Positions 1-64,000 of a DNA stretch of 64,000 nucleotides are shown here, one piece after another (position 1 is the stretch's first letter; every line of letters starts with the position of its first letter). Origin of the DNA: Flavobacteriaceae bacterium GSB9. GTDB lineage: Bacteria > Bacteroidota > Bacteroidia > Flavobacteriales > Flavobacteriaceae. The notes beneath the pieces are model-generated. The model saw only the letters and a list, made by a program, of their open reading frames with translations. It did not search any database and was not told the origin of the DNA. Position numbers and translations under genes: made by a program. The DNA is taken from positions 868,001 through 932,000 of the forward strand of contig CP062007.1 in NCBI GenBank assembly GCA_022749295.1. The letters are read 5' to 3'.

Positions 1-725
1 TAGCCACCACCCATTACCGCACCAAAGGCAAGCAAAAAGCACCCTTAATTATCCGTACACGTGGCCATAGGCTTGAGGGCATTTGGCATTCCGGTTCGCA
101 AATGGGCGGTATTCTAAATTTGGTAAAAGGCATTAACCTGCTCGTGCCACGAAATATGACGAAAGCTGCAGGATTCTATAATACGCTGTTATTGGGCGAC
201 GACCCCGCTATTGTGGTAGAATGTTTAAACGGCTACCGATTAAAAGAGAAAATGCCTAACAATTTGGGGGCACTAAAAACACCTATTGGTGTGGCAGAAA
301 CCATTAAAGAGGGTACCGACATCACTTTGGTATCTTACGGTTCTACACTACGCATTGTGGAGCAAACGGCCAAAGAATTACAGGCTGTTGGCATTGATGT
401 TGAAATAATTGATGTGCAATCGTTAATGCCTTTCGACTTAAATCATGATATCGTTAAGAGCATCGCCAAAACCAATAAAGTGATGGTCATTGACGAAGAT
501 GTACCTGGTGGGGCATCGGCCTATATTTTAGATAAAATTTTAAATAAACAAAACGCCTTTCAGTATCTGGATAGCGCACCAAAAACGCTTACGGCCAAAC
601 CGCACCGCCCTGCTTATGGCAACGATGGCGACTATTTTTCAAAACCATCGGCCGAAGATATTTTTGAAGCCGTTTACGCCGTGATGCACGAATACAACCC
701 TTCAGATTTCCCTAAACTCAGATAA
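1..725 (+). CDS. 2-oxoacid dehydrogenase E1 component, C-terminal part (5' end outside window)
   Basis: The reading frame is open from base 3, so the gene starts before the window; the internal ATG at 102 is not the start. The visible 240 residues match the beta half of a thiamine-diphosphate E1 enzyme: the end of the transketolase-like pyrimidine domain ([16 protein letters not shown]), then the transketolase C-terminal domain ([44 protein letters not shown]). Flavobacteria often carry alpha and beta halves fused in one chain of about 650-800 residues. The E1 enzyme decarboxylates a 2-oxoacid and passes the acyl group to the E2 lipoyl arm in the cytoplasm. The substrate (pyruvate or branched-chain oxoacid) cannot be told from this part. 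A DoxX gene follows after 16 bases. Confidence 0.85.
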
Positions 726-741
726 GATTAATAGCAAAAAA

Positions 742-1131
742 ATGATAAAAAAACCTGTAGACTTAGGCCTGTTGATACTACGCGTAGGCTTTTCAGGCAT
801 GATGCTTACGCACGGTATTCCAAAGATTAGCAGACTTTTTGAAAGTCCTATAAAATTTGCCGACCCCATTGGGCTTGGCGAAACACCATCACTCATTTTA
901 ACACTTATTGGCGAGGTGGTCGCTCCTATTTTAGTACTCGTTGGCTTTAAAACCAAATGGGCCACCTTACCCACCATTATTACCATGCTGGTTGCCGCTT
1001 TTGTGGTGCATCTAAACGACCCCTTAGGCACCAAAGAAAAGTCCATTTTGTTTTTAATAGCTTTTGTGGCTATTCTTATTGCTGGCCCGGGGCATTACTC
1101 ATACGATGGCATAAAAAAGCACCTCCATTGA
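742..1131 (+). CDS. DoxX family membrane protein
   Basis: A 129-residue protein with four hydrophobic segments. The start is typical of DoxX: a first helix with LGLLILRVGFSGMMLTHGIPK, then a loop of about 30 residues containing the PIGLGETPS turn, then three more helices. DoxX-type inner-membrane proteins are linked to respiratory or thiosulfate-related redox functions in some species, but the role of this clade is unsettled. It lies 16 bases after the E1 gene and its stop codon overlaps the next start, so a three-gene operon is likely. Family is sure, function is not. Confidence 0.85.
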   Translation: MIKKPVDLGLLILRVGFSGMMLTHGIPKISRLFESPIKFADPIGLGETPSLILTLIGEVVAPILVLVGFKTKWATLPTIITMLVAAFVVHLNDPLGTKEKSILFLIAFVAILIAGPGHYSYDGIKKHLH

Positions 1132-1598
1132 AAGCAGCATCGGTTGTTACCATAAAAAAAGAACTAAAGTACAAATCGCGCGACGAGCTGCTCGATATCT
1201 GCCTACGCCTGTCCAAATTTAAAAAGGAAAACAAAGAGCTCCTTACCTATTTGTTGTTTGAAGCCGAAGACGAAACCAACTATGTAGCCAGTATAAAACG
1301 CTATATGGATGCCGAGTTTGAGCAAATAAATACCAAAAGCTATTTTTATATCCGAAAAAGTGTTCGTAAAATATTGCGTAACGTTAAAAAATACATTCGA
1401 TACTCCTTAAAAAAAGAAACCGAAGTAGAACTCCTCCTCTACTTTTGTGAAAAACTGCGCGATTTTAAACCCAGCATAAAACGCAGCACCCAATTGCAAA
1501 ACACGTACCAGCGCCAACTCCTTTTGGCAAAAAAAACCATTGCCAAACTGCACGAAGACCTCCAGTATGACTATAATGTGATGCTGGAAGACCTATAA
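1128..1598 (+). CDS. Hypothetical small basic protein (flavobacterial)
   Basis: About 156 residues if translation starts at TTG 1128, which overlaps the DoxX stop codon by a TTGA tetrad and indicates translational coupling. The frame stays open further upstream, but that part is antiparallel coding overlap with DoxX. The product is rich in lysine, arginine and charged helices (SRDELLDICLRLSKFKKENK), with a strongly basic middle (YFYIRKSVRKILRNVKKYIR) and no signal peptide. It is probably an all-helical cytoplasmic protein. No domain is recognised. A TTG start is inferred because no ATG occurs near the DoxX end in this frame. Confidence 0.65.
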   Translation: MKAASVVTIKKELKYKSRDELLDICLRLSKFKKENKELLTYLLFEAEDETNYVASIKRYMDAEFEQINTKSYFYIRKSVRKILRNVKKYIRYSLKKETEVELLLYFCEKLRDFKPSIKRSTQLQNTYQRQLLLAKKTIAKLHEDLQYDYNVMLEDL

Positions 1599-1705
1599 GT
1601 TTGTTTAAAACTCTTAACAACTTTTCTTTCAACGCATTCTAATTTGAAGTATTTTTCGACTAGTGTTAAAATAATACAATAATTAAATTCTGAATCGAAT
1701 TGCTT

Positions 1706-2569
1706 ATGAAAAACTTTGGTAAAACCATAAAAATATTTTTGGTAGATGGTGAGCCCAACGGTAGAATGACGTGTGAATTGTCAAACTGGACAGGTAAAGC
1801 TTTAAAAATTCCAAGGAAAAAAATAAAAGAGTCATCCGATAGACCTGAATTAGAAAATACGGGCGTATATATTTTATTTGGGAAATCAAATAAATCAGAA
1901 AACAAAGAATTAGCTTACATCGGTGAGGCTGAAGGTATCTACAAAAGATTAAACCAGCACTTATCAGCAAAAGATTTCTGGAATGAAGCGCTGGTTTTTG
2001 TGAGTAAGGATGAAAATTTAAATAAAGCTCATATAAAATATCTGGAAAACAGGTTACACGAAATAGCATTGAAAGTAAATAGATATGATCTTGAGAATGG
2101 TAATACACCTGCTCGCTCGTCCATATCGGAATCTGATCAGGCAGAAATGGAAGAGTTTTTAGAAAATATAAAACTTCTTGTGAATGCCTTGGGCTTCAAA
2201 ATATTTGAAGAATTAAGGAAAGAACAAACAATAGAAGAACAAATTAGCAATACATTTTATATAAATGCCGCTCGAGGAGCAAAAGCTAAAGGCCAAATGA
2301 CCAACGAAGGGTTTGTGGTTTTAAAAGATTCTGAATTTGCAACTTCAATTACAAATTCTTTTCCTTCAAACTGGAAAAATACAAGACAAAGTTTAATTGA
2401 CGATAAAATTATAATTCAAATAGACAACAAGCTTATCTTAAAAGAAGATTATTTATTTTCAAGTCCATCAGCTGCCGCCGCTATAGTAATGGGCAGAAGT
2501 GCAAATGGTCTTACTGAATGGAAACTTAATGATGGTAGAATTTTAAAAGCTGTTGAATCTGAAGATTAA
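1706..2569 (+). CDS. GIY-YIG nuclease family protein with C-terminal DUF4357
   Basis: The 287-residue protein has a GIY-YIG nuclease fold around residues 50-115: GVYILFG supplies the first strand, AYIGEAEGIYKRLNQH gives the YIG and the catalytic arginine, and KYLENRLHEIA gives the metal-binding glutamate. The last 60 residues (SPSAAAAIVMGRSANGLTEWK...DGR) match DUF4357, which often accompanies GIY-YIG and restriction-associated proteins. The ATG at 1706 is preferred to the TTG two codons upstream. The gene stands alone between housekeeping genes, is more AT-rich than its neighbours and has no restriction or methylase partner. It could be an orphan defence or repair nuclease, and may have been acquired. 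Confidence 0.85.
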   Translation: MKNFGKTIKIFLVDGEPNGRMTCELSNWTGKALKIPRKKIKESSDRPELENTGVYILFGKSNKSENKELAYIGEAEGIYKRLNQHLSAKDFWNEALVFVSKDENLNKAHIKYLENRLHEIALKVNRYDLENGNTPARSSISESDQAEMEEFLENIKLLVNALGFKIFEELRKEQTIEEQISNTFYINAARGAKAKGQMTNEGFVVLKDSEFATSITNSFPSNWKNTRQSLIDDKIIIQIDNKLILKEDYLFSSPSAAAAIVMGRSANGLTEWKLNDGRILKAVESED

Positions 2570-2723
2570 ATGAAGAATCCAAGACAGCGTTGGCCTTAAA
2601 TGAGTGGCTAAAACGAAAACGGAGAAATACTCCTTTAAAACAAACTGCAACGAATTCATAAAACACCTATTTGAAGCATCACATATTTAAGTTTAAATCA
2701 AACGTCGTTTTAATCAAACATTA

Positions 2724-2754
2724 TTTGAATGCTTAAAGCAATCTATTATCTTTG
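2724..2754 (+). promoter_or_regulatory. Promoter of pheT (Bacteroidota -33/-7)
   Basis: TTTG at 2724-2727 and TATCTTTG at 2747-2754 are separated by 19 bases. This is the full Bacteroidota sigma-A promoter pattern (TTTG, 19 bases, TAnnTTTG). It ends 25 bases before the pheT ATG. Confidence 0.75.
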
Positions 2755-2779
2755 CACCTTTCAAATAGCATCATAATCC

Positions 2780-5206
2780 ATGAAAATTTCATACAACTGG
2801 TTAAAGCAATTTATTAAAACCGATTGGACACCAGAACAAACCAGCGAACTCCTTACCGATTTAGGCCTTGAAGTAGAGGGCTTGGAAAACTATCAATCTG
2901 TAAAAGGCGGCCTGGAAGGCATTGTTGTGGGCGAAGTGCTTACTTGCGAAAAGCACCCCAATGCCGATAAATTAAAAGTAACCACTGTAAATATTGGTAA
3001 TGGCGAACCACTACAAATTGTTTGCGGCGCCCCCAATGTAGCGGCCGGACAAAAAGTGCCCGTTGCTACTATTGGCACTACGCTTTACACCCCCGAAGGC
3101 GAAGCATGGACCATTAAAAAAGGAAAGATTAGAGGCGAGGCCAGTCATGGTATGATCTGTGCTGAAGACGAATTGGGCTTGGGCCAATCGCATGACGGTA
3201 TCATGGTACTCGATGCCGATTTAAAACCTGGAACGCCAGCTGCCGATATTTTCGATATAGAAAACGACCATGTTTTTGAAATCGGATTGACCCCAAACCG
3301 TGCCGATGCCATGAGCCACATGGGAACGGCACGCGATTTAAGAGCTGGTTTGGTACAAAAAGATATAAATTTGGAATTCATTACGCCGTCGGTCAGTGCA
3401 TTTCGTGTCGATAACCGCACCCTTAAAATGGATTTGGATGTTATCAATAAAGATTTAGCGCCACGCTACTGTGGTGTTACCATTTCGGGAATACGTGTTA
3501 AAGAATCGCCCGCTTGGCTAAAGCACCGCTTAAAGGCTATTGGTATTGAACCTAAAAACAATGTGGTTGACGCCACAAACTATGTGCTTCACGATTTGGG
3601 GCAACCACTACATGCTTTTGATGCCAACAAAATTATAGGCAACAAAATAGAAGTAAAAACGCTAAAATCGGGAACAAAATTCACGACACTTGACGGTGTG
3701 GAACGTGAATTGCACGAAGACGATTTAATGATTTGCAATGCCGAAAAACCGATGTGTATTGCAGGTGTTTTTGGCGGCATTGATTCGGGTGTTACCGAAA
3801 ACACGACCAGTATCTTTTTAGAAAGTGCTTATTTTAACCCGGTAAGTATTCGTAAAACGGCTAAGCGCCATGGATTGAATACCGATGCATCATTCCGTTT
3901 CGAGCGCGGTATTGACCCAAACATTACTGAATACGCTTTAAAACGAGCCACCCTATTAATTCAAGAATTGGCCGGAGGCGAAGTCACCAGCGATATAGTG
4001 GATTTTTACCCGAAAAAGATACAAGATTTCGAGGTGCGTTTAAGCTTCGAAAACGCCAAAAAGTTGATTGGTGAAGAAATTCCAAAAGAAGTTATAAAAC
4101 GTATTTTAACCTCGTTGGAGATAAAAGTTAATAACGTTACCGAAACAGGTTTAGGCCTAACTGTTCCTGCTTATCGAAACGATGTAGAGCGTGAAGCTGA
4201 TATTATTGAGGAAGTTTTAAGAGTTTACGGATACAATAACATCAAGACCACCGAAAAGTTGAACGCCTCCATTTCGGCCATATCACGTTTTGAAGACTAT
4301 AAAGTTCAAAATGTTGTGGGCAACCAATTGGTATCGCAAGGCTTTTTCGAAATTATGTCCAACTCGCTTACCACACCAAATTATGTGGCTTTAAGTGAGC
4401 AATTAAAGGACGAGCATAATATTACCATGCTCAACCCACTGAGTAATGATTTGTCGGTTTTAAGACAATCGTTATTGTTTTCTGGTTTGGAAGCGATATC
4501 GTTTAATATCAACCGTAAGCGTCAGGATTTAAAACTGTTCGAATTCGGAAAAACCTATCACGACTTTGGTGATAAACGTGAGGAATTTAAACATCTTTCG
4601 TTATTTATAACCGGTAATCAAAATACTGAAAACTGGCACGGTACGAATAAAAAAAGTGATTTCTTTTTGATGAAAGGCCTAATCGTTTCTGTACTGGAAC
4701 GCTTGGGGATTTCAAGGTTTAAAGAGTCACCCATTTCAAACGATTTGTTTTCCGAAGGTTTAACGCTAAGTTTAGGCAAAAACAAAATTGCAGATTTTGG
4801 TTTGGTAAAAAAACAAGTCCTGAAACATTTTGATATTTCGCAAGAGGTAATTTATGCCGATTTCAACTGGGATACGGTTTTAGATTTGGTAAAACACAAT
4901 AAAATCAAATTTACCGAAATACCTAAATACCCAGAAGTACGACGCGATTTTGCACTATTACTGGATGATAACGTAACCTTTGAGTCGATTTACAACATCG
5001 CCAAACAAAGTGAAAAGAAGTTGCTTAAAGCGGTTAATCTATTTGATGTTTATCAAGGTAAAAACTTACCAAAAGGTAAAAAAAGTTACGCGGTTAGCTT
5101 TACGTTACAAGACGAAAACAAAACTTTAACCGATAAGCAAATCGATAAAATAATGGGCAAACTACAAGGCAATTTTGAAAAGCAGCTTGGTGCCGAACTA
5201 AGGTAA
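2780..5206 (+). CDS. pheT: Phenylalanine--tRNA ligase beta subunit
   Basis: At 808 residues it is the usual size of PheT. Domains in order: an N-terminal tRNA-binding OB fold (about residues 40-150, GLEGIVVGEVLTCEKHPNADK), the B3/B4 editing domain (about 210-380), B5 (about 400-475, with VPAYRNDVEREADIIEEVLR), a catalytic-like core, and the C-terminal FDX-ACB anticodon-binding domain (KYPEVRRDFALLLDDNVTF). With PheS it charges tRNA-Phe in the cytoplasm. pheS is not adjacent, as is common in Bacteroidota. A full -33/-7 promoter lies directly upstream. Confidence 0.97.
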   Translation: MKISYNWLKQFIKTDWTPEQTSELLTDLGLEVEGLENYQSVKGGLEGIVVGEVLTCEKHPNADKLKVTTVNIGNGEPLQIVCGAPNVAAGQKVPVATIGTTLYTPEGEAWTIKKGKIRGEASHGMICAEDELGLGQSHDGIMVLDADLKPGTPAADIFDIENDHVFEIGLTPNRADAMSHMGTARDLRAGLVQKDINLEFITPSVSAFRVDNRTLKMDLDVINKDLAPRYCGVTISGIRVKESPAWLKHRLKAIGIEPKNNVVDATNYVLHDLGQPLHAFDANKIIGNKIEVKTLKSGTKFTTLDGVERELHEDDLMICNAEKPMCIAGVFGGIDSGVTENTTSIFLESAYFNPVSIRKTAKRHGLNTDASFRFERGIDPNITEYALKRATLLIQELAGGEVTSDIVDFYPKKIQDFEVRLSFENAKKLIGEEIPKEVIKRILTSLEIKVNNVTETGLGLTVPAYRNDVEREADIIEEVLRVYGYNNIKTTEKLNASISAISRFEDYKVQNVVGNQLVSQGFFEIMSNSLTTPNYVALSEQLKDEHNITMLNPLSNDLSVLRQSLLFSGLEAISFNINRKRQDLKLFEFGKTYHDFGDKREEFKHLSLFITGNQNTENWHGTNKKSDFFLMKGLIVSVLERLGISRFKESPISNDLFSEGLTLSLGKNKIADFGLVKKQVLKHFDISQEVIYADFNWDTVLDLVKHNKIKFTEIPKYPEVRRDFALLLDDNVTFESIYNIAKQSEKKLLKAVNLFDVYQGKNLPKGKKSYAVSFTLQDENKTLTDKQIDKIMGKLQGNFEKQLGAELR

Positions 5207-5212
5207 ATTTTA

Positions 5213-6058
5213 ATGAAAAGGCTAGTTTTTAATGTTGTTGTAATGTGCTTTTGTGTTTTGACCTCAGCACAAAGCACAACTTTTAAAAAGTCCACGGATA
5301 GCCTTTCTAGGTGGAGCCTTTTAAAATACGATGCAAAAAACACCTGGCAAGGCGTCAAACATGCTTTTAGTCAACCGGCACATTGGAACGGTAAAGATTT
5401 TAAAAACTTAGGCATTTTAGTTTTTGGAACAGCCGCACTATCGTCTATAGACGAACCGGCCAACCAGTTTTTTAAAAGGCAAGACGCCAAAGCACCTCAG
5501 TTAGCCAAAGATTTTGGTTGGTATTTTGGGAGTCCACAAAACTTTTTTATGGTTAATGCCGGATTATACGGCGTGGGCCTATTAACCAAAAGTGAGCCCA
5601 TTAGGAAAACCAGTGTCCTCATTATTTCATCATCGGTAACCACTGGGTTAATACAAAGTATTCTTAAAAATGCGGTAGGACGCGCAAGACCTGGTGCTGA
5701 TTATGGTGCTTTTGAATTTAGACCTTTTTCCAGCGAAGGCGCATTTCATTCGTTTCCTTCAGGGCATACTGCTTTAGCCGCAACCATGTCGCACGCCATA
5801 GCCAAACAATTTAAAAGCAATTGGGCTAAAATAGCAACCTATTCCTTAGGTTCTATTATTCCACTTTCAAGACTTACCGCCAACGCCCATTGGCTTACCG
5901 ATACGGTATTTATTACAGTATTGAGCATTATGGTGGTAGACTCCATCGATAAGTTTTTAAATTCAACTCGCGCCTACGCCACTAAAAAGGCACCAAAGAA
6001 AATTTCATGGCATTTATCGGTTAAACCAAACCAAGTTGGGTTTGTTGGTACATTTTAA
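5213..6058 (+). CDS. PAP2 family phosphatase
   Basis: A signal peptide (about residues 1-20, ending LTSAQ) precedes a PAP2/acid phosphatase domain. All three catalytic motifs are present: K152 with RP at 159-160 (KNAVGRARP), PSGH at 182-185, and S219-R220 with H226 and D230 (SRLTANAHWLTD). Members hydrolyse lipid phosphates such as undecaprenyl pyrophosphate or phosphatidylglycerophosphate at the periplasmic face. The substrate cannot be read from sequence. It starts six bases after pheT and is probably read through from it. Confidence 0.9.
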   Translation: MKRLVFNVVVMCFCVLTSAQSTTFKKSTDSLSRWSLLKYDAKNTWQGVKHAFSQPAHWNGKDFKNLGILVFGTAALSSIDEPANQFFKRQDAKAPQLAKDFGWYFGSPQNFFMVNAGLYGVGLLTKSEPIRKTSVLIISSSVTTGLIQSILKNAVGRARPGADYGAFEFRPFSSEGAFHSFPSGHTALAATMSHAIAKQFKSNWAKIATYSLGSIIPLSRLTANAHWLTDTVFITVLSIMVVDSIDKFLNSTRAYATKKAPKKISWHLSVKPNQVGFVGTF

Positions 6059-6137
6059 TGCACTTTAGCGTTATTTTCTCAATCATTTTTCAATAATTTT
6101 TAGTAAATTAGAGAGGAAACCAATAAAGCTAAATACC

Positions 6138-6368
6138 ATGACAAACTACATTAATGTATTTACGGGAGCTTACGCCATAGCACAACGCCTTGTTGCTGCT
6201 CTGGAAAATGAAGACATTATTCCTGTGGTTAAAGATAGAACCGACTCAGGGTTAACCTCTCTTTTTGGTGGGGAAAGCGGATCCATTCAACAAGTTTTGG
6301 TACATAAAGATGAAGTAGCACGCGCTATGCCTATTGTTGAAAAATTAACTTCAGAACTTGAAGCTTAA
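6138..6368 (+). CDS. DUF2007 domain protein, copy 1
   Basis: A 76-residue protein made entirely of the DUF2007 fold (putative signal-transducing, PII-like ferredoxin fold): an N-terminal strand with NVFTGAYAIAQRLVAALENEDI, a middle loop with GGESGSIQQVLVHKDE and a C-terminal helix (AMPIVEKLTSELEA). It has no signal or membrane segment. A paralogue follows after 65 bases. The ligand of this family is not established. Confidence 0.85.
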   Translation: MTNYINVFTGAYAIAQRLVAALENEDIIPVVKDRTDSGLTSLFGGESGSIQQVLVHKDEVARAMPIVEKLTSELEA

Positions 6369-6433
6369 TTCTATATAACTTTAAAACAAAAGTTTTAACT
6401 GGTTTATTAAGTCACCACAAAACATCAAATGTC

Positions 6434-6664
6434 ATGTCTAATTATATTAAAGTATTCTCGGGAAATTTCAACGAAGTTCAACACATTTTCAGTGAATTGG
6501 AAAAAATAAATATATGCGCCATCATAAAAGATGAATCTGAATCGGCCAGACTAGCTGGGTTTGGCTATCCAGGCCGAAGACTTCAAGAAATACATGTTCA
6601 TAAAGACGAACTTAAGAGAGCCTTGCCTCTTGTTGAGGAACTGACATCGGAGTTGAAGGAATAA
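6434..6664 (+). CDS. DUF2007 domain protein, copy 2
   Basis: The same length (76 residues) as the previous gene and clearly paralogous: NYIKVFSGNFNEVQHIFSEL against NYINVFTGAYAIAQRLVAAL, and EIHVHKDELKRALPLVEELTSELKE against QVLVHKDEVARAMPIVEKLTSELEA. The middle differs (ARLAGFGYPGRRLQ in place of TSLFGGESGSIQ), which suggests that the two copies bind different ligands or partners. The pair arose by tandem duplication. Confidence 0.85.
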   Translation: MSNYIKVFSGNFNEVQHIFSELEKINICAIIKDESESARLAGFGYPGRRLQEIHVHKDELKRALPLVEELTSELKE

Positions 6665-6715
6665 AACTGAAAACATTCTTAAACGGAAGAATAAAACAAC
6701 TTGAATTAAAGCCAA

Positions 6716-6743
6716 AAATCCCCGAATTAATTTTCGAGGATTT
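6716..6743. terminator. Bidirectional terminator between DUF2007 pair and ABC-F gene
   Basis: AAATCC-C-CGAA and TTCG-A-GGATTT form a stem with a five-base loop and one mismatch. Oligo-A lies on one side, and it sits between two convergent genes. Confidence 0.55.
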
Positions 6744-6765
6744 CTTAGTTTTAGTTGCCGTATTT

Positions 6766-8457
<1,692 letters not shown>

Positions 8458-8574
8458 TTAATTTTTTACAAGCCACAAAATTGTTTAATTTACATGCATT
8501 TTAATGTCATTTTATACCGCTTTGATTAGGAAACATTTAACAACGCCTTAACAAGAGTTTATAAATACAAGCTA

Positions 8575-8582
8575 TACTTTTG
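8575..8582 (+). promoter_or_regulatory. -7 promoter box of the thioredoxin-fold lipoprotein gene
   Basis: TACTTTTG matches TAnnTTTG and lies 26 bases before the ATG at 8609. No TTTG is found at the usual 19-base distance. Confidence 0.45.
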
Positions 8583-8608
8583 TTTTAAGAAAACGTTCAG
8601 TAGGATTT

Positions 8609-10027
8609 ATGAAGTTTAACATTACTTTATTTTTTGTTTTTCTCGCTTTATTGGGCTGTAAAGAAGAAAGTGACAATACAGCCGATTATGCTTATTTTGG
8701 TGGGGAAATCATAAATCCCAATACCAACTATGTTGTACTTTCTAAAAATGAGGCCGTAATAGATACCATTAAATTAGATGGTAGAAATAGGTTTCTGTAC
8801 AAAATTGAAGGTTTAGAGCAAGGGCTTTATACCTTTAGACATGGTGGTGAATACCAAATGATTTTATTGGAACCCAAAGACAGTGTACTTTTTAGACTGA
8901 ACACTTTAGACTTTGACGAATCGTTGGTCTTTACAGGGGTAGGCGATAAAAAGAACAACTACCTTATCAATGAGTTTTTAGAAAACGAAAAAGAAGAAAA
9001 GCATGTAGTAAGGCTATGCCAACTTAGCCCAAACGCCTACGAAAAACATGTGGACTCCCTAAAAACGATTAAAGTTAATCACCTAGAGCATTTTAAGAGT
9101 AAGCATAAACCCTCCGATCTTTTCCTTAAGATAGCACAGGCTAACATAAATTACAATTACTACTCAAACAAAGAAGTTTATCCATTTGTGCATTATGGCA
9201 AAAACAAGGCTGCCAATTTAAAATCGGTACCTGAAGATTTTTATGCCTACAGAAAAAACATAAATTACAATGATGAATTTTTAAGTACCTATTACAATTA
9301 TAATACATTTTTAAGGCATAACTTTAGCAATATGTCTTTAAAAATACACGATGACCATTCTGAAGACAATTTGTTTGACCGCAGAGCGCTGTGCTTCAAT
9401 TTGGACCGATTAAATTTAATCGATAGCCTAGTTGAAAATAGAGCAACAAAAGATGATCTACTATACTATTTCACAATGCGCTATTTATCAAAGAGCAAAA
9501 ATGAAGCAGATAACAATACCATCTTAAAATCTTTTTTAACCAAAAGTGGTAATGAAAAGAACAAAGCCATTGTGGTACGGTATACTAAATCTATTAATAG
9601 CTTAAAAGAAGGTTTAAAATTACCGAAAGTTAGTGTTGTGAATCATGAAAATAAAGTCGTTGATATCAACTCGTTAATCCACAGGCCAACGGCTATTACT
9701 TTTTGGTCTCAGGTATACTATGACCATTTTAAAGATTCACATAATAAGCTTAATGAATTAAAAACCAAATACCCAGAAATAAACTTCATTACCATTAATA
9801 TTGACGACTTCGATATCGAGAAATGTAAAACTATATTGGCTAGTCATCGGTTCGACCAAACCCACGAATACCAATTTAAAAACCCAAAAGAAGGTAAAGA
9901 AATTCTAGCCGTACACCCAATGACCAAAACCATTATATTGGATAAAGATTCAAGGATTGTTAATAGTGCTTCCAATATATTTTCTTCTCGTTTTGAAGAA
10001 CAATTATTGGGCTTGATCAATAAATAA
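8609..10027 (+). CDS. Lipoprotein with thioredoxin-like C-terminal domain lacking CXXC
   Basis: A 472-residue protein with a lipoprotein signal (FFVFLALLGC, cysteine at residue 17). Residues about 25-105 resemble the DUF4369-type N-terminal beta domain found in Bacteroidota TlpA-like proteins; the middle is helical. Residues about 340-472 look like a thioredoxin fold (RPTAITFWSQVYYDHF, then INFITINIDDFDIEKC and a cis-Pro-like AVHPMTKTIILD). At the active-site position, where TlpA has WCxxC, this protein reads SQVYYDHF with no cysteine, so it is unlikely to be a disulfide reductase. It is probably attached to the outer membrane facing the periplasm. Its function is unknown. Confidence 0.75.
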   Translation: MKFNITLFFVFLALLGCKEESDNTADYAYFGGEIINPNTNYVVLSKNEAVIDTIKLDGRNRFLYKIEGLEQGLYTFRHGGEYQMILLEPKDSVLFRLNTLDFDESLVFTGVGDKKNNYLINEFLENEKEEKHVVRLCQLSPNAYEKHVDSLKTIKVNHLEHFKSKHKPSDLFLKIAQANINYNYYSNKEVYPFVHYGKNKAANLKSVPEDFYAYRKNINYNDEFLSTYYNYNTFLRHNFSNMSLKIHDDHSEDNLFDRRALCFNLDRLNLIDSLVENRATKDDLLYYFTMRYLSKSKNEADNNTILKSFLTKSGNEKNKAIVVRYTKSINSLKEGLKLPKVSVVNHENKVVDINSLIHRPTAITFWSQVYYDHFKDSHNKLNELKTKYPEINFITINIDDFDIEKCKTILASHRFDQTHEYQFKNPKEGKEILAVHPMTKTIILDKDSRIVNSASNIFSSRFEEQLLGLINK

Positions 10028-10028
10028 A

Positions 10029-10835
10029 CTACTTGATTTTGTAGTGGTTCATTAGTAATTTTTCATAAATTTTATCGGGTAGAATACGTTTTAACACAAT
10101 AGAAAACTTCTGCATAAATTCCCCTACTTTGTAATGTACTTTAGGTTTTGGCGTATTGATAATTTTATAGACCGCCTCTGCCATCACATCCGGATTACTT
10201 CCTCCATCAACGTGCTCATTCATTAATTCTAGGGTTTTACCATAAACCTTATGATATGGCGAATCATTTTTTAGCGGCGCATGGTAACGTCCTGCAGCTA
10301 TATTGGTTGCAAAATCGCCAGGTGCTACGTTGGTCATTTCAACATTAAAGTCTTTCAACTCCATTCTAAAGGCTTCGGTTAAAAGCTCTAAAGCGCCTTT
10401 GCTAGCACTATAAACACCACGGTAAGGCAACCCCATATAGCCAGCAATTGAAGTAACGTTAATAACCAAGCCAGATTGTTGTTTACGCATTTGGGGTAAT
10501 ACAGATTTTATAACATTTATAGGACCAAAAAAATTAGTCTCAAAGTTGTTTTTTATCTCCGCTTCAGGGATTTCTTCAATAGGTCCTGTAATGCCGGCAC
10601 CTGCATTATTTATAAGTACGTCAAGTCGGTTTTCCTTTGAAATAATTTCAGAAACCGTATGCCTTATGGTATCGACCTTTTTTACATCCAAAGCTAAAAT
10701 AGGGAACCTACTACCACTGTACTTTTCAGGGTTCCGGCTCGTACCATAAACCTTAAAACCTTTTTGGGTTAAAAATTCGCCAATAGATTTTCCTATTCCA
10801 GAAGAACCTCCCGTTATCAAAACAACTTTAGACAT
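10029..10835 (-). CDS. Short-chain dehydrogenase/reductase (SDR)
   Basis: A classical SDR of 268 residues: NAD(P)-binding TGGSSGIGKSIG at residues 8-19, the structural NNAGAG motif near residue 80, and the catalytic Ser-Tyr-Lys set in VTSIAGY and YSASKGALE. A C-terminal tail (VGEFMQKFSIVLKRILPDKIYEKLL) resembles those of SDRs acting on lipids or sterols in flavobacteria. It oxidises or reduces an alcohol/carbonyl with NAD(P)(H); the substrate cannot be predicted. It is convergent with the preceding lipoprotein gene, with one base between their stop codons. Confidence 0.92.
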   Translation of the reverse strand: MSKVVLITGGSSGIGKSIGEFLTQKGFKVYGTSRNPEKYSGSRFPILALDVKKVDTIRHTVSEIISKENRLDVLINNAGAGITGPIEEIPEAEIKNNFETNFFGPINVIKSVLPQMRKQQSGLVINVTSIAGYMGLPYRGVYSASKGALELLTEAFRMELKDFNVEMTNVAPGDFATNIAAGRYHAPLKNDSPYHKVYGKTLELMNEHVDGGSNPDVMAEAVYKIINTPKPKVHYKVGEFMQKFSIVLKRILPDKIYEKLLMNHYKIK

Positions 10836-10892
10836 CTGTAAAAATTTTGCGGTTAAAGATAGTAAGATTTACCTAACAAAAAGGCACAAAAA

Positions 10893-10990
10893 AAGGCAAG
10901 CTACCTACATCACACCGCTACGACCGTTTACCTTTGCTTCGTTCCCGACCTGGAGGATTCAACAGGAGCTGGTTGTGTAGGACTTGCCAG
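10893..10990 (-). ncRNA. ffs: Signal recognition particle RNA (small bacterial type)
   Basis: On the minus strand the sequence contains the SRP helix 8 core CCAGGTCGGGAACGAAGCA, with the GGAA-type tetraloop and the asymmetric loop bound by Ffh. The flanking strands fold back: TGGCAAG near 10983-10989 pairs with CTTGCC at 10895-10900, giving a single hairpin of roughly 97 bases. A T-run follows the 3' end. A promoter box ends just before the 5' end. The RNA joins Ffh to target signal-anchor proteins to the membrane. Confidence 0.9.
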
Positions 10991-10993
10991 GTG

Positions 10994-11024
10994 CAAAGTT
11001 ACGAACTTTTAAAATTTTGACAAT
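10994..11024 (-). promoter_or_regulatory. Promoter of the SRP RNA gene
   Basis: Read on the minus strand, ATTG (11021-11024) and TAACTTTG (10994-11001) are 19 bases apart, matching the Bacteroidota -33/-7 pattern with one change. Transcription would start about at 10990, exactly where the hairpin begins. Confidence 0.7.
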
Positions 11025-11078
11025 GATTTTTTAAACTGATTTTTAATAAATATCTTGCCCAAAATTAGAATTTCAACA

Positions 11079-12113
11079 ATGAGTACCATCAAATATCTAA
11101 CAATCATATTTTTAACTGCCCTTACTTTTAGTTGCGGCTCTAACACAGGTAGTAAAAAAAGTGATTTTAGCATTAAAACCAATGCTAAAAAAGGCAACAT
11201 ATCCAATAATGAAACCTTAAAATTGTCTTTAGAAAACAAAAAAGGGCATACTATTGATTCGGTTCTTTACACCCTAAACGGAAAAAGAATTAAAGCTAAT
11301 ACCGTTTTGAAAAATATAAAATTAGGAGAGCACACCATTAAAGCGACGGTACATTTCAATGGCGAAAAACAAGAAACCACCTACCCCATTACTATTTTAA
11401 ATAGTGAAGTCCCTAAAATTTACGGTTATAAAATCGTTAATGAATACCCACACGACATTACTTCTTATACCCAAGGTATTGAGTTTTTTAACGATACGCT
11501 TTATGAAAGTACAGGCCAATACAGAGAATCTAAACTGAGAAAAGTAAATTATAAAACAGGTGAAATAATAAAAAACCTAAATTTAGCCAACGAATATTTT
11601 GGCGAAGGTCTCACGATTTTAAACAACAAAGTGTATCAGCTTACATGGCAAAAAGGAATTGGTTTTGTTTATAGTGTAAATACTTTTGAAAAACTAGACA
11701 GCTTCAAATACGGAAACAGTAAAGAAGGCTGGGGTTTGTGCAACGATGACGATATTTTATACAAAAGCGATGGGACAGAAAAAATTTGGATGTTGAATCC
11801 TGAAACTTTAGTTGAAGAAGATTACATTCAAGTTTGTACCAACAAAGGAAAAATAGTTGGAATCAATGAAATGGAATGGATTGAAGGAAAAATATATGCC
11901 AATCGCTACCAAAAAAATGGGGTTGCTATTATTAATCCAAAAAATGGAGCTGTTGAAGGCGTTATAGACTTTACACCTTTAAAAAACAAAGTAACACAAC
12001 ATCAAGGTTTGGATGTGCTTAACGGCATTGCCTACAACCCAAAAACAAAAACCATATTCGTTACGGGCAAACGTTGGGATAAATTGTTTGAAGTTGAAAT
12101 AGTTGAGAAATAA
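11079..12113 (+). CDS. Glutaminyl-peptide cyclotransferase (lipoprotein)
   Basis: Start at ATG 11079 gives a lipoprotein signal (IIFLTALTFSC); an upstream TTG at 11055 would only add eight residues before it. After an N-terminal beta domain of about 100 residues comes the bacterial/plant-type glutamine cyclotransferase five-bladed propeller (from YPHDITSYTQGIEFFNDTLYES, through GEGLTILNNKVYQLTWQ, GWGLCNDDDILYKSDGT, INEMEWIEGKIYAN, to LNGIAYNPKTKTIFVTGK). The enzyme turns N-terminal glutamine into pyroglutamate. Many T9SS-exported proteins in Bacteroidota begin with pyroglutamate after signal cleavage at xA-Q, so this enzyme probably matures exported proteins in the periplasm. Confidence 0.92.
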   Translation: MSTIKYLTIIFLTALTFSCGSNTGSKKSDFSIKTNAKKGNISNNETLKLSLENKKGHTIDSVLYTLNGKRIKANTVLKNIKLGEHTIKATVHFNGEKQETTYPITILNSEVPKIYGYKIVNEYPHDITSYTQGIEFFNDTLYESTGQYRESKLRKVNYKTGEIIKNLNLANEYFGEGLTILNNKVYQLTWQKGIGFVYSVNTFEKLDSFKYGNSKEGWGLCNDDDILYKSDGTEKIWMLNPETLVEEDYIQVCTNKGKIVGINEMEWIEGKIYANRYQKNGVAIINPKNGAVEGVIDFTPLKNKVTQHQGLDVLNGIAYNPKTKTIFVTGKRWDKLFEVEIVEK

Positions 12114-12143
12114 AATATCGATACCGGATAGTTTATTTACTTT

Positions 12144-12163
12144 TTTGTAATCATTATTACAAA
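12144..12163. promoter_or_regulatory. CRP/FNR-type palindrome upstream of cydAB
   Basis: A perfect inverted repeat: TTTGTAAT, four bases, ATTACAAA. It contains TGTAA-N6-TTACA, the half-site geometry of CRP/FNR-family operators. Its centre lies about 30 bases before the -7 box at 12184-12191, i.e. near -42, the usual class II activator position. Confidence 0.6.
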
Positions 12164-12183
12164 GTTTTTTAAGCTTTATAAAG

Positions 12184-12191
12184 TATCTTTG
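12184..12191 (+). promoter_or_regulatory. -7 promoter box of cydAB
   Basis: TATCTTTG matches TAnnTTTG and lies 26 bases before the cydA ATG. The -33 position reads AAAG rather than TTTG, which fits an activator-dependent promoter. Confidence 0.65.
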
Positions 12192-12217
12192 TAACATTAC
12201 TTTTTAAAGCTTCCTTC

Positions 12218-13522
12218 ATGGACAATTTAGATGCCGCCAGGTTACAAATGGCATTTACCCTTATTTTTCACATTGTATTTGCTTGTATTGGAATGGTTAT
12301 GCCCTTTTTTATGGTTATTTCACATAAAAAATGGCTAAATACACGCAACCCTATTTATTTAAAACTCACCAAATCATGGCAAAAAGGTGTCGCTATTTTC
12401 TTTGTTACAGGAGCTGTTTCAGGCACAGCATTGTCTTTCGAGTTAGGCTTGTTATGGCCTGAGTTTATGAAGTATGCCGGTCCCATAATTGGGATGCCCT
12501 TTTCATTGGAAGGAGCTGCTTTTTTTGTAGAAGCCATCGCTTTAGGTTTTTATCTTTATGGATGGGATAAAATCCCTGAAAAGTTCCATTGGTTCACAGG
12601 TGTTATAGTTGGCATTTCTGGAGTAGCATCTGGCATTTTGGTAGTATCTGCCAATGGTTGGATGAATGCACCTTCTGGTTTCGATTATATAAATGGACAA
12701 TTTTTAAATATAGATCCTGTTAAGGCCCTCTTCAACCCAGCTTGGTTTACACAAGCACTGCACATGACTTTAGCCGCGTTTACAGCTACAAGCTTTGCCG
12801 TGGCAGGTATTCACGCCTTTCAAATTTATAAGCGACGGCAAATAGAATTACACAAAAAAGCATTTAAAATAGCTATAACATTTGGTGCAATTGCTGCTAT
12901 CATACAACCTATAAGCGGTGACCTTTCAGCAAAAGATGTTGCCAAACGCCAGCCTGTTAAATTGGCCGCTATGGAAGCCCATTACGAAACTACCAATGGT
13001 GCACCACTATATATAGGTGGTATTGTCAATCAAACAAACAAAACGGTTTCCCATAAAATTGAAATCCCCAAAGCATTGTCTTTTTTAGCTTTTGGCGATT
13101 TTAATGCCGAGGTAAAAGGCCTAAACGATTTTCCTGATGATGTTAAACCCAATGTAGCCACAGTGCATTATGCCTTTCAAATTATGGTGGGCATCGGTAC
13201 CTTGCTTATGATAGCTGGTATGTTATTCTTTATCAGTTTAAAAAGAAAATCGTGGTGGCAAAAAAATTGGTTTTGGTTATTATTTGCCATACTTGCACCG
13301 TTTGGCTTTATGGCTTTGGAAGCCGGATGGATTGTTACCGAAGTAGGCAGGCAACCTTGGATTATTCATAACATTATGCGAACCAAAGATGCCGTTACTC
13401 CCATGCCAGGAATGATTTATAGTTTCTATTTTTATCTATTGCTTTACGGAATGCTTACCGTGTCGGTAACTTGGTTGATGACAAGACAAGTAAAAGCACT
13501 AAACAATCCTAAATCCGCTTAA
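12218..13522 (+). CDS. cydA: Cytochrome bd ubiquinol oxidase subunit I
   Basis: A 434-residue multi-spanning protein. The N-terminus DAARLQMAFTLIFHIVFA holds the conserved histidine that ligates a high-spin haem; further conserved parts include the FFVTGAVSGTALSFELGLLWP helix, the EGAAFFVEAIALGFYLYGWD helix and the GRQPW motif near the C-terminus. It is about 90 residues shorter than the E. coli subunit, as in the short-Q-loop or CIO-like forms common in Bacteroidota. With CydB it reduces oxygen to water using quinol, with high oxygen affinity. cydB follows after two bases. The promoter carries a CRP/FNR-type palindrome. Confidence 0.95.
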   Translation: MDNLDAARLQMAFTLIFHIVFACIGMVMPFFMVISHKKWLNTRNPIYLKLTKSWQKGVAIFFVTGAVSGTALSFELGLLWPEFMKYAGPIIGMPFSLEGAAFFVEAIALGFYLYGWDKIPEKFHWFTGVIVGISGVASGILVVSANGWMNAPSGFDYINGQFLNIDPVKALFNPAWFTQALHMTLAAFTATSFAVAGIHAFQIYKRRQIELHKKAFKIAITFGAIAAIIQPISGDLSAKDVAKRQPVKLAAMEAHYETTNGAPLYIGGIVNQTNKTVSHKIEIPKALSFLAFGDFNAEVKGLNDFPDDVKPNVATVHYAFQIMVGIGTLLMIAGMLFFISLKRKSWWQKNWFWLLFAILAPFGFMALEAGWIVTEVGRQPWIIHNIMRTKDAVTPMPGMIYSFYFYLLLYGMLTVSVTWLMTRQVKALNNPKSA

Positions 13523-13524
13523 AT

Positions 13525-14541
13525 ATGCTTTACGTTGTTATACTTTTTTTATTAGTATCGCTATTACTTTATGTTATTTTAGCTGGAGCCGATTTTGGTG
13601 CTGGTATTGTTGAATTGTTCTCTTCTGAACAAAACCAAAAAATCACGAAAAAAACCATTTACAGTGTTATGGGTCCTGTCTGGGAAGCCAACCATATTTG
13701 GATTATCATTTTGGTTGTAATTCTCTGGGTTGGATTTCCTGGTTTTTACAATGTACTTGTAGTTTATTTACACATTCCATTAACCTTGGTACTTTTGGGC
13801 ATTACATTACGAGGTGTCGCTTTTGTATTTAGGCATTATGATGCTTATAAAGATAAATCTCAAATAGTTTACGATTGGCTTTTTAGAGTATCTAGTTTTG
13901 TAACCCCTGTATTTTTGGGAATGACAGCTGGAGCCATGGTTTCTGGTGAATTGATTATTACAGAAAATTATGGCAATTTTACGTTTGCCGAACTATTTAT
14001 CAACCCTTGGTTAAATGGTTTTTCAATTTGGGTAGGTTTATTTTTTGCGGCCTTATGTGCGTTTTTAACCTCTATTCTTCTTATTGGAGAAACTACAAGT
14101 GTAAACCGTCATATTTATGTTAGAAAATCAAGAATAGCCACGGTTTCGGTCATCATCCTTGGTTTTGTGGTATTAAGTTATGGGCTTATGTATGATGTTG
14201 TTTTTGTTACCGATTTTCTTAAAAACCCATATACAATTGGCCTGATTATACTTTCTGGAATATTGATTTTTCCGCTTATGCGAAGTATAAAAAAAGCCAG
14301 ACGTATAGTAAGTAGAACTTTAGCCGGGTTACAGGTGGTTTTGATTATAATTGCAGCATTAATTACACATTATCCTTATTTGATAATTGCTTCAAATACC
14401 GAAATGAGTATTATTGAAACTGTTGCTACCCAGGGCACAATAAAAGTTTTGGGAATTTCGCTAATAATTGGTGGTCTCATTATTCTTCCGGGGGTTTTTC
14501 ACCTTTTTAAGTCGTTTAAGATGATAAAAATTTTGGAATAA
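13525..14541 (+). CDS. cydB: Cytochrome bd ubiquinol oxidase subunit II
   Basis: A 338-residue CydB with eight or more hydrophobic segments. The N-terminal part is diagnostic (YVILAGADFGAGIVELF, then MGPVWEANHIWIIILVVILW and LGITLRGVAFVFRHYDA). It starts two bases after cydA and forms one operon with it. No cydX-like small gene is visible behind it, and cydDC is not in the window. The next gene is convergent, three bases away. Confidence 0.95.
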   Translation: MLYVVILFLLVSLLLYVILAGADFGAGIVELFSSEQNQKITKKTIYSVMGPVWEANHIWIIILVVILWVGFPGFYNVLVVYLHIPLTLVLLGITLRGVAFVFRHYDAYKDKSQIVYDWLFRVSSFVTPVFLGMTAGAMVSGELIITENYGNFTFAELFINPWLNGFSIWVGLFFAALCAFLTSILLIGETTSVNRHIYVRKSRIATVSVIILGFVVLSYGLMYDVVFVTDFLKNPYTIGLIILSGILIFPLMRSIKKARRIVSRTLAGLQVVLIIIAALITHYPYLIIASNTEMSIIETVATQGTIKVLGISLIIGGLIILPGVFHLFKSFKMIKILE

Positions 14542-14544
14542 TTA

Positions 14545-16782
14545 TTAAAACCTTACTGCAACTTTTCCTCTTAAAAAGAAAGGCGCCCCTGGGGTAAAAT
14601 GAATTTCTTCTACAGAATTGGGCTCATTAAATAATCTGCTTTCCGTAGCAAATTGTGCTTCGTTCCATTCGGTATCAAAAAGGTTTTCAACTATTACACC
14701 AAAAGTCCAATTATTAAGTGTGTAATTCAGGTTTAAATCGGTCACAAAATACCCCTCGGCAATAATAGAATTATCTTCATTTGCAGGTCGGTCTTTAATA
14801 AACCTATAATTTATTCCACCAGATAAATTCTTCCAATTTTTAATGCTTAACCCACCTGAAGAAGTTAAGTCTGGCGCTAAAGGTATATAGTTTTCTCCAT
14901 CGGGTTCCTCACTACTTCTGGCATAAGTATAATTGAGGTCAGTGTTAAAAAACAGCCAATCGTTTAATTGGTAGCGCATACCAAAATCAACACCGTAGCG
15001 TTCCGTTTTTCCACTGGGCTCTACAATTCCAGCATCGCCAACATAAACAAATTCCTGTTGCAAAAACAAGTTCCAAAGGGCAGCATTAAACACCAACCGG
15101 TTTAGCGGCTTGTAAATAACCCCTAAATCGCAGCCAAAAGAAGTTGGTAATATTTCTTCCCCTTTATTGGCAACCACTACCCTAGTATCGTTGGAATGGT
15201 ACCCCAATCCCGTTTTGGCAAACAACTGTAATTTTGATGAAGCTGCATAAATCACATTTAATTTGGGGCTTATTTTTATATTATTTTCACTTTGATTGTC
15301 GTAGGTTTCTGTTAATAAATTTTCGTAATCAAATTTAAAATAATCAAATCTTACGCCCGGATTCAGCGTCCAATTTCCTATTTTATAGTTTAAGTTAGCA
15401 AAGGCAAAGGCATTTAACTCATCAACATTCCCAAAGGCCAATCGTTCTAAAATGGTTTGTCGATTTATAGTTTTTGAAAGCTGCACATCATTAACATCGT
15501 CGTATCTAAATCCTGTTCCTAATTCATATCTTAAATGTGAATTATTGTTTTTCAAATGGATTGTATGGTCGTAAACAGACGAAGCGCCAATAATGGTCCT
15601 ATTTTCCTTTTGATGTATTTGATCGCCGTTTACAGGATCTTCCAAGAAAAAGGTAAAGTTTGAAAACAGTTCAAAATCGTATTTAGATATGTAAGCATTG
15701 GTTTTTATTTTAGAATGCGCATCCAATTGTTTGGTGTGATTTATCCAAACATTACTACGGTTGGTATTGCCACCTTCAGTATCGTCTATGGCTCCAAAAC
15801 GGCCTATTAAACCTTGCTCCACAGCCCGAACAGGAATTTGCCCCGAGGCATCCCATTTACTTTGAAAATGGGATACCGATAAATTAAATTCCTGATCTTG
15901 ATGATTATTAAAGTGATATCGCCCCATGATATTTAATCGATTGAAATTTTGTGGTGACTCAAAAACACCGTCGGACAACATCAACTCTGAAGCCATATAA
16001 GCGCTACTGTACTCTTCTTCAAAAAGCTTTGTCATTGCCAATGTTCTAAGGGTATTGAACTGTCCTGCTTCAATCGCAATCAAATTGTTTTTTATTGTTT
16101 TTTTGGTACCAATATCCACATAACCAGCCGTATTAAAATTACCCTTATTAGCGTAATAGCTTCCTTTGGCGAAATCAATATTGCCAATGGTTTCTGGAAT
16201 GATAAAGTGCATATCTGAATAGCCTTGACCATGGGCATGTGATACCATATTTACGGGCATGCCATCAACATTTATGGCTATATCGGTACCGTGATCGATA
16301 TCGAAGCCCCTCAAAAATATCTGCTCGGCTTTTCCACCACCCGCATGCTGACCAATAATTAGTCCCGGAACTTTATGAAGTATTTCTTGTGAAGATTTTA
16401 CGGGATTTGTTTTTAAATCGACGTTCAAAAAGGTACTCAGCACATTAGCTTTCGATACAACCAAAACCTGATCTAAAGAGGCTGGCGCTTCATTTAGTGC
16501 AACGATAAATTTTGTTGACAACTCGATTTCCGTTATTACAATTGATGTGTTTTCGTAACCCAAGCTATAAAAAAAAATCTCATCATTTAACGCCACGTCG
16601 TCCAGCTCAAAATATCCAGAAATATTGGTGTAAGTATAGGCTCCGTTGGTTTTATTATAAACGCCAACACCCTGAATAGGCAAGCCCTTTTCTTTTGAAA
16701 TAACCCTACCACTTATTTCGTGGGCACTTAAAATTGAGATGGAAAATAAAAACAGAACTAAAAGTATTCTGCTTTGTAGCAT
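14545..16782 (-). CDS. TonB-dependent receptor with carboxypeptidase-like N-terminal domain
   Basis: Start at 16782 gives a clean signal peptide (MLQSRILLVLFLFSISILSA); the frame is open 20 codons further, but only from a TTG and without a better signal. Residues about 24-105 form a CarboxypepD_reg-like beta domain (ISGRVISKEKGLPIQGVGVYN). The plug follows (SSQEILHKVPGLIIGQHAGGG, FLRGFDIDHGTDIAINVDGMP), then a 22-strand barrel ending with aromatic VAVRF. The histidine-containing stretch VSHAHGQGYSDMHFIIPE is notable and typical of a receptor clade of unclear, possibly metal, specificity. It imports a ligand across the outer membrane with TonB energy. No SusD partner is present. Confidence 0.92.
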   Translation of the reverse strand: MLQSRILLVLFLFSISILSAHEISGRVISKEKGLPIQGVGVYNKTNGAYTYTNISGYFELDDVALNDEIFFYSLGYENTSIVITEIELSTKFIVALNEAPASLDQVLVVSKANVLSTFLNVDLKTNPVKSSQEILHKVPGLIIGQHAGGGKAEQIFLRGFDIDHGTDIAINVDGMPVNMVSHAHGQGYSDMHFIIPETIGNIDFAKGSYYANKGNFNTAGYVDIGTKKTIKNNLIAIEAGQFNTLRTLAMTKLFEEEYSSAYMASELMLSDGVFESPQNFNRLNIMGRYHFNNHQDQEFNLSVSHFQSKWDASGQIPVRAVEQGLIGRFGAIDDTEGGNTNRSNVWINHTKQLDAHSKIKTNAYISKYDFELFSNFTFFLEDPVNGDQIHQKENRTIIGASSVYDHTIHLKNNNSHLRYELGTGFRYDDVNDVQLSKTINRQTILERLAFGNVDELNAFAFANLNYKIGNWTLNPGVRFDYFKFDYENLLTETYDNQSENNIKISPKLNVIYAASSKLQLFAKTGLGYHSNDTRVVVANKGEEILPTSFGCDLGVIYKPLNRLVFNAALWNLFLQQEFVYVGDAGIVEPSGKTERYGVDFGMRYQLNDWLFFNTDLNYTYARSSEEPDGENYIPLAPDLTSSGGLSIKNWKNLSGGINYRFIKDRPANEDNSIIAEGYFVTDLNLNYTLNNWTFGVIVENLFDTEWNEAQFATESRLFNEPNSVEEIHFTPGAPFFLRGKVAVRF

Positions 16783-17031
16783 TTGAAGTCTTTTTTGGAA
16801 TGGTTGCACGATGAATTTAATTTTAAAGTTAAACAAAGTCAATAAATTTTGACTTCGGCTTAGTTTTTAAAGTACCTACGAAAAAAACTTTTCGAGGGTT
16901 TTAAATTTTTAAAAATTTATGCAAATATATTCTTTATCAATGGTTAAACAGTTCCAAAAAACCTCTGAAAAATGGTTAAAAAAGCCCGAGCCAAGAGGCA
17001 CGGGCAACTTTTATTTGCATTGAAAACTCAA
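16783..17031. other. Intergenic stretch upstream of TonB receptor
   Basis: AT-rich DNA between the TonB receptor start and the PorP/SprF pseudogene. It must hold the receptor's promoter, but no clear TAnnTTTG pair was identified. The only structure is the terminator hairpin at 16984-17005. Confidence 0.5.
16978..17005 (-). terminator. Terminator downstream of the PorP/SprF remnant
   Basis: On the minus strand GCCCGTGCC-TCTT-GGCTCGGGC forms a nine-pair stem with one mismatch and is followed by six T residues. It is GC-rich like the remnant, and it probably ended the original gene or operon. Confidence 0.7.
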
Positions 17032-17358
17032 CTAATGGTGCACTGGGTCCTGTGTACATGGGCAGTTGCTTATGCCCTGCAGGAAGTCGAGGCCTATGGT
17101 GACCACGTGCGTTCCGGAGTTGTACCCCGACAGGTCGTTGGTTGTGACCTGGTAGGCGTACCCAAAATATAAAATGAATTTCTTGAATCCCACCATGGGG
17201 CCGATGTTGAGCGGCCTAAAAAACTGGTCGTTCAAAAAGCGGTACGATATGACCGCACAGTAATAGTCCATATAATTGAACAAGGTTTTGTCCAAAAGTT
17301 TGCATACTTACCAAAAGAAAGAAAGTAACCTCCCCATTTTTAAAGTAGGCATTTTCAT
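17032..17358 (-). pseudogene. PorP/SprF family pseudogene (N-terminal start plus C-terminal end)
   Basis: The C-terminal 85 codons encode a recognisable PorP/SprF barrel end: IGPMVGFKKFILYFGYAYQ, then TNDLSGYNSGTHVVTIGLDF and a cysteine-rich tail GISNCPCTQ. In the same frame upstream, an ATG at 17358 begins a signal-like start (PTLKMGRLLSFFW) that meets a TAA at 17310. An intact PorP/SprF has about 300 residues, so the middle is gone and one stop interrupts what is left. The coding part from about 17035 to 17230 is visibly GC-richer, with C/G-ending codons, than the AT-rich flanks. That suggests a gene from another background that has since decayed. Confidence 0.7.
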
Positions 17359-17431
17359 GGCAGTTATATTTAAGATTTCTTTTTTACTTGGGGCTTTTCA
17401 AAAAGAAATGTAGTCTGTAATTCTATATCAT

Positions 17432-20032
17432 TTATTTTTCAATTTTAACCATTGACATTTTACTATTATAGGGTTCGGTTCCTTTTTTACTTAGTGCTGA
17501 CCTCGCTTGATTTATATCATCAAATTTTTGATAATAAATATAATATTTACTGGTGTTTACATCGAAGAAGAAATCAATATCTGAACGACCAGCCGAAACA
17601 GCTTTAGTTAAAAATTCGTCTCTTTTATCTACGTCTGCATGAACGGCTACCACTAGGTAATAACCTTCGTCGACATGGGTACTTCCTTTAACAATTTGAA
17701 TATTACTTAATTCTTCACCATGATCAAAATCCTCTGGTGTTAAGGTTTTTGAAGTTGGTTGCGTAATCGTTTTTATTTGCTCTAATGCTGCTCTGTCTTT
17801 ATTGTACCTGTCTTCCTGATTATCATATAACGCACGTTTAATTCTACGTTTACGTTCAATTTCTGTAGCTACTTTTACTCTATTAAATTTGGCGAGTATA
17901 GCTGCACGAGCTTGAATAGCCTGAGTTTGATTTTCTTTTAGAGTATTGATTGTTTTAAAGTAGAACTTATTGGTTTCATCTCGTTTGTCTCTTACATTCT
18001 TAAGTCTCTCGCTATAAAGCTCTTCTAACTCTTCTATTTTTTGATCTTGAGATTTTATCTCTTCGTTCAATTGTGTTTTAATAGATTCTAATTTAGCATT
18101 TTCTGCACTTACACTTTTAAATGGTTTTGGGGCACTAACAATACCTTGCTCACTTAAATCGTTTTCTTCTTTTAAATCTTTTAAATCTTTTTCTTTTACA
18201 ACTAAAACTTCATTCAACTGAATCATCAATTGCTTTTGATTGTTTTGTGTTTCTAAAGCTAATTTTGTTATCGTACTGAGCGCATCTGTATTAGCGTCTG
18301 TTGGCTCTGGTATATCCATATCATTTTCTGAAACCTCAGAAACCTTCTCGGCCGTTAATCGCGCTTGCTCTTCCTGTTCAGCTTTGATTCTGGCTTCCTC
18401 TGCCAATCTAGCCTGCTCTTCCTGTTGGGCTTTGATTCTGGCTTCTTCTGCTAACCTAGCCTGCTCTTCCTGTTCAGCCTTGATTCTGGCTTCTTCTGCC
18501 AATCTAGCTTGCTCTTCTTGTTCAACCTTGATTCTGGCTTCCTCTGCCAATCTAGCTTGCTCTTCTTGTTCAGCCTTGATTGTGGCTTCCTCTGCCAATC
18601 TAGCCTGCTCTTCTTGCTCAGCTTTGATTCTGGCTTCTTCTGCTAATCTAGCTTGCTCTTCTTGCTCAGCTTTGATTCTGGCTTCTTCTGCTAATCTAGC
18701 TTGCTCTTCCTGTTCAGCCTTGATTGTGGCTTCTTCTGCTAATCTAGCCTGCTCTTCCTGTTCAGCCTTGATTCTGGCTTCTTCTGCTAATCTAGCCTGC
18801 TCTTCCTGTTCAGCCTTGATTCTGGCTTCTTCTGCTAATCTAGCCTGCTCTTCCTGTTCAGCCTTGATTGTGGCTTCCTCAGCTATTTCTTCTTGGGTAT
18901 CGACTGTTTTCGAAACATCTTCCTCGTTTTCAGGTTCGGCAATTTGATTTGTTACAACTTCTTCGCTTTTTTCAAGAACCGCCTCGGTTTCCACTTTTTC
19001 CTGTGGCTTTTTAACCGTTTTTGCTCTCGGAATTGTTCTTCTACCTGCGATTCTAGATGTTTTTCTTTTTTCAGGAATCAACAAAGCTTGTTCGTCATCA
19101 TCTCCACTGTAGTTATAACGGTATCTATTTTTAAACTTATATGCCAAAGTAATATCGTGCGAATTTCCGAAAGAAGACAAATCTCCCATAGCCTTTTCAT
19201 AGTTGTATTCTATAGCTATTTGACTTGTAATGTTCAACCCAATTCCAGCAGACATGCCATAAAGTGTATTATACCCAACTTGTCCCCAGATACCTTTTGG
19301 CACCGTTAACATAGCGATAGCAGAAATAACCGTTTCGTCCTTTCTAAATTCTGATCGCAACAAACTGGTAAACTTACTTTCGTCAAAAAAACCCCGACTG
19401 TTTACATACCCTGTGTACATGATATGGCCTTGAATGGCTTGTTTAGGGTTTTCTTCAATCATTTTAGACTCAGTTAAATTATAAGACACTAAATTGTTTA
19501 CCGATACTCCAAAATCAAAAAAACCAGTACCATAATTTATTCCTGGGTTAACCGTTATTAATGAATTTGAAGGCACATCATCCAATGATGAATCTGGAAA
19601 ATTGGTAACGACATTTCCCTGATTTATTCCACTTTTATAGAACGCTAAATTTATCCCAAAGGTTAAATTGCTTTCTCTATCGAACACCGCATTGTAAGCG
19701 AAGTTGGCTACACCGCCAAAGGTGGTCATTACCCCATAATTTTGTTGAAAAAGAGACAAACCAGCTCCCATGTTTTCACCAAACCGACCAGCATAGCCAA
19801 ACAAATACGTTTGTGGTGCATCATCAAACTGCACCCATTCCCTTTTGTTGTTAAAGCTCAAATATTTGTTTTGCTCCCTAACGAAACTAAAAGTTGGGTT
19901 TATGATGTGGCGATTGAATTTCAACGAATTTCGAACCGGTATATCGAACGCAACAACTCCATCACCCGTTTGGGGATAGAACAACTGTACAAAACAGAAA
20001 ATTAAGATAATATGTACTATTCGTTTTGCCAT
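17432..20032 (-). CDS. PorP/SprF type IX secretion membrane protein with repeat, coiled-coil and SPOR-like domains
   Basis: The ATG at 20032 gives the signal peptide (IVHIILIFCFVQLFYPQ); the upstream ATG would overlap the previous gene. Of 866 residues, about 20-310 form the PorP/SprF barrel. Next come a basic linker (KRKTSRIAGRRTIPRAK), an acidic stretch, 11 copies of a 16-residue repeat (KAEQEEQARLAEEARI type), more coiled coil, and a C-terminal SPOR-like alpha/beta domain (YYLVVAVHADVDKRDEFL, KYYIYYQKFDDINQARSAL). Usual PorP/SprF proteins stop after the barrel. The fusion could hold an outer-membrane T9SS component to the cell wall through a long periplasmic helix. It lies one base after the T9SS cargo gene, so the two are probably one operon. 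Confidence 0.85.
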   Translation of the reverse strand: MAKRIVHIILIFCFVQLFYPQTGDGVVAFDIPVRNSLKFNRHIINPTFSFVREQNKYLSFNNKREWVQFDDAPQTYLFGYAGRFGENMGAGLSLFQQNYGVMTTFGGVANFAYNAVFDRESNLTFGINLAFYKSGINQGNVVTNFPDSSLDDVPSNSLITVNPGINYGTGFFDFGVSVNNLVSYNLTESKMIEENPKQAIQGHIMYTGYVNSRGFFDESKFTSLLRSEFRKDETVISAIAMLTVPKGIWGQVGYNTLYGMSAGIGLNITSQIAIEYNYEKAMGDLSSFGNSHDITLAYKFKNRYRYNYSGDDDEQALLIPEKRKTSRIAGRRTIPRAKTVKKPQEKVETEAVLEKSEEVVTNQIAEPENEEDVSKTVDTQEEIAEEATIKAEQEEQARLAEEARIKAEQEEQARLAEEARIKAEQEEQARLAEEATIKAEQEEQARLAEEARIKAEQEEQARLAEEARIKAEQEEQARLAEEATIKAEQEEQARLAEEARIKVEQEEQARLAEEARIKAEQEEQARLAEEARIKAQQEEQARLAEEARIKAEQEEQARLTAEKVSEVSENDMDIPEPTDANTDALSTITKLALETQNNQKQLMIQLNEVLVVKEKDLKDLKEENDLSEQGIVSAPKPFKSVSAENAKLESIKTQLNEEIKSQDQKIEELEELYSERLKNVRDKRDETNKFYFKTINTLKENQTQAIQARAAILAKFNRVKVATEIERKRRIKRALYDNQEDRYNKDRAALEQIKTITQPTSKTLTPEDFDHGEELSNIQIVKGSTHVDEGYYLVVAVHADVDKRDEFLTKAVSAGRSDIDFFFDVNTSKYYIYYQKFDDINQARSALSKKGTEPYNSKMSMVKIEK
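18353..18888 (-). repeat. Tandem 48-bp repeat, 11 copies, with 144-bp higher-order period
   Basis: Each unit of 48 bases codes for 16 residues of charged helix. Copies 1, 4 and 7, counted from the N-terminal side, read ATIKAEQ while those between read ARIKAEQ, so blocks of three units were themselves duplicated. One copy has KVEQ and one KAQQ. Units are highly similar at the DNA level, so the copy number is likely to vary between strains. Confidence 0.9.
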
Positions 20033-20033
20033 G

Positions 20034-21473
20034 TTATTTAACAACTGTAATGGAACCTTTTTTTTCACTTCCACCAGCTGGTTTTATTATATAGTAATAG
20101 ACTGGGTTAACGTCTATAAAATTAATTTGATTTTGTGGCCAGTTATTTTGATAGTTATTCGTTTTAAGTACTACTTTACCTTGGCTACTTAATATTGTTA
20201 TTTCTGTATTAGAACCATCAACGTATTGTTGAGGAATAACCCAAGTATCGTTTACCCCATCGCCATTTGGAGAAATTAAATTTGGAATTTCTGGCACATC
20301 GGGAAAAGCTTCTTGAACCACAAAACTGAATTCTGTTGAAGCCAAACAATCTGCTGTTTGGTTGATCTCTACTCTATAGTTTCCGGTTTGCGTAATTTGA
20401 AAATTATTTGTGGTTGCACTTGCTATTAAATTGTCATTTAAATACCATTTAAATTCTGGATTTTTGGCATCTGTGGTAACTGTTGCCGTTAAGGTTTCAT
20501 TTTCATCAATCATTTCAACATCTTCCACATCAATCGAACTTGAAAACCCCGTACTATCCAAATCTATAGAAGCGCTGGTTGAGCAATCTCCTAAATCGAC
20601 CGTTACAGAATAATTACCAGATTCGGAGGCTTCATACATTTGTTGTGTTGCTCCTTCTATTGCACCTCCATCCTTATACCATTGGTAGCTATTTCCGTTT
20701 ACGGCACTTAAAACACTAGGCCCTTCGGCTGAACAAAAAGGATTACCCTTACTCGAATTTATTTCAAATGTACTTTGCGTGGTCGCCTCACTTATAGTAA
20801 CTCGGTTTGAAAATGAATTTGAGGTACAAGTACCGTAATTGGTTTCAACAAAATAAGTACCGGGCTCATTAACCGAAAGGCTTGGTCCGTCTGCAACAAA
20901 AACCGATGTTGTGGAACCCGTTTCTTTAAACCACTTAAACGTAAGGGATGGGTATTGAAGTGGAGAATCGTTATTCTCATCGCCAGGATTGTCTATTGTC
21001 AACAAATAGCTTCCTCCAGAACAATAGGCGCCTGTTGCAATTAAGTTGTTAATCGTAAATGGTGTATCTTGAATTTTATAATAGGCAGCAAACTGATTTG
21101 AAGGTGAACTGGACGCTGCAGGAGCTGTACTCCTTATTTTTATTTTATACCCTTCCCCTGAAATGGTTGTTGGTACCGCAAAGTTTATGGTTGCTGGTGA
21201 AGTTGTAATACTGCCTGCATTTGAAGTGAAAACGGTTGTGGGATTTGAAAAATCGCCAGTTTCATCAGACAATTCAACTATAAATTGGTTTGAACTTTCT
21301 AGCGCAGTATCAGGCGAAAAAGAGAACGTAACATTATAGGTATTGAATGAAGGGCTAGCACAAGCTTGTGTAAACCCCAAGCTAGGCTTTGCTATAACAA
21401 TTTGCGTATGTAACTTTTCCACAAATGAAAAGAACAAAAGAAAAACAAATGTGACGATAGTAAAATTCTTCAT
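20034..21473 (-). CDS. T9SS type B sorting domain-containing surface protein
   Basis: A 479-residue secreted protein with an N-terminal signal peptide (FTIVTFVFLLFFSFVEKLHT). Residues about 140-380 hold repeated Ig/PKD-like beta modules with paired cysteines (YQWYKDGGAIEGATQQMYEA, FKWYLNDNLIASAT). The last 85 residues are the gliding-motility-associated CHU_C domain (PNLISPNGDGVNDTWVIP ... YYYIIKPAGGSEKKGSITVVK). That domain sends cargo through the type IX secretion system to the cell surface. The PorP/SprF fusion gene follows one base downstream. In flavobacteria, type B cargo genes often sit beside a PorP/SprF gene needed for their own export. Confidence 0.9.
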   Translation of the reverse strand: MKNFTIVTFVFLLFFSFVEKLHTQIVIAKPSLGFTQACASPSFNTYNVTFSFSPDTALESSNQFIVELSDETGDFSNPTTVFTSNAGSITTSPATINFAVPTTISGEGYKIKIRSTAPAASSSPSNQFAAYYKIQDTPFTINNLIATGAYCSGGSYLLTIDNPGDENNDSPLQYPSLTFKWFKETGSTTSVFVADGPSLSVNEPGTYFVETNYGTCTSNSFSNRVTISEATTQSTFEINSSKGNPFCSAEGPSVLSAVNGNSYQWYKDGGAIEGATQQMYEASESGNYSVTVDLGDCSTSASIDLDSTGFSSSIDVEDVEMIDENETLTATVTTDAKNPEFKWYLNDNLIASATTNNFQITQTGNYRVEINQTADCLASTEFSFVVQEAFPDVPEIPNLISPNGDGVNDTWVIPQQYVDGSNTEITILSSQGKVVLKTNNYQNNWPQNQINFIDVNPVYYYIIKPAGGSEKKGSITVVK

Positions 21474-21624
21474 TCGATATTATTTTATTATCCATAAAAC
21501 ACCCAAAAACACTATCGTTCAACCCCATTTTAGGGCTATAAAGAATTTCCAAATTCATGAAAGAAAACAAAAAAGGAAGTAGAGTAGATTTGCGGGCATT
21601 CAGCTTTATTTGTAAAAAAGGTTT

Positions 21625-22950
21625 TTAATCTAATCTTAAATCTGGGTCAACCTCGTTAGAAGCAATAATTTTATTAATCCGTAACCTAAAATCCGGTCTT
21701 CTTTCGTTTTTTAAATCGATAAAAGTTTCATCATTAGGACTCTTCGAATACACATTAAAAAATGCGTTATTACCATACCAATTTTCTAGATCTTCGTTAT
21801 TCGAGTTGTTTTCAACAAAAATATTTCCATTACAATTATTGAAATACATTGAGGTAAACTTAATTTTTTCTAGATTCTCTTGGTTAATACTGATTTTATC
21901 TTCCAAAATAACGGCAGGATTAAATCCAGAAATAACACTTTTATTCATATCTAATGATGCATAGTCTCCCACATAAACCGCTGCTTTTACAAGCCCCATT
22001 TTTATGTCGGTTTCTAAATCCTGGCTATCATTTAAAAATGTTATGTTTTTGGCCACTACCGAAGTTGCCTTTTTTGAAAAATCGATTTCTTCTTTTTTAT
22101 TGTACGACGCCACATTTAAGCACCTAGACCCTTCGCTATTAGAAACATAAGGCGACCTTACAGCGAGCGAGTTGTTTAAATTACATTGTACACCAAAGTT
22201 AAATTTAAAATCGTTGTTGTTAGCTCTATATGATATCATTTGAAGCATACTAAGTTGTCCGCCCCAAGCTTCAAACGCATTTCCAGCAGAATAAGAGACC
22301 ATTACATTCTCTAAAATGGTTGAATCGCCAACACCAGCCAACAATAAGCCATTAAAATTCCCTGCATTAAATATTCGCTTACCGGCAAACTCAATTCGTA
22401 CGTATTTTAAAATACCCGAATTATCATCCATTTTATCTCCACCATAATTGGCATTGGCATAACTTGACGGCACGAGCTCTGGGTAAAATTTAGCAGCAGA
22501 ACCATTTCCAAACTTATTTGAAGGCGCTTCTCCCAAAATTATAATACCACCCCAATCGCCTGCTCTTTTAACAGAACGGTTAGATGTAAAAACAATAGGG
22601 TCCGTTTGAAGTCCAGAAGCCATTATTCTAGCTCCTTTTGTTATGGTTAACGAGCCATTAGATTTATAATCGCCCAAAATAACGGTACCTGGCTCTATAG
22701 TTAGTGTAGCTCCATTGGTAACAAATACATTACCCAACAACAAGTAAACTTCACTCTTGATAAGTGTTGTATTTTCCGCAATATTACCAGCTAATATTTT
22801 AGTAGGCTCTCCATAATCCCTTTGGGTAGGTTTAAAATCAGTCCAATTGTTAAGCCAATTCTCTGAACCTACAATACCTTTTTCTTGCTGGGAAAAAAGA
22901 TTACCAGTTACAAAAAGAAATATGAAAATGATTTGGGTGAAATTCTTCAT
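21625..22950 (-). CDS. Secreted protein with predicted beta-helix fold
   Basis: A 441-residue protein with a signal peptide (QIIFIFLFVTGNLFSQ). From about residue 60 it shows repeated short beta turns: LLGNVFVTNGATLTIEPGTV, GSLTITKGARIMASG, GDWGGIIILGEAPSNKFGNG, GILKYVRIEFAGKRIFNAG. This is typical of the right-handed beta-helix proteins seen widely in Bacteroidota. No T9SS C-terminal signal is apparent, so it may be periplasmic or reach the surface another way. It is encoded in the same direction as the T9SS cargo gene, about 150 bases before it. Its substrate or partner is unknown. Confidence 0.75.
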   Translation of the reverse strand: MKNFTQIIFIFLFVTGNLFSQQEKGIVGSENWLNNWTDFKPTQRDYGEPTKILAGNIAENTTLIKSEVYLLLGNVFVTNGATLTIEPGTVILGDYKSNGSLTITKGARIMASGLQTDPIVFTSNRSVKRAGDWGGIIILGEAPSNKFGNGSAAKFYPELVPSSYANANYGGDKMDDNSGILKYVRIEFAGKRIFNAGNFNGLLLAGVGDSTILENVMVSYSAGNAFEAWGGQLSMLQMISYRANNNDFKFNFGVQCNLNNSLAVRSPYVSNSEGSRCLNVASYNKKEEIDFSKKATSVVAKNITFLNDSQDLETDIKMGLVKAAVYVGDYASLDMNKSVISGFNPAVILEDKISINQENLEKIKFTSMYFNNCNGNIFVENNSNNEDLENWYGNNAFFNVYSKSPNDETFIDLKNERRPDFRLRINKIIASNEVDPDLRLD

Positions 22951-23176
22951 AGTAATCTATTTTACTTTTTTTACTTATTATGACTTTTCTTTATTAACAC
23001 AATTCAAATATATAAAAAACCCTATGAAATACCAATTATTTCGATGAAATACACTTTTTTAACAAAATATAATCTTAAAATCGTCGATGAAATACGAAAT
23101 TTCAAAGAAAAAATTAGACAATCAAGACATTATAACATTAAGACTTTTAGAATTGTTGCTAAAATTTAAATATTAC

Positions 23177-23626
23177 TTATTGCCTAAATTCGCTGTATTG
23201 ATGTAAGGATTTCATGATTTCTTCATAAAACAAAATAGCAGCAATTAGATTTTTTGTATCAGAATATGGAAGATATACTTTATGAAACTCTGTAGTGTTT
23301 TCTAGATAATCGTCGGTATTTTCAAACTGATCTTCTAAAGCCTTTCTGTTATCTGAATCATTAGGAATTCCTAAAGTAGACATTGTTACACCAGGTTTTG
23401 TAGCAAAAGCTATGTAAGGTAAAGTTCTTACTAAAACCTGATTACGCTCTGTGTAAAGGTCTATTAGTTCTCCTTTTTGCATGCGGTCCAGCTCCTCTTT
23501 GTTATGGTATTTTTTTATGGTAACCTTTTCGCTAATAATGCTCTTTGCCTCTTTCTTTTTTTGGGCAAACCCCATGCCTGTTATTAAGCACAGTCCGAAA
23601 CTGATAAGGAAAATTTTTAATTTCAT
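23177..23626 (-). CDS. Hypothetical exported protein
   Basis: A 149-residue protein with a signal peptide (FLISFGLCLITGMGFAQ), then a lysine-rich start and a mostly helical body (KGELIDLYTERNQVLVRTLPYIAFATKPGVTM). No cysteines remain after signal cleavage and no known domain is recognised. The PYIAF...GVTMSTLGIP segment looks like a conserved core. It is separated from aroC upstream by a strong terminator, so it has its own promoter. Probably a periplasmic protein of Flavobacteriaceae with unknown role. Confidence 0.6.
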   Translation of the reverse strand: MKLKIFLISFGLCLITGMGFAQKKKEAKSIISEKVTIKKYHNKEELDRMQKGELIDLYTERNQVLVRTLPYIAFATKPGVTMSTLGIPNDSDNRKALEDQFENTDDYLENTTEFHKVYLPYSDTKNLIAAILFYEEIMKSLHQYSEFRQ

Positions 23627-23719
23627 GGTTTAGATTTAAGGGATTAAAGCACAAATCTATGCAATTTATCGTTAAAAACAAGCGCTTTGTCGATTTTTTT
23701 AAGTTTTTTTGTAAAAAAA

Positions 23720-23752
23720 AAGACCATACACCTAAAATATGCGTATGGTCTT
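23720..23752 (-). terminator. Terminator after aroC
   Basis: A perfect ten-base stem (AAGACCATAC with GTATGGTCTT) followed on the minus strand by nine T residues. Confidence 0.85.
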
Positions 23753-23796
23753 AATTGTAAAACCCTCTAAAAGAGTATGTTTAAAAGCTTTTTCTT

Positions 23797-24855
23797 TTAA
23801 TAGATTTTATTAATTAAATAAAAATCGACTAAAACTAATGCAGCCATAGCTTCAACTATAGGTACGGCTCTTGGCACTACACAGGGGTCGTGGCGGCCCT
23901 TACCCTGCATTTCAACAGTATTCCCTTCTTTATCTATCGTTTCGTACTTTTGGATTAAGGTTGCAACGGGTTTAAACGCTACATTAAAATAAATATCCAT
24001 ACCATTACTTATGCCGCCTTGAATACCTCCAGAATAATTTGTTTTTGTAGAACCATCATTATTAAAAGCATCATTGTGTTGGCTACCGTACATGGTACTT
24101 CCGTGAAAACCGCTACCATACTCAAAACCTTTTACGGCATTGATAGAAAGCATGGCTTTACCAAGTTCAGCGTGCAATTTATCGAAAACCGGCTCGCCCA
24201 ATCCCACAGGTACATTTTTTATAACACAACTAATAATACCTCCTACAGTATCGCCTTTACTTCTTACTTCTTTTATATAAGACTCCATTTCTGCCGCCAT
24301 TTTTTGGTCAGGACAACGCACAATATTAGATTCTATTTTAGTAAGGTCTAACGCGTTGTAAGGCTTATCAAGTTTCATGGCTCCAACAGAGGACACATAA
24401 GCTTTAATATCGATATCTTTCAAAACCTGTTTAGCAATAGCACCTGCCACTACCCTACAAGCCGTTTCTCGTGCTGAGCTTCTGCCGCCGCCTCGATAAT
24501 CACGGATACCGTATTTTTTATCGTAGGTATAATCGGCATGGCTTGGTCTGTAACTATCTTTTATATGCGAATAATCATGAGACTTTTGGTTGGTGTTTTC
24601 TATAACAAAACCTATGGGTGTTCCCGTAGTTTTTCCTTCAAAAATTCCAGAATAAAACTTAACGGCATCGGGTTCTTTACGTTGTGTTACAATAGCCGAT
24701 TGACCAGGTTTACGCCTTGCCAATTCATTTTGTATCGCTTCAAAATCTAACTCGATTCCCGGTGGGCAACCATCAATAACACCGCCCAGTGCAGGACCAT
24801 GAGATTCGCCGTATGTTGTTAGGTTAAATAGTTTTCCGAAGGAATTTCCAGCCAT
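23797..24855 (-). CDS. aroC: Chorismate synthase
   Basis: The ATG at 24855 gives the usual start [20 protein letters not shown]; the TTG three codons upstream is not needed. All family signatures are present: [39 protein letters not shown], and [18 protein letters not shown] near the C-terminus, which contact FMN and substrate. At 352 residues it is the normal length. It makes chorismate from EPSP in the last shikimate step and needs reduced FMN. aroQ is at 52.0 kb, not linked. Confidence 0.97.
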
Positions 24856-25046
24856 AAGTTTCAATTTTTGGCTAAAATAACGCTATTCCTAGAAATTAGG
24901 AAATGAAAATCAACATAGTTCATATTAACAACTGCCTGCATAACATAACGTTTGCTTAACAATATACTGATATATAAATAATTATCAGATAATGTTCACA
25001 TAATAACAATTGGTGTAATTTGTAAAAAAACGAATCACCACGCATT

Positions 25047-25895
25047 TTGAAGATTAAAAGGAAATTAGAAGTTGCTGTAATATCCGATGTTCATTTAGGA
25101 ACTTACGGTTGCCATGCCAAGCACCTATTAACCTACCTAAACAGTATTGAACCTAAAAAACTTGTCCTGAATGGCGACATTATAGATATTTGGCAATTTA
25201 GCAAACGATACTTCCCTAAGCCACACTTAAAGGTCATAAAAAAAATAATGACCATGGCTTCTAATGGTGTAGAGGTAATTTACATTACAGGTAACCATGA
25301 TGAGATGCTTAGAAAATTTAGCAATACTACTATTGGCAACATTTCTATTGTAGATAAAGCGGTTTTGAAACTCGACGGAAAACGGGCTTGGTTTTTTCAT
25401 GGTGATGTATTCGATATTTCCATTCAAAATGCCAAATGGTTAGCTAAATTGGGTGGCTATGGTTACGACTTTTTGATTCTATTAAACCGAATGGTAAATT
25501 GGTACTTGGAAAAACGTGGAAAAGAGCGCTACTCATTGTCCAAAAAGATAAAAAATGGTGTAAAAGGTGCCGTTAAATACATTAAAGACTATGAAACCGT
25601 AATTTCTGATTTAGCCATTGAAAACGGTTACGACTACGTAATATGTGGCCATATTCATCAACCTAAAATGGTTTATAAAGAAAATAAACTGGGGCAAACC
25701 ATGTACCTCAATTCTGGTGATTGGGTGGAAAACTTCACAGCATTGGAATATCAATTCAAGCGCTGGAAAATTTATAACTTCAACAAAGACAAACTCGCCC
25801 CTTTTGTGGTTGAAGATGACTTTGTTGACATGGAAGTTAAAGATTTAATCGCTGCCATAACTATTGTAGAACAGCATAACAAAAAATCAAGCTAA
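25047..25895 (+). CDS. UDP-2,3-diacylglucosamine diphosphatase-like metallophosphoesterase
   Basis: A calcineurin-like phosphoesterase of 282 residues. The metal-binding motifs are complete: DVHLG (14-18), NGDIIDIWQ, GNHDEM, WFFHGDVFD and CGHIHQP. The length and the YGYDFLILLNRMVNW region match the LpxH-like clade of Bacteroidota, which removes UMP from UDP-2,3-diacylglucosamine in lipid A synthesis at the inner membrane. Other substrates are possible for this clade. Translation starts at a TTG, because no ATG precedes the DVHLG strand. Its stop overlaps the convergent dehydrogenase gene by nine bases. Confidence 0.85.
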   Translation: MKIKRKLEVAVISDVHLGTYGCHAKHLLTYLNSIEPKKLVLNGDIIDIWQFSKRYFPKPHLKVIKKIMTMASNGVEVIYITGNHDEMLRKFSNTTIGNISIVDKAVLKLDGKRAWFFHGDVFDISIQNAKWLAKLGGYGYDFLILLNRMVNWYLEKRGKERYSLSKKIKNGVKGAVKYIKDYETVISDLAIENGYDYVICGHIHQPKMVYKENKLGQTMYLNSGDWVENFTALEYQFKRWKIYNFNKDKLAPFVVEDDFVDMEVKDLIAAITIVEQHNKKSS

Positions 25896-28808
25896 AGCTT
25901 CTCTTAAAATTGTTACAGGATGTTTAGCATCTCTATCGGTTCCATCCTTTATTTGGTGCCTACAACTCGTTCCGTTGGCCGCTATTATAGTATCGGGCGA
26001 AGCTTTTCTTACTGCAGGAAATAACGTTTGCTCGCCAACATTCATACTTACATCGTAATGCTCCTTTTCATATCCAAAACTTCCGGCCATGCCGCAACAG
26101 CCACTAGGAATAATGGTTACTTTATAATTTTTGGGAAGATTTAATGCCGAAAAACTAGAGAGTTGATTACTCAACGATTTTTGATGGCAATGCCCATGGA
26201 GTTTTATTATTTTTGCTTCGGTGGTGAATTGTTCGGGTGTAATGTTTCCCAATTCTATTTCATGCTGAATGAACTCTTCCATCAAAAAGCAATTTTTTGA
26301 TAAGGTTTCAGCCGAAGCTTTATCATCGGCAAGTTTTAAATATTCGTCCCTAAAGGTTAAAATAGCCGATGGCTCGATTCCCAAAAGCGGTGTATCTTCA
26401 GCAATCAAATCCTTAAAAATTGAAATGTTTTTATTGGCTACTGCTTTGGCCTGTTCCAATAACCCCTTTGATAAAAACGAGCGTCCGGATTCGGCATGAC
26501 CAATAATTTTAACCTTGTAGTTTAGTATGGTTAATAACTCTATAGCATCAACCCCAATAGGTGTGTCTAAATAATTTGTAAACTCATCATTAAACAGGTA
26601 CACAGTTTTGATGGTGTTATTTTTAGGCAAGTCTGAGCTTCTACTTTTGTATTCTTTACTTAAGCTTTTTTCAGAAATCAACGGTAAAGTTCTTTTTGGT
26701 GCTATTCCAAAACGTTTTTTTAAAAAGGACGACGTAGCACCGTTTGAAAACACAAAATTGGTAAGTTTTGGTAATATACTTCCTAACCTATTTACCTTGT
26801 TGTTATATGCGAATAACTTGGTGCGCAAGGACACCCCATTCGATTTTTGGTATTGATACAAAAACTCTGCCTTTAATGCAGCTACATCAACACTACTTGG
26901 GCACTCGCTAGCACAAGCCTTACAGCTTAAACACAAATCGAAAACCGTTTTTAATTCTTTATAATCAAATTTATTGGCTTTATCTGAATTGGTTAAAAAC
27001 TCACGCAAAGCATTGGCCCGGGCGCGTGTTGTGTCCTTTTCATTTCTTGTGGCGCGATAACTTGGGCACATGGTGCCTCCAAATTCAGGCAGCTTTCGGC
27101 AATCGCCAGAGCCGTTACATTTTTCGGCTTCCCTTAAAATACCGAGCGATTTTGAGAAATCCATAAGCGTTTCTACTTCTGGCTCTTTTCTGTCGGGTTG
27201 GTAACGCAAGGACTTATCCATAGGATAGGCATCAACAATTTTCCCAGGGTTAAAAATGTTGTTCGTATCAAAAGCCGTTTTTATTCGTTTTATTATGTCG
27301 TAATTCTCATTACCAATCATTAACGGAATAAACTCTGCTCGCACAATACCATCGCCATGTTCGCCACTCATGGAGCCATTATATTTTTTAACGAGATGTG
27401 CCACATCGGTCGTTATTTTTCTGAACAGAGCGACATCTTCAGACTTTTTTAAATTCAACGTGGGTCGTAAATGCAGTTCTCCAGCTCCAGCATGAGCATA
27501 ATAAATAGCGTCTTGATTATAGCCTTTCATCAACGCTGAAAATTCTGAAATATAATTGGCTAAATCTGGTAAGGCAACAGCTGTATCCTCTATACATGCG
27601 GCCGATTTTTTATCACCAATAATATTGCCTAAAAGCCCCAATCCAGCACTCCTTAAATTGTTAGCCTTATTTACATCATCGCCTACCAATTTTGGGTAAG
27701 CATAGCTTAAATTTGAAGCTTCGATATCTTTTATCAAACTTTCGGCCAAAGTAGTAACTTCGTCTAGTGTATTGGCACGAACTTCGCACATTAAAATGGC
27801 TTTGGGGTCATCAACTATAAATTGTCGGTTTTCGTATTGTGTTTTGTTTTGCATGGTGCAATCTAATATGGTTTTATCCATCATTTCGCAAGCATACAAA
27901 TTGTGGCTCATGGTGAGCGCTACAGCATTTAGGCATTTTTCAATACTCTCGAAATGTATGGCAACGACAATAGCTTCGGGAGGCGGCAATACATCTAATT
28001 TCAATGTAACTTGCGTGGTAAAGGCCAAGGTGCCCTCACTTCCCGAAAGTAGCTTACACATATTGAACTTTTCATCGGTTTTAGTGAATACTTCAGTATT
28101 AATTAGTTCGTCAATAGCATAACCTGTGTTTCTTCTGTGGATTTCTGGCTTTGGAAAATTGTCCCTGATTTGATTTTGAACGGCTTCTGATTCCAGTTCA
28201 GAATAAATCGTATAATAAATCTGCCCTTCAAGATTTTTTTGTTTTGTTTTTTGCTGAAAGGTTTCCGAGGTTAATTCGCCAAAAACAGCTTCGCTACCAT
28301 CACTCAAAATGGTTTGCATTTCAATAATCTTATCGCGCGTTACGCCGTACTGAATGGAAGTGGTTCCTGAAGAATTATTCCCTACCATTCCACCAATCAT
28401 ACACCGATTTGATGTTGATGTGTTGGGCCCAAAAAACAAGCCGTAAGGTTTTAGGTAATTATTTAGAGCATCGCGCACTACACCCGGCTGGACGGTAACT
28501 GTTTTTCTCTTTTCATCAAAACTTATAATCTTAGTAAAATATTTTGAGACATCAACAACAATACCTTCGCCAACGCATTGGCCCGCCAAAGAAGTGCCTG
28601 CCGTTCTAGGAATCAAGGACGTTTTATGTGTTGTTGCAAAAGCTATAAGCAACTTTAAATCTTCCTTATTTTTAGGATATGCAACGGCAAGTGGCAACTT
28701 TCTGTATACAGAAGCATCGGTGGCATAAATAGATTTTATTAAGTCATCAAAAAATAGTTCTCCAGTAAGATTTTTGCTTAGTTCCTGTAAGTGTGATGTT
28801 AACGTCAT
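25887..28808 (-). CDS. FAD-binding and (Fe-S)-binding oxidoreductase (GlcD/GlpC fusion, YdiJ-like)
   Basis: A 973-residue fusion. Residues about 40-270 are the FAD-binding PCMH domain (TSLIPRTAGTSLAGQCVGEG, MVGNNSSGTTSIQYGVTRD), followed by the FAD-oxidase C-terminal domain to about 540 (AHAGAGELHLRP, GEHGDGIVRAEF). Then come ferredoxin-like cysteines (CNGSGDC, GTMCPSY, CLSCKACASECPS) and a cysteine-rich CCG-type domain (HGHCHQKS, IPSGCCGMAGSFG). The architecture matches E. coli YdiJ, a D-2-hydroxyglutarate dehydrogenase, and D-lactate dehydrogenase relatives. It oxidises a D-2-hydroxyacid and passes electrons to an acceptor. The exact substrate is uncertain. Confidence 0.9.
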   Translation of the reverse strand: MTLTSHLQELSKNLTGELFFDDLIKSIYATDASVYRKLPLAVAYPKNKEDLKLLIAFATTHKTSLIPRTAGTSLAGQCVGEGIVVDVSKYFTKIISFDEKRKTVTVQPGVVRDALNNYLKPYGLFFGPNTSTSNRCMIGGMVGNNSSGTTSIQYGVTRDKIIEMQTILSDGSEAVFGELTSETFQQKTKQKNLEGQIYYTIYSELESEAVQNQIRDNFPKPEIHRRNTGYAIDELINTEVFTKTDEKFNMCKLLSGSEGTLAFTTQVTLKLDVLPPPEAIVVAIHFESIEKCLNAVALTMSHNLYACEMMDKTILDCTMQNKTQYENRQFIVDDPKAILMCEVRANTLDEVTTLAESLIKDIEASNLSYAYPKLVGDDVNKANNLRSAGLGLLGNIIGDKKSAACIEDTAVALPDLANYISEFSALMKGYNQDAIYYAHAGAGELHLRPTLNLKKSEDVALFRKITTDVAHLVKKYNGSMSGEHGDGIVRAEFIPLMIGNENYDIIKRIKTAFDTNNIFNPGKIVDAYPMDKSLRYQPDRKEPEVETLMDFSKSLGILREAEKCNGSGDCRKLPEFGGTMCPSYRATRNEKDTTRARANALREFLTNSDKANKFDYKELKTVFDLCLSCKACASECPSSVDVAALKAEFLYQYQKSNGVSLRTKLFAYNNKVNRLGSILPKLTNFVFSNGATSSFLKKRFGIAPKRTLPLISEKSLSKEYKSRSSDLPKNNTIKTVYLFNDEFTNYLDTPIGVDAIELLTILNYKVKIIGHAESGRSFLSKGLLEQAKAVANKNISIFKDLIAEDTPLLGIEPSAILTFRDEYLKLADDKASAETLSKNCFLMEEFIQHEIELGNITPEQFTTEAKIIKLHGHCHQKSLSNQLSSFSALNLPKNYKVTIIPSGCCGMAGSFGYEKEHYDVSMNVGEQTLFPAVRKASPDTIIAANGTSCRHQIKDGTDRDAKHPVTILREALA

Positions 28809-28900
28809 GAAACGGAGATATTGTTTATAAAATTATGTGGCATACAAATATAATTACAATATTGGCTTTATTTTTGTGAAATAACACTTTGAACAAAAAT

Positions 28901-28922
28901 GATCTTTTTATTCAAAAAGATC
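28901..28922. repeat. Perfect 9-bp inverted repeat in the leader of the barrel gene
   Basis: GATCTTTTT and AAAAAGATC flank four bases, 31 bases before the ATG at 28953. It may be a leader hairpin or an operator. Confidence 0.4.
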
Positions 28923-28952
28923 GTATATTTAATTAACAAAAACTTATACTTT

Positions 28953-29441
28953 ATGAAGAAATTATTTTTATTATCAGTTGCAGTATTTGGATTCGCTTTA
29001 ACATCGAATGCCCAAGATTTTTCGGAAAATGCCATTGGTTTACGTTTAGGTGACAGTGATGGGTTTGGAGCTGAAATTTCTTATCAACGTGCTTTAGGCG
29101 CCAACAATCGATTGGAAGTTGACTTAGGGCTTAGAAGTGGAAATGGCTACGATGGTTTTAAACTTGCGGGTATCTACCAGTGGGTTTGGCTATTGGATGG
29201 CGACTTTAATTGGTACGCTGGTGTTGGTGGCGGTTTAGGTTCTTACAGCTTTGATCGCGATTTTGTCGGGTATGATGATAATAGCGAAACCTTTATTTTT
29301 GCTGCTGGAGACATTGGAATTGAATATAATTTCAACATTCCGCTTCAAATTTCTATCGATGCCAGACCTGAATTTGGTTTTGGAGATTATAGAGATGACC
29401 TAGATTTTGATGTCGCGCTTGGTATTCGTTACCAATTTTAA
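28953..29441 (+). CDS. Small outer-membrane beta-barrel protein
   Basis: The ATG at 28953 gives a typical signal peptide (KLFLLSVAVFGFALTSNAQ); the frame is open for 18 more codons upstream but without a sensible start. The mature 142 residues alternate as beta strands with aromatic girdles (YQWVWLLDGDFNWYAGVGGGLG, FIFAAGDIGIEYNFN) and end in phenylalanine (ALGIRYQF), the C-terminal signal for BAM insertion. Eight strands are likely, as in OmpA/OmpW-size proteins. A clear terminator follows. Its function is unknown. Confidence 0.8.
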   Translation: MKKLFLLSVAVFGFALTSNAQDFSENAIGLRLGDSDGFGAEISYQRALGANNRLEVDLGLRSGNGYDGFKLAGIYQWVWLLDGDFNWYAGVGGGLGSYSFDRDFVGYDDNSETFIFAAGDIGIEYNFNIPLQISIDARPEFGFGDYRDDLDFDVALGIRYQF

Positions 29442-29464
29442 AACAATATAATTACTAAAAAAAA

Positions 29465-29487
29465 GCACCCATTTTGGGTGCTTTTTT
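29465..29487 (+). terminator. Terminator after the barrel gene
   Basis: GCACCCA-TTT-TGGGTGC hairpin followed by T6; A-tract on the other side. Confidence 0.85.
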
Positions 29488-29511
29488 GTTATGTTTAAAA
29501 CAATATCTTTA

Positions 29512-29703
29512 TTAAACAAACAACATGCGATCATCGTAATTCTTAACTTGACCATAGTAGGTTCGTCTTCGCTCATGCAGGGTTTGAATTGGCAAACCAA
29601 AAACATAGCGTTTTATGGAAGTGATTCGCGTTGTTAATTCTCCCATTTTAAGGGTATATCGTTTTTCATACTTTGTATTTCTTTTTATATATAGTAATTT
29701 CAT
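29512..29703 (-). CDS. Small basic hypothetical protein (63 residues)
   Basis: An ATG-started frame of 63 codons with very high lysine, arginine and tyrosine content (LLYIKRNTKYEKRYTLK, then TRITSIKRYVFGLPIQTLHE and RRTYYGQVKNYDDRMLFV). It resembles short uncharacterised flavobacterial proteins sharing a YxFGxPxxTLHxxRxTYYGxVKxC pattern, although here the usual cysteine is replaced. No signal peptide is seen. The recognition comes from memory of the pattern, not from a search. Confidence 0.5.
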   Translation of the reverse strand: MKLLYIKRNTKYEKRYTLKMGELTTRITSIKRYVFGLPIQTLHERRRTYYGQVKNYDDRMLFV

Positions 29704-29735
29704 GTATTTTCTTTTGTTAGGGTTTGAATATAGGC

Positions 29736-30176
29736 TTAAGGTCGTTCTAACCTCATCTCAATATTTCTTGGCTTAAACCCTTTATCCTTAAATAAATTTA
29801 TGGCAGGGTTGTCTTGATTTATATGTATGGCAATGTCCCCTTTACAATACTTAATGGTGTGTTCTATTAATTTTCTGCCCAAGCCTTTTCCTCTGTGCTC
29901 TTTTTTTACGGCCACGTAAACCAAAATGTTTTCAGAAAGGTATTCGTTCATTCCCGTTCTATTGACCACTACTGCGCCAAGAACTTCATCTTTTTCTTCC
30001 AAAACAAATACGTAGCCACCCAAACCAGGCGTTTCTTTGGCTGCGTACATTAAAGATTTTCTTATTGCGCTTTTAGAATCTCTAAACTTGTCAAAATTTT
30101 GAAACAAAAAGTTGGTAACACGATTTATGTCAATAATTGATAGCCTTGAAAAAGCATCATAGGTTTTAATTGTCAT
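29736..30176 (-). CDS. GNAT family N-acetyltransferase
   Basis: A 146-residue GNAT. Motif A for acetyl-CoA binding is clear (VYVAVKKEHRGKGLGRKLIEH), followed by motif B (IAIHINQDNPAINLFKDKGF). It transfers an acetyl group from acetyl-CoA to an amine; the acceptor is not predictable. It sits alone between the small basic gene and the yajC operon. Confidence 0.9.
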   Translation of the reverse strand: MTIKTYDAFSRLSIIDINRVTNFLFQNFDKFRDSKSAIRKSLMYAAKETPGLGGYVFVLEEKDEVLGAVVVNRTGMNEYLSENILVYVAVKKEHRGKGLGRKLIEHTIKYCKGDIAIHINQDNPAINLFKDKGFKPRNIEMRLERP

Positions 30177-30540
30177 GTAAAATATTTATTGTCAGCCTAA
30201 TTAAAAAGGATGAAATTAGGGTAAACTTAAATGAATAGGGTGAAACTAATTTAAGCACTAAAAATATAGCGCACAGCCAGAAAAGCAATTTCTGTTTATA
30301 TTAAAATTTTTGATGGAGGAGGTATAAATTTTTCGGACTGGTTTCTGAACACCAAATAATTAAAATTGAAGACCCTATAATTTTGTTTTTTTTGAATTCC
30401 TTTACCCATGTTTTGCAAAATTACGAAAACACCACTCCAATAGCAAATTAGAGGCTTTATTATAATCATAAAACTATGTTAAACAACATAAGGGCTTCCT
30501 TAAAAAGAAAGCCCTTATTTGTATAAAAAATACGTTTATT
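30177..30540. other. Intergenic region between GNAT gene and yajC
   Basis: AT-rich and without a convincing frame. It holds the yajC-side terminator at 30488-30518 and, on the plus strand, an isolated TAATTTTG (30378-30385) that fits the -7 box and could drive a short RNA ending at that terminator. No other structure was seen. Confidence 0.4.
30488..30518 (-). terminator. Terminator after yajC
   Basis: A perfect ten-base stem, ATAAGGGCTT with AAGCCCTTAT, and an 11-base loop. It sits 23 bases after the yajC stop. The T-run is poor on either strand. Confidence 0.55.
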
Positions 30541-30840
30541 TTATTTTGCCGGTTTGGCTGGTGCATTAAGTTTGTTGCTCATTTCCATCGAAATAGCAGA
30601 TTTATCAAACTTAAGTTTTCCTGCTAAAGTTTCAATAATGCAACTGTTGTCTTTATCGTTTAAGTCTGCAATCTTTCCATGCAAGCCACTTTTGGTAACC
30701 ACTTTGTCACCACGTTTTAACTCTGCAGCAAATTTCTTTTCTTTTTTTGCACGTTTCATTTGCGGTGCAATCATAAAGAAATATACCACAACAAACATTA
30801 ATATTATCGGTAGAAAACCACCTATTCCTCCTTCTCCCAT
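30541..30840 (-). CDS. yajC: Preprotein translocase subunit YajC
   Basis: A 99-residue protein with one membrane segment (PIILMFVVVYFFMIAPQMKR) and the YajC cytoplasmic domain (LKRGDKVVTKSGLHGKIADL). It belongs to the SecDF-YajC complex that assists SecYEG-dependent export. It is last in a run with nusB and the DUF1573 lipoprotein, 14 bases after the latter, and a hairpin terminator follows. Confidence 0.93.
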   Translation of the reverse strand: MGEGGIGGFLPIILMFVVVYFFMIAPQMKRAKKEKKFAAELKRGDKVVTKSGLHGKIADLNDKDNSCIIETLAGKLKFDKSAISMEMSNKLNAPAKPAK

Positions 30841-30854
30841 TTGTTTAAATTTAA

Positions 30855-31331
30855 TTAGTGAGCAGCAGCTGCTGTTGCCTTGTTTGGATCTGGTTTTACA
30901 AACGCTGTTATTTTTACAATTTCGCTTCCCTTTTCGGTGTTTGCAGTAACTGTAATAGTTTTTGTCACTTTGTTAGATCCACTTCCGTTAAACTTTACAG
31001 TAAATTTCCCAGAATCTCCTGGTGCCAACGGTTCTCTACTCCAATCTTGTGGCACAGTACATCCGCATGAACTTTTAATATCTGTAATTACCAAAGGAGC
31101 ATCTCCTGTATTAGTGTAACTAAACTCGGTTTGTACCGGTGTTTTGGCTTCTATTTCTCCAAAATCATGCTCGGTCTTGTCAAATTCAATAACTGGAAAT
31201 TTTGATGCAACAGCATCTCTTTCTGCAGCGGCAGTCACATTGCTCTCTTCTATTTTTTTAGCGGCATTTTCTTTACAAGAAGTAAAAGCCACCAAACATA
31301 AGGCACTTAGGCTTAAAATTATTTTTTTCAT
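30855..31331 (-). CDS. DUF1573 domain lipoprotein
   Basis: The start at 31331 yields a lipoprotein signal (IILSLSALCLVAFTSC); an ATG three codons upstream (31340) is an equal possibility. After a linker comes the DUF1573 immunoglobulin-like domain (FPVIEFDKTEHDFGEIEAKTP, FSYTNTGDAPLVITDIKSSCGCTVPQDWS, LAPGDSGKFTVKF). The SSCGCT motif is characteristic. Its function is unknown; it occurs in many copies in Bacteroidota and in flavobacteria is often beside yajC. It probably faces the periplasm. Confidence 0.88.
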   Translation of the reverse strand: MKKIILSLSALCLVAFTSCKENAAKKIEESNVTAAAERDAVASKFPVIEFDKTEHDFGEIEAKTPVQTEFSYTNTGDAPLVITDIKSSCGCTVPQDWSREPLAPGDSGKFTVKFNGSGSNKVTKTITVTANTEKGSEIVKITAFVKPDPNKATAAAAH

Positions 31332-31411
31332 AATAGACATATTAGTTTTAAGGTGAACAAAAATAGCAATTATTTAACCGATTAAAAATTTTTCAGGCTT
31401 TCTTAACAAAA

Positions 31412-32356
31412 TTACATAAGCCCACGGCCAACTTTATTCAAAACTCCCGATGTTTCATATTCTTTTACCAATTTATCCAGAATACCGTTAATGAATATAC
31501 TGCTTTTTGGCGTTGAGTATTCTTTTGAAATTTCTAAATATTCGTTAATGGTTACTTTTACTGGAATTGAAGGGAAGTTTTTAAGTTCGCAAATAGCCAT
31601 TTGTAACAAGGTATAATCTATAGCCGCAATACGGTCTGCATCCCAGTTTTTGGTTTTGGTTTCTATTTCCTTGTTTATAGCCGAGCGGTTTAACAATGTT
31701 TTTTTAAAAAGCTCTATGGCATAGCGCTTGTCTTCAATATCTTTATAAAGTTTTGGGGTAAAGTAATTATCAGCCACCTTAGGCTTTGCCTTTCTTAAAA
31801 GTTTTAAAATAGTGGTGTTTACTGTAGGCAAATCATCTAACCAAGTAAGGTTCTTGTCCTCTAAATAATCGTAAAGTTTATCGTTTGGAGCAATGACTTC
31901 TTTAAAAATATCGACAATAAATTCCTTGTCTTCTTTAAAATTAGACACCCTTGTTTTCATGTATTCTTTATACAAATCACTAGAAACAACAGCTTTAAAG
32001 ATTACCTCAACATACTCATCATCCATATCCCAGTAATTTGTGTTATGCGCTTTAAAAGCTTCTTTAAGCTGCTCATTTTCTAACAACAAGTTTAAAACTT
32101 CGTTGTTAACAAACTTACGGTTGGGGTTGCGGTCTTCTTCTGTTGCTAAATGCTTTTTTTGTTTTTTTTCTAAATCGGTTTCAGCCTTTTTCTGTACTTC
32201 GACCAACAACGAAATCAACAACAAATACAAATTGTACATATTGTCTACACTAAAGAGCAAAAACTTTTGGTCTTTACTAAAATCATCACTTTCACTACCC
32301 TTAAAGGCATAAAGCGTTTGCATTACTTTTACACGAATATGTCGCCTGCTCAACAT
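31412..32356 (-). CDS. nusB: Transcription antitermination protein NusB (long Bacteroidota form)
   Basis: The N-terminal SRRHIRVKVMQTLYAF and the C-terminal NusB domain (NWDADRIAAIDYTLLQMAICEL, VTINEYLEISKEYSTPKSSIFINGILDKL) are clear. The 314-residue chain is about twice the E. coli length because of an inserted helical region, normal for this phylum. NusB binds boxA with S10 (NusE) to support rRNA transcription. It is first in the run nusB-DUF1573-yajC. Two adjacent ATGs occur; the second is used here. Confidence 0.93.
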   Translation of the reverse strand: MLSRRHIRVKVMQTLYAFKGSESDDFSKDQKFLLFSVDNMYNLYLLLISLLVEVQKKAETDLEKKQKKHLATEEDRNPNRKFVNNEVLNLLLENEQLKEAFKAHNTNYWDMDDEYVEVIFKAVVSSDLYKEYMKTRVSNFKEDKEFIVDIFKEVIAPNDKLYDYLEDKNLTWLDDLPTVNTTILKLLRKAKPKVADNYFTPKLYKDIEDKRYAIELFKKTLLNRSAINKEIETKTKNWDADRIAAIDYTLLQMAICELKNFPSIPVKVTINEYLEISKEYSTPKSSIFINGILDKLVKEYETSGVLNKVGRGLM

Positions 32357-32502
32357 CATTACAAAGAACTCTTTTTAAAAGATGAAAATATATCTCGGTT
32401 TCACGCGGCAAAAATAAGACTATATTTAAAAACCACATACTTTTAATTTACTTTAATTCCTTTTAAGGTTTAAACTATTTTTAACACTTCGCTTAACAGA
32501 GC

Positions 32503-32518
32503 AGTAATGCTTATTACT
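32503..32518. promoter_or_regulatory. GTAAT-N4-ATTAC palindrome before the ABC exporter gene
   Basis: AGTAAT-GCTT-ATTACT is a perfect six-base inverted repeat with a four-base spacer, the same core as the cydAB palindrome. It is centred about 18 bases before the -7 box, so it would overlap the -33 region. Confidence 0.35.
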
Positions 32519-32528
32519 ATTTTAACCC

Positions 32529-32536
32529 TATATTTG
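32529..32536 (+). promoter_or_regulatory. -7 promoter box of the ABC exporter gene
   Basis: TATATTTG matches TAnnTTTG and lies 22 bases before the ATG at 32559. Confidence 0.55.
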
Positions 32537-32558
32537 CCTTTCTATCTTTATATCCATA

Positions 32559-34316
32559 ATGAAAGAACTACAGCACTTAAACAAATACTTTTTTAAGTAC
32601 AAAACACACCTTATTTTAGGTATTATAATAACCATTGTTGCCCGTATATTTTTGTTGTTTACACCAAGATATGTTAAGCAAATATTTATTGTTATTGAAA
32701 ACTACATGGATGGCGGTGTAAGCAAAGCCACGATAAAGGCAGAACTTACCGAAGTGATATTGTACATTATTGGAGCTGCAATTATTGGAGGCATACTTAC
32801 CTTTTTCATGAGACAAACCATTATTAATGTATCACGCTATATTGAGTTTGATTTAAAAAATGAAGTTTATGAACAATACCAAAAACTATCGCTCAATTTT
32901 TACAAAAAAAACAGAACGGGCGATTTAATAAACCGCATTACCGAAGACGTTGGCCGCGTACGTATGTATTTTGGCCCCGCACTTATGTACAGCATTAATA
33001 CCTTTACATTATTTACCATTGTTATCATATATATGGTAAATGCATCGCCAAAACTAACATTGTACACGATTGTACCCCTACCCATACTATCGGTTATCAT
33101 TTACAAACTAAGTCGAGAAATACACAAGCGTAGTACAATCGTTCAGGAATACCTGTCCAAACTTTCTACGTTTACCCAAGAATCATTTAGTGGGATTTCG
33201 GTTATAAAAGCCTATGGCATAGAACCACAAACCTCTGTCAACTTTAAAATGCTTGCCGAAGGCAGTAAGGAAAAACAAATTCATTTAACACAAGTGCAAG
33301 CTTGGTTTTTTCCTATCATGATTTTGCTTATTGGCACAAGTAACCTCATGGTTATTTACATTGGTGGCATGCAATATATAAATGGTGAAATTGAAAGCAT
33401 TGGAACCATAGCTGAATTCATCATATATGTAAATATGCTTACATGGCCGGTAGCAACAGTAGGTTGGGTTACTTCGATTGTACAGCAGGCAGAAGCATCG
33501 CAGAAACGAATCAATGAATTTTTAAAAATTGAACCAGAGATTAAAAACACTGTTGAAACAGAAACCGAAATTAACGGCAATATTACCTTTAAAGACGTTT
33601 ATTTTACTTATGACGACACCAACATCCAAGCATTACAAGGCGTAAGTTTCAATATTAAAGAAGGTGAAACATTGGCCATTTTAGGAAAAACTGGCTCTGG
33701 AAAATCTACTATTTTAGATCTAATTGGCAGGCTTTACGATATTGAAAAAGGCCAAATAACCATTGGCGACATTAATATAGACCAACACCATTTAACATCG
33801 TTGCGAAATAGTATTGGATATGTACCCCAAGATGCGTTTTTGTTTTCAGATACTATTAAGAACAATATCAAATTCGGAAAACAAGAAGCTACCGATCAAG
33901 AGGTTATTGAAGCTGCGAAAAATGCTCAAGTTCATAAAAACATCATAAAGTTTAACAAAGGCTACGATACTGTTTTGGGCGAACGCGGCATTACCCTTTC
34001 TGGCGGGCAAAAACAACGGGTTTCTATTGCACGTGCCATTATCAAATCACCAAAAATTCTGTTGTTCGACGATTGCCTTTCTGCTGTAGATACCGAAACT
34101 GAAGAAAAAATATTAAAAACACTCGGTAAAATTTCGAGAGGTAAAACATCGGTCATTGTAAGTCACCGGGTGTCTTCAGCTAAAAATGCCGATAAAATAA
34201 TTGTTCTCGATAACGGTAAAATTATTCAGGAAGGCACACACGAAATACTTATAAATCAAGAAGGGTATTACAAAAGCCTCTACTTAAAACAATTAAGTGA
34301 AACAACTGAAGATTAG
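32559..34316 (+). CDS. ABC transporter, fused permease and ATP-binding (type IV exporter)
   Basis: A 585-residue half-transporter. Six membrane helices fill about residues 15-310; the nucleotide-binding domain follows with Walker A (LGKTGSGKST), Q-loop (GYVPQDAFLFSD), signature (LSGGQKQRVSIARAI), Walker B (KILLFDDCLSAVD) and H-loop (SVIVSHRVSS). The Walker B ends in D-D, not D-E: the usual catalytic glutamate is an aspartate, as in some heterodimeric exporters. The chain probably works as a homodimer or with an unseen partner, exporting a lipid or drug-like substrate. The substrate is unknown. Confidence 0.9.
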   Translation: MKELQHLNKYFFKYKTHLILGIIITIVARIFLLFTPRYVKQIFIVIENYMDGGVSKATIKAELTEVILYIIGAAIIGGILTFFMRQTIINVSRYIEFDLKNEVYEQYQKLSLNFYKKNRTGDLINRITEDVGRVRMYFGPALMYSINTFTLFTIVIIYMVNASPKLTLYTIVPLPILSVIIYKLSREIHKRSTIVQEYLSKLSTFTQESFSGISVIKAYGIEPQTSVNFKMLAEGSKEKQIHLTQVQAWFFPIMILLIGTSNLMVIYIGGMQYINGEIESIGTIAEFIIYVNMLTWPVATVGWVTSIVQQAEASQKRINEFLKIEPEIKNTVETETEINGNITFKDVYFTYDDTNIQALQGVSFNIKEGETLAILGKTGSGKSTILDLIGRLYDIEKGQITIGDINIDQHHLTSLRNSIGYVPQDAFLFSDTIKNNIKFGKQEATDQEVIEAAKNAQVHKNIIKFNKGYDTVLGERGITLSGGQKQRVSIARAIIKSPKILLFDDCLSAVDTETEEKILKTLGKISRGKTSVIVSHRVSSAKNADKIIVLDNGKIIQEGTHEILINQEGYYKSLYLKQLSETTED

Positions 34317-34477
34317 CCTATTAAAAATTAGAAGTAACAAACGAAAACTCTATTTTTTTCAATAAAATTTATCAAAATCAGAGACTTTAAAAAGAAACTT
34401 TAAAAAATGTTGGTTAGTATCTGTTTTTTTTAGATTTTTGATACACCATTGATTTCTAAACAAAATTTAAATACACA

Positions 34478-34864
34478 ATGAATAACAACGGTATGATGGA
34501 GAAAGAGGAAATTTTTTCGAAAGTATTAAGAGCAGGAAGACGCACCTATTTTTTTGACGTAAGGGCTACAAAGGCAGAAGATTATTACTTGACGATAACC
34601 GAAAGCAAAAAATTTACTAATGACGATGGGTCGTTTTATTACAAAAAACATAAAATATACATCTACAAAGAAGATTTTGATGAGTTTAAAGAAATTCTAG
34701 CTGAAACTACAGATTATATCATACGAGAAAAAGGTAACGAAGTTATTAGCGAACGTCACCAAAAAGACTTCAAAAAAGAATACAACAACAACAACGAACG
34801 TGTTACCGAAGATCAACTGAAAAGCACTGATAGTTTCACAGATATTGACTTTGAAGATATTTAA
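34478..34864 (+). CDS. DUF3276 (PUR-like) nucleic-acid-binding protein
   Basis: A 128-residue member of the Bacteroidota DUF3276 family: KEEIFSKVLRAGRRTYFFDVRATKAEDYYLTITESKKF is followed by KHKIYIYKEDFDEFKEIL and a polar, asparagine-rich tail. The fold is related to the PUR-alpha Whirly domain, which binds single-stranded nucleic acid; the role in bacteria is unclear. It is cytoplasmic. It ends in a strong bidirectional terminator. Confidence 0.9.
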   Translation: MNNNGMMEKEEIFSKVLRAGRRTYFFDVRATKAEDYYLTITESKKFTNDDGSFYYKKHKIYIYKEDFDEFKEILAETTDYIIREKGNEVISERHQKDFKKEYNNNNERVTEDQLKSTDSFTDIDFEDI

Positions 34865-34890
34865 ACCTCTTTCTATCATAAAACATAAAA

Positions 34891-34928
34891 AAACCGTAAC
34901 ACTTAACATTAAATGTTACGGTTTTTTT
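34891..34928. terminator. Bidirectional terminator between DUF3276 and CsaA-like genes
   Basis: AACCGTAACA and TGTTACGGTT form a ten-base stem flanked by A and T tracts, between convergent genes. Confidence 0.9.
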
Positions 34929-34938
34929 TATGCGCTTA

Positions 34939-35274
34939 TTAGCTTACTACTGCTCCGTTTTGAACGTTTTGTTCGGGCTTTAAAAGCACAACATCCTTTC
35001 CGTCAACTGCTCCTACAATTAAACAATCGCTCATAAAATTAGCAATCTGTTTTTTAGGGAAATTAACCACAGCCAAAACCTGTCGGTTCAATAAACCTTC
35101 TTTTCTATAGCGCGTTGTAATTTGCGCCGATGTTTTTTTTATCCCCAAACTGCCAAAATCCACAACAAGTTGATATGCCGGTTTTCTAGCTTTCGGGAAA
35201 TCGTTTACCGCTATTACAGTTCCCACACGTAAATCCACTTTCGTGAAGTCTTCAAAAGTTATCTTGTCATTCAT
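34939..35274 (-). CDS. tRNA-binding domain protein, CsaA-like
   Basis: A 111-residue single OB-fold of the EMAP/CsaA type: FTKVDLRVGTVIAVNDFPKARKPAYQLVVDFG, then LLNRQVLAVVNFPKKQIANFMSDCLIVG. Such proteins dimerise and bind tRNA or act as export-related chaperones in Bacillus. No other domain is attached, so it is the stand-alone form rather than part of MetRS or PheT. Confidence 0.9.
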   Translation of the reverse strand: MNDKITFEDFTKVDLRVGTVIAVNDFPKARKPAYQLVVDFGSLGIKKTSAQITTRYRKEGLLNRQVLAVVNFPKKQIANFMSDCLIVGAVDGKDVVLLKPEQNVQNGAVVS

Positions 35275-35322
35275 TTTTTAAAAATACAAATTATCACGAA
35301 CTTTGGAATAAACTTTTAAATT

Positions 35323-35880
35323 ATGGCACGTACACCTTCAAATATGCTTCCGTTAGGCACAAAAGCACCTCATTTTGAATTACCGGACACGGTTAATGAT
35401 AAACTTATAAATATAGATACGGTTAAAGGCAAAAAGGGTACCGTTGTCATGTTTATTTGTAACCATTGTCCTTTTGTAATTCATGTTAACGAAGAAATAG
35501 TGAATGTGGCCAATACTTATGTCGAAAAAGGATTTGGTTTTGTTGCTATTTCTAGTAATGATGTTGTGAATTATCCTCAAGATTCGCCCGAAAAAATGAA
35601 AGCTCATGCCAAAGAAAACAACTATCCGTTTCCGTATTTATACGACGAAACACAAGAAGTAGCAAAGGCTTACGATGCAGCCTGTACTCCAGATTTTTAT
35701 GTTTTTGATGAAAATTTAAAATTGGTTTACCGGGGGCAACTAGATGACTCCAGACCTGAAAACGGAATACCTTTAACTGGTGAAGATTTAAGGCATGCAC
35801 TAGATTGTTTAATTGAAAATAAAGAAAACAAGACCTTACAAAAACCTAGCTTAGGTTGTAATATTAAATGGAAATCTTAG
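35323..35880 (+). CDS. Thioredoxin family / AhpC-TSA-like protein
   Basis: A 185-residue thioredoxin-fold protein with active-site region MFICNHCPFVIHVNEE: CNHC gives a true CxxC, unlike the peroxiredoxin single cysteine. DAACTPDFYVFD supplies the cis-proline segment and a further cysteine. It has no signal peptide, so it is cytoplasmic. The family is widespread and described as redoxin-like; thiol-disulfide reductase or peroxidase activity is likely. It is convergent with the next gene, overlapping it by four bases. Confidence 0.9.
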   Translation: MARTPSNMLPLGTKAPHFELPDTVNDKLINIDTVKGKKGTVVMFICNHCPFVIHVNEEIVNVANTYVEKGFGFVAISSNDVVNYPQDSPEKMKAHAKENNYPFPYLYDETQEVAKAYDAACTPDFYVFDENLKLVYRGQLDDSRPENGIPLTGEDLRHALDCLIENKENKTLQKPSLGCNIKWKS

Positions 35881-36362
35881 TTGAGTTTTAGCTCAAATAT
35901 TCCTACATCCAACCATTTACCAAACTTAAAGCCTACTTCTTTTAAGTAGGCCACTTGGGTAAAATTGAATTTGTTGTGCAGTTTTACACTGGCTTCGTTA
36001 GGCAATGTTAAAACCCCAAGCGCCATATGGAAACTCTGTGCTTTTAATTGCTTTAATAATTTAGCATAAAGCTTACTCCCTATTTGTTTTCCGTGAGCAT
36101 TTTGTTTTACGTAAACCGTGGTTTCAACGGTATTTTTATAAGCGGGTTTGGGTCTAAATTTACTTCCGTAGGCATAACCCAAAATTTCGTTTTCGTATTC
36201 AAAAACCAAAAAAGGATATTCAGCATTAATTTGGGTTAATTTATCTATGAATACTTGTAAACTTAATGGCTGATTGTCAAAAGTAGCTACAGAATGCAAA
36301 ACGTAATAGTTGTAGATTTCCAATAGTGCTTTTGCGTCGTTTATATGTACTGACCGAATCAT
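35877..36362 (-). CDS. GNAT acetyltransferase, phosphinothricin acetyltransferase-like
   Basis: A 161-residue GNAT: start IRSVHINDAKALLEIYNYYV, substrate loop TFDNQPLSLQVFIDKL, and motif A TTVYVKQNAHGKQIGSKLYAKLLKQL. The order matches the PAT/Bar subgroup, which acetylates small amines such as phosphinothricin or methionine sulfone. The true acceptor cannot be told. It is a stand-alone gene preceded by a long inverted repeat. Confidence 0.88.
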   Translation of the reverse strand: MIRSVHINDAKALLEIYNYYVLHSVATFDNQPLSLQVFIDKLTQINAEYPFLVFEYENEILGYAYGSKFRPKPAYKNTVETTVYVKQNAHGKQIGSKLYAKLLKQLKAQSFHMALGVLTLPNEASVKLHNKFNFTQVAYLKEVGFKFGKWLDVGIFELKLN

Positions 36363-36478
36363 TTAAAGTATGCGATTTTTTATTGTTGATGAATATTAAA
36401 AATTTTGATAAAAACTCAAGTAAAATTAATTGTTGTACACAAATAGTTTTAAGAAATGAAACTAACCAAACATAAATA

Positions 36479-36524
36479 TTTACGCCAAACAAAATAAACT
36501 TTCGATTATCCTGTTTGGCGTAAA
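36479..36524. repeat. 13-bp perfect inverted repeat with 20-base loop
   Basis: TTTACGCCAAACA (36479-36491) and TGTTTGGCGTAAA (36512-36524) pair perfectly; a T6 run follows on the plus strand. It lies between the TPR gene end and the GNAT start, both on the minus strand, so its likely role is terminator for the gyrA-TPR transcript, although the better T-run is on the opposite strand. Confidence 0.5.
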
Positions 36525-36588
36525 CTGTTTTTTAGTTAACCTGCTGAATCAATATACAAAAAATCAGCACTTAACTTTGTTGTTGTTC

Positions 36589-37839
36589 TTAGTTTCCAGC
36601 TTCTAGAGCCTCTACTTTTTCTTTTAATGCATTTCTTTTTTCGGTTTCACCCAAAATACTATAGATGTTCATTAAGGTTTTTGCTGCATTAATATTTTTA
36701 GGAGCAATTTCTAGGGCTTTAGATAAAAACGGTACTGCATCTTTATATAAGTCTTGACGTTTTTCCCTCAACTCATCATAACGTTTGTTATCAGCAGAAG
36801 ACGTACCAAGACCATTCATTTCTTCAATAATTGGTTTTTCACCTTCTAGAATAAGGGCCGCAACGTTAATATAAGCGTTTACGTAACTAGGGTCTAATTC
36901 AATAGCTTTCTCATAATAAGCCCTTGCCTCTTCATAGTGTTTAGCTTCAGCCGCTACAACACCTAAATTATATTGCAACTCTGGGTTTTGAGGGTCCATT
37001 TCGGTAGCCTTTTTTAGAAGCTCTGTAAATTCTTCTGTATTTCCTAATTTAAAGTGAATATTGGCAGCACTTAATATTAAATTGATATCCTCAGGGTTTT
37101 CACTTCTGGCATCTTTAATAGCCTCAAGTGCTTTTTCATCATTGCCTTGGCTAACATAAATTAACGCAATGTTTTTAACAATCTCTGGCTTTTTAGACTC
37201 TGTTTTACGCTCACCTGGCTTTATGTGACTTTTGGCTTTTACATAAAGATCTCTCGTGTTTTTGTCTAAAACTTCTTCTTCTCCAGACTCAACATTTGTT
37301 GCAAAGTACTCGGTTTTTATACCCGTGTAGCCCATGTCTTTAAGTTCTTCATATAACTCAAGAGCTCTGTCGTATTCTTTAACGTTAACAGCTGTAGCCG
37401 CGGCATAATAAAGGAACAAAGTATCTTTTTTTGAAGCGCGGTAAGATCTTTCGAAATATTTTGAAGCTTTAGAAAAATCTTGGGCTTCGTAAGCCTCGTT
37501 ACCAACGGTTATCATGTTGTTAACCATGGTTTGCTTTAACTCAGCAACTTCAGACTCGTAGTCACCTTTAACCATGTTTAAGGTTTCTAGGGACTCATCG
37601 ATATCGGCATCAGATCCTTTACCGTTAGCATATAGTGCTTGAGCTTTTAAATAATAGTATTTAGCCTTTAACTTTTCGTCCATTTCGGACATCATAGATT
37701 TGGCCTGGTTTAATGCAGACTTAGCTTCTGCAAAATTGTTTGATTTAATAGCTTTATCTGCAGTTCTCAATTCCTTTTTTTGCGCAAATGAAAATGCACT
37801 AATTGAAACTGCCAAAGCTAAAAGAATTCCTTTTTTCAT
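36589..37839 (-). CDS. Exported tetratricopeptide repeat protein
   Basis: The start at 37839 gives a signal peptide (GILLALAVSISAFSFAQ); the longer frame overlaps gyrA and begins with shadow sequence. The mature part of about 395 residues contains TPR units, best seen at PELQYNLGVVAAEAKHYEEARAYYEKAIELDPSYVNAYINVAALI and LNQAKSMMSEMDEKLKAKYYYLKAQALYANG. It probably works as a periplasmic scaffold. The gene follows gyrA by 16 bases and has no promoter of its own in view, so it is probably cotranscribed with it. Confidence 0.88.
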   Translation of the reverse strand: MKKGILLALAVSISAFSFAQKKELRTADKAIKSNNFAEAKSALNQAKSMMSEMDEKLKAKYYYLKAQALYANGKGSDADIDESLETLNMVKGDYESEVAELKQTMVNNMITVGNEAYEAQDFSKASKYFERSYRASKKDTLFLYYAAATAVNVKEYDRALELYEELKDMGYTGIKTEYFATNVESGEEEVLDKNTRDLYVKAKSHIKPGERKTESKKPEIVKNIALIYVSQGNDEKALEAIKDARSENPEDINLILSAANIHFKLGNTEEFTELLKKATEMDPQNPELQYNLGVVAAEAKHYEEARAYYEKAIELDPSYVNAYINVAALILEGEKPIIEEMNGLGTSSADNKRYDELREKRQDLYKDAVPFLSKALEIAPKNINAAKTLMNIYSILGETEKRNALKEKVEALEAGN

Positions 37840-37855
37840 TTTTGTAATATTAAAT

Positions 37856-40420
37856 TTAACTTTCAGTGTTATTGTTTTCTTCATTATTAACATCAAGAGT
37901 TGTGCCACCTTCGGGAGCGTTAGTGGTTCCGGTAGTTTCGTCAACATCAACATCATCCTCATCATGCATAACTTTCGCAACAGCAGCTATAGAATCTTTA
38001 CCTTTTAAATTGATTAATTTAACTCCTTGGGTAGCGCGACCCATAACTCTTAAATCTTCCACGACCATACGAATGGCAATTCCAGATTTATTGATAATCA
38101 TGAGATCATCTTTATCGGTAACGCTTTTTATGGCAACCAAACCGCCTGTTTTTTCGGTAATCGAAATCGTTTTAACACCTTTCCCGCCTCGATTGGTGAT
38201 TCGGTAAACTGGTTCTCCATCTTCGGGGTCGTCTACATAAGTACGTTTACCGTAACCGTTTTCAGAAACCACTAATACCGATTCTTCTTGAGGGTTTTCA
38301 ACGGTAATCATACCTATTACTTCGTCGTTATCGTGGCCCAAAGTAATACCACGAACACCTGAAGCGTTTCTTCCCATTGGGCGTGTTTTTGCTTCTTCAA
38401 AACGAATAGCTTTACCTGATTTTAAAGCCAACATCACTTGACTGTTACCAGTTGTTAATTTGGCTTCTAACAATTCATCATTATCTTTAATAGTGATCGC
38501 GTTGATACCATTGGTACGCGGACGTGAATATTGCTCCAAAGATGTCTTTTTAACTTGACCATTTTTAGTTGCCATTATTACGTAATGGCTGTTGATGTAG
38601 TCTTCATCTTTAAGGTCTTGCGTACAAATGAACGCCATAACCTTATCATCCTGTTCGATATTTATTAGGTTTTGAATGGCTCTTCCTTTTGAAGTTTTGC
38701 TTCCTTCCGGAATCTCATAAACACGCATCCAGAAACATTTTCCTTTTTGGGTAAAGAACAACATATATTGATGATTGGTACCCACGAACAAATGCTCAAG
38801 GAAATCTTCATTTCTTGTTGTTGAAGCTTTTTGGCCAACACCTCCCCTATTTTGGGTTTTGTATTCATTAAGCGACGTACGTTTTATGTAACCAGCATGC
38901 GAAATGGTAATAACCACTTGCTCATCCGGAATCATATCTTCAATACTTAAGTCGCCACCAGCATACTCAATTGTTGAACGGCGTTCGTCTCCGTATTTAT
39001 CCCTAACCTCTTCCAACTCTTCTTTGATAATATCCATTCTTCTTTCTTTCTTGTCAAGGATATCTTTTAAGTCTTCAATGGTTTTTATTAAATCTTCATA
39101 CTCCGCACGCAATTTATCTTGCTCCAGGCCTGTTAATTGGCGTAAGCGCATTTCAACAATGGCTTTTGCCTGAATTTCGGTAAGTTCGAAACGTTCTATT
39201 AATTTTTCACGTGCTTCTTCGGCATTGGATGACGCTCTAATTAATGCGATTACTTCATCAATATTATCTGAAGCAATAATCAACCCTTCCAAAATATGAG
39301 CACGTTCTTCAGCCTTTCGCAATTCGTACTTGGTACGGCGAACAACCACATCGTGCCTGTGCTCTACAAAATAATGGATTAAGTCTTTTAAATTTAATAA
39401 CTGCGGACGTCCATCAACTAAAGCAATATTGTTAACACTAAAAGATGATTGAAGCGCTGTATATTTAAACAATTTATTCAACACGATGTTTGGGATGGCA
39501 TCACGTTTTAATACATAAACGATACGCATCCCTTTTCTATCAGATTCATCTCTTATAGAAGAAATGCCTTCTAGTTTTTTCTCATTAACCAAATCGGCAG
39601 TTTTCTTAATCATATCTGCCTTATTCACTTGATAAGGAATTTCAGTAACCACAATACACTCACGCCCATTTACCTCCTCTACATTAGCTTTTGCACGTAT
39701 TACAATACGTCCACGACCAGTTTGAAATGCTTCACGAACGCCATCATAACCATAAATAGTACCCCCAGTTGGAAAATCTGGAGCTTTTATGTATTGAATA
39801 AGTTCATCAACCTCTATATTATTATTATCAATGTAAGCAATGGTTCCATTGACTACCTCGGTAAGGTTGTGCGGAGGCATATTAGTTGCCATTCCAACCG
39901 CTATACCTGAAGCTCCATTTACCAAAAGCCCTGGTATTCTGGTAGGTAATACTGTTGGTTCTTTTAATGTATCGTCAAAATTTAATTGATGGTCAACCGT
40001 TTCCTTTTCAATATCGGCCAACATATCTTCAGATATTTTACGCATACGTGCTTCTGTATAACGCATTGCCGCAGGGCTGTCTCCATCAATAGAGCCAAAG
40101 TTACCTTGGCCATCGACCAACATATAACGCAAGCTCCACTCCTGAGCCATACGCACCATAGCATCGTAGACCGAAGTATCACCATGTGGATGATACTTAC
40201 CTAAAACTTCCCCTACTATTCTAGCAGACTTTTTGTGTGCCGTGTTTGCTCTAACACCCAATTCGTGCATTCCATAAAGCACACGACGGTGTACGGGTTT
40301 TAACCCATCTCTAACATCTGGTAAAGCACGTGACACAATGACCGACATTGAATAATCAATGTAGGCCGATTTCATTTCATCCTCAATATTAATAGGGATC
40401 AATTTTTCTCCTTCTGCCAT
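37856..40420 (-). CDS. gyrA: DNA gyrase subunit A
   Basis: An 854-residue GyrA. N-terminal core: [29 protein letters not shown], the QRDR and catalytic tyrosine segment ([41 protein letters not shown] ... [10 protein letters not shown]), then the coiled-coil with the conserved [12 protein letters not shown]. The C-terminal beta-pinwheel carries the GyrA-box-like QNRGGVGQK that separates gyrase from topoisomerase IV. The last 30 residues are acidic ([14 protein letters not shown]). With GyrB it introduces negative supercoils. Confidence 0.97.
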
Positions 40421-40678
40421 AAATATTTCAATTTAATTTAATCAGTTTTTCAAAACATGCTAATATAAGTATTTCATCAGTAGTGGTAAGCCGTTCAACG
40501 GTATTTTTTCATGTTTTTATTAACAATTTTCAGGTGTTTTTTAGTTAATAAATAAGAACTCGTAAATTTTGATTTTATTAAGTTTTTTTCGTCAATTAGC
40601 ATTTCATTGACAATTTAAGGTATAGTTTTTGCCTTTAGTAAAATGTTTTACTATTTTTAATGCAGAAAGGATAAGGAT

Positions 40679-43225
40679 ATGGATGATAATTTTTCACCAA
40701 GAGTTAAAGATGTTATTGCTTACAGCAAAGAAGAAGCCTTGCGTTTGGGCCATGATTTCATAGGTACCGAACACTTAATGCTTGGACTTTTACGCGATGG
40801 CAATGGCAAAGCTATAAATATATTGAATGCCCTTGAAATAGACCTAAACCACTTAAGGCGCAAAGTAGAGATTTTAAGCCCGGCAAACCCAAATATTGCC
40901 GTGACTTCCAATCAAAAGAAAAACCTGCACTTAACAAGACAAGCAGAACGCGCTTTAAAAACAACGTTTTTAGAAGCCAAATTATTTCAAAGTACTTCTA
41001 TCAATACAGCACACCTTTTACTCTGTATTTTACGGAATGAAAACGACCCCACTACCAAGCTTTTAAATAAGCTTAAAGTTGACTACGATAATGTTAAAGA
41101 ACAATTCAAACTTATGATTACAAACGATAACGACTATATAGAGCCCAAAGCAGAATCATTCCAAGACGATGATACTAGCACAGGCGACGACTCTTCTAAA
41201 GACATATTTAATTCCCCTTCGGGCAAGAGCAACAAAAAATCAAAAACCCCTGTCTTGGATAATTTTGGGCGTGATTTAACCGCCCTCGCCGAAGAAGGAA
41301 AACTAGACCCTGTGGTTGGAAGAGAAAAAGAAATTGAACGCGTTTCACAGGTTTTAAGCCGAAGAAAGAAAAACAATCCGCTTTTAATTGGTGAACCGGG
41401 CGTTGGTAAATCGGCCATTGCTGAAGGTTTGGCGCTTAGAATTGTAAAACGGAAAGTGTCGCGTATACTATTCAATAAACGCGTAGTTACACTCGATTTA
41501 GCCAGTTTAGTAGCCGGAACAAAATACCGTGGACAGTTCGAGGAACGCATGAAAGCCGTGATGAACGAATTGGAAAAAAACGATGACGTTATTTTGTTTA
41601 TTGATGAAATACACACTATAGTTGGTGCCGGTGGCGCTACTGGAAGTCTCGACGCCTCAAACATGTTTAAACCCGCATTGGCGCGTGGCGAAATTCAATG
41701 CATTGGTGCTACCACGTTAGATGAGTACAGGCAGTATATTGAAAAAGATGGTGCTCTTGAACGACGTTTCCAAAAAGTGATTGTTGAACCTACAACGGTT
41801 GAAGAAACCATTGAAATTCTCAATAACATCAAATCTAAATACGAAGAACACCACAACGTTGATTACACGCCAGAAGCCATTGAAGCTTGCGTAAAATTAA
41901 CAAACCGTTACATGACTGAGCGGTTTCTTCCCGACAAAGCCATTGATGCTTTAGACGAAGCTGGCTCTCGCGTACACATCACCAATATTGATGTGCCCAA
42001 ACAAATTATTGAGCTTGAAAAAGAATTGGAAGCCATTAAAGAAACCAAAAACGCTGTTGTTAGGAAGCAGAAATATGAAGAAGCTGCTAAACTCAGGGAT
42101 GATGAAAAACGTCTCGAAAAAGAATTGGCTATAGCTCAAGAAAAATGGGAAGAAGACACCAAACAACATCGCGAGATTGTTACCGAAGACAATGTGGCCG
42201 ATGTTATCTCAATGATGACTGGGATTCCTGTTAATCGTATAGCACAAACCGAAATCAACAAATTAGCGGAATTACCTAAACTTATCAAAGGAAAAGTTAT
42301 CGGTCAAGATGAAGCTGTTGGAAAGGTGGTAAAAGCCATTCAACGTAACCGTGCCGGACTTAAAGACCCCAACAAACCTATTGGTTCGTTTATTTTCTTA
42401 GGGCAAACTGGTGTTGGCAAAACCCAATTGGCTAAAGTGCTTTCTCGCGAACTATTTGATAGCGAAGATTCTTTAGTAAGAATAGACATGAGCGAATACA
42501 TGGAGAAATTCGCCATCTCTAGATTAATTGGTGCGCCCCCAGGATATGTGGGCTACGAAGAAGGCGGTCAATTAACTGAAAAAGTACGCCGCAAACCTTA
42601 CGCCGTAATTCTTTTAGATGAAATTGAAAAGGCGCATCCAGATGTTTTCAATATGTTGTTACAAGTACTTGACGACGGTTACCTAACCGATAGTTTAGGA
42701 AGAAAAATTGATTTTAGAAACACTATTATAATCATGACGTCTAATATTGGTGCTCGTAAATTAAAAGATTTTGGTACCGGTATTGGTTTTGGCACCGCTT
42801 CACAAAAAGCCCAAGAAGATGCGAACGCTAGAAGTGTTATTGAAAACGCCTTGAAAAAATCGTTTGCTCCAGAGTTTTTAAACCGTATTGACGATGTTGT
42901 TGTATTTAATCCTTTGGAAAAAGATGACATCAACAAAATCATCGATATAGAATTAGAAAAACTCCTTGCGAGAATTAAAGGTCTCGGTTACCAATTAACA
43001 CTTACTGATGCAGCAAAAGATTTTATAGCTGAAAAAGGTTTCGACAAACAATATGGTGCCCGTCCGTTAAAACGTGCCATCCAAAAGTATGTTGAAGATG
43101 CTTTAGCCGAAGAAATTGTAGCATCAAACCTGCAAGAAGGTGATGAAATAAACATTGATTTGGATAAAAAATCTGAGGAGTTAAAAATTACGATAAAGAA
43201 GGCCGAAAAGCCTACGGAGTCATAA
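40679..43225 (+). CDS. clpC: ATP-dependent Clp protease ATP-binding subunit ClpC
   Basis: An 848-residue Hsp100. Clp_N repeats (about 1-145), first AAA+ with GEPGVGKS and IDEIHTIVGAG, a middle UVR-type segment (KYEEAAKLRDDEKRLEKELA) that marks ClpC rather than ClpB, second AAA+ with GQTGVGKT and LLDEIEKAHPDVFN, and a C-terminal ClpB_D2-small domain. It unfolds substrates for ClpP. An SD-like AAGGAT lies just before the ATG. An IGF-type loop for ClpP docking is suggested by GTGIGFGTA. Divergent from gyrA across 258 bases. Confidence 0.96.
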   Translation: MDDNFSPRVKDVIAYSKEEALRLGHDFIGTEHLMLGLLRDGNGKAINILNALEIDLNHLRRKVEILSPANPNIAVTSNQKKNLHLTRQAERALKTTFLEAKLFQSTSINTAHLLLCILRNENDPTTKLLNKLKVDYDNVKEQFKLMITNDNDYIEPKAESFQDDDTSTGDDSSKDIFNSPSGKSNKKSKTPVLDNFGRDLTALAEEGKLDPVVGREKEIERVSQVLSRRKKNNPLLIGEPGVGKSAIAEGLALRIVKRKVSRILFNKRVVTLDLASLVAGTKYRGQFEERMKAVMNELEKNDDVILFIDEIHTIVGAGGATGSLDASNMFKPALARGEIQCIGATTLDEYRQYIEKDGALERRFQKVIVEPTTVEETIEILNNIKSKYEEHHNVDYTPEAIEACVKLTNRYMTERFLPDKAIDALDEAGSRVHITNIDVPKQIIELEKELEAIKETKNAVVRKQKYEEAAKLRDDEKRLEKELAIAQEKWEEDTKQHREIVTEDNVADVISMMTGIPVNRIAQTEINKLAELPKLIKGKVIGQDEAVGKVVKAIQRNRAGLKDPNKPIGSFIFLGQTGVGKTQLAKVLSRELFDSEDSLVRIDMSEYMEKFAISRLIGAPPGYVGYEEGGQLTEKVRRKPYAVILLDEIEKAHPDVFNMLLQVLDDGYLTDSLGRKIDFRNTIIIMTSNIGARKLKDFGTGIGFGTASQKAQEDANARSVIENALKKSFAPEFLNRIDDVVVFNPLEKDDINKIIDIELEKLLARIKGLGYQLTLTDAAKDFIAEKGFDKQYGARPLKRAIQKYVEDALAEEIVASNLQEGDEINIDLDKKSEELKITIKKAEKPTES

Positions 43226-43249
43226 ACATAGAAGGTCTCCTAACAAAAA

Positions 43250-43280
43250 AATCCCACTAAGCTGTTAGTGGGATTTTTTG
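43250..43280. terminator. Bidirectional terminator after clpC
   Basis: AATCCCACTAA and TTAGTGGGATT form an 11-base stem with a four-base loop, with A7 before and T6 after, between convergent genes. Confidence 0.92.
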
Positions 43281-43306
43281 TTTTTAATAATAGTCTTATT
43301 TTTTAA

Positions 43307-44137
43307 CTAGTCGAAATATTCATCATCTAGAGAATAATCAAAAGTTCCATTTTTACATTGAAAAATTTCTGTTCCAGAACTATTCCCCGAAACCTCCTCA
43401 AAAGGAAACTCAAATGTCCCTTTTATCACCCTTTCTACTAGATTAAACTCAGTAATTGTTATTTTTCCACCTTCTAATGCATTATAATTCAATTGCCCTT
43501 CGGTTAAAACCAAAGAAATGAAAGGTGTCGGTATTTCCTTTGAATCAGAATCATATGCTCTAGGGTCAATATTTAAATCATAAGTTCCAACCTCCCAATT
43601 GTTTTCTGGTATATATAAATTTATTTCAGTTAGGTTATCAATAAGAAAAATATTTGTCCCACCTTGAACTTTCAAATAATTAATTTTTTCATTTTCAACA
43701 AAAAAGTTATCAAGGGATACAGCTACTCCATTGAAAAAATAACCAGTGGGTTTTAAATCATTAAATTGCTTACCTTTTAAATTCGCAGTCATAAAAGCAT
43801 GTCCATCACCATTTTGACCAATATCTGTCGAACAATCTCCTAAAGCATTAATAATTGTTTGAATGCTACCATCAACATCTCCACAGACCGTTATCTGGTT
43901 TTCCAAAGCGTTTTTATAGGCAATACACAATTCGGGGAAATTAAGGTCTTCTGGGTTAGCATTTGCATAGTTCAATGCCTCATTTGAAGTTTTTATGATA
44001 GCATCTTCACAAGAGGCCTGGAGTTCATTAGTTGAACTCTCGGTCAAATCGCCATCATAAGGTTCTATATTACAAGACGATACAACAAAAGACAACAGAG
44101 TGGCTGCCAAAAAGGGTTTAAACTGGTTAAGTTTCAT
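43307..44137 (-). CDS. DUF6252-like lipoprotein
   Basis: The start at 44137 gives a lipoprotein signal (FLAATLLSFVVSSC); the frame runs 17 codons further but overlaps the MFS gene. The N-terminal part has paired cysteines (ELQASCEDAII, FPELCIAYKNALENQITVCGD). The beta-rich remainder (GHAFMTANLKGKQFN, EINLYIPENNWEVGTYDL, GKITITEFNLVERVIKGTFEF) resembles the DUF6252 family of Bacteroidota. Its function is unknown. It starts 35 bases after the MFS stop, so it is likely read with it. Confidence 0.72.
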   Translation of the reverse strand: MKLNQFKPFLAATLLSFVVSSCNIEPYDGDLTESSTNELQASCEDAIIKTSNEALNYANANPEDLNFPELCIAYKNALENQITVCGDVDGSIQTIINALGDCSTDIGQNGDGHAFMTANLKGKQFNDLKPTGYFFNGVAVSLDNFFVENEKINYLKVQGGTNIFLIDNLTEINLYIPENNWEVGTYDLNIDPRAYDSDSKEIPTPFISLVLTEGQLNYNALEGGKITITEFNLVERVIKGTFEFPFEEVSGNSSGTEIFQCKNGTFDYSLDDEYFD

Positions 44138-44171
44138 GTTTAAAAAGTTTTTTTTAAATATAGTAATAACA

Positions 44172-45488
44172 TTACTTTTCTGACGCATTTTTTGGGACCC
44201 TAAACAAGAGTATTATCCCAAATAGAAAGAAGATAAACAAAAACAGAATGGCATTACGCATGGTCCCAGTTATTTGGTCTATAGATGCAAAAATCACCAT
44301 ACCAATAACAATACCTATCTTTTCGGCTACATCATAAAAACTAAAATAAGAAGTGGTATCATCTGTTTCAGGCAAAAACTTTGAGTATGTAGATCGCGCC
44401 AAAGACTGTACGCCGCCCATCACCAAACCAACAATTCCAGCTGCTATGTAGAAATCCATAGGAGTTTTCATAAAATAAGCGTAAAAACACAAGCTCATCC
44501 ATATAAAGTTTACCCCTATTAACGCTTTTATATTTCCAAATTTTGCTGATGCCCTGGATGTTAAAATAGCACCAAGGATTGCCAATAATTGAATAACCAA
44601 AATACTTGTTATTAACCCCGTTGTTTTTTCATCTGTATTAGCCCAAGAAATTTCTTCCTCTCCAAAATAAACGGCAACAAGCATAATAGTCTGTACAGCC
44701 ATACTGAACACAAAAAAGGCATACAAATAACGCTTCAACCTTAAGTTTTGTTTTAGCTGCCTCCAAACTTGTTTCAATTCTTTAAAACCGTTAAGAACAA
44801 CTTTTGAGGTTACTTTATGTCCTGAAGATGTTCCTTTGGGCAAATAATAAAAAGTATATTGACTAAATAACGCCCACCAAATACCGACGGTTATAAACGA
44901 ATAGCGCATCATTTGCATTTTTGCTTCGCCCCCATCTTGCGTCATCACCATACCCAAGTTGATAAGAAGCAAAATTACACTGCCTATGTAGCCCATTGAA
45001 AACCCTTTGGCACTGATACTATCTTGCTGCTCGGGAAACGCTATATCTGGCAAATAAGAATTATAAAACACCAAACTCCCCCAATAGCCTATAAGCCCCA
45101 TAAAGTAAAAGAGCAAACTTAAATGTATACCGCTGGGAGAAATATCAAACCAATAAAGACCAATACACCCCACGCTACCCACATAACAGAAAAACTTCAA
45201 AAAATTCATTTTGTTTCCCACATAATCGGCAATACCCGAAAGCAAAGGCGACATTACCGAAACCACCAAAAAGGTAAACGCTGTAACAAAAGTGATAAGT
45301 GCCGTACTTTTAAACTCAAAACCAAAGGCCCATACGGTTTTAATTTCAGATACCGTTGAAACAAACAAAGCCGAGTAAAAAATAGGAAAAATTGAAGATG
45401 CAATGGTTAATGTATATACCGAGTTGGCCCAGTCATAAAAAGCCCATGCGTTAAGAAGTTTTTTACTTCCCTTTTTTAAATTGTCCAT
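44172..45488 (-). CDS. MFS transporter, UMF1/Atg22-like family
   Basis: A 438-residue protein with about 12 membrane segments. The start LLNAWAFYDWANSVYTLTIASSIFPIFY is the hallmark of the Atg22/UMF1 group; VVSVMSPLLSGIADYVGNKMNFL gives the MFS loop 2-3 motif, and GGVQSLARSTYSKFLPE the second-half signature. In yeast Atg22 exports amino acids from the vacuole; in bacteria the cargo is not established. A terminator hairpin ends directly at the ATG (45489-45518), which leaves almost no leader. Confidence 0.9.
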   Translation of the reverse strand: MDNLKKGSKKLLNAWAFYDWANSVYTLTIASSIFPIFYSALFVSTVSEIKTVWAFGFEFKSTALITFVTAFTFLVVSVMSPLLSGIADYVGNKMNFLKFFCYVGSVGCIGLYWFDISPSGIHLSLLFYFMGLIGYWGSLVFYNSYLPDIAFPEQQDSISAKGFSMGYIGSVILLLINLGMVMTQDGGEAKMQMMRYSFITVGIWWALFSQYTFYYLPKGTSSGHKVTSKVVLNGFKELKQVWRQLKQNLRLKRYLYAFFVFSMAVQTIMLVAVYFGEEEISWANTDEKTTGLITSILVIQLLAILGAILTSRASAKFGNIKALIGVNFIWMSLCFYAYFMKTPMDFYIAAGIVGLVMGGVQSLARSTYSKFLPETDDTTSYFSFYDVAEKIGIVIGMVIFASIDQITGTMRNAILFLFIFFLFGIILLFRVPKNASEK

Positions 45489-45518
45489 AAAAAAAAGCTG
45501 CCTTTTTATTAGCAGCTT
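45489..45518 (-). terminator. Terminator hairpin abutting the MFS start codon
   Basis: On the minus strand AAGCTGC, ten bases, GCAGCTT, then T8 that runs directly into the ATG at 45488. It ends the M48 peptidase transcript. Its place also makes it a possible attenuator of the MFS gene. Confidence 0.75.
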
Positions 45519-45551
45519 CTAAAGTAGTCAAATATTTTTATTCTGAACACG

Positions 45552-46370
45552 TTATTCCCTAAACGATGTGATTCCGAATTTTTTTGCCTCGGCTATTGCT
45601 TTCGGCGCTAATGCCTCCAGGTTAGCTATACGTGAATCATTTGACGGGTGGGTACTTAAAATTTCTGGTGGAGCCTGCCCTCCACTATTGGCTTTCATAC
45701 GCTTCCATAATTCTGCTGCTTCATTTGGGTTATAGCCTGCAATGGCCATCAAATACAAGCCTATTTTATCTGCTTCAGTTTCGTGGGCTCTACTAAAAGG
45801 CAGCATTACGCCCAATTGAGACCCTACGCCATAATATTGGTTGAATGCATTTCTTGATTGCTCATCCTGAATGGCTACATTTCCAGCCACAGCCCCTAAT
45901 TGCTGTAGCATTCCGGCGCTCATGCGTTGTTGCCCGTGGTTTGCCAACGCATGTGCTACCTCGTGCCCCATAATTGCGGCTACACCAGTTTCACTCTCAG
46001 CTATTGGTAAAATGCCTGTGTAAAAGACTATTTTCCCTCCTGGCATACACCAAGCGTTAACAGTTTTATCATCAACTAAATTATACTCCCATTTATAATC
46101 TGCTAAATATCCTTGATGCCCATTGGCATTTAACCACCGCTCTGCAGCCACAGCAATTCGCTGCCCCACTCGGGTAATCATTTCGGCTTCTTTCGTACCT
46201 TTTACAACCTTATTTTCATTTAAAAATTGGTCGTACTGAGCAAATGCTGTAGGAAACAATTGGGAATTTGGCACTAAAGCCATCGTTTTTTTACCCGTAA
46301 AAGGATTAGTGGCGCATGACAATGCAAGTGCTACAATACCGATTATTATTAGAGTGTTTTTTAATTTCAT
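45552..46370 (-). CDS. M48 family zinc metallopeptidase (lipoprotein)
   Basis: A 272-residue protein with lipoprotein signal (IIIGIVALALSC). The zinc-binding HExxH motif is GHEVAHALANH, and the downstream glutamate lies in AHETEADKIGLYLMAIAGYNP, as in the M48C (BepA/LoiP-like) group. It has no TPR extension. Such lipoprotein peptidases sit in the outer membrane and degrade misassembled barrel proteins. It is followed by the hairpin before the MFS gene. Confidence 0.93.
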   Translation of the reverse strand: MKLKNTLIIIGIVALALSCATNPFTGKKTMALVPNSQLFPTAFAQYDQFLNENKVVKGTKEAEMITRVGQRIAVAAERWLNANGHQGYLADYKWEYNLVDDKTVNAWCMPGGKIVFYTGILPIAESETGVAAIMGHEVAHALANHGQQRMSAGMLQQLGAVAGNVAIQDEQSRNAFNQYYGVGSQLGVMLPFSRAHETEADKIGLYLMAIAGYNPNEAAELWKRMKANSGGQAPPEILSTHPSNDSRIANLEALAPKAIAEAKKFGITSFRE

Positions 46371-46522
46371 TGTTTGATAGTTTTAATTTAAGATAAAAAT
46401 ACAAAAATCATACCTTAATATTAAGACCCCTTTAATAATAATCGGTCACCTTTTAATCACGACTTCACTTTCATTAGGTGTTATGTTTATAATCTTATAA
46501 CGACTACTCCCAAAACGATATC

Positions 46523-46999
46523 ATGAAAAGAATAGCTCTATTTGCCCTACTATCTTTGTTTCTGAATTGCGAGGGTAATACACAAAAAAAGAAAACCCCA
46601 AAATTTAAGGTAACAAAAACCGAAACCGAGTGGAAATCTGAACTAACCGAAATGGAATTTTATGTTTTAAGAAAAGCTGGTACCGAACCCGCTTTTTCAA
46701 GTCCGTTGAACAAAAACTACAGTGCAGGCACTTATGTTTGTGCGGGCTGCCAAACGCCGCTATTTAAAAGCGAACACAAATTTGACTCGGGATCTGGGTG
46801 GCCAAGCTTCGATAGAGAAATTAAGGGTAATGTAGCGTTTTCTACAGACCAAAAGTTAGGCTACCCCCGTACAGAAGAACATTGCGCAACATGTGGCGGG
46901 CACCTGGGACACGTTTTTAATGACGGCCCCAAAAACACCACAGGAAAGCGCCACTGCATTAATGGTGTTGCCCTTGATTTTATTCCTAAAGAAAAATGA
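46523..46999 (+). CDS. msrB: Peptide-methionine (R)-S-oxide reductase, lipoprotein form
   Basis: A 158-residue protein: a lipoprotein-type signal (LFALLSLFLNC), then the SelR/MsrB domain. Zinc cysteines are in CAGC and CATCGGHLGHVF; FDSGSGWPSF is the substrate-binding motif; the catalytic cysteine is in RHCINGVALDFIP. It reduces the R epimer of methionine sulfoxide. The lipid anchor places it in the periplasm, unlike cytoplasmic MsrB of E. coli, so it probably repairs envelope proteins. Confidence 0.95.
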   Translation: MKRIALFALLSLFLNCEGNTQKKKTPKFKVTKTETEWKSELTEMEFYVLRKAGTEPAFSSPLNKNYSAGTYVCAGCQTPLFKSEHKFDSGSGWPSFDREIKGNVAFSTDQKLGYPRTEEHCATCGGHLGHVFNDGPKNTTGKRHCINGVALDFIPKEK

Positions 47000-47055
47000 A
47001 TATTTTGCAAATCACAAACACTTAAGCATCACTTATTTTCATATATATTTGCTAA

Positions 47056-47607
47056 ATGAAAAGTTACTTATCCAGTATTATAAAGCAGCTTGAGTATTAT
47101 AAAAGTTTAGGCGACAAAACTTTTAGCCAGCTTTCTTTTGAAGACATGCAATGGCAGGCTAACGAAGACTCTAATAGTATTTCTATTATTGTAAAACACA
47201 TGGCAGGAAATATGTTGAGCAGATGGACCAATTTCTTAACTGAAGATGGTGAAAAATCGTGGCGAAATCGTGATGATGAATTTATTTCCAGTTACTTAAG
47301 TAAAGAAGAACTTGTAGCGTCGTGGGAAAGTGGTTGGCATTGTCTTTTTAAAGCTTTAGCGCCATTAAATGAAAAAGATTTAGAACAGATTATTTATATT
47401 CGAAATGGCGGACACACCGTTTTGGAAGCCATAAACAGGCAATTGGCACATTATGCTTATCATGTTGGGCAGATTGTGTTTTTGGGGAAACTTTTAAAAG
47501 GAAACGATTGGAAATCGCTCTCTATTCCCAAAGGAAAATCTTCTGGTTATAACCAAGAAAAATTCAGAAATAAAAAAGATAAACGCCATTTTACCGATGA
47601 TTTATAA
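47056..47607 (+). CDS. DinB-like / DUF1572 family protein
   Basis: A 183-residue helical-bundle protein: start IIKQLEYYKSLGDKTFSQL, KHMAGNMLSRWTNFLTEDGEK and the C-terminal histidine pair in HYAYHVGQIVFLGKLLKGNDW. The spaced histidines fit the metal site of DinB-type proteins. Members carry out thiol-dependent or unknown reactions; DUF1572 itself has no fixed role. It lies 56 bases after msrB in the same direction and ends in a terminator. Confidence 0.85.
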   Translation: MKSYLSSIIKQLEYYKSLGDKTFSQLSFEDMQWQANEDSNSISIIVKHMAGNMLSRWTNFLTEDGEKSWRNRDDEFISSYLSKEELVASWESGWHCLFKALAPLNEKDLEQIIYIRNGGHTVLEAINRQLAHYAYHVGQIVFLGKLLKGNDWKSLSIPKGKSSGYNQEKFRNKKDKRHFTDDL

Positions 47608-47610
47608 AAA

Positions 47611-47637
47611 AGGCTTCAATAGTATGAAGCCTCTTTT
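47611..47637. terminator. Bidirectional terminator after the DUF1572 gene
   Basis: AGGCTTCA and TGAAGCCT form an eight-base stem with A and T tracts, between convergent genes. Confidence 0.82.
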
Positions 47638-47655
47638 CGCTAGTTTTATTTGAGT

Positions 47656-48591
47656 TTATTTCTTCATCATGGCTGCAGCAGTATAATAACCTGCTTCATG
47701 AAAAATCTTTCCGTCGTCATTAAAGCTATGAACAAACATCACAGGAACGGTTATTTTTTTACCATCAGATTTTCTTTTTACCCTAAAACGCCACCAAGAC
47801 TGAACAATTTTTCCATTATCCCTTTCGTACTCTAAATAATCAGGATATCCGCGAACATCAATAGATTCAATATCCCAATGCTCTAACATTTTTGTGAAAT
47901 TTTCCTTTTCCTCTTCCAAAGTATTGAAAGCATCGAGCTCCATATCTAAATTAGTGAATTTGGCATCTTCTGTAAAATAATCGAGGCTGAAACCTTTTTC
48001 AGTATCTCCATGTTCTAAGGCAGCAACCATGTTACGAACAGTATTAATGTATTCGTGCTGATCGTAAAGTTTTCCGTTTGTTCTGGTAGAAAATCCTTGT
48101 CTTAATTCTTGAAAAACCGTTCCATCATCATAGGTTATCATCGTTAAAATCTTATTGTTGTCATCAACTTTAAACAACCTATGGATTGGCATATCTAGTT
48201 TAACCCCTGTTTTATTATGAACGCCTTTAAGTTGATCCCAGGTTTGAACCCAAACACCACTTTTATCGTATTCCAGGGCATCAGGATAAGCGCCTTTTGA
48301 TCTTTCAAGGCTTAAATAGGAGGCATTATTTACCCAAAAAGCAGACTGTTTCAACATATCTTCCTTCGATACGCCTTTGGAATCTGGATTATCGTTCATC
48401 CCGTTAAATGCTTTGAAGTCGTCGTGCAAATAATCAGCAAGTGCTACGGTATCGCCCTTTATAAAGGCTTGCTGCATGGCTTCAACCGCGGTTATTGCAG
48501 GATGCTCGCTATAAATTTTTCCGTTTTTTTCCTTTTGGGAATACATGACGATTGAGAGCATCATCATGATAATAATGACATGTTTTTTCAT
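47656..48591 (-). CDS. Exported protein with two NTF2/SnoaL-like domains
   Basis: A 311-residue protein with an N-terminal signal (IIIMMMLSIVMYSQ). Two similar segments follow: AVEAMQQAFIKGDTVALADYLHDDF (about 35-160) and MVAALEHGDTEKGFSLDYFTEDAKF (about 180-305). Each begins with the helix typical of NTF2-like folds and ends in strands with W/R residues (WVQTWDQLKG; VQSWWRFRVKRKSDGK). The repeat suggests an internal duplication. It is predicted periplasmic; ligand or activity unknown. Confidence 0.72.
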   Translation of the reverse strand: MKKHVIIIMMMLSIVMYSQKEKNGKIYSEHPAITAVEAMQQAFIKGDTVALADYLHDDFKAFNGMNDNPDSKGVSKEDMLKQSAFWVNNASYLSLERSKGAYPDALEYDKSGVWVQTWDQLKGVHNKTGVKLDMPIHRLFKVDDNNKILTMITYDDGTVFQELRQGFSTRTNGKLYDQHEYINTVRNMVAALEHGDTEKGFSLDYFTEDAKFTNLDMELDAFNTLEEEKENFTKMLEHWDIESIDVRGYPDYLEYERDNGKIVQSWWRFRVKRKSDGKKITVPVMFVHSFNDDGKIFHEAGYYTAAAMMKK

Positions 48592-48689
48592 TGTTAATAG
48601 TTATTTGGTTAATTAATTAATTTAAATGTAACCAAAATATCTGAATAACAAGGATTTATATTACCCTAATAATAACGAAACTTCAATAG

Positions 48690-49973
48690 TTAGGATTTTA
48701 ACTGCTTTTTAAACGGACGAATAATGAGTCGGGCTTCTCTATCGAAACGCACGTAGTTATATACCCAGTTTACAAAAACAACCATACGGTTTCTAAATCC
48801 AATTAAAAAAAACAGGTGTACAAACATCCAAACATACCAGGCAAACACCCCTTGAAATTTAAATCGTTTTAGGTCCACTACGGCTTTATTCCTGCCAATA
48901 GTTGCCATAGAGCCTTTGTCTTTATAACTAAAAGGCACCATAGGTTTTTCTTCAATAAGCCTGAGCAGGTTATCTCCCAACTGTTCCCCCTGCTGAATAG
49001 CGGGCTGTGCCATCATTGGCAGCCCGTTAGGAAATTCTTCGGTAACCATACAAGCAATATCGCCTACGGCAAAAATATACTCGAACCCAATAACTTGGTT
49101 AAACGTATTAACTAAAACCCTATTGTCACGGGTTACAAATTCATTAGCATCTAAACCTTTAATGGTAGCGCCTTCCACACCAGCAGCCCAAACAACCGTG
49201 GCTGCTTCAAAAGTTAAGTCGGTATTTGTTGTTACGGTTTTTCCGTCATAATTGGTAACCCTAACGTTTTTCCATATTTGAACCCCTAATTTTTCTAAAA
49301 AGTCTTCAGCTTTTTGCGAAGCTTGATCGCTCATCCCTTTTAAAATACAATCACCAGACTGTATAATGTGTATTTGAGCCATACGGGTATCTAAGTCGGG
49401 GTAATCCTTCGGAAGGATACCTTTTTTAATTTCGGCCAAGGCTCCAGCAAGTTCAACACCTGTAGGTCCACCTCCCACAATAACAAAGTTCATTAAAGCA
49501 TTGCGCTCATTAAGGTCGGATGTTAGTAGCGCATCCTCAAAGTTCTCTAAAATTAAACTTCTTAAATTTAAAGATTGTGGTATGGTTTTCATGGCCATAC
49601 TGTGCTTTTCTATTTGAGAATTTCCAAAATAATTGGTCTTAGACCCCGAAGCCACTACCAAATAATCAAACTTAAGTTTACCTATATTGGTGACTACCTT
49701 ATTTTTTTCCGTATTTATTTCCTCTACATTAGCAAGTCTAAAATAAAAATTAGGAAAATCCTTCAATATTTTTCTAATGGGATATGCAATAGAGTCTGGT
49801 TCTAACCCTCCTGTAGAAACCTGGTATAATAAAGGCTGAAAAGTATGATAGTTATGTTTATCTAGCAGTACTACCTGAACTTCTTGTTTCGATAATTTTT
49901 TTGCCAATGCAACACCTGCAAAACCGCCACCAATAATAACAATTCGCGGATAACTTGTTTTTGGTATATTCAT
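48690..49973 (-). CDS. Type II NADH:quinone oxidoreductase-like flavoprotein (NDH-2)
   Basis: The start at 49973 is chosen because the FAD-binding strand RIVIIGGGFAGVALAKKL follows after ten residues. The NADH-binding GxGxxG is NFVIVGGGPTGVELAGALAEI, and AVGDIACM binds FAD. FQPLLYQVSTGGLEPDSIAYPIR is typical of NDH-2. The C-terminal part has an amphipathic or membrane segment (YVWMFVHLFFLIGFRNRMVVFVNW) that anchors it to the membrane. It oxidises NADH and reduces quinone without pumping protons. Confidence 0.93.
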   Translation of the reverse strand: MNIPKTSYPRIVIIGGGFAGVALAKKLSKQEVQVVLLDKHNYHTFQPLLYQVSTGGLEPDSIAYPIRKILKDFPNFYFRLANVEEINTEKNKVVTNIGKLKFDYLVVASGSKTNYFGNSQIEKHSMAMKTIPQSLNLRSLILENFEDALLTSDLNERNALMNFVIVGGGPTGVELAGALAEIKKGILPKDYPDLDTRMAQIHIIQSGDCILKGMSDQASQKAEDFLEKLGVQIWKNVRVTNYDGKTVTTNTDLTFEAATVVWAAGVEGATIKGLDANEFVTRDNRVLVNTFNQVIGFEYIFAVGDIACMVTEEFPNGLPMMAQPAIQQGEQLGDNLLRLIEEKPMVPFSYKDKGSMATIGRNKAVVDLKRFKFQGVFAWYVWMFVHLFFLIGFRNRMVVFVNWVYNYVRFDREARLIIRPFKKQLKS

Positions 49974-50079
49974 AAATCTGTTATTGCAACACAAAGGTAG
50001 CATAAAGATGCAAATTTAAGGGGCTCTAAATTCTTTATTAAAAATCGATTTCGTAAATTCGTAGCCTAAATTTTAACAG

Positions 50080-51456
50080 ATGAGTAAATACGATATTATT
50101 GTTCTTGGAAGTGGGCCTGGTGGTTATGTAACAGCTATTAGAGCATCACAATTGGGTTTTAAAACCGCTATAGTTGAAAAAGAAAATCTTGGAGGCGTAT
50201 GTTTAAACTGGGGGTGTATTCCAACAAAAGCCCTTTTAAAATCGGCTCAAGTATTTGAATACCTGAAACATGCTGATGATTATGGTTTAAATGTAAAAGA
50301 CGCTAAGCACGATTTTGATGCTGTTGTAAAACGAAGCCGCGGTGTTGCCGATGGTATGAGCAAGGGTGTTCAGTTTTTAATGAAGAAGAACAAAATAGAC
50401 GTTATTGAAGGCTACGGAAAAATTAAACCAGGCAAAAAAGTTGATGTTGACGGCACAGAATACAGTGCTGATAATATTATAATCGCTACCGGAGCACGCT
50501 CTCGTGAATTACCAAGTTTACCACAAGATGGTGAAAAGGTAATCGGTTACCGTGAAGCTATGAGCCTTAAAAAACAACCTAAAAAAATGATTGTTGTTGG
50601 TTCTGGTGCAATTGGTGTTGAGTTTGCTTATTTCTACAATTCCATGGGAACCGAAGTTACCATTGTTGAGTATTTACCCAATGTAGTTCCTGTTGAAGAC
50701 GAGGATGTTTCAAAACAATTGGAACGTTCGTTTAAGAAAAGCGGCATAAATATCATGACTTCTGCCGAAGTTACAAGTGTAGACACCTCTGGAAAAGGAG
50801 TGAAAGCTACCGTAAAAACTAAAAAAGGTGAAGAAGTTTTAGAAGCCGATGTTATTTTAAGTGCGGTTGGAATAAAAACCAATATTGAAAACATAGGTTT
50901 GGAAGACGTTGGTATTGTAGTAGACCGTGACAAGATTCTTGTCAACGATTTTTACCAAACCAACATTCCCGGATACTACGCCATTGGCGATGTTACTCCT
51001 GGTCAAGCATTAGCCCACGTTGCTTCTGCCGAAGGTATTTTATGTGTTGAAAAATTAGCAGGCCATAACGTTGAACCTATCGACTACGGAAATATTCCCG
51101 GTTGTACGTATTGCACACCAGAAATTGCCAGTGTAGGTTTAACTGAAAAAGCAGCCAAAGAAAAAGGATACGATATAAAAGTTGGAAAATTTCCATTCTC
51201 AGCCTCAGGTAAAGCCAGTGCCGGTGGAAACAAGGAAGGCTTTGTTAAAGTTATTTTTGATGCAAAATATGGTGAATGGTTAGGATGCCACATGATTGGT
51301 GCTGGAGTAACCGATATGATTGCTGAAGCCGTTTTGGGTAGAAAACTTGAAACTACGGGACATGAAGTATTAAAAGCAATTCACCCGCACCCAACTATGA
51401 GTGAGGCCGTAATGGAAGCCGTTGCTGCTGCTTATGATGAAGTGATTCATATTTAA
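50080..51456 (+). CDS. lpdA: Dihydrolipoyl dehydrogenase
   Basis: A 458-residue E3. FAD-binding VLGSGPGGYVTAIRASQLG at the N-terminus, redox disulfide in GGVCLNWGCIPTKALL, NAD-binding MIVVGSGAIGVEFAYFYNSMG, and the catalytic His-Glu in HPHPTMSEAVMEA at the C-terminus. It reoxidises dihydrolipoamide for 2-oxoacid dehydrogenases and the glycine cleavage system. It has its own terminator and is unlinked to the E1 gene at the window start. Confidence 0.95.
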   Translation: MSKYDIIVLGSGPGGYVTAIRASQLGFKTAIVEKENLGGVCLNWGCIPTKALLKSAQVFEYLKHADDYGLNVKDAKHDFDAVVKRSRGVADGMSKGVQFLMKKNKIDVIEGYGKIKPGKKVDVDGTEYSADNIIIATGARSRELPSLPQDGEKVIGYREAMSLKKQPKKMIVVGSGAIGVEFAYFYNSMGTEVTIVEYLPNVVPVEDEDVSKQLERSFKKSGINIMTSAEVTSVDTSGKGVKATVKTKKGEEVLEADVILSAVGIKTNIENIGLEDVGIVVDRDKILVNDFYQTNIPGYYAIGDVTPGQALAHVASAEGILCVEKLAGHNVEPIDYGNIPGCTYCTPEIASVGLTEKAAKEKGYDIKVGKFPFSASGKASAGGNKEGFVKVIFDAKYGEWLGCHMIGAGVTDMIAEAVLGRKLETTGHEVLKAIHPHPTMSEAVMEAVAAAYDEVIHI

Positions 51457-51476
51457 AATATAATACAAAGTAAAAA

Positions 51477-51506
51477 AATGCAACTCTTTTGGGTTGCATT
51501 TTTTAT
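51477..51506 (+). terminator. Terminator after lpdA
   Basis: AATGCAAC and GTTGCATT form an eight-base stem with an A7 tract before and T6 after. An ATG inside this hairpin is therefore not a real start. Confidence 0.85.
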
Positions 51507-51519
51507 TTGCCTTTTCTCT

Positions 51520-52002
51520 ATGAAACATAGTATAGCTCTAATAGCCTTTTTTACAATCACTTTAAATGCGTACTGCCAAAAAAAAGGTGTTATAAAAGCT
51601 GATTTTTCCGGTGTTCCAGAATACAATTTTTATCAGTTAGGCTATGAATTTAATATTCAAGACAACAGTTCAATTGAAATTGGTTTAGGCTTCGGTTCAG
51701 AGCCCGATATAAACCTTTACGGAGTTAGTATTCAATCGCGTTACTACCTAAACCAAACAGCCCCAGAAGGATTCCATTTGGGCCCAAGGGTTTTAGCTGT
51801 TTACGCTCAGTCAAAAGACACGTCATGGTATAACGGTAAACCAAGCGCTTTTGGTTTCGAGATTGATGGTATTTTAGGCCATCAATTTATAATTGGCAAC
51901 TCGATTACATTAGACCCTTATATTGGTGGTGGTGTAGCATTGGTAGACAATCAAGCCGTTGGTGGTTTTATTTGGGGCATTACGCTTGGCGTATGCTTTT
52001 AG
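51520..52002 (+). CDS. Small outer-membrane beta-barrel-like protein
   Basis: The start at 51520 gives a signal peptide (SIALIAFFTITLNAYCQ); the ATG at 51478 lies in the lpdA terminator. The mature 140 residues look like eight beta strands with aromatic ends (FYQLGYEFNIQDNSSIEIGLGFG, ITLDPYIGGGVALVDNQAVGGFIWGITLGV). The chain ends VCF, an aromatic end suited to BAM insertion. Its function is unknown. Convergent with aroQ five bases away. Confidence 0.7.
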   Translation: MKHSIALIAFFTITLNAYCQKKGVIKADFSGVPEYNFYQLGYEFNIQDNSSIEIGLGFGSEPDINLYGVSIQSRYYLNQTAPEGFHLGPRVLAVYAQSKDTSWYNGKPSAFGFEIDGILGHQFIIGNSITLDPYIGGGVALVDNQAVGGFIWGITLGVCF

Positions 52003-52007
52003 TACGC

Positions 52008-52424
52008 CTATAAAAAACTCTGAATCGCCAACTCATAGCTCTGCAATCCAAATCCTAAAATAACTCCTTTAGCATTTGGCGAAATATATGATTGGTGCCT
52101 AAATTCTTCTCTGCCAAACGTATTTGAAATATGAACCTCTACAACTGGAGTCTCAATGCCTTTAATGGCATCTCCTATACCAATTGAAGTATGCGTATAG
52201 GCACCTGCGTTTAAAATAACACCATCGTAGCTAAACCCAACTTCATGTAATTTATTAATAATTTCGCCCTCTATATTCGATTGATAGTAACTAAGCTCAA
52301 CATTAGAAAATTTGCCTTTTATAGTTTCAAAAAACTCCGTAAAGGTCAGGCTGCCATAAATATTGGGTTCACGTTTACCTAATAAATTTAGGTTGGGCCC
52401 ATTGATAATCATTATTTTTTTCAT
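52008..52424 (-). CDS. aroQ: 3-dehydroquinate dehydratase, type II
   Basis: A 138-residue type II dehydroquinase. The start MIINGPNLNLLGKREPNIYG carries the catalytic arginine and tyrosine loop, NAGAYTHTS the substrate loop and EVHISNTFGREEFR the histidine-containing segment. It removes water from 3-dehydroquinate in the shikimate pathway. It forms a dodecamer in homologues. It works with aroC at 24 kb. Confidence 0.97.
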   Translation of the reverse strand: MKKIMIINGPNLNLLGKREPNIYGSLTFTEFFETIKGKFSNVELSYYQSNIEGEIINKLHEVGFSYDGVILNAGAYTHTSIGIGDAIKGIETPVVEVHISNTFGREEFRHQSYISPNAKGVILGFGLQSYELAIQSFL

Positions 52425-52452
52425 AAAGTAAATATATAAAATAATGAAATAA

Positions 52453-52480
52453 AAAAACCGAAGCTTAAGCTTCGGTTTTT
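52453..52480 (-). terminator. Terminator between porin-like gene and aroQ
   Basis: A perfect palindrome centred on AAGCTT/AAGCTT (ACCGAAGCTTAAGCTTCGGT) with A and T tracts. Confidence 0.8.
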
Positions 52481-52500
52481 TATAATATTTATTGTTTTAC

Positions 52501-53106
52501 TTATGGCATAAATATAACACCGATATTAAATGCTGAAGTGGCATTTGTAAGATTAAAATCGACATCAATAATATTGATAAAACCATTGTAACCTTGATAT
52601 TGAATATAAAACTCAGTATCATTAGAAACATAAAACTTATAACCAATACCAACACCTAAACCTATATCGAAAGTACTATCTAATTGATCTTTAATATCAA
52701 ATTCACCATCTGGGGTATCTGCCTTTGCACTAACCAAAAACCCTAGAGTAGGTCCAAAATTAAGAAACCAATTTCTGGATGATCCAAAATGCCAGTTAAC
52801 GTGAAGTGGTAATGCGACATAATTTAATTTGTCAATATAATCGTTACCCGACTGTGTAAGCTTTGTTCCTTTTGAATCATATAGTAACCCCGAACGCAAA
52901 CTCCATCGGTCGTTAAAGTAATATTCTCCCAACACACCAACATTAAAGGCTGTTCTTATCTTGTTACTCAAATCTTCATTACTTGAATAATTCGATAAGT
53001 TTAGCCCCAATTGAGGTGCTAAGGTAAAATCTCCCGAGTCGTTCTGAGCATTAATGCCGTTAATTGTAAAAACTGATAAAATCAATAACAGTACTAGTTT
53101 TTTCAT
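52501..53106 (-). CDS. Outer-membrane beta-barrel (porin family) protein
   Basis: The ATG at 53106 gives a signal peptide (LVLLLILSVFTINGINAQ); the longer frame has no plausible signal before it. The mature chain of about 180 residues is an OmpA-type barrel of PF13568/PF13505 kind: FTLAPQLGLNLSNYSS, VGVLGEYYFNDRWSLRSGLLYDSKGTKL, YVALPLHVNWHFG, GIGYKFYV. Two paralogue-like barrels occur within 2 kb. Ligand unknown. Confidence 0.85.
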   Translation of the reverse strand: MKKLVLLLILSVFTINGINAQNDSGDFTLAPQLGLNLSNYSSNEDLSNKIRTAFNVGVLGEYYFNDRWSLRSGLLYDSKGTKLTQSGNDYIDKLNYVALPLHVNWHFGSSRNWFLNFGPTLGFLVSAKADTPDGEFDIKDQLDSTFDIGLGVGIGYKFYVSNDTEFYIQYQGYNGFINIIDVDFNLTNATSAFNIGVIFMP

Positions 53107-53319
53107 AATAATTAAAATATTTAGTTTAAAATTATTACAAATAAAAGTTATTTTTAAGACAAAAACTACAGAACAATTCCTCAATTTACTACTTTTAATT
53201 ATGTTAAACCTTTATTTAACTAATAGTCAGGTAGATACAATAAAATTATATTATTGAAGTATAAATACTAAAAAGGTTTCTAAGACAACCTACTCCCCAC
53301 GTCAAAAAAGTTTCATAAA

Positions 53320-53343
53320 AAAAGGAAGCCATTAGCTTCCCTT
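53320..53343 (-). terminator. Terminator after the second porin-like gene
   Basis: On the minus strand GGAAGC-TAATG-GCTTCC is followed by T7. Confidence 0.82.
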
Positions 53344-53372
53344 TCATATTAATTCTTGTTAAATTAGGAATA

Positions 53373-53879
53373 TTAAAACTTATATCCTAATCCTACAAAC
53401 AAACCACTTAGTTTAACTGAATAGCCACTTGGTGCATCTTCAATAAGATTAGCTAAACCCAAGTTGTATCTTGCTTCAATAAAAAATTCTTCAGAAATAT
53501 CATAAGATGCACCAGCCTCAAGACCATAATTTAAAGAGCTCATACCATCTTCAGAATCGAGCATGATTCCTAAAGTCGGACCTGCCAGAATGTTGAATTC
53601 TTCAGAAATAGGAAATTTAGCCATCAATGGAATGTGGATTTGATCAAGGTCTTCTATAGAAACATAAAGCACCTCTGGTTGAAAGTTAAAAGATTCAGAA
53701 ACTTCTATTTCTGCAAAAGCACCAATATAGAACCCTGTTTCAGAAACTGACACACTAAATCCGTCTCCCTTAGTTTTGGCTGAAGCAAAATCAGCTCCCG
53801 CTTTAACTCCAAAATTTTGCGCATTAACACTCCCAATTGCGAATATCGCAAAAATCGATAGTAAAAATAATTTTTTCAT
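53373..53879 (-). CDS. Outer-membrane beta-barrel (porin family) protein
   Basis: A 168-residue protein with a signal peptide (LFLLSIFAIFAIGSVNAQ) and eight predicted strands: FGVKAGADFASAKTKGDG, TGFYIGAFAEIEVSESFNFQPEVLYVS, HIPLMAKFPISEEFNILAGPTLGIML, FFIEARYNLGLANL, LFVGLGYKF (aromatic end). It is similar in plan to the barrel encoded at 52.5-53.1 kb, with which it shares the HIPLMAKF / YVALPLHVNW region. Function unknown. Confidence 0.87.
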   Translation of the reverse strand: MKKLFLLSIFAIFAIGSVNAQNFGVKAGADFASAKTKGDGFSVSVSETGFYIGAFAEIEVSESFNFQPEVLYVSIEDLDQIHIPLMAKFPISEEFNILAGPTLGIMLDSEDGMSSLNYGLEAGASYDISEEFFIEARYNLGLANLIEDAPSGYSVKLSGLFVGLGYKF

Positions 53880-53953
53880 AATAAATAATGTTTTTAGTTT
53901 GATTTCAACAAATTAACGCTATTTTTTTGACAAAAACCATAAAGAGCACTATG

Positions 53954-54029
53954 TTATTAACATTTTTATTAACATTTTAACGCAAATATTTAAATATCAA
54001 TTATTTAAAATAAAAGTTATTAACATTTT
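53954..54029. repeat. Three copies of TTATTAACATTTT
   Basis: Copies at 53954-53966, 53966-53978 and 54017-54029, between the divergent porin-like and xerD genes. The first two overlap by one base with a 12-base period. They could be binding sites or simple sequence drift in AT-rich DNA. Confidence 0.5.
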
Positions 54030-54038
54030 GTTTGAAAA

Positions 54039-54056
54039 ATACGTATAAATACGTAT
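54039..54056. promoter_or_regulatory. Possible operator upstream of xerD
   Basis: Two ATACGTAT octamers, each itself a palindrome, stand ten bases apart (ATACGTAT-AA-ATACGTAT). A TTTG lies at 54031-54034. The pair would fall in the promoter spacer, 45 bases before the ATG. Confidence 0.4.
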
Positions 54057-54101
54057 TCATATTACCCCATTTATAATCTATAATTCTGTAATTTTATCCA
54101 G

Positions 54102-54998
54102 ATGAAATGGCAAAATGCACTAAAAGATTACCAACTCTATTTAAAAATAGAACGCGGCCTATCGCCCAACTCTATTTCCAATTATGCGCTAGATGTAAAA
54201 AAACTTATTTCGTTTACTGAAGAAAATGAAATAACCATATCGCCAATTGATATTCACACAGCTACTATTCAAAATTTTATTTATCATACGGCAAAAAAGG
54301 TTAATGCGCGGTCACAATCTAGGTTAATTTCGGGGTTACGGAGTTTTTTTGATTATTTAGTTTTTGAAGATTACCGAAAAGACAACCCACTAGAACTCAT
54401 CGAATCGCCTAAAACGGGCAGAAAACTACCGGACACATTGTCTGAAGAAGAGATTGACCAAATCATTAAAGCTATTGACTTAAGCAAACCTGAGGGCGAA
54501 AGAAACCGTGCCATTCTGGAAACACTTTATGGCTGTGGGCTCCGCGTAAGCGAGCTTACAAACCTAAAGATATCGGACCTGTTTTTTGAAGAGGGCTTCA
54601 TTAAAGTTTCGGGAAAAGGAAACAAACAGCGCTTTGTTCCTATTGTAAGCTTAACACAAAAATACATCAACATTTATCTTAAATCGGTTAGGCCACACGT
54701 AAAAATACAACCTGGTTTTGAGGACACCCTATTTTTAAACCGACGCGGCAAACAGCTAACCCGAGCTATGATCTTCACGATAATAAAACAGTTGGCTGAA
54801 AAAATCGGACTTAAGAAAAACATATCGCCACACACTTTTAGGCATTCATTCGCCACCCATTTACTGCAAAACAATGCCGACCTCCGCTCAATACAACTCA
54901 TGTTAGGACATGAAAGTATAACTACAACAGAGATTTATGTGCATTTAGACAAGAACCATTTAACAAACGTTGTTGAGCAATTTCACCCGAGGAAATAG
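54102..54998 (+). CDS. xerD: Site-specific tyrosine recombinase XerD
   Basis: A 298-residue integrase: N-terminal SAM-like core-binding domain (LKDYQLYLKIERGLSPNSISNYALDVK) and catalytic domain with Arg in ETLYGCGLRVSELTNLKI, HxxR in HTFRHSFATHLLQ, His/Trp position in LGHESITTTEIY and the nucleophile Tyr in TEIYVHLD. The length and motif set match XerD rather than phage integrases. With XerC it resolves chromosome dimers at dif. No att site or mobile element is adjacent. Confidence 0.93.
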   Translation: MKWQNALKDYQLYLKIERGLSPNSISNYALDVKKLISFTEENEITISPIDIHTATIQNFIYHTAKKVNARSQSRLISGLRSFFDYLVFEDYRKDNPLELIESPKTGRKLPDTLSEEEIDQIIKAIDLSKPEGERNRAILETLYGCGLRVSELTNLKISDLFFEEGFIKVSGKGNKQRFVPIVSLTQKYINIYLKSVRPHVKIQPGFEDTLFLNRRGKQLTRAMIFTIIKQLAEKIGLKKNISPHTFRHSFATHLLQNNADLRSIQLMLGHESITTTEIYVHLDKNHLTNVVEQFHPRK

Positions 54999-55146
54999 CG
55001 TTAAATTTTAAATAGCCCCTTCGTTATGTGATGCCTCAATCCGTTCCTAATTTGATATCATAAAACATTCTTGAAATCTACCATAGACCGAATTGAGAAC
55101 AACAAATATAAAAGAGTCAGCCAGCAACTTAACAGTCGAAACAAAA

Positions 55147-55174
55147 AAATCCAGCTTATGTTTAAACTGGATTT
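55147..55174 (-). terminator. Terminator after rny
   Basis: AAATCCAG and CTGGATTT form an eight-base stem with a 12-base loop; on the minus strand T7 follows. Confidence 0.7.
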
Positions 55175-55188
55175 TAATATTTGTTATG

Positions 55189-55214
55189 AATTCCTACCTT
55201 CGCAGGAATGACAG
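55189..55214. repeat. Short dispersed palindromic repeat (CCTGTCATTCCTGCGAAGG type)
   Basis: On the minus strand CCTGTCATTCCTGCGAAGG is followed by TAGGAATTC, a small hairpin (ATTCCT with AGGAAT). This form is known from memory as a common intergenic repeat in many bacterial genomes, flavobacteria included. It stands next to the rny stop codon. Confidence 0.5.
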
Positions 55215-55218
55215 GACA

Positions 55219-56796
55219 TTATTTAGCGATATTCACCGCTCGAGTTTCCCTTATTACAGTTACTTTAACCTGTCCTGGGTAAGTCATATCGGTTTGAACT
55301 TTCTGAGAAATGTTGAATGACAAGTCGGCCGCCTTTTGGTCGTCCACCTTTTCACTTTCAACAATTACCCTAAGTTCTCTACCCGCCTGAATAGCATAAG
55401 CTTTTTTAACCCCCGTAAATCCAAAGGCAATATCTTCTAAATCTTTTAAACGTTGGATATAGCTGTCTAAAACCTGTCGTCGAGCTCCAGGTCTAGCTCC
55501 CGATATAGCATCACAAACTTGCACAATTGGTGCTAACAATGATTTCATTTCTACCTCGTCGTGGTGCGCTCCAATAGCATTACAAACTTCTGCTTTTTCG
55601 CCATGCTTTTCTGCCCATTGCATACCTAAAATAGCATGAGGCGTTTCCATGTCTGCCTCTGCATCTGGCACTTTTCCTATATCATGCAATAAACCGGCGC
55701 GTTTTGCCAACTTGGGGTTTAAACCAAGTTCTGCTGCCATCACACCACAAAGCTTAGCAACTTCACGCGAGTGTTGCAATAAGTTTTGTCCGTAAGAAGA
55801 ACGGTATTTCATTCTACCTACCATTTTAATTAACTCAGGGTTTAGATTATGGATCCCCAAATCGATAACAGTGCGTTTACCGACTTCTATAATTTCCTGT
55901 TCTATTTGTTTTTTGGTCTTTTTAACAACCTCTTCAATACGTGCAGGGTGAATCCTTCCGTCTGTTACTAATTTATGAAGTGACAATCGCGCTACCTCTC
56001 TTCTAACAGAATCAAAACAAGATAAAATGATAGCTTCCGGGGTATCGTCTACAATAATCTCTACACCTGTTGCGGCTTCAATAGCACGAATATTTCGTCC
56101 TTCTCTACCAATTATACGACCTTTTACGTCATCAGATTCAATATTAAAAACAGACACGCAGTTATCAACAGCTTCTTCTGTCCCGATACGCTGAATGGTA
56201 TTTATAATCACTTTTTTGGCTTCTTGTTCAGCCGTTAGTTTTGCCTCTTCTAATGTGCTTTGAATGTATGTCATGGCATCATTCTTAGCCTCCCCTTTCA
56301 AGGATTCCACCAACTGCTCTTTAGCCTCTTCTGCCGAAAGGCTTGAAATAACCTCTAACTGCTGTACTTGGCTTTTATGCAATTTATCAAGCTCTTCTTG
56401 CTTTTTATCAAGTACATCTAGCCTGTGGTTATAATCGCTTATTTTACCCTCAAGACTTTCGTTTAATTTTTTCGTTTTGGAAAGTTCGCTGGAAACTTGG
56501 GACTCTTTATCGCGAGTACGCTTAACGGCATCGTCCATCTTTTTATTCCGCGACATTATAACTTTTTCATGCTCAGATTTGAGCTCTATAAATTTTTCTT
56601 TAGCCTGAAGTATTTTATCTTTTTTTATGCTTTCGCCTTCGCTTTTAGCTTCTTTTAATATTAAGCCAGCTGTTTTCTTTGCTTCCTTTACAAGTTTTGA
56701 AGCGTTGTTCTTCTCGAGTACTTTAGCTATGATAAAGCCTATTATTAGCCCTAAAATAACACCTCCTACTACAAATATAATTGGGTTGTCCATCAT
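55219..56796 (-). CDS. rny: Ribonuclease Y
   Basis: A 525-residue RNase Y. One N-terminal membrane helix ([21 protein letters not shown]), a long coiled coil to about residue 200, a KH domain ([31 protein letters not shown]) and the HD phosphodiesterase domain with [12 protein letters not shown]. It is an endoribonuclease anchored to the membrane that starts mRNA decay. It lies downstream of zapA and the 6S-like RNA. The start at 56796 skips no better alternative (an adjacent ATG is one codon later). Confidence 0.96.
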
Positions 56797-56820
56797 TAAT
56801 TTAGTTAAATTATATATATA

Positions 56821-57010
56821 AAAAAAGCCTACACCAGTATAAAGTTTTGTATAAACTCCTTAAAAACAAGTTTAGGGCTAACAAGCTGATCAAGGATCTG
56901 CTAGGTACAGAAACTAAGTCTATACATGCAGCCTGCTTTTACAACTTAAACTCACCCTTTTTAAAGAATTAACGTTGAGTTTATCAAAAAAAATAACCAA
57001 TGTAGGCAGT
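56821..57010 (-). ncRNA. ssrS: 6S RNA candidate (6S-Flavo type)
   Basis: The transcript would be about 185 bases and folds as one long rod. Outer stem GCCTACA (57001-57007) with TGTAGGC (56827-56833); second stem TTTTGATAAACTC (56977-56989) with GAGTTTATACAAAA (56845-56858), one bulge; an inner CAGGCTG/CAGCTTG stem; and a terminal hairpin GTATAGA-7 bases-TCTGTAC. A T6 run follows. The AAACTCA segment can also pair locally with TGAGTTT, giving an alternative fold. 6S RNA regulates RNA polymerase; in many bacteria its gene follows zapA, as here. No -7 box was found. Confidence 0.6.
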
Positions 57011-57033
57011 AACCTTTTTTATTTTAAAGAACG

Positions 57034-57327
57034 TTAAGAGACCAAGTGCGAATGCAACAAATCGTTAAGGGCAATAAGTTTTTCTTCTACATGCTCACTT
57101 ACATTTGCTTTATCAATGGACTTCTGTTCTAACTGAGATGCAAATTGTAAGGCACACATGGCCAACACATCTTGTTTATCTCGAACAGAATAACTTTGCT
57201 CAAATTGCTTAATCATTGCCTCTATATTCTTAGCCGCTCTGCGCAACCCTTCCTCTTGTCGTGCCTCTATGGTTAAAGGGTAAACTCTATTAGCTATAGA
57301 TAGCTTTATTTTAAGCTTTTCTGACAT
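57034..57327 (-). CDS. zapA: Cell division protein ZapA
   Basis: A 97-residue ZapA: KLKIKLSIANRVYPLTIEARQEEGLRRAAKNIEAMIKQFEQSY followed by a coiled coil with CALQFASQLEQKS. It bundles FtsZ at the division ring. It starts 15 bases after a small coiled-coil gene and the RNA candidate follows, then rny, an order common in flavobacteria. Confidence 0.92.
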   Translation of the reverse strand: MSEKLKIKLSIANRVYPLTIEARQEEGLRRAAKNIEAMIKQFEQSYSVRDKQDVLAMCALQFASQLEQKSIDKANVSEHVEEKLIALNDLLHSHLVS

Positions 57328-57342
57328 AGATTCAATTTTACA

Positions 57343-57633
57343 TTAATCGGATAATTGTGCAATACAATGATCTATATCCCTAATTAATGCATTTATTTTA
57401 AGCTTAGTTTCTCTTTTATTATCGTCACTACCAAGTATTGTATTTGCCATTTTTAGAGCTTCATACTTTTCTTCCCAGTCGGCTATATGCCTTTTTTGGG
57501 TCTGGATTTCTTGCTTAGAAACTTCTAATTCTTCCTTTAATTTGGCATTAGCAAGCTTTAAAAGCTCTAATTTGTGTAATACTTTACTAATCTTGTTTTC
57601 TAAAGAATCTACAATATCCTCAATATTACTCAT
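57343..57633 (-). CDS. Small coiled-coil protein upstream of zapA
   Basis: A 96-residue protein (ATG at 57633; a TTG two codons upstream is an alternative) that is almost entirely coiled coil: IEDIVDSLENKISKVLHKLELLKLANAKLKEELEVSK. No signal peptide or membrane segment. The position before zapA and the shape suggest a ZapB-like division helper, but ZapB homology is not shown by sequence alone. Confidence 0.8.
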   Translation of the reverse strand: MSNIEDIVDSLENKISKVLHKLELLKLANAKLKEELEVSKQEIQTQKRHIADWEEKYEALKMANTILGSDDNKRETKLKINALIRDIDHCIAQLSD

Positions 57634-57810
57634 TTGCAAATGTCAATACTTATCTCACAAAGTTAACATACCTTCCCATAAATAACAATTGTTTTTTCAT
57701 AAAATTTAAAAATTGCAAGTCATGCTTCTTTATACCAAAACATTGGCTCGATTTTTGTCCAAACCTTTGCGTTTTGATATCTAATTAATATTTTAGCACA
57801 ATACTTTTTT

Positions 57811-59499
57811 ATGCGCTTTTTACCTCTACTTATTCTATTTTTCTCGATAGCCTCCAATGCTCAAAATAATTACCCCCAAGATTATTTTGGAAGTCCGTTG
57901 GAAATTCCACTAATACTCTCCGGTACGTTTGCAGAATTACGTTCCAACCACTTTCATTCGGGCATGGACATAAAAACCCAGCAACGCATAGGGCTCAGAG
58001 TAAAAGCATCGGCGAGCGGATTTGTAAGTCGCATTAAAATATCACATTATGGTTACGGCAAAGCGCTCTATGTAACGCACCCCAATGGTTACACAACGGT
58101 TTATGCGCATTTACAAAAATTTTCGCCTGATATTGAACGTTACATTAAAAAACATCAATACGAAAAGGAAACTTATGAGATTGAAGTGTTTCCTAATGCC
58201 CAAACCCTACCCATTACCAAAGACAGCTTGATTGGATACAGTGGCAACTCTGGAGGTTCTGGCGGTCCACATTTACATTTTGAAATTCGTGACAAACAAG
58301 AACGCCCCATGAACCCTATGCTCTTCGGTATTGACATTAAAGACACCTCTTTCCCTATTGTGAAATCGCTTTACGCCTATCCTTTGGACAAAAATTCATT
58401 TATCAATAAATCGCAAGACAAACAAAGGTTGCGGTTAACCCCCTTGCAAAACGGCGATTATATTGCAGAAAACATTGAAGCTCTAGGAAAAATTGGCTTT
58501 GGCATTGAAACCATAGACCGCCAAGATTACGCAGCCAATTCCAATGGTGTTTACAACATCCAAACGTTTATTAATGGCAGTAGGTGTTTTGAGTTGGACT
58601 TTAAGCGCTTTTCGTTTAGTGAAACCAGACACCTTAATCAACTTATAGACTACGAACACTATTCAACAAACAGAGAGCGCATTCAAAAACTATTCAAAAA
58701 AAATAATCCGTTGAGTATCATAAAACCGGTTATTAATGATGGTATAGTCACTGTTAAAGACAGTACACAATCTGTATATAAAATAAGGGTCGCCGATTTT
58801 AAAAACAACGAATCTTGGGTTACCATTCAGGTAAAAGGCACAAAAAACAGTAAACCAGAAGTGTTAAAAACACCCCAAACCACACCTTATTTCATCAAAG
58901 CAAACCAAACCACCAACTTAAAACAAGGCGGCGTAAATGTTGATTTTTACAAAAACACGTTTTACGATGATTTTTACATGGATTTTGAAGTAAAGAATGA
59001 TACGCTAAAGCTGCATGATGATACGGTGCCATGCCATAAGAATTTTTCAATACATTTTGATGTTAGCAAGTATAACTCTGAAGATATTGATAAGCTTTAC
59101 ATAGCCCGACTTGTTGGTTACAGTAAATTTCCTGCATACACGAACACCAAACGCAAAGGCAACCTTTTAACCGCGAGCAGCAGAACCTTGGGGCTTTATA
59201 TCTTGGCGACCGATACAGTTAAGCCAACCATTTGGCCTTCTAATTTTAAAGATGGCCAATGGATGAGCAATTACCGCTACTTAAAGGTTAAAATAGATGA
59301 CGAGGGTTCTGGTATTTCAAATTACAGAGCTACGGTAAACGGAAAATGGATTTTAATGGAGTACGACTACAAAACAAAAACCCTAACGCATAATTTTAAT
59401 GATGGGGTGATTACCGACACTAAAAACAATTTAAAAGTGATTGTTACCGATAATGTTGGAAATAATTCTACTTTTGAAGCGTTATTTTATCGCAAATAA
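57811..59499 (+). CDS. M23 family metallopeptidase
   Basis: A 562-residue secreted protein with signal (LPLLILFFSIASNAQ). The peptidase domain fills about residues 30-190 with zinc ligands in NHFHSGMDIKT and HLHFEIRD, plus the LysM-like GYSGNSGGSGGPHLHF loop. The remainder is a beta-rich C-terminal region (NNFKDGQWMSNYRYLKVKIDDEG) seen in flavobacterial relatives. It probably cuts peptidoglycan cross-links in the periplasm. A TonB receptor gene follows 12 bases downstream. Confidence 0.93.
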   Translation: MRFLPLLILFFSIASNAQNNYPQDYFGSPLEIPLILSGTFAELRSNHFHSGMDIKTQQRIGLRVKASASGFVSRIKISHYGYGKALYVTHPNGYTTVYAHLQKFSPDIERYIKKHQYEKETYEIEVFPNAQTLPITKDSLIGYSGNSGGSGGPHLHFEIRDKQERPMNPMLFGIDIKDTSFPIVKSLYAYPLDKNSFINKSQDKQRLRLTPLQNGDYIAENIEALGKIGFGIETIDRQDYAANSNGVYNIQTFINGSRCFELDFKRFSFSETRHLNQLIDYEHYSTNRERIQKLFKKNNPLSIIKPVINDGIVTVKDSTQSVYKIRVADFKNNESWVTIQVKGTKNSKPEVLKTPQTTPYFIKANQTTNLKQGGVNVDFYKNTFYDDFYMDFEVKNDTLKLHDDTVPCHKNFSIHFDVSKYNSEDIDKLYIARLVGYSKFPAYTNTKRKGNLLTASSRTLGLYILATDTVKPTIWPSNFKDGQWMSNYRYLKVKIDDEGSGISNYRATVNGKWILMEYDYKTKTLTHNFNDGVITDTKNNLKVIVTDNVGNNSTFEALFYRK

Positions 59500-59511
59500 A
59501 CTTTTACATCT

Positions 59512-61974
59512 TTGAAAGCAAAACTTTTACTGACCACCTGTTTACTTTTTTCAATAATAACCATTGGGTTTTCTCAAACAGCTACCATAAAAGGAATTAT
59601 TCTGGACGAAAACAATCTACCGGTTGAAAACGTTAACATCAAAACAAATAAAGACAGCGGAACCAAAACCAATGAAAATGGTTTTTACACTATTGATATT
59701 CCTATAAACCAAGATGTAACATTACGGTTTACCCATATTTCGCACAAAAAAATAGAGAGCTCCTTTAATTTAAAAAACGGTGAAGTTTACGAATTTAACC
59801 CCGTAATGAGCAGCTCGGTTGAACAAATAGCAGCTGTTGTAGTTAGTGGTGACAGACGCAAAGAAGTTGAAGGCATTATTACTTTAAAGCCCGAAGCCAT
59901 CAGGAAAATTCCGGGTGCCAACGCAGGCGTTGAAAATTTATTGATGACCTTACCCGGCGTAAGTAATAACAACGAGTTAAGTACACAATATTCGGTTCGC
60001 GGGGGCAATTACGACGAAAATCTAGTTTACGTAAACGGCATACAAGTTTACAGGCCTTTTTTGGTGCGTTCGGGCCAACAAGAAGGCTTAAGTTTTGTAA
60101 ACACAAATTTGGTGCAAAATGTTGATTTTTCAGCCGGTGGATTTCAGGCTAAGTATGGCGACAAGCTTTCATCTGTTTTAGATATCACCTACAAAACCCC
60201 ATATCAATTTGAAGCTAATGCCGATTTAAGTCTCTTGGGCGGTAGCCTTTCTGTTGAAAACATCAGTAAAGATTCAAAATTAACAGGTATCATAGGGCTC
60301 CGCTACCGCGACAACAGCCTTTTGGTTGATGCCAAAGAGACTAAAACCAACTTTCAACCTGTATTTGCTGATGCACAAGCATTTTTTACCTATAAATTTT
60401 CGAATAAATTCCATTTGAGTTTTTTAGGAAATGCTGCTCTCAATAAATACAACTACCAGCCGCAAACGCGCCAAACTAATTTTGGCACTTTGGCTGACCC
60501 TGTAGCGCTCGTGGTTTTTTATGAAGGACAAGAAAAAGACCGTTATCAAACGCTTTTTGGGGCCTTTAATGGCTCTTATTTTGTCAATGACGACTTAACA
60601 TTAAAACTTACTGCTTCTACTTACCACACTACCGAAGAGGAATACTTCGATATTTTTGCCCAATATAGACTTGGAGAGGTAAACAATAATATAGGTGATG
60701 AAAACTTGGGCGAAGTAGAATTTAGTGAAGGTATTGGCAGTCAACTTACCCACGGAAGAAACGATCTTGACGCCCTGATAACGAACATTGAGCATAAAGG
60801 TGATCTTAAAATTGACAACAATCGTATTGAATGGTCGGTAAAATACACCAACGAAAATATACGCGACCGTTTGGTGGAATGGGAAGTTATCGATTCGGCA
60901 GGTTTTTCGTTAAGACCCCCAAAAACCTCGGTTAACGAGCAACCTTACGTACCGTTCTATGGTCCGTTAGAACCATACAATAACGTTAGGGCTACCAACA
61001 ACACGACTATAAACCGTTTTCAGGCCTATGCACAATGGAGTAAGCGCAGCACCTTAGGCAGAAGCGATGTTTGGTACAATGCTGGGATTAGAGCCCATAA
61101 TTGGTCGGTTAGCGGTGATGATATCGCATCGTCTTCACAAACCATATATAGTCCAAGAGCTCAATTCACCATAAAACCTGATTGGAAAAAGGATATGTTG
61201 TTTAGGGTTGCTACAGGTATGTACTACCAACCACCGTTTTATCGCGAATTGCGTAATGCTAATGGCGTTGTACAACCAAAAGTAAAAGCGCAAAAATCAT
61301 TTCATTTAGTTTTAGGTAACGATTACAGTTTTAAAATGTGGGAACGACCTTTTAAATTAACCTCTGAAATTTATTATAAAAACCTCAGTGATGTCAACCC
61401 CTATACCCTTGAAAATGTTCGTATTCGTTACCGCGCTAACAACAGCGCTAAAGCTTATGCCTACGGATTGGATATGCGTTTAAATGGAGAATTTGTTCCT
61501 GGTACAGAGTCATGGTTTAGCTTTGGCTATCTAAAAACCGAAGAAAACATAAACAACCAAGGTTATATTTCACGCCCAACAGATCAGCGTTTAAAATTTG
61601 CTGCGTTGTTTCAAGATTACGTGCCTAATGTACCTAACATGAAAATGTATTTGAATTTGGTTTACAACACAGGTTTACCGGGTGGTTCGCCAAGTTATGC
61701 CGACCCTTATGTTTACCAAAACAGGCTCCCCGACTACAAGCGTGCTGATTTAGGAATACAATTTGTTTTGGTTGATGCCAAAAAGCAATTCAATAGAGGT
61801 TGGAAAAAGCCATTTAAGGAACTATCCTTCGGATTTGAAATATTCAACATCTTTGATGTGCAAAACTCTATTACAAATACCTGGGTTAGGGACGTCGACA
61901 CCAAGCGTCAATATGCCATTCCAAACTATTTAACACCTCGTGTTTTTAACGTTAGAACGACTATGAAGTTTTAA
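59512..61974 (+). CDS. TonB-dependent receptor with CarboxypepD_reg-like domain
   Basis: An 820-residue outer-membrane receptor; translation starts at TTG. Signal peptide (LLLTTCLLFSIITIGFSQ), then CarboxypepD_reg-like domain (ATIKGIILDENNLPVENVNI), plug (GVENLLMTLPGVSNNNELSTQYSVRGGNYDENLVYVNGIQV) and a barrel ending in F (NVRTTMKF). No TonB box is obvious. Only 12 bases separate it from the M23 gene, so they may share a transcript. The substrate cannot be read from sequence. Confidence 0.9.
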   Translation: MKAKLLLTTCLLFSIITIGFSQTATIKGIILDENNLPVENVNIKTNKDSGTKTNENGFYTIDIPINQDVTLRFTHISHKKIESSFNLKNGEVYEFNPVMSSSVEQIAAVVVSGDRRKEVEGIITLKPEAIRKIPGANAGVENLLMTLPGVSNNNELSTQYSVRGGNYDENLVYVNGIQVYRPFLVRSGQQEGLSFVNTNLVQNVDFSAGGFQAKYGDKLSSVLDITYKTPYQFEANADLSLLGGSLSVENISKDSKLTGIIGLRYRDNSLLVDAKETKTNFQPVFADAQAFFTYKFSNKFHLSFLGNAALNKYNYQPQTRQTNFGTLADPVALVVFYEGQEKDRYQTLFGAFNGSYFVNDDLTLKLTASTYHTTEEEYFDIFAQYRLGEVNNNIGDENLGEVEFSEGIGSQLTHGRNDLDALITNIEHKGDLKIDNNRIEWSVKYTNENIRDRLVEWEVIDSAGFSLRPPKTSVNEQPYVPFYGPLEPYNNVRATNNTTINRFQAYAQWSKRSTLGRSDVWYNAGIRAHNWSVSGDDIASSSQTIYSPRAQFTIKPDWKKDMLFRVATGMYYQPPFYRELRNANGVVQPKVKAQKSFHLVLGNDYSFKMWERPFKLTSEIYYKNLSDVNPYTLENVRIRYRANNSAKAYAYGLDMRLNGEFVPGTESWFSFGYLKTEENINNQGYISRPTDQRLKFAALFQDYVPNVPNMKMYLNLVYNTGLPGGSPSYADPYVYQNRLPDYKRADLGIQFVLVDAKKQFNRGWKKPFKELSFGFEIFNIFDVQNSITNTWVRDVDTKRQYAIPNYLTPRVFNVRTTMKF

Positions 61975-61977
61975 AAA

Positions 61978-63120
61978 CTAATCTATAAAAGCTTTTAAAA
62001 CTTCAATCACGTAATCAACTTCTTCTTTGGTGTTAAAAATACTGAATGAAAAACGAATAGAAGGTTTCTGCAAATCTTCAGTGCTTAAAATTTCGGATAG
62101 AACATGTGAGTTTTGCGAACTCCCACTTTGGCAAGCACTACCCTTAGAACAGGCAACACCCTTTAAATCGAGTTGAAATAATAGCATGGCTGCCTTTTTG
62201 GGAGAAACAGGCAAACAAACATTAACAATTGTATAAGTACTTTTTTCGTAATTTGAAGACCACCCGTTAAACATCGTAGCTGGAATTTCAGTCTTGATTT
62301 TATCAATAAAATATTGTTTTAAATCACTCACCATCCGTCTTTCCTCTTCTAGATTTTGATACGCCATTTCCAAAGCTAAATCCATACCTAAAATATTGTG
62401 TACACTTTCGGTACCAGCACGCAAACCGCGCTCCTGCTCCCCACCAACAATCATGGGTTTTAAGCCAGTATTTTTTCTAATAAAAGCAAAGCCAACACCT
62501 TTTGGCCCATGGAATTTATGAGCAGAGGCGGCTAAAAAATCTACTGGAATTTCATTCAAGTCTAATTGATAATGCCCAACAGATTGTACGGCATCGGTAT
62601 GAAATAACGCCTTATGTTCTTTACACAAATCGGCCGTTTGTTTTAAATCTAAAACATTACCGATTTCATTGTTAATGTGCATCAAACTCACTAATGTTTT
62701 CTCATTTGTTTCCAACAAAGCTTTCAGGTGCCCGTAATCGATATCGCCTTTTTCGGTAAGATTCACATAACTCACCGTTATGTTATAATCCAACTCCAAC
62801 TGTTGCACAGTATGCAAAACAGCGTGGTGCTCTATTTTAGAGGTAATAATACGCTCAACTCCCAAATCTTTAACAGCACTTTTAAGCACCAAATTATCAG
62901 CTTCAGTACCTCCAGAAGTAAAAATAATTTCACTCGCTGCCACTTTAAAATAGGCAGCAATATTTTTACGTGTTTTTTCTATTAAAACTTTAGATGACCT
63001 ACCAAAACCATGTGAAGATGAAGGGTTTCCGTAATTTTCAAGCATCGCTTTTGCCATTTTATCTACCACCTCACGGCGCATGGCTGTGGTTGCTGCGTTA
63101 TCAAAATACACCTGTTTCAT
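61978..63120 (-). CDS. Cysteine desulfurase (NifS/IscS-type)
   Basis: A 380-residue fold-type I aminotransferase. Start VYFDNAATTAMRREVVDKM; ISFTSGGTEADN-type segment (EIIFTSGGTEADNLVLKS); HINNEIGNVLDL; pyridoxal lysine in SAHKFHGPKGVGF; and the catalytic cysteine loop GSACQSGSSQNSHVL. The loop is the short NifS/IscS type. It delivers sulfur for Fe-S clusters or thiolation. Stand-alone gene; no iscU or suf partner nearby. Confidence 0.93.
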   Translation of the reverse strand: MKQVYFDNAATTAMRREVVDKMAKAMLENYGNPSSSHGFGRSSKVLIEKTRKNIAAYFKVAASEIIFTSGGTEADNLVLKSAVKDLGVERIITSKIEHHAVLHTVQQLELDYNITVSYVNLTEKGDIDYGHLKALLETNEKTLVSLMHINNEIGNVLDLKQTADLCKEHKALFHTDAVQSVGHYQLDLNEIPVDFLAASAHKFHGPKGVGFAFIRKNTGLKPMIVGGEQERGLRAGTESVHNILGMDLALEMAYQNLEEERRMVSDLKQYFIDKIKTEIPATMFNGWSSNYEKSTYTIVNVCLPVSPKKAAMLLFQLDLKGVACSKGSACQSGSSQNSHVLSEILSTEDLQKPSIRFSFSIFNTKEEVDYVIEVLKAFID

Positions 63121-63235
63121 ATTATTTTAACTTCATAAGTTTGAGTTACAAAAAAACTTATTGCCCTAATTAAAATTCAAAAGTACTTGAAATAAAATTA
63201 TTATCAATAAGCTACGTTATAATTAACAATTCTGT

Positions 63236-63243
63236 TATTTTTG
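63236..63243 (+). promoter_or_regulatory. -7 promoter box of the last gene
   Basis: TATTTTTG matches TAnnTTTG, 17 bases before the ATG at 63261. The -33 position is not conserved. Confidence 0.45.
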
Positions 63244-63260
63244 CCTAAAACCGAAAGCCA

Positions 63261-64000
63261 ATGCGTAAGTTATTTTTTGCCTTTATAGCCTTAAGTTTAT
63301 TGCCCCTTAATTCTTGTGATGACGGCGATGTTATAACTGTGGAATTGGATTTTGACGACACTTTTCAAGTATGCGAAAGTGGTGATGATTTGGTTTTTTA
63401 CAAGACCAAAAGTGACCCTTCTGAATCTTTATCTTTAAAAGTTACCGGTCTTTCAGTAGATGAAATCTTAGTTGTCGATGAAAATGGCATTTATGAAAAC
63501 ACCATTACCATAACCGATAACAACCCGTTTAACTACAGAACTTATAGCAACACTACCCTTAACGATTTGTTTTGCAATGCCATACCCAATTCTGAAATAA
63601 AACTAACGGAAGATATTGAGGCCAATAGTGGGACTGCATTTTTAAAAACGGTTTTAACCGAAGACGACAACGATGGCATTCCCGCAGAATTAGAAGACAT
63701 TAATGGAGATGGCAATTTAGAAAATGACGATACCGACGGGGATGGTTTACCTAACTATATTGATGCCGATGACGACGGCGACAACATTTTAACCAAAGAC
63801 GAAAACCCCGACCCAGACAATAATGGTATTTTTGATGATGCACAAGATACTGATGAAGACGGCATACCTGATTATTTAGATAAAGATGACGATGGAGACC
63901 TAATTGACACCAGAGACGAAGAAAACGATTCGCAAGACAATAACCCGGCAAACGATATTACTAACAGCGAAATAGGTCCCGACTATTTAAACAAAGATGT
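63261..64000 (+). CDS. Lipoprotein with calcium-binding D-rich repeats (3' end outside window)
   Basis: A frame open from ATG 63261 to the window end, at least 246 residues. Lipoprotein signal with cysteine at 19 (FFAFIALSLLPLNSC). After a beta region of about 110 residues with two cysteines comes a string of thrombospondin type 3-like repeats (DTDGDGLPNYIDADDDGDN, DTDEDGIPDYLDKDDDGD), which bind calcium and give a stiff surface stalk. Members of this kind in Bacteroidota may act as surface lipoproteins or FKBP/OmpA-fused proteins; the C-terminus is not visible. Confidence 0.8.
   Translation, partial: MRKLFFAFIALSLLPLNSCDDGDVITVELDFDDTFQVCESGDDLVFYKTKSDPSESLSLKVTGLSVDEILVVDENGIYENTITITDNNPFNYRTYSNTTLNDLFCNAIPNSEIKLTEDIEANSGTAFLKTVLTEDDNDGIPAELEDINGDGNLENDDTDGDGLPNYIDADDDGDNILTKDENPDPDNNGIFDDAQDTDEDGIPDYLDKDDDGDLIDTRDEENDSQDNNPANDITNSEIGPDYLNKD

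Follow-up and report, generated by a model that had tools for sequence, protein, structure and literature searches.

The gliding operon of Flavobacterium johnsoniae has the gene order sprC-sprD-sprB-sprF, and SprC and SprD were reportedly named as gliding proteins in 2011. The SprD of this organism is Fjoh_0980 (PMC12045153), and it is described as necessary for gliding in a passage of PMC11885536 that cites the result. Two ways in which a carrier of the PorP/SprF type is coupled to the inside of the cell envelope have been described. In the first, the Cys-x-Cys tail of SprF, the mobile carrier of SprB, is disulfide-bonded to GldK of the moving gliding track (PMC12635249). In the second, the carrier has a neighboring PorE whose OmpA-type domain binds peptidoglycan, and a static state has been proposed for carriers of this kind (PMC9143113, PMC12618676). 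In this study, we analyzed a stretch of 64,000 nucleotides from Flavobacteriaceae bacterium GSB9 (the whole stretch is hereafter called the window) that encodes a carrier barrel with a long tail ending in a SPOR-like domain. In the literature searched, we found no description of SprD as a carrier whose barrel is followed by a SPOR-fold tail, and both this combination and the mutually exclusive classes of carrier tail appear to be undescribed there.

Identity and operon context of the gene

We consider the gene at 17432..20032 on the minus strand of the window to be almost certainly sprD and the cargo gene upstream of it (20034..21473, minus strand) to be sprC. The cargo gene encodes a 479-aa secreted protein, the presumed cargo of SprD, in which Pfam detects Ig_7 and a type B T9SS sorting domain (CHU_C, E 9e-15). 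A single base separates the two genes.

The names are based on synteny and on the position of a published sprD primer. Among 299 sampled Flavobacteriaceae genomes, 88 have a match to the last 281 residues of SprD, and in 85 of these it is strong; a scan of named genomes placed SprD-type homologs in Algibacter, Bizionia, Tamlana, Lacinutrix, Flavobacterium and other genera. An ORF of 400-560 aa, which is the size expected for a cargo of ~480 aa, lies 0-6 nt upstream in 61 of the 66 full-length homolog loci, and a long ORF lies downstream of sprD in all 62 loci with enough sequence. In a sibling genome of the same genus, the giant downstream protein is SprB, with 11 SprB-repeat stretches and a CHU_C domain; that genome has the gene order sprC-sprD-sprB-sprF-TonB receptor, and its synteny with the window extends to either side of the locus. 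Moreover, deletion primer 1296 is described as beginning at the last 33 bp of sprD (PMC9870892). In two Flavobacterium genomes (L175 and L174), this primer has a single mismatch and lies exactly 33 bp before the end of the gene; the exact published primer sequence occurs in none of the 121 sampled genomes of the Flavobacterium group. Because the order of cargo gene, sprD and long ORF is conserved and the primer falls at the published position, the gene is most readily identified as sprD.

The sequence-only reading had described a barrel gene separated by one base from the gene of a type B cargo, and this description was borne out both by the CHU_C match in the window and by the cargo-size ORFs that adjoin the same fusion in other Flavobacteriaceae. 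It had also taken the fusion to be a departure from the PorP/SprF design, but the fusion is no one-off. A barrel joined to SPOR is how SprD, a gliding protein that is known but little understood, normally occurs, and it is found in at least 85 of the 299 sampled Flavobacteriaceae genomes.

All that the window keeps of sprB and sprF between sprD and the TonB receptor gene is the beginning of the former and the final 237 bp of the latter. The sprB remnant (17271..17358, minus strand) consists of the leader followed by a stop, and the region covering the end of sprD and the start of sprB is an 82% match to the sibling genome G159. The remnant of the sprF 3′ end (17032..17269, minus strand), which includes the Cys-Pro-Cys tail, still codes for SNCPCTQDPVHH. 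An intact sprB-sprF pair lies ~0.2 Mb away in the same genome, and the scar is 98.3% identical over 237 bp to the end of that distant sprF (G000:C1:1104312-1105295) compared with 80% for the sprF end of the sibling. A probable history is that sprB-sprF, or sprF at the least, was duplicated in this lineage and then deleted at the original site. An assembly fault is an unlikely cause of the broken locus because the genome is a single contig. Since sprB and most of sprF are deleted at this locus, SprC and SprD are retained without a neighboring SprB-SprF. The scar lies at 17032-17358 of the window (minus strand), and the other loci of this comparison are L196:4612-15295 and L199:6018-15316.

Architecture of SprD and its C-terminal domain

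From ORF reading and translation, sprD encodes 866 aa counted from the ATG. A GTG start (880 aa) was discarded because the ATG at 20032 preserves the conserved 1-nt spacing to sprC, and a plus-strand ORF at 18240-18947 (235 aa) was discarded as an antisense reading of the repeat. All of the following features lie on the minus strand. The signal peptide (19970..20032, approximately residues 1-21) carries the only cysteine of the protein, and the mature protein has none. The PorP/SprF beta-barrel (19124..19969, residues 22-303) is matched by Pfam PorP_SprF (PF11751) over residues 30-298 (E 3.9e-46, 158 bits against a cutoff of 22.3), by TIGR03519 over residues 7-300 (167 bits against a cutoff of 90.55) and by our own HMM, which ends at residue 303. 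A linker with a basic first half and an acidic second half (18884..19123, residues 304-383) leads into eleven tandem 16-residue repeats (AEEARIKAEQEEQARL; 18356..18883, residues 384-559), which are rich in E, R and K and of the single-helix type. TRF detects this repeat as a 48-bp tandem unit with 10.8 copies and 93% matches at 18366-18885, and at the protein level there are 11 units of exactly 16 residues each. Opposite-charge pairs at i/i+4 score 0.186 in the repeat versus 0.015 in shuffles (shuffle maximum 0.077), and such an excess is expected for a stable single helix. The repeat is followed by a conserved helical region (17735..18355, residues 560-766), which was delimited from alignments and AF2 helices, and by a C-terminal SPOR-fold domain (17435..17734, residues 767-866), which was delimited with AF2, Foldseek and hhalign. 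AF2 places four helices at residues 587-756 with a mean pLDDT of 88. The barrel, the basic linker, the 11 equal-size repeats and the further helical stretch proposed from the sequence alone for this 866-residue protein were therefore recovered by PF11751, TIGR03519, TRF, the unit count and AF2.

Conservation is concentrated at the end of the protein. In the family alignments, the final ~280 residues are strongly conserved, with a mean column identity of 61-71%, and the helical region contains the motifs DLKDLKEENDLSEQGI...PKPFKS and ERKRRIKRAxYDNxxDRYxKD. The variable region between the barrel and the conserved end spans about 70 to 1050 residues across homologs. Expanded charged repeats occur in SprD of Flavobacterium branchiicola (1635 residues, L177), F. 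defluvii (1483 residues, L175) and F. frigidimaris (1220 residues, L174). Several draft contigs (L019, L021, L024, L031, L032, L124, L129 and L130) stop within sprD; the probable cause is the tandem repeat, at which assemblies would break.

The Pfam SPOR model does not reach the C-terminal domain, which has diverged too far. Pfam SPOR (PF05036) gave no match in the window protein at E<=1 and its gathering score was not reached, the NCBIfam models gave no SPOR match in this protein, none of 48 family C-termini was matched by Pfam SPOR, and a sequence-profile search of the PDB with the SprD C-terminus returned no match. Weak matches to Transcrip_reg, DUF6461 and ILEI fell below their own cutoffs and were treated as noise. 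In AF2, the last 101 residues model with confidence as an RNP-like beta-alpha-beta-beta-alpha-beta domain that spans 80 residues (pLDDT 88, pTM 0.79), and the best two Foldseek matches among 350,542 PDB chains are the SPOR domains of CwlC (1x60, probability 0.87) and DedD (6ztg, probability 0.97), each of which alone reaches only E 0.06-0.07. The domain was folded separately because a 281-residue model of the SprD end gave helical-bundle matches only. Using hhalign, the C-terminal profile of SprD matched a Pfam-positive SPOR profile at 96.1% (P 2.8e-9), a score that falls to 82% once PorP-linked SPOR domains are excluded; 100 column shuffles gave a median of 0.3% and a 95th percentile of 2.2%, with a single outlier at the maximum of 56.5%. 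Furthermore, syntenic SprD orthologs in other genera exceed the Pfam SPOR cutoff of 21 (31.0 bits in L258 and 29.9 bits in L261), as do PorP proteins from other families of the order (L214, L220 and L224). Based on the profile, the fold and the orthologs, we consider the C-terminus of the window protein to be very probably a diverged SPOR domain despite the absent Pfam match. The earlier suggestion of a SPOR-like C-terminus thus agrees with hhalign, with Foldseek and AF2 and with the orthologs, but not with the Pfam SPOR HMM, which is silent on the window protein.

Related domains also occur in other settings. SprD orthologs in other genera (L258-L262) contain two or three SPOR domains, and the SprC that accompanies them is longer (~730-790 aa). 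A protein with four LysM domains (L085:6471-8390) bears an SprD-type helical region and C-terminal SPOR-like region, and in HU-CCDC81-SPOR proteins of several Flavobacteriaceae (L078-L084), a second domain at the C-terminus is homologous to the tail of SprD. The HU-CCDC81-SPOR protein of the window genome is without such a second domain.

Tail classes of PorP carriers and the possible role of SprD

The tails of 116 PorP genes, among the matches listed for a 27-genus sample (L196-L198, L229-L337 and the window), were surveyed. This survey favors high-scoring matches, carriers within one class are probably related, and a PorE neighbor is a similarity call within 400 nt. Among the matches listed, 19 of the 116 genes encode a short Cys-x-Cys tail, and none of these 19 has a PorE neighbor or the PRFF/PRYF-like motif that sits beyond the last strand. 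A PorE neighbor accompanies 67 of the 116, and every one of these 67 carriers has a PRFF-like end and none has Cys-x-Cys. Long tails were found in eight of the listed carriers, including that of the window; all eight have a SPOR match, and neither Cys-x-Cys nor a PorE neighbor occurs in any of them. Another 22 of the 116 listed genes have neither Cys-x-Cys, PorE nor a long tail, and 14 of these end in a PRFF-like motif, so the classes fall short of covering all carriers. The exclusivity of the short tails among the matches listed (Fisher 4e-10 and 2e-15) could partly reflect the ancestry of the carrier subfamilies. The PRFF/PRYF-like C-terminus is possibly a PorE docking peptide. The window SprD has no SprF-type Cys-x-Cys tail and lacks the PorE-like neighbor and the short tail of PorE-linked carriers. 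In addition, no Cys-x-Cys pair occurs in any of 114 long family members, which indicates that a disulfide of the SprF type is not usable by SprD.

These classes tentatively suggest that three interchangeable tails decide the fate of the adhesin, namely, a Cys-x-Cys tail leading to the track, a PRFF peptide docking to wall-bound PorE, and, in SprD, a fused helix with a SPOR-fold domain. With the same reserve, SprD may be read as a self-contained carrier adapter to the wall or the track, in which case the type of tail would predict the behavior of the adhesin. If the tail classes hold, whether a type B adhesin is mobile or fixed could be read from the last residues of its carrier, and tail swaps would directly probe how adhesins of Bacteroidota are sorted between the gliding track and the wall.

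The best explanation of SprD, which we regard as reasonably probable, is that it is the carrier of SprC with a one-chain periplasmic coupling, which would be a third route beside Cys-x-Cys/GldK and PorE. According to this explanation, SprD would be a PorP/SprF-type carrier dedicated to SprC, a pairing that is suggested by gene adjacency. Its barrel would take SprC from the SprA translocon and keep it at the cell surface, and its tail would enter the periplasm as a charged helix of variable length, followed by a conserved bundle of helices and then the SPOR-fold domain. The single-chain tail would replace the SprF-GldK disulfide or the separate wall-gripping PorE lipoprotein, and it suggests that a third type of tether, besides the two that are known, connects surface adhesins with structures within the cell envelope.

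Which partner the tail would hold is a more tentative matter. We lean toward the gliding machinery because movement of SprC along the gliding track has been reported in F. johnsoniae (PMC12635249, through a citation of the Kjaer thesis and one figure panel) and because the motifs of the helical bundle are strongly conserved; direct binding of wall glycan by the tail is a close second. GldJ is present in 286 of 299 genomes of the family and is thus nearly universal, so the co-occurrence of SprD with the track is uninformative.

The sequence-only reading proposed a physical link from the outer-membrane T9SS part to peptidoglycan. As a static wall anchor, SprD would attach to the glycan strands of peptidoglycan through its SPOR-fold domain and thereby pin SprC-SprD, as a one-chain equivalent of PorP-PorE. 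We consider this model possible but doubtful. It is consistent with the fold, with the homology to peptidoglycan-binding SPOR domains, and with the presence of the SprD C-terminal domain in the four-LysM protein (L085) and as the second domain of HU-SPOR proteins (L078). It also agrees with the finding that a long SPOR tail and a PorE neighbor never occur together (116 PorP genes among the matches listed), and published proposals describe PorE-linked carriers as static (PMC12618676, PMC9143113). However, the reported mobility of SprC on the track argues against simple static anchoring. RlpA-SPOR contacts glycan through Gln, Phe and Arg (Q270, F274 and R309; PMC6895207), and these positions align by hand to V, H and Y in SprD; Bacteroidota HU-SPOR domains are without the Gln as well. 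Because these contact residues are not conserved, we can only infer a link to peptidoglycan. Moreover, the strongest conservation in the helical bundle resembles a protein-binding surface, and the longest variable region (~1050 residues) would extend ~150 nm at 0.15 nm per residue, if helical throughout, which is far too long for a radial strut. A passive spacer without a specific ligand, in which the repeat helix and tail only separate the barrel from its neighbors or set its distance from the wall, would suit the variation in the number of repeats and in the length of the middle part (about 70 to 1050 residues) and the low-complexity, TolA-like composition of the repeats, but it is improbable because such a spacer needs neither ~280 conserved terminal residues (61-71%) nor a folded C-terminal domain.

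Comparison with known systems

Coupling of SprC through a single chain can be compared with several described arrangements. The window shares the adjacency of sprC and sprD with the sprCDBF operon of F. johnsoniae, and in relatives the gene order and the position of the published sprD primer agree with that operon. However, the window locus is missing sprB and most of sprF, and in comparison with Fjoh_0980, the repeat unit and copy number are lineage-specific. SprF has the same PorP/SprF barrel as SprD and, likewise, an adjoining cognate type B cargo gene, but its short Cys-x-Cys tail bonds GldK (PMC12635249), whereas the mature part of SprD has no cysteine. In the PorP-PorE-PG1035 system of P. 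gingivalis and other PorE-linked carriers, the barrel is likewise tied to the periplasmic side and holds a type B cargo. In those systems, an OmpA-type lipoprotein binds the wall as a protein of its own, whereas SprD carries its SPOR-fold domain on the same chain as the barrel and has no PorE gene next to it.

The layout of SprD is also shared by PorP_SprF proteins with SPOR domains in L214, L220, L224 and L263/L264, in which the barrel, a linker and SPOR lie over the Pfam cutoffs, but the linkers of these proteins are shorter than that of SprD. Those of the last pair (L263:3481-5373 and L264:3560-5506) represent another PorP-SPOR protein outside the sprCDBF operon; the gene adjoins one for a LuxR-type regulator and another for a conserved, functionally uncharacterized protein of ~415 aa, and no sprC-like cargo gene was seen upstream of the PorP-SPOR gene. 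Finally, TolA domain II and SPOR proteins of the FtsN/DamX type have a long charged, Ala-rich helix or linker that leads to a wall-side C-terminal domain, and the tail of SprD resembles this layout. However, TolA and FtsN/DamX are anchored in the inner membrane, whereas SprD is anchored by its outer-membrane barrel.
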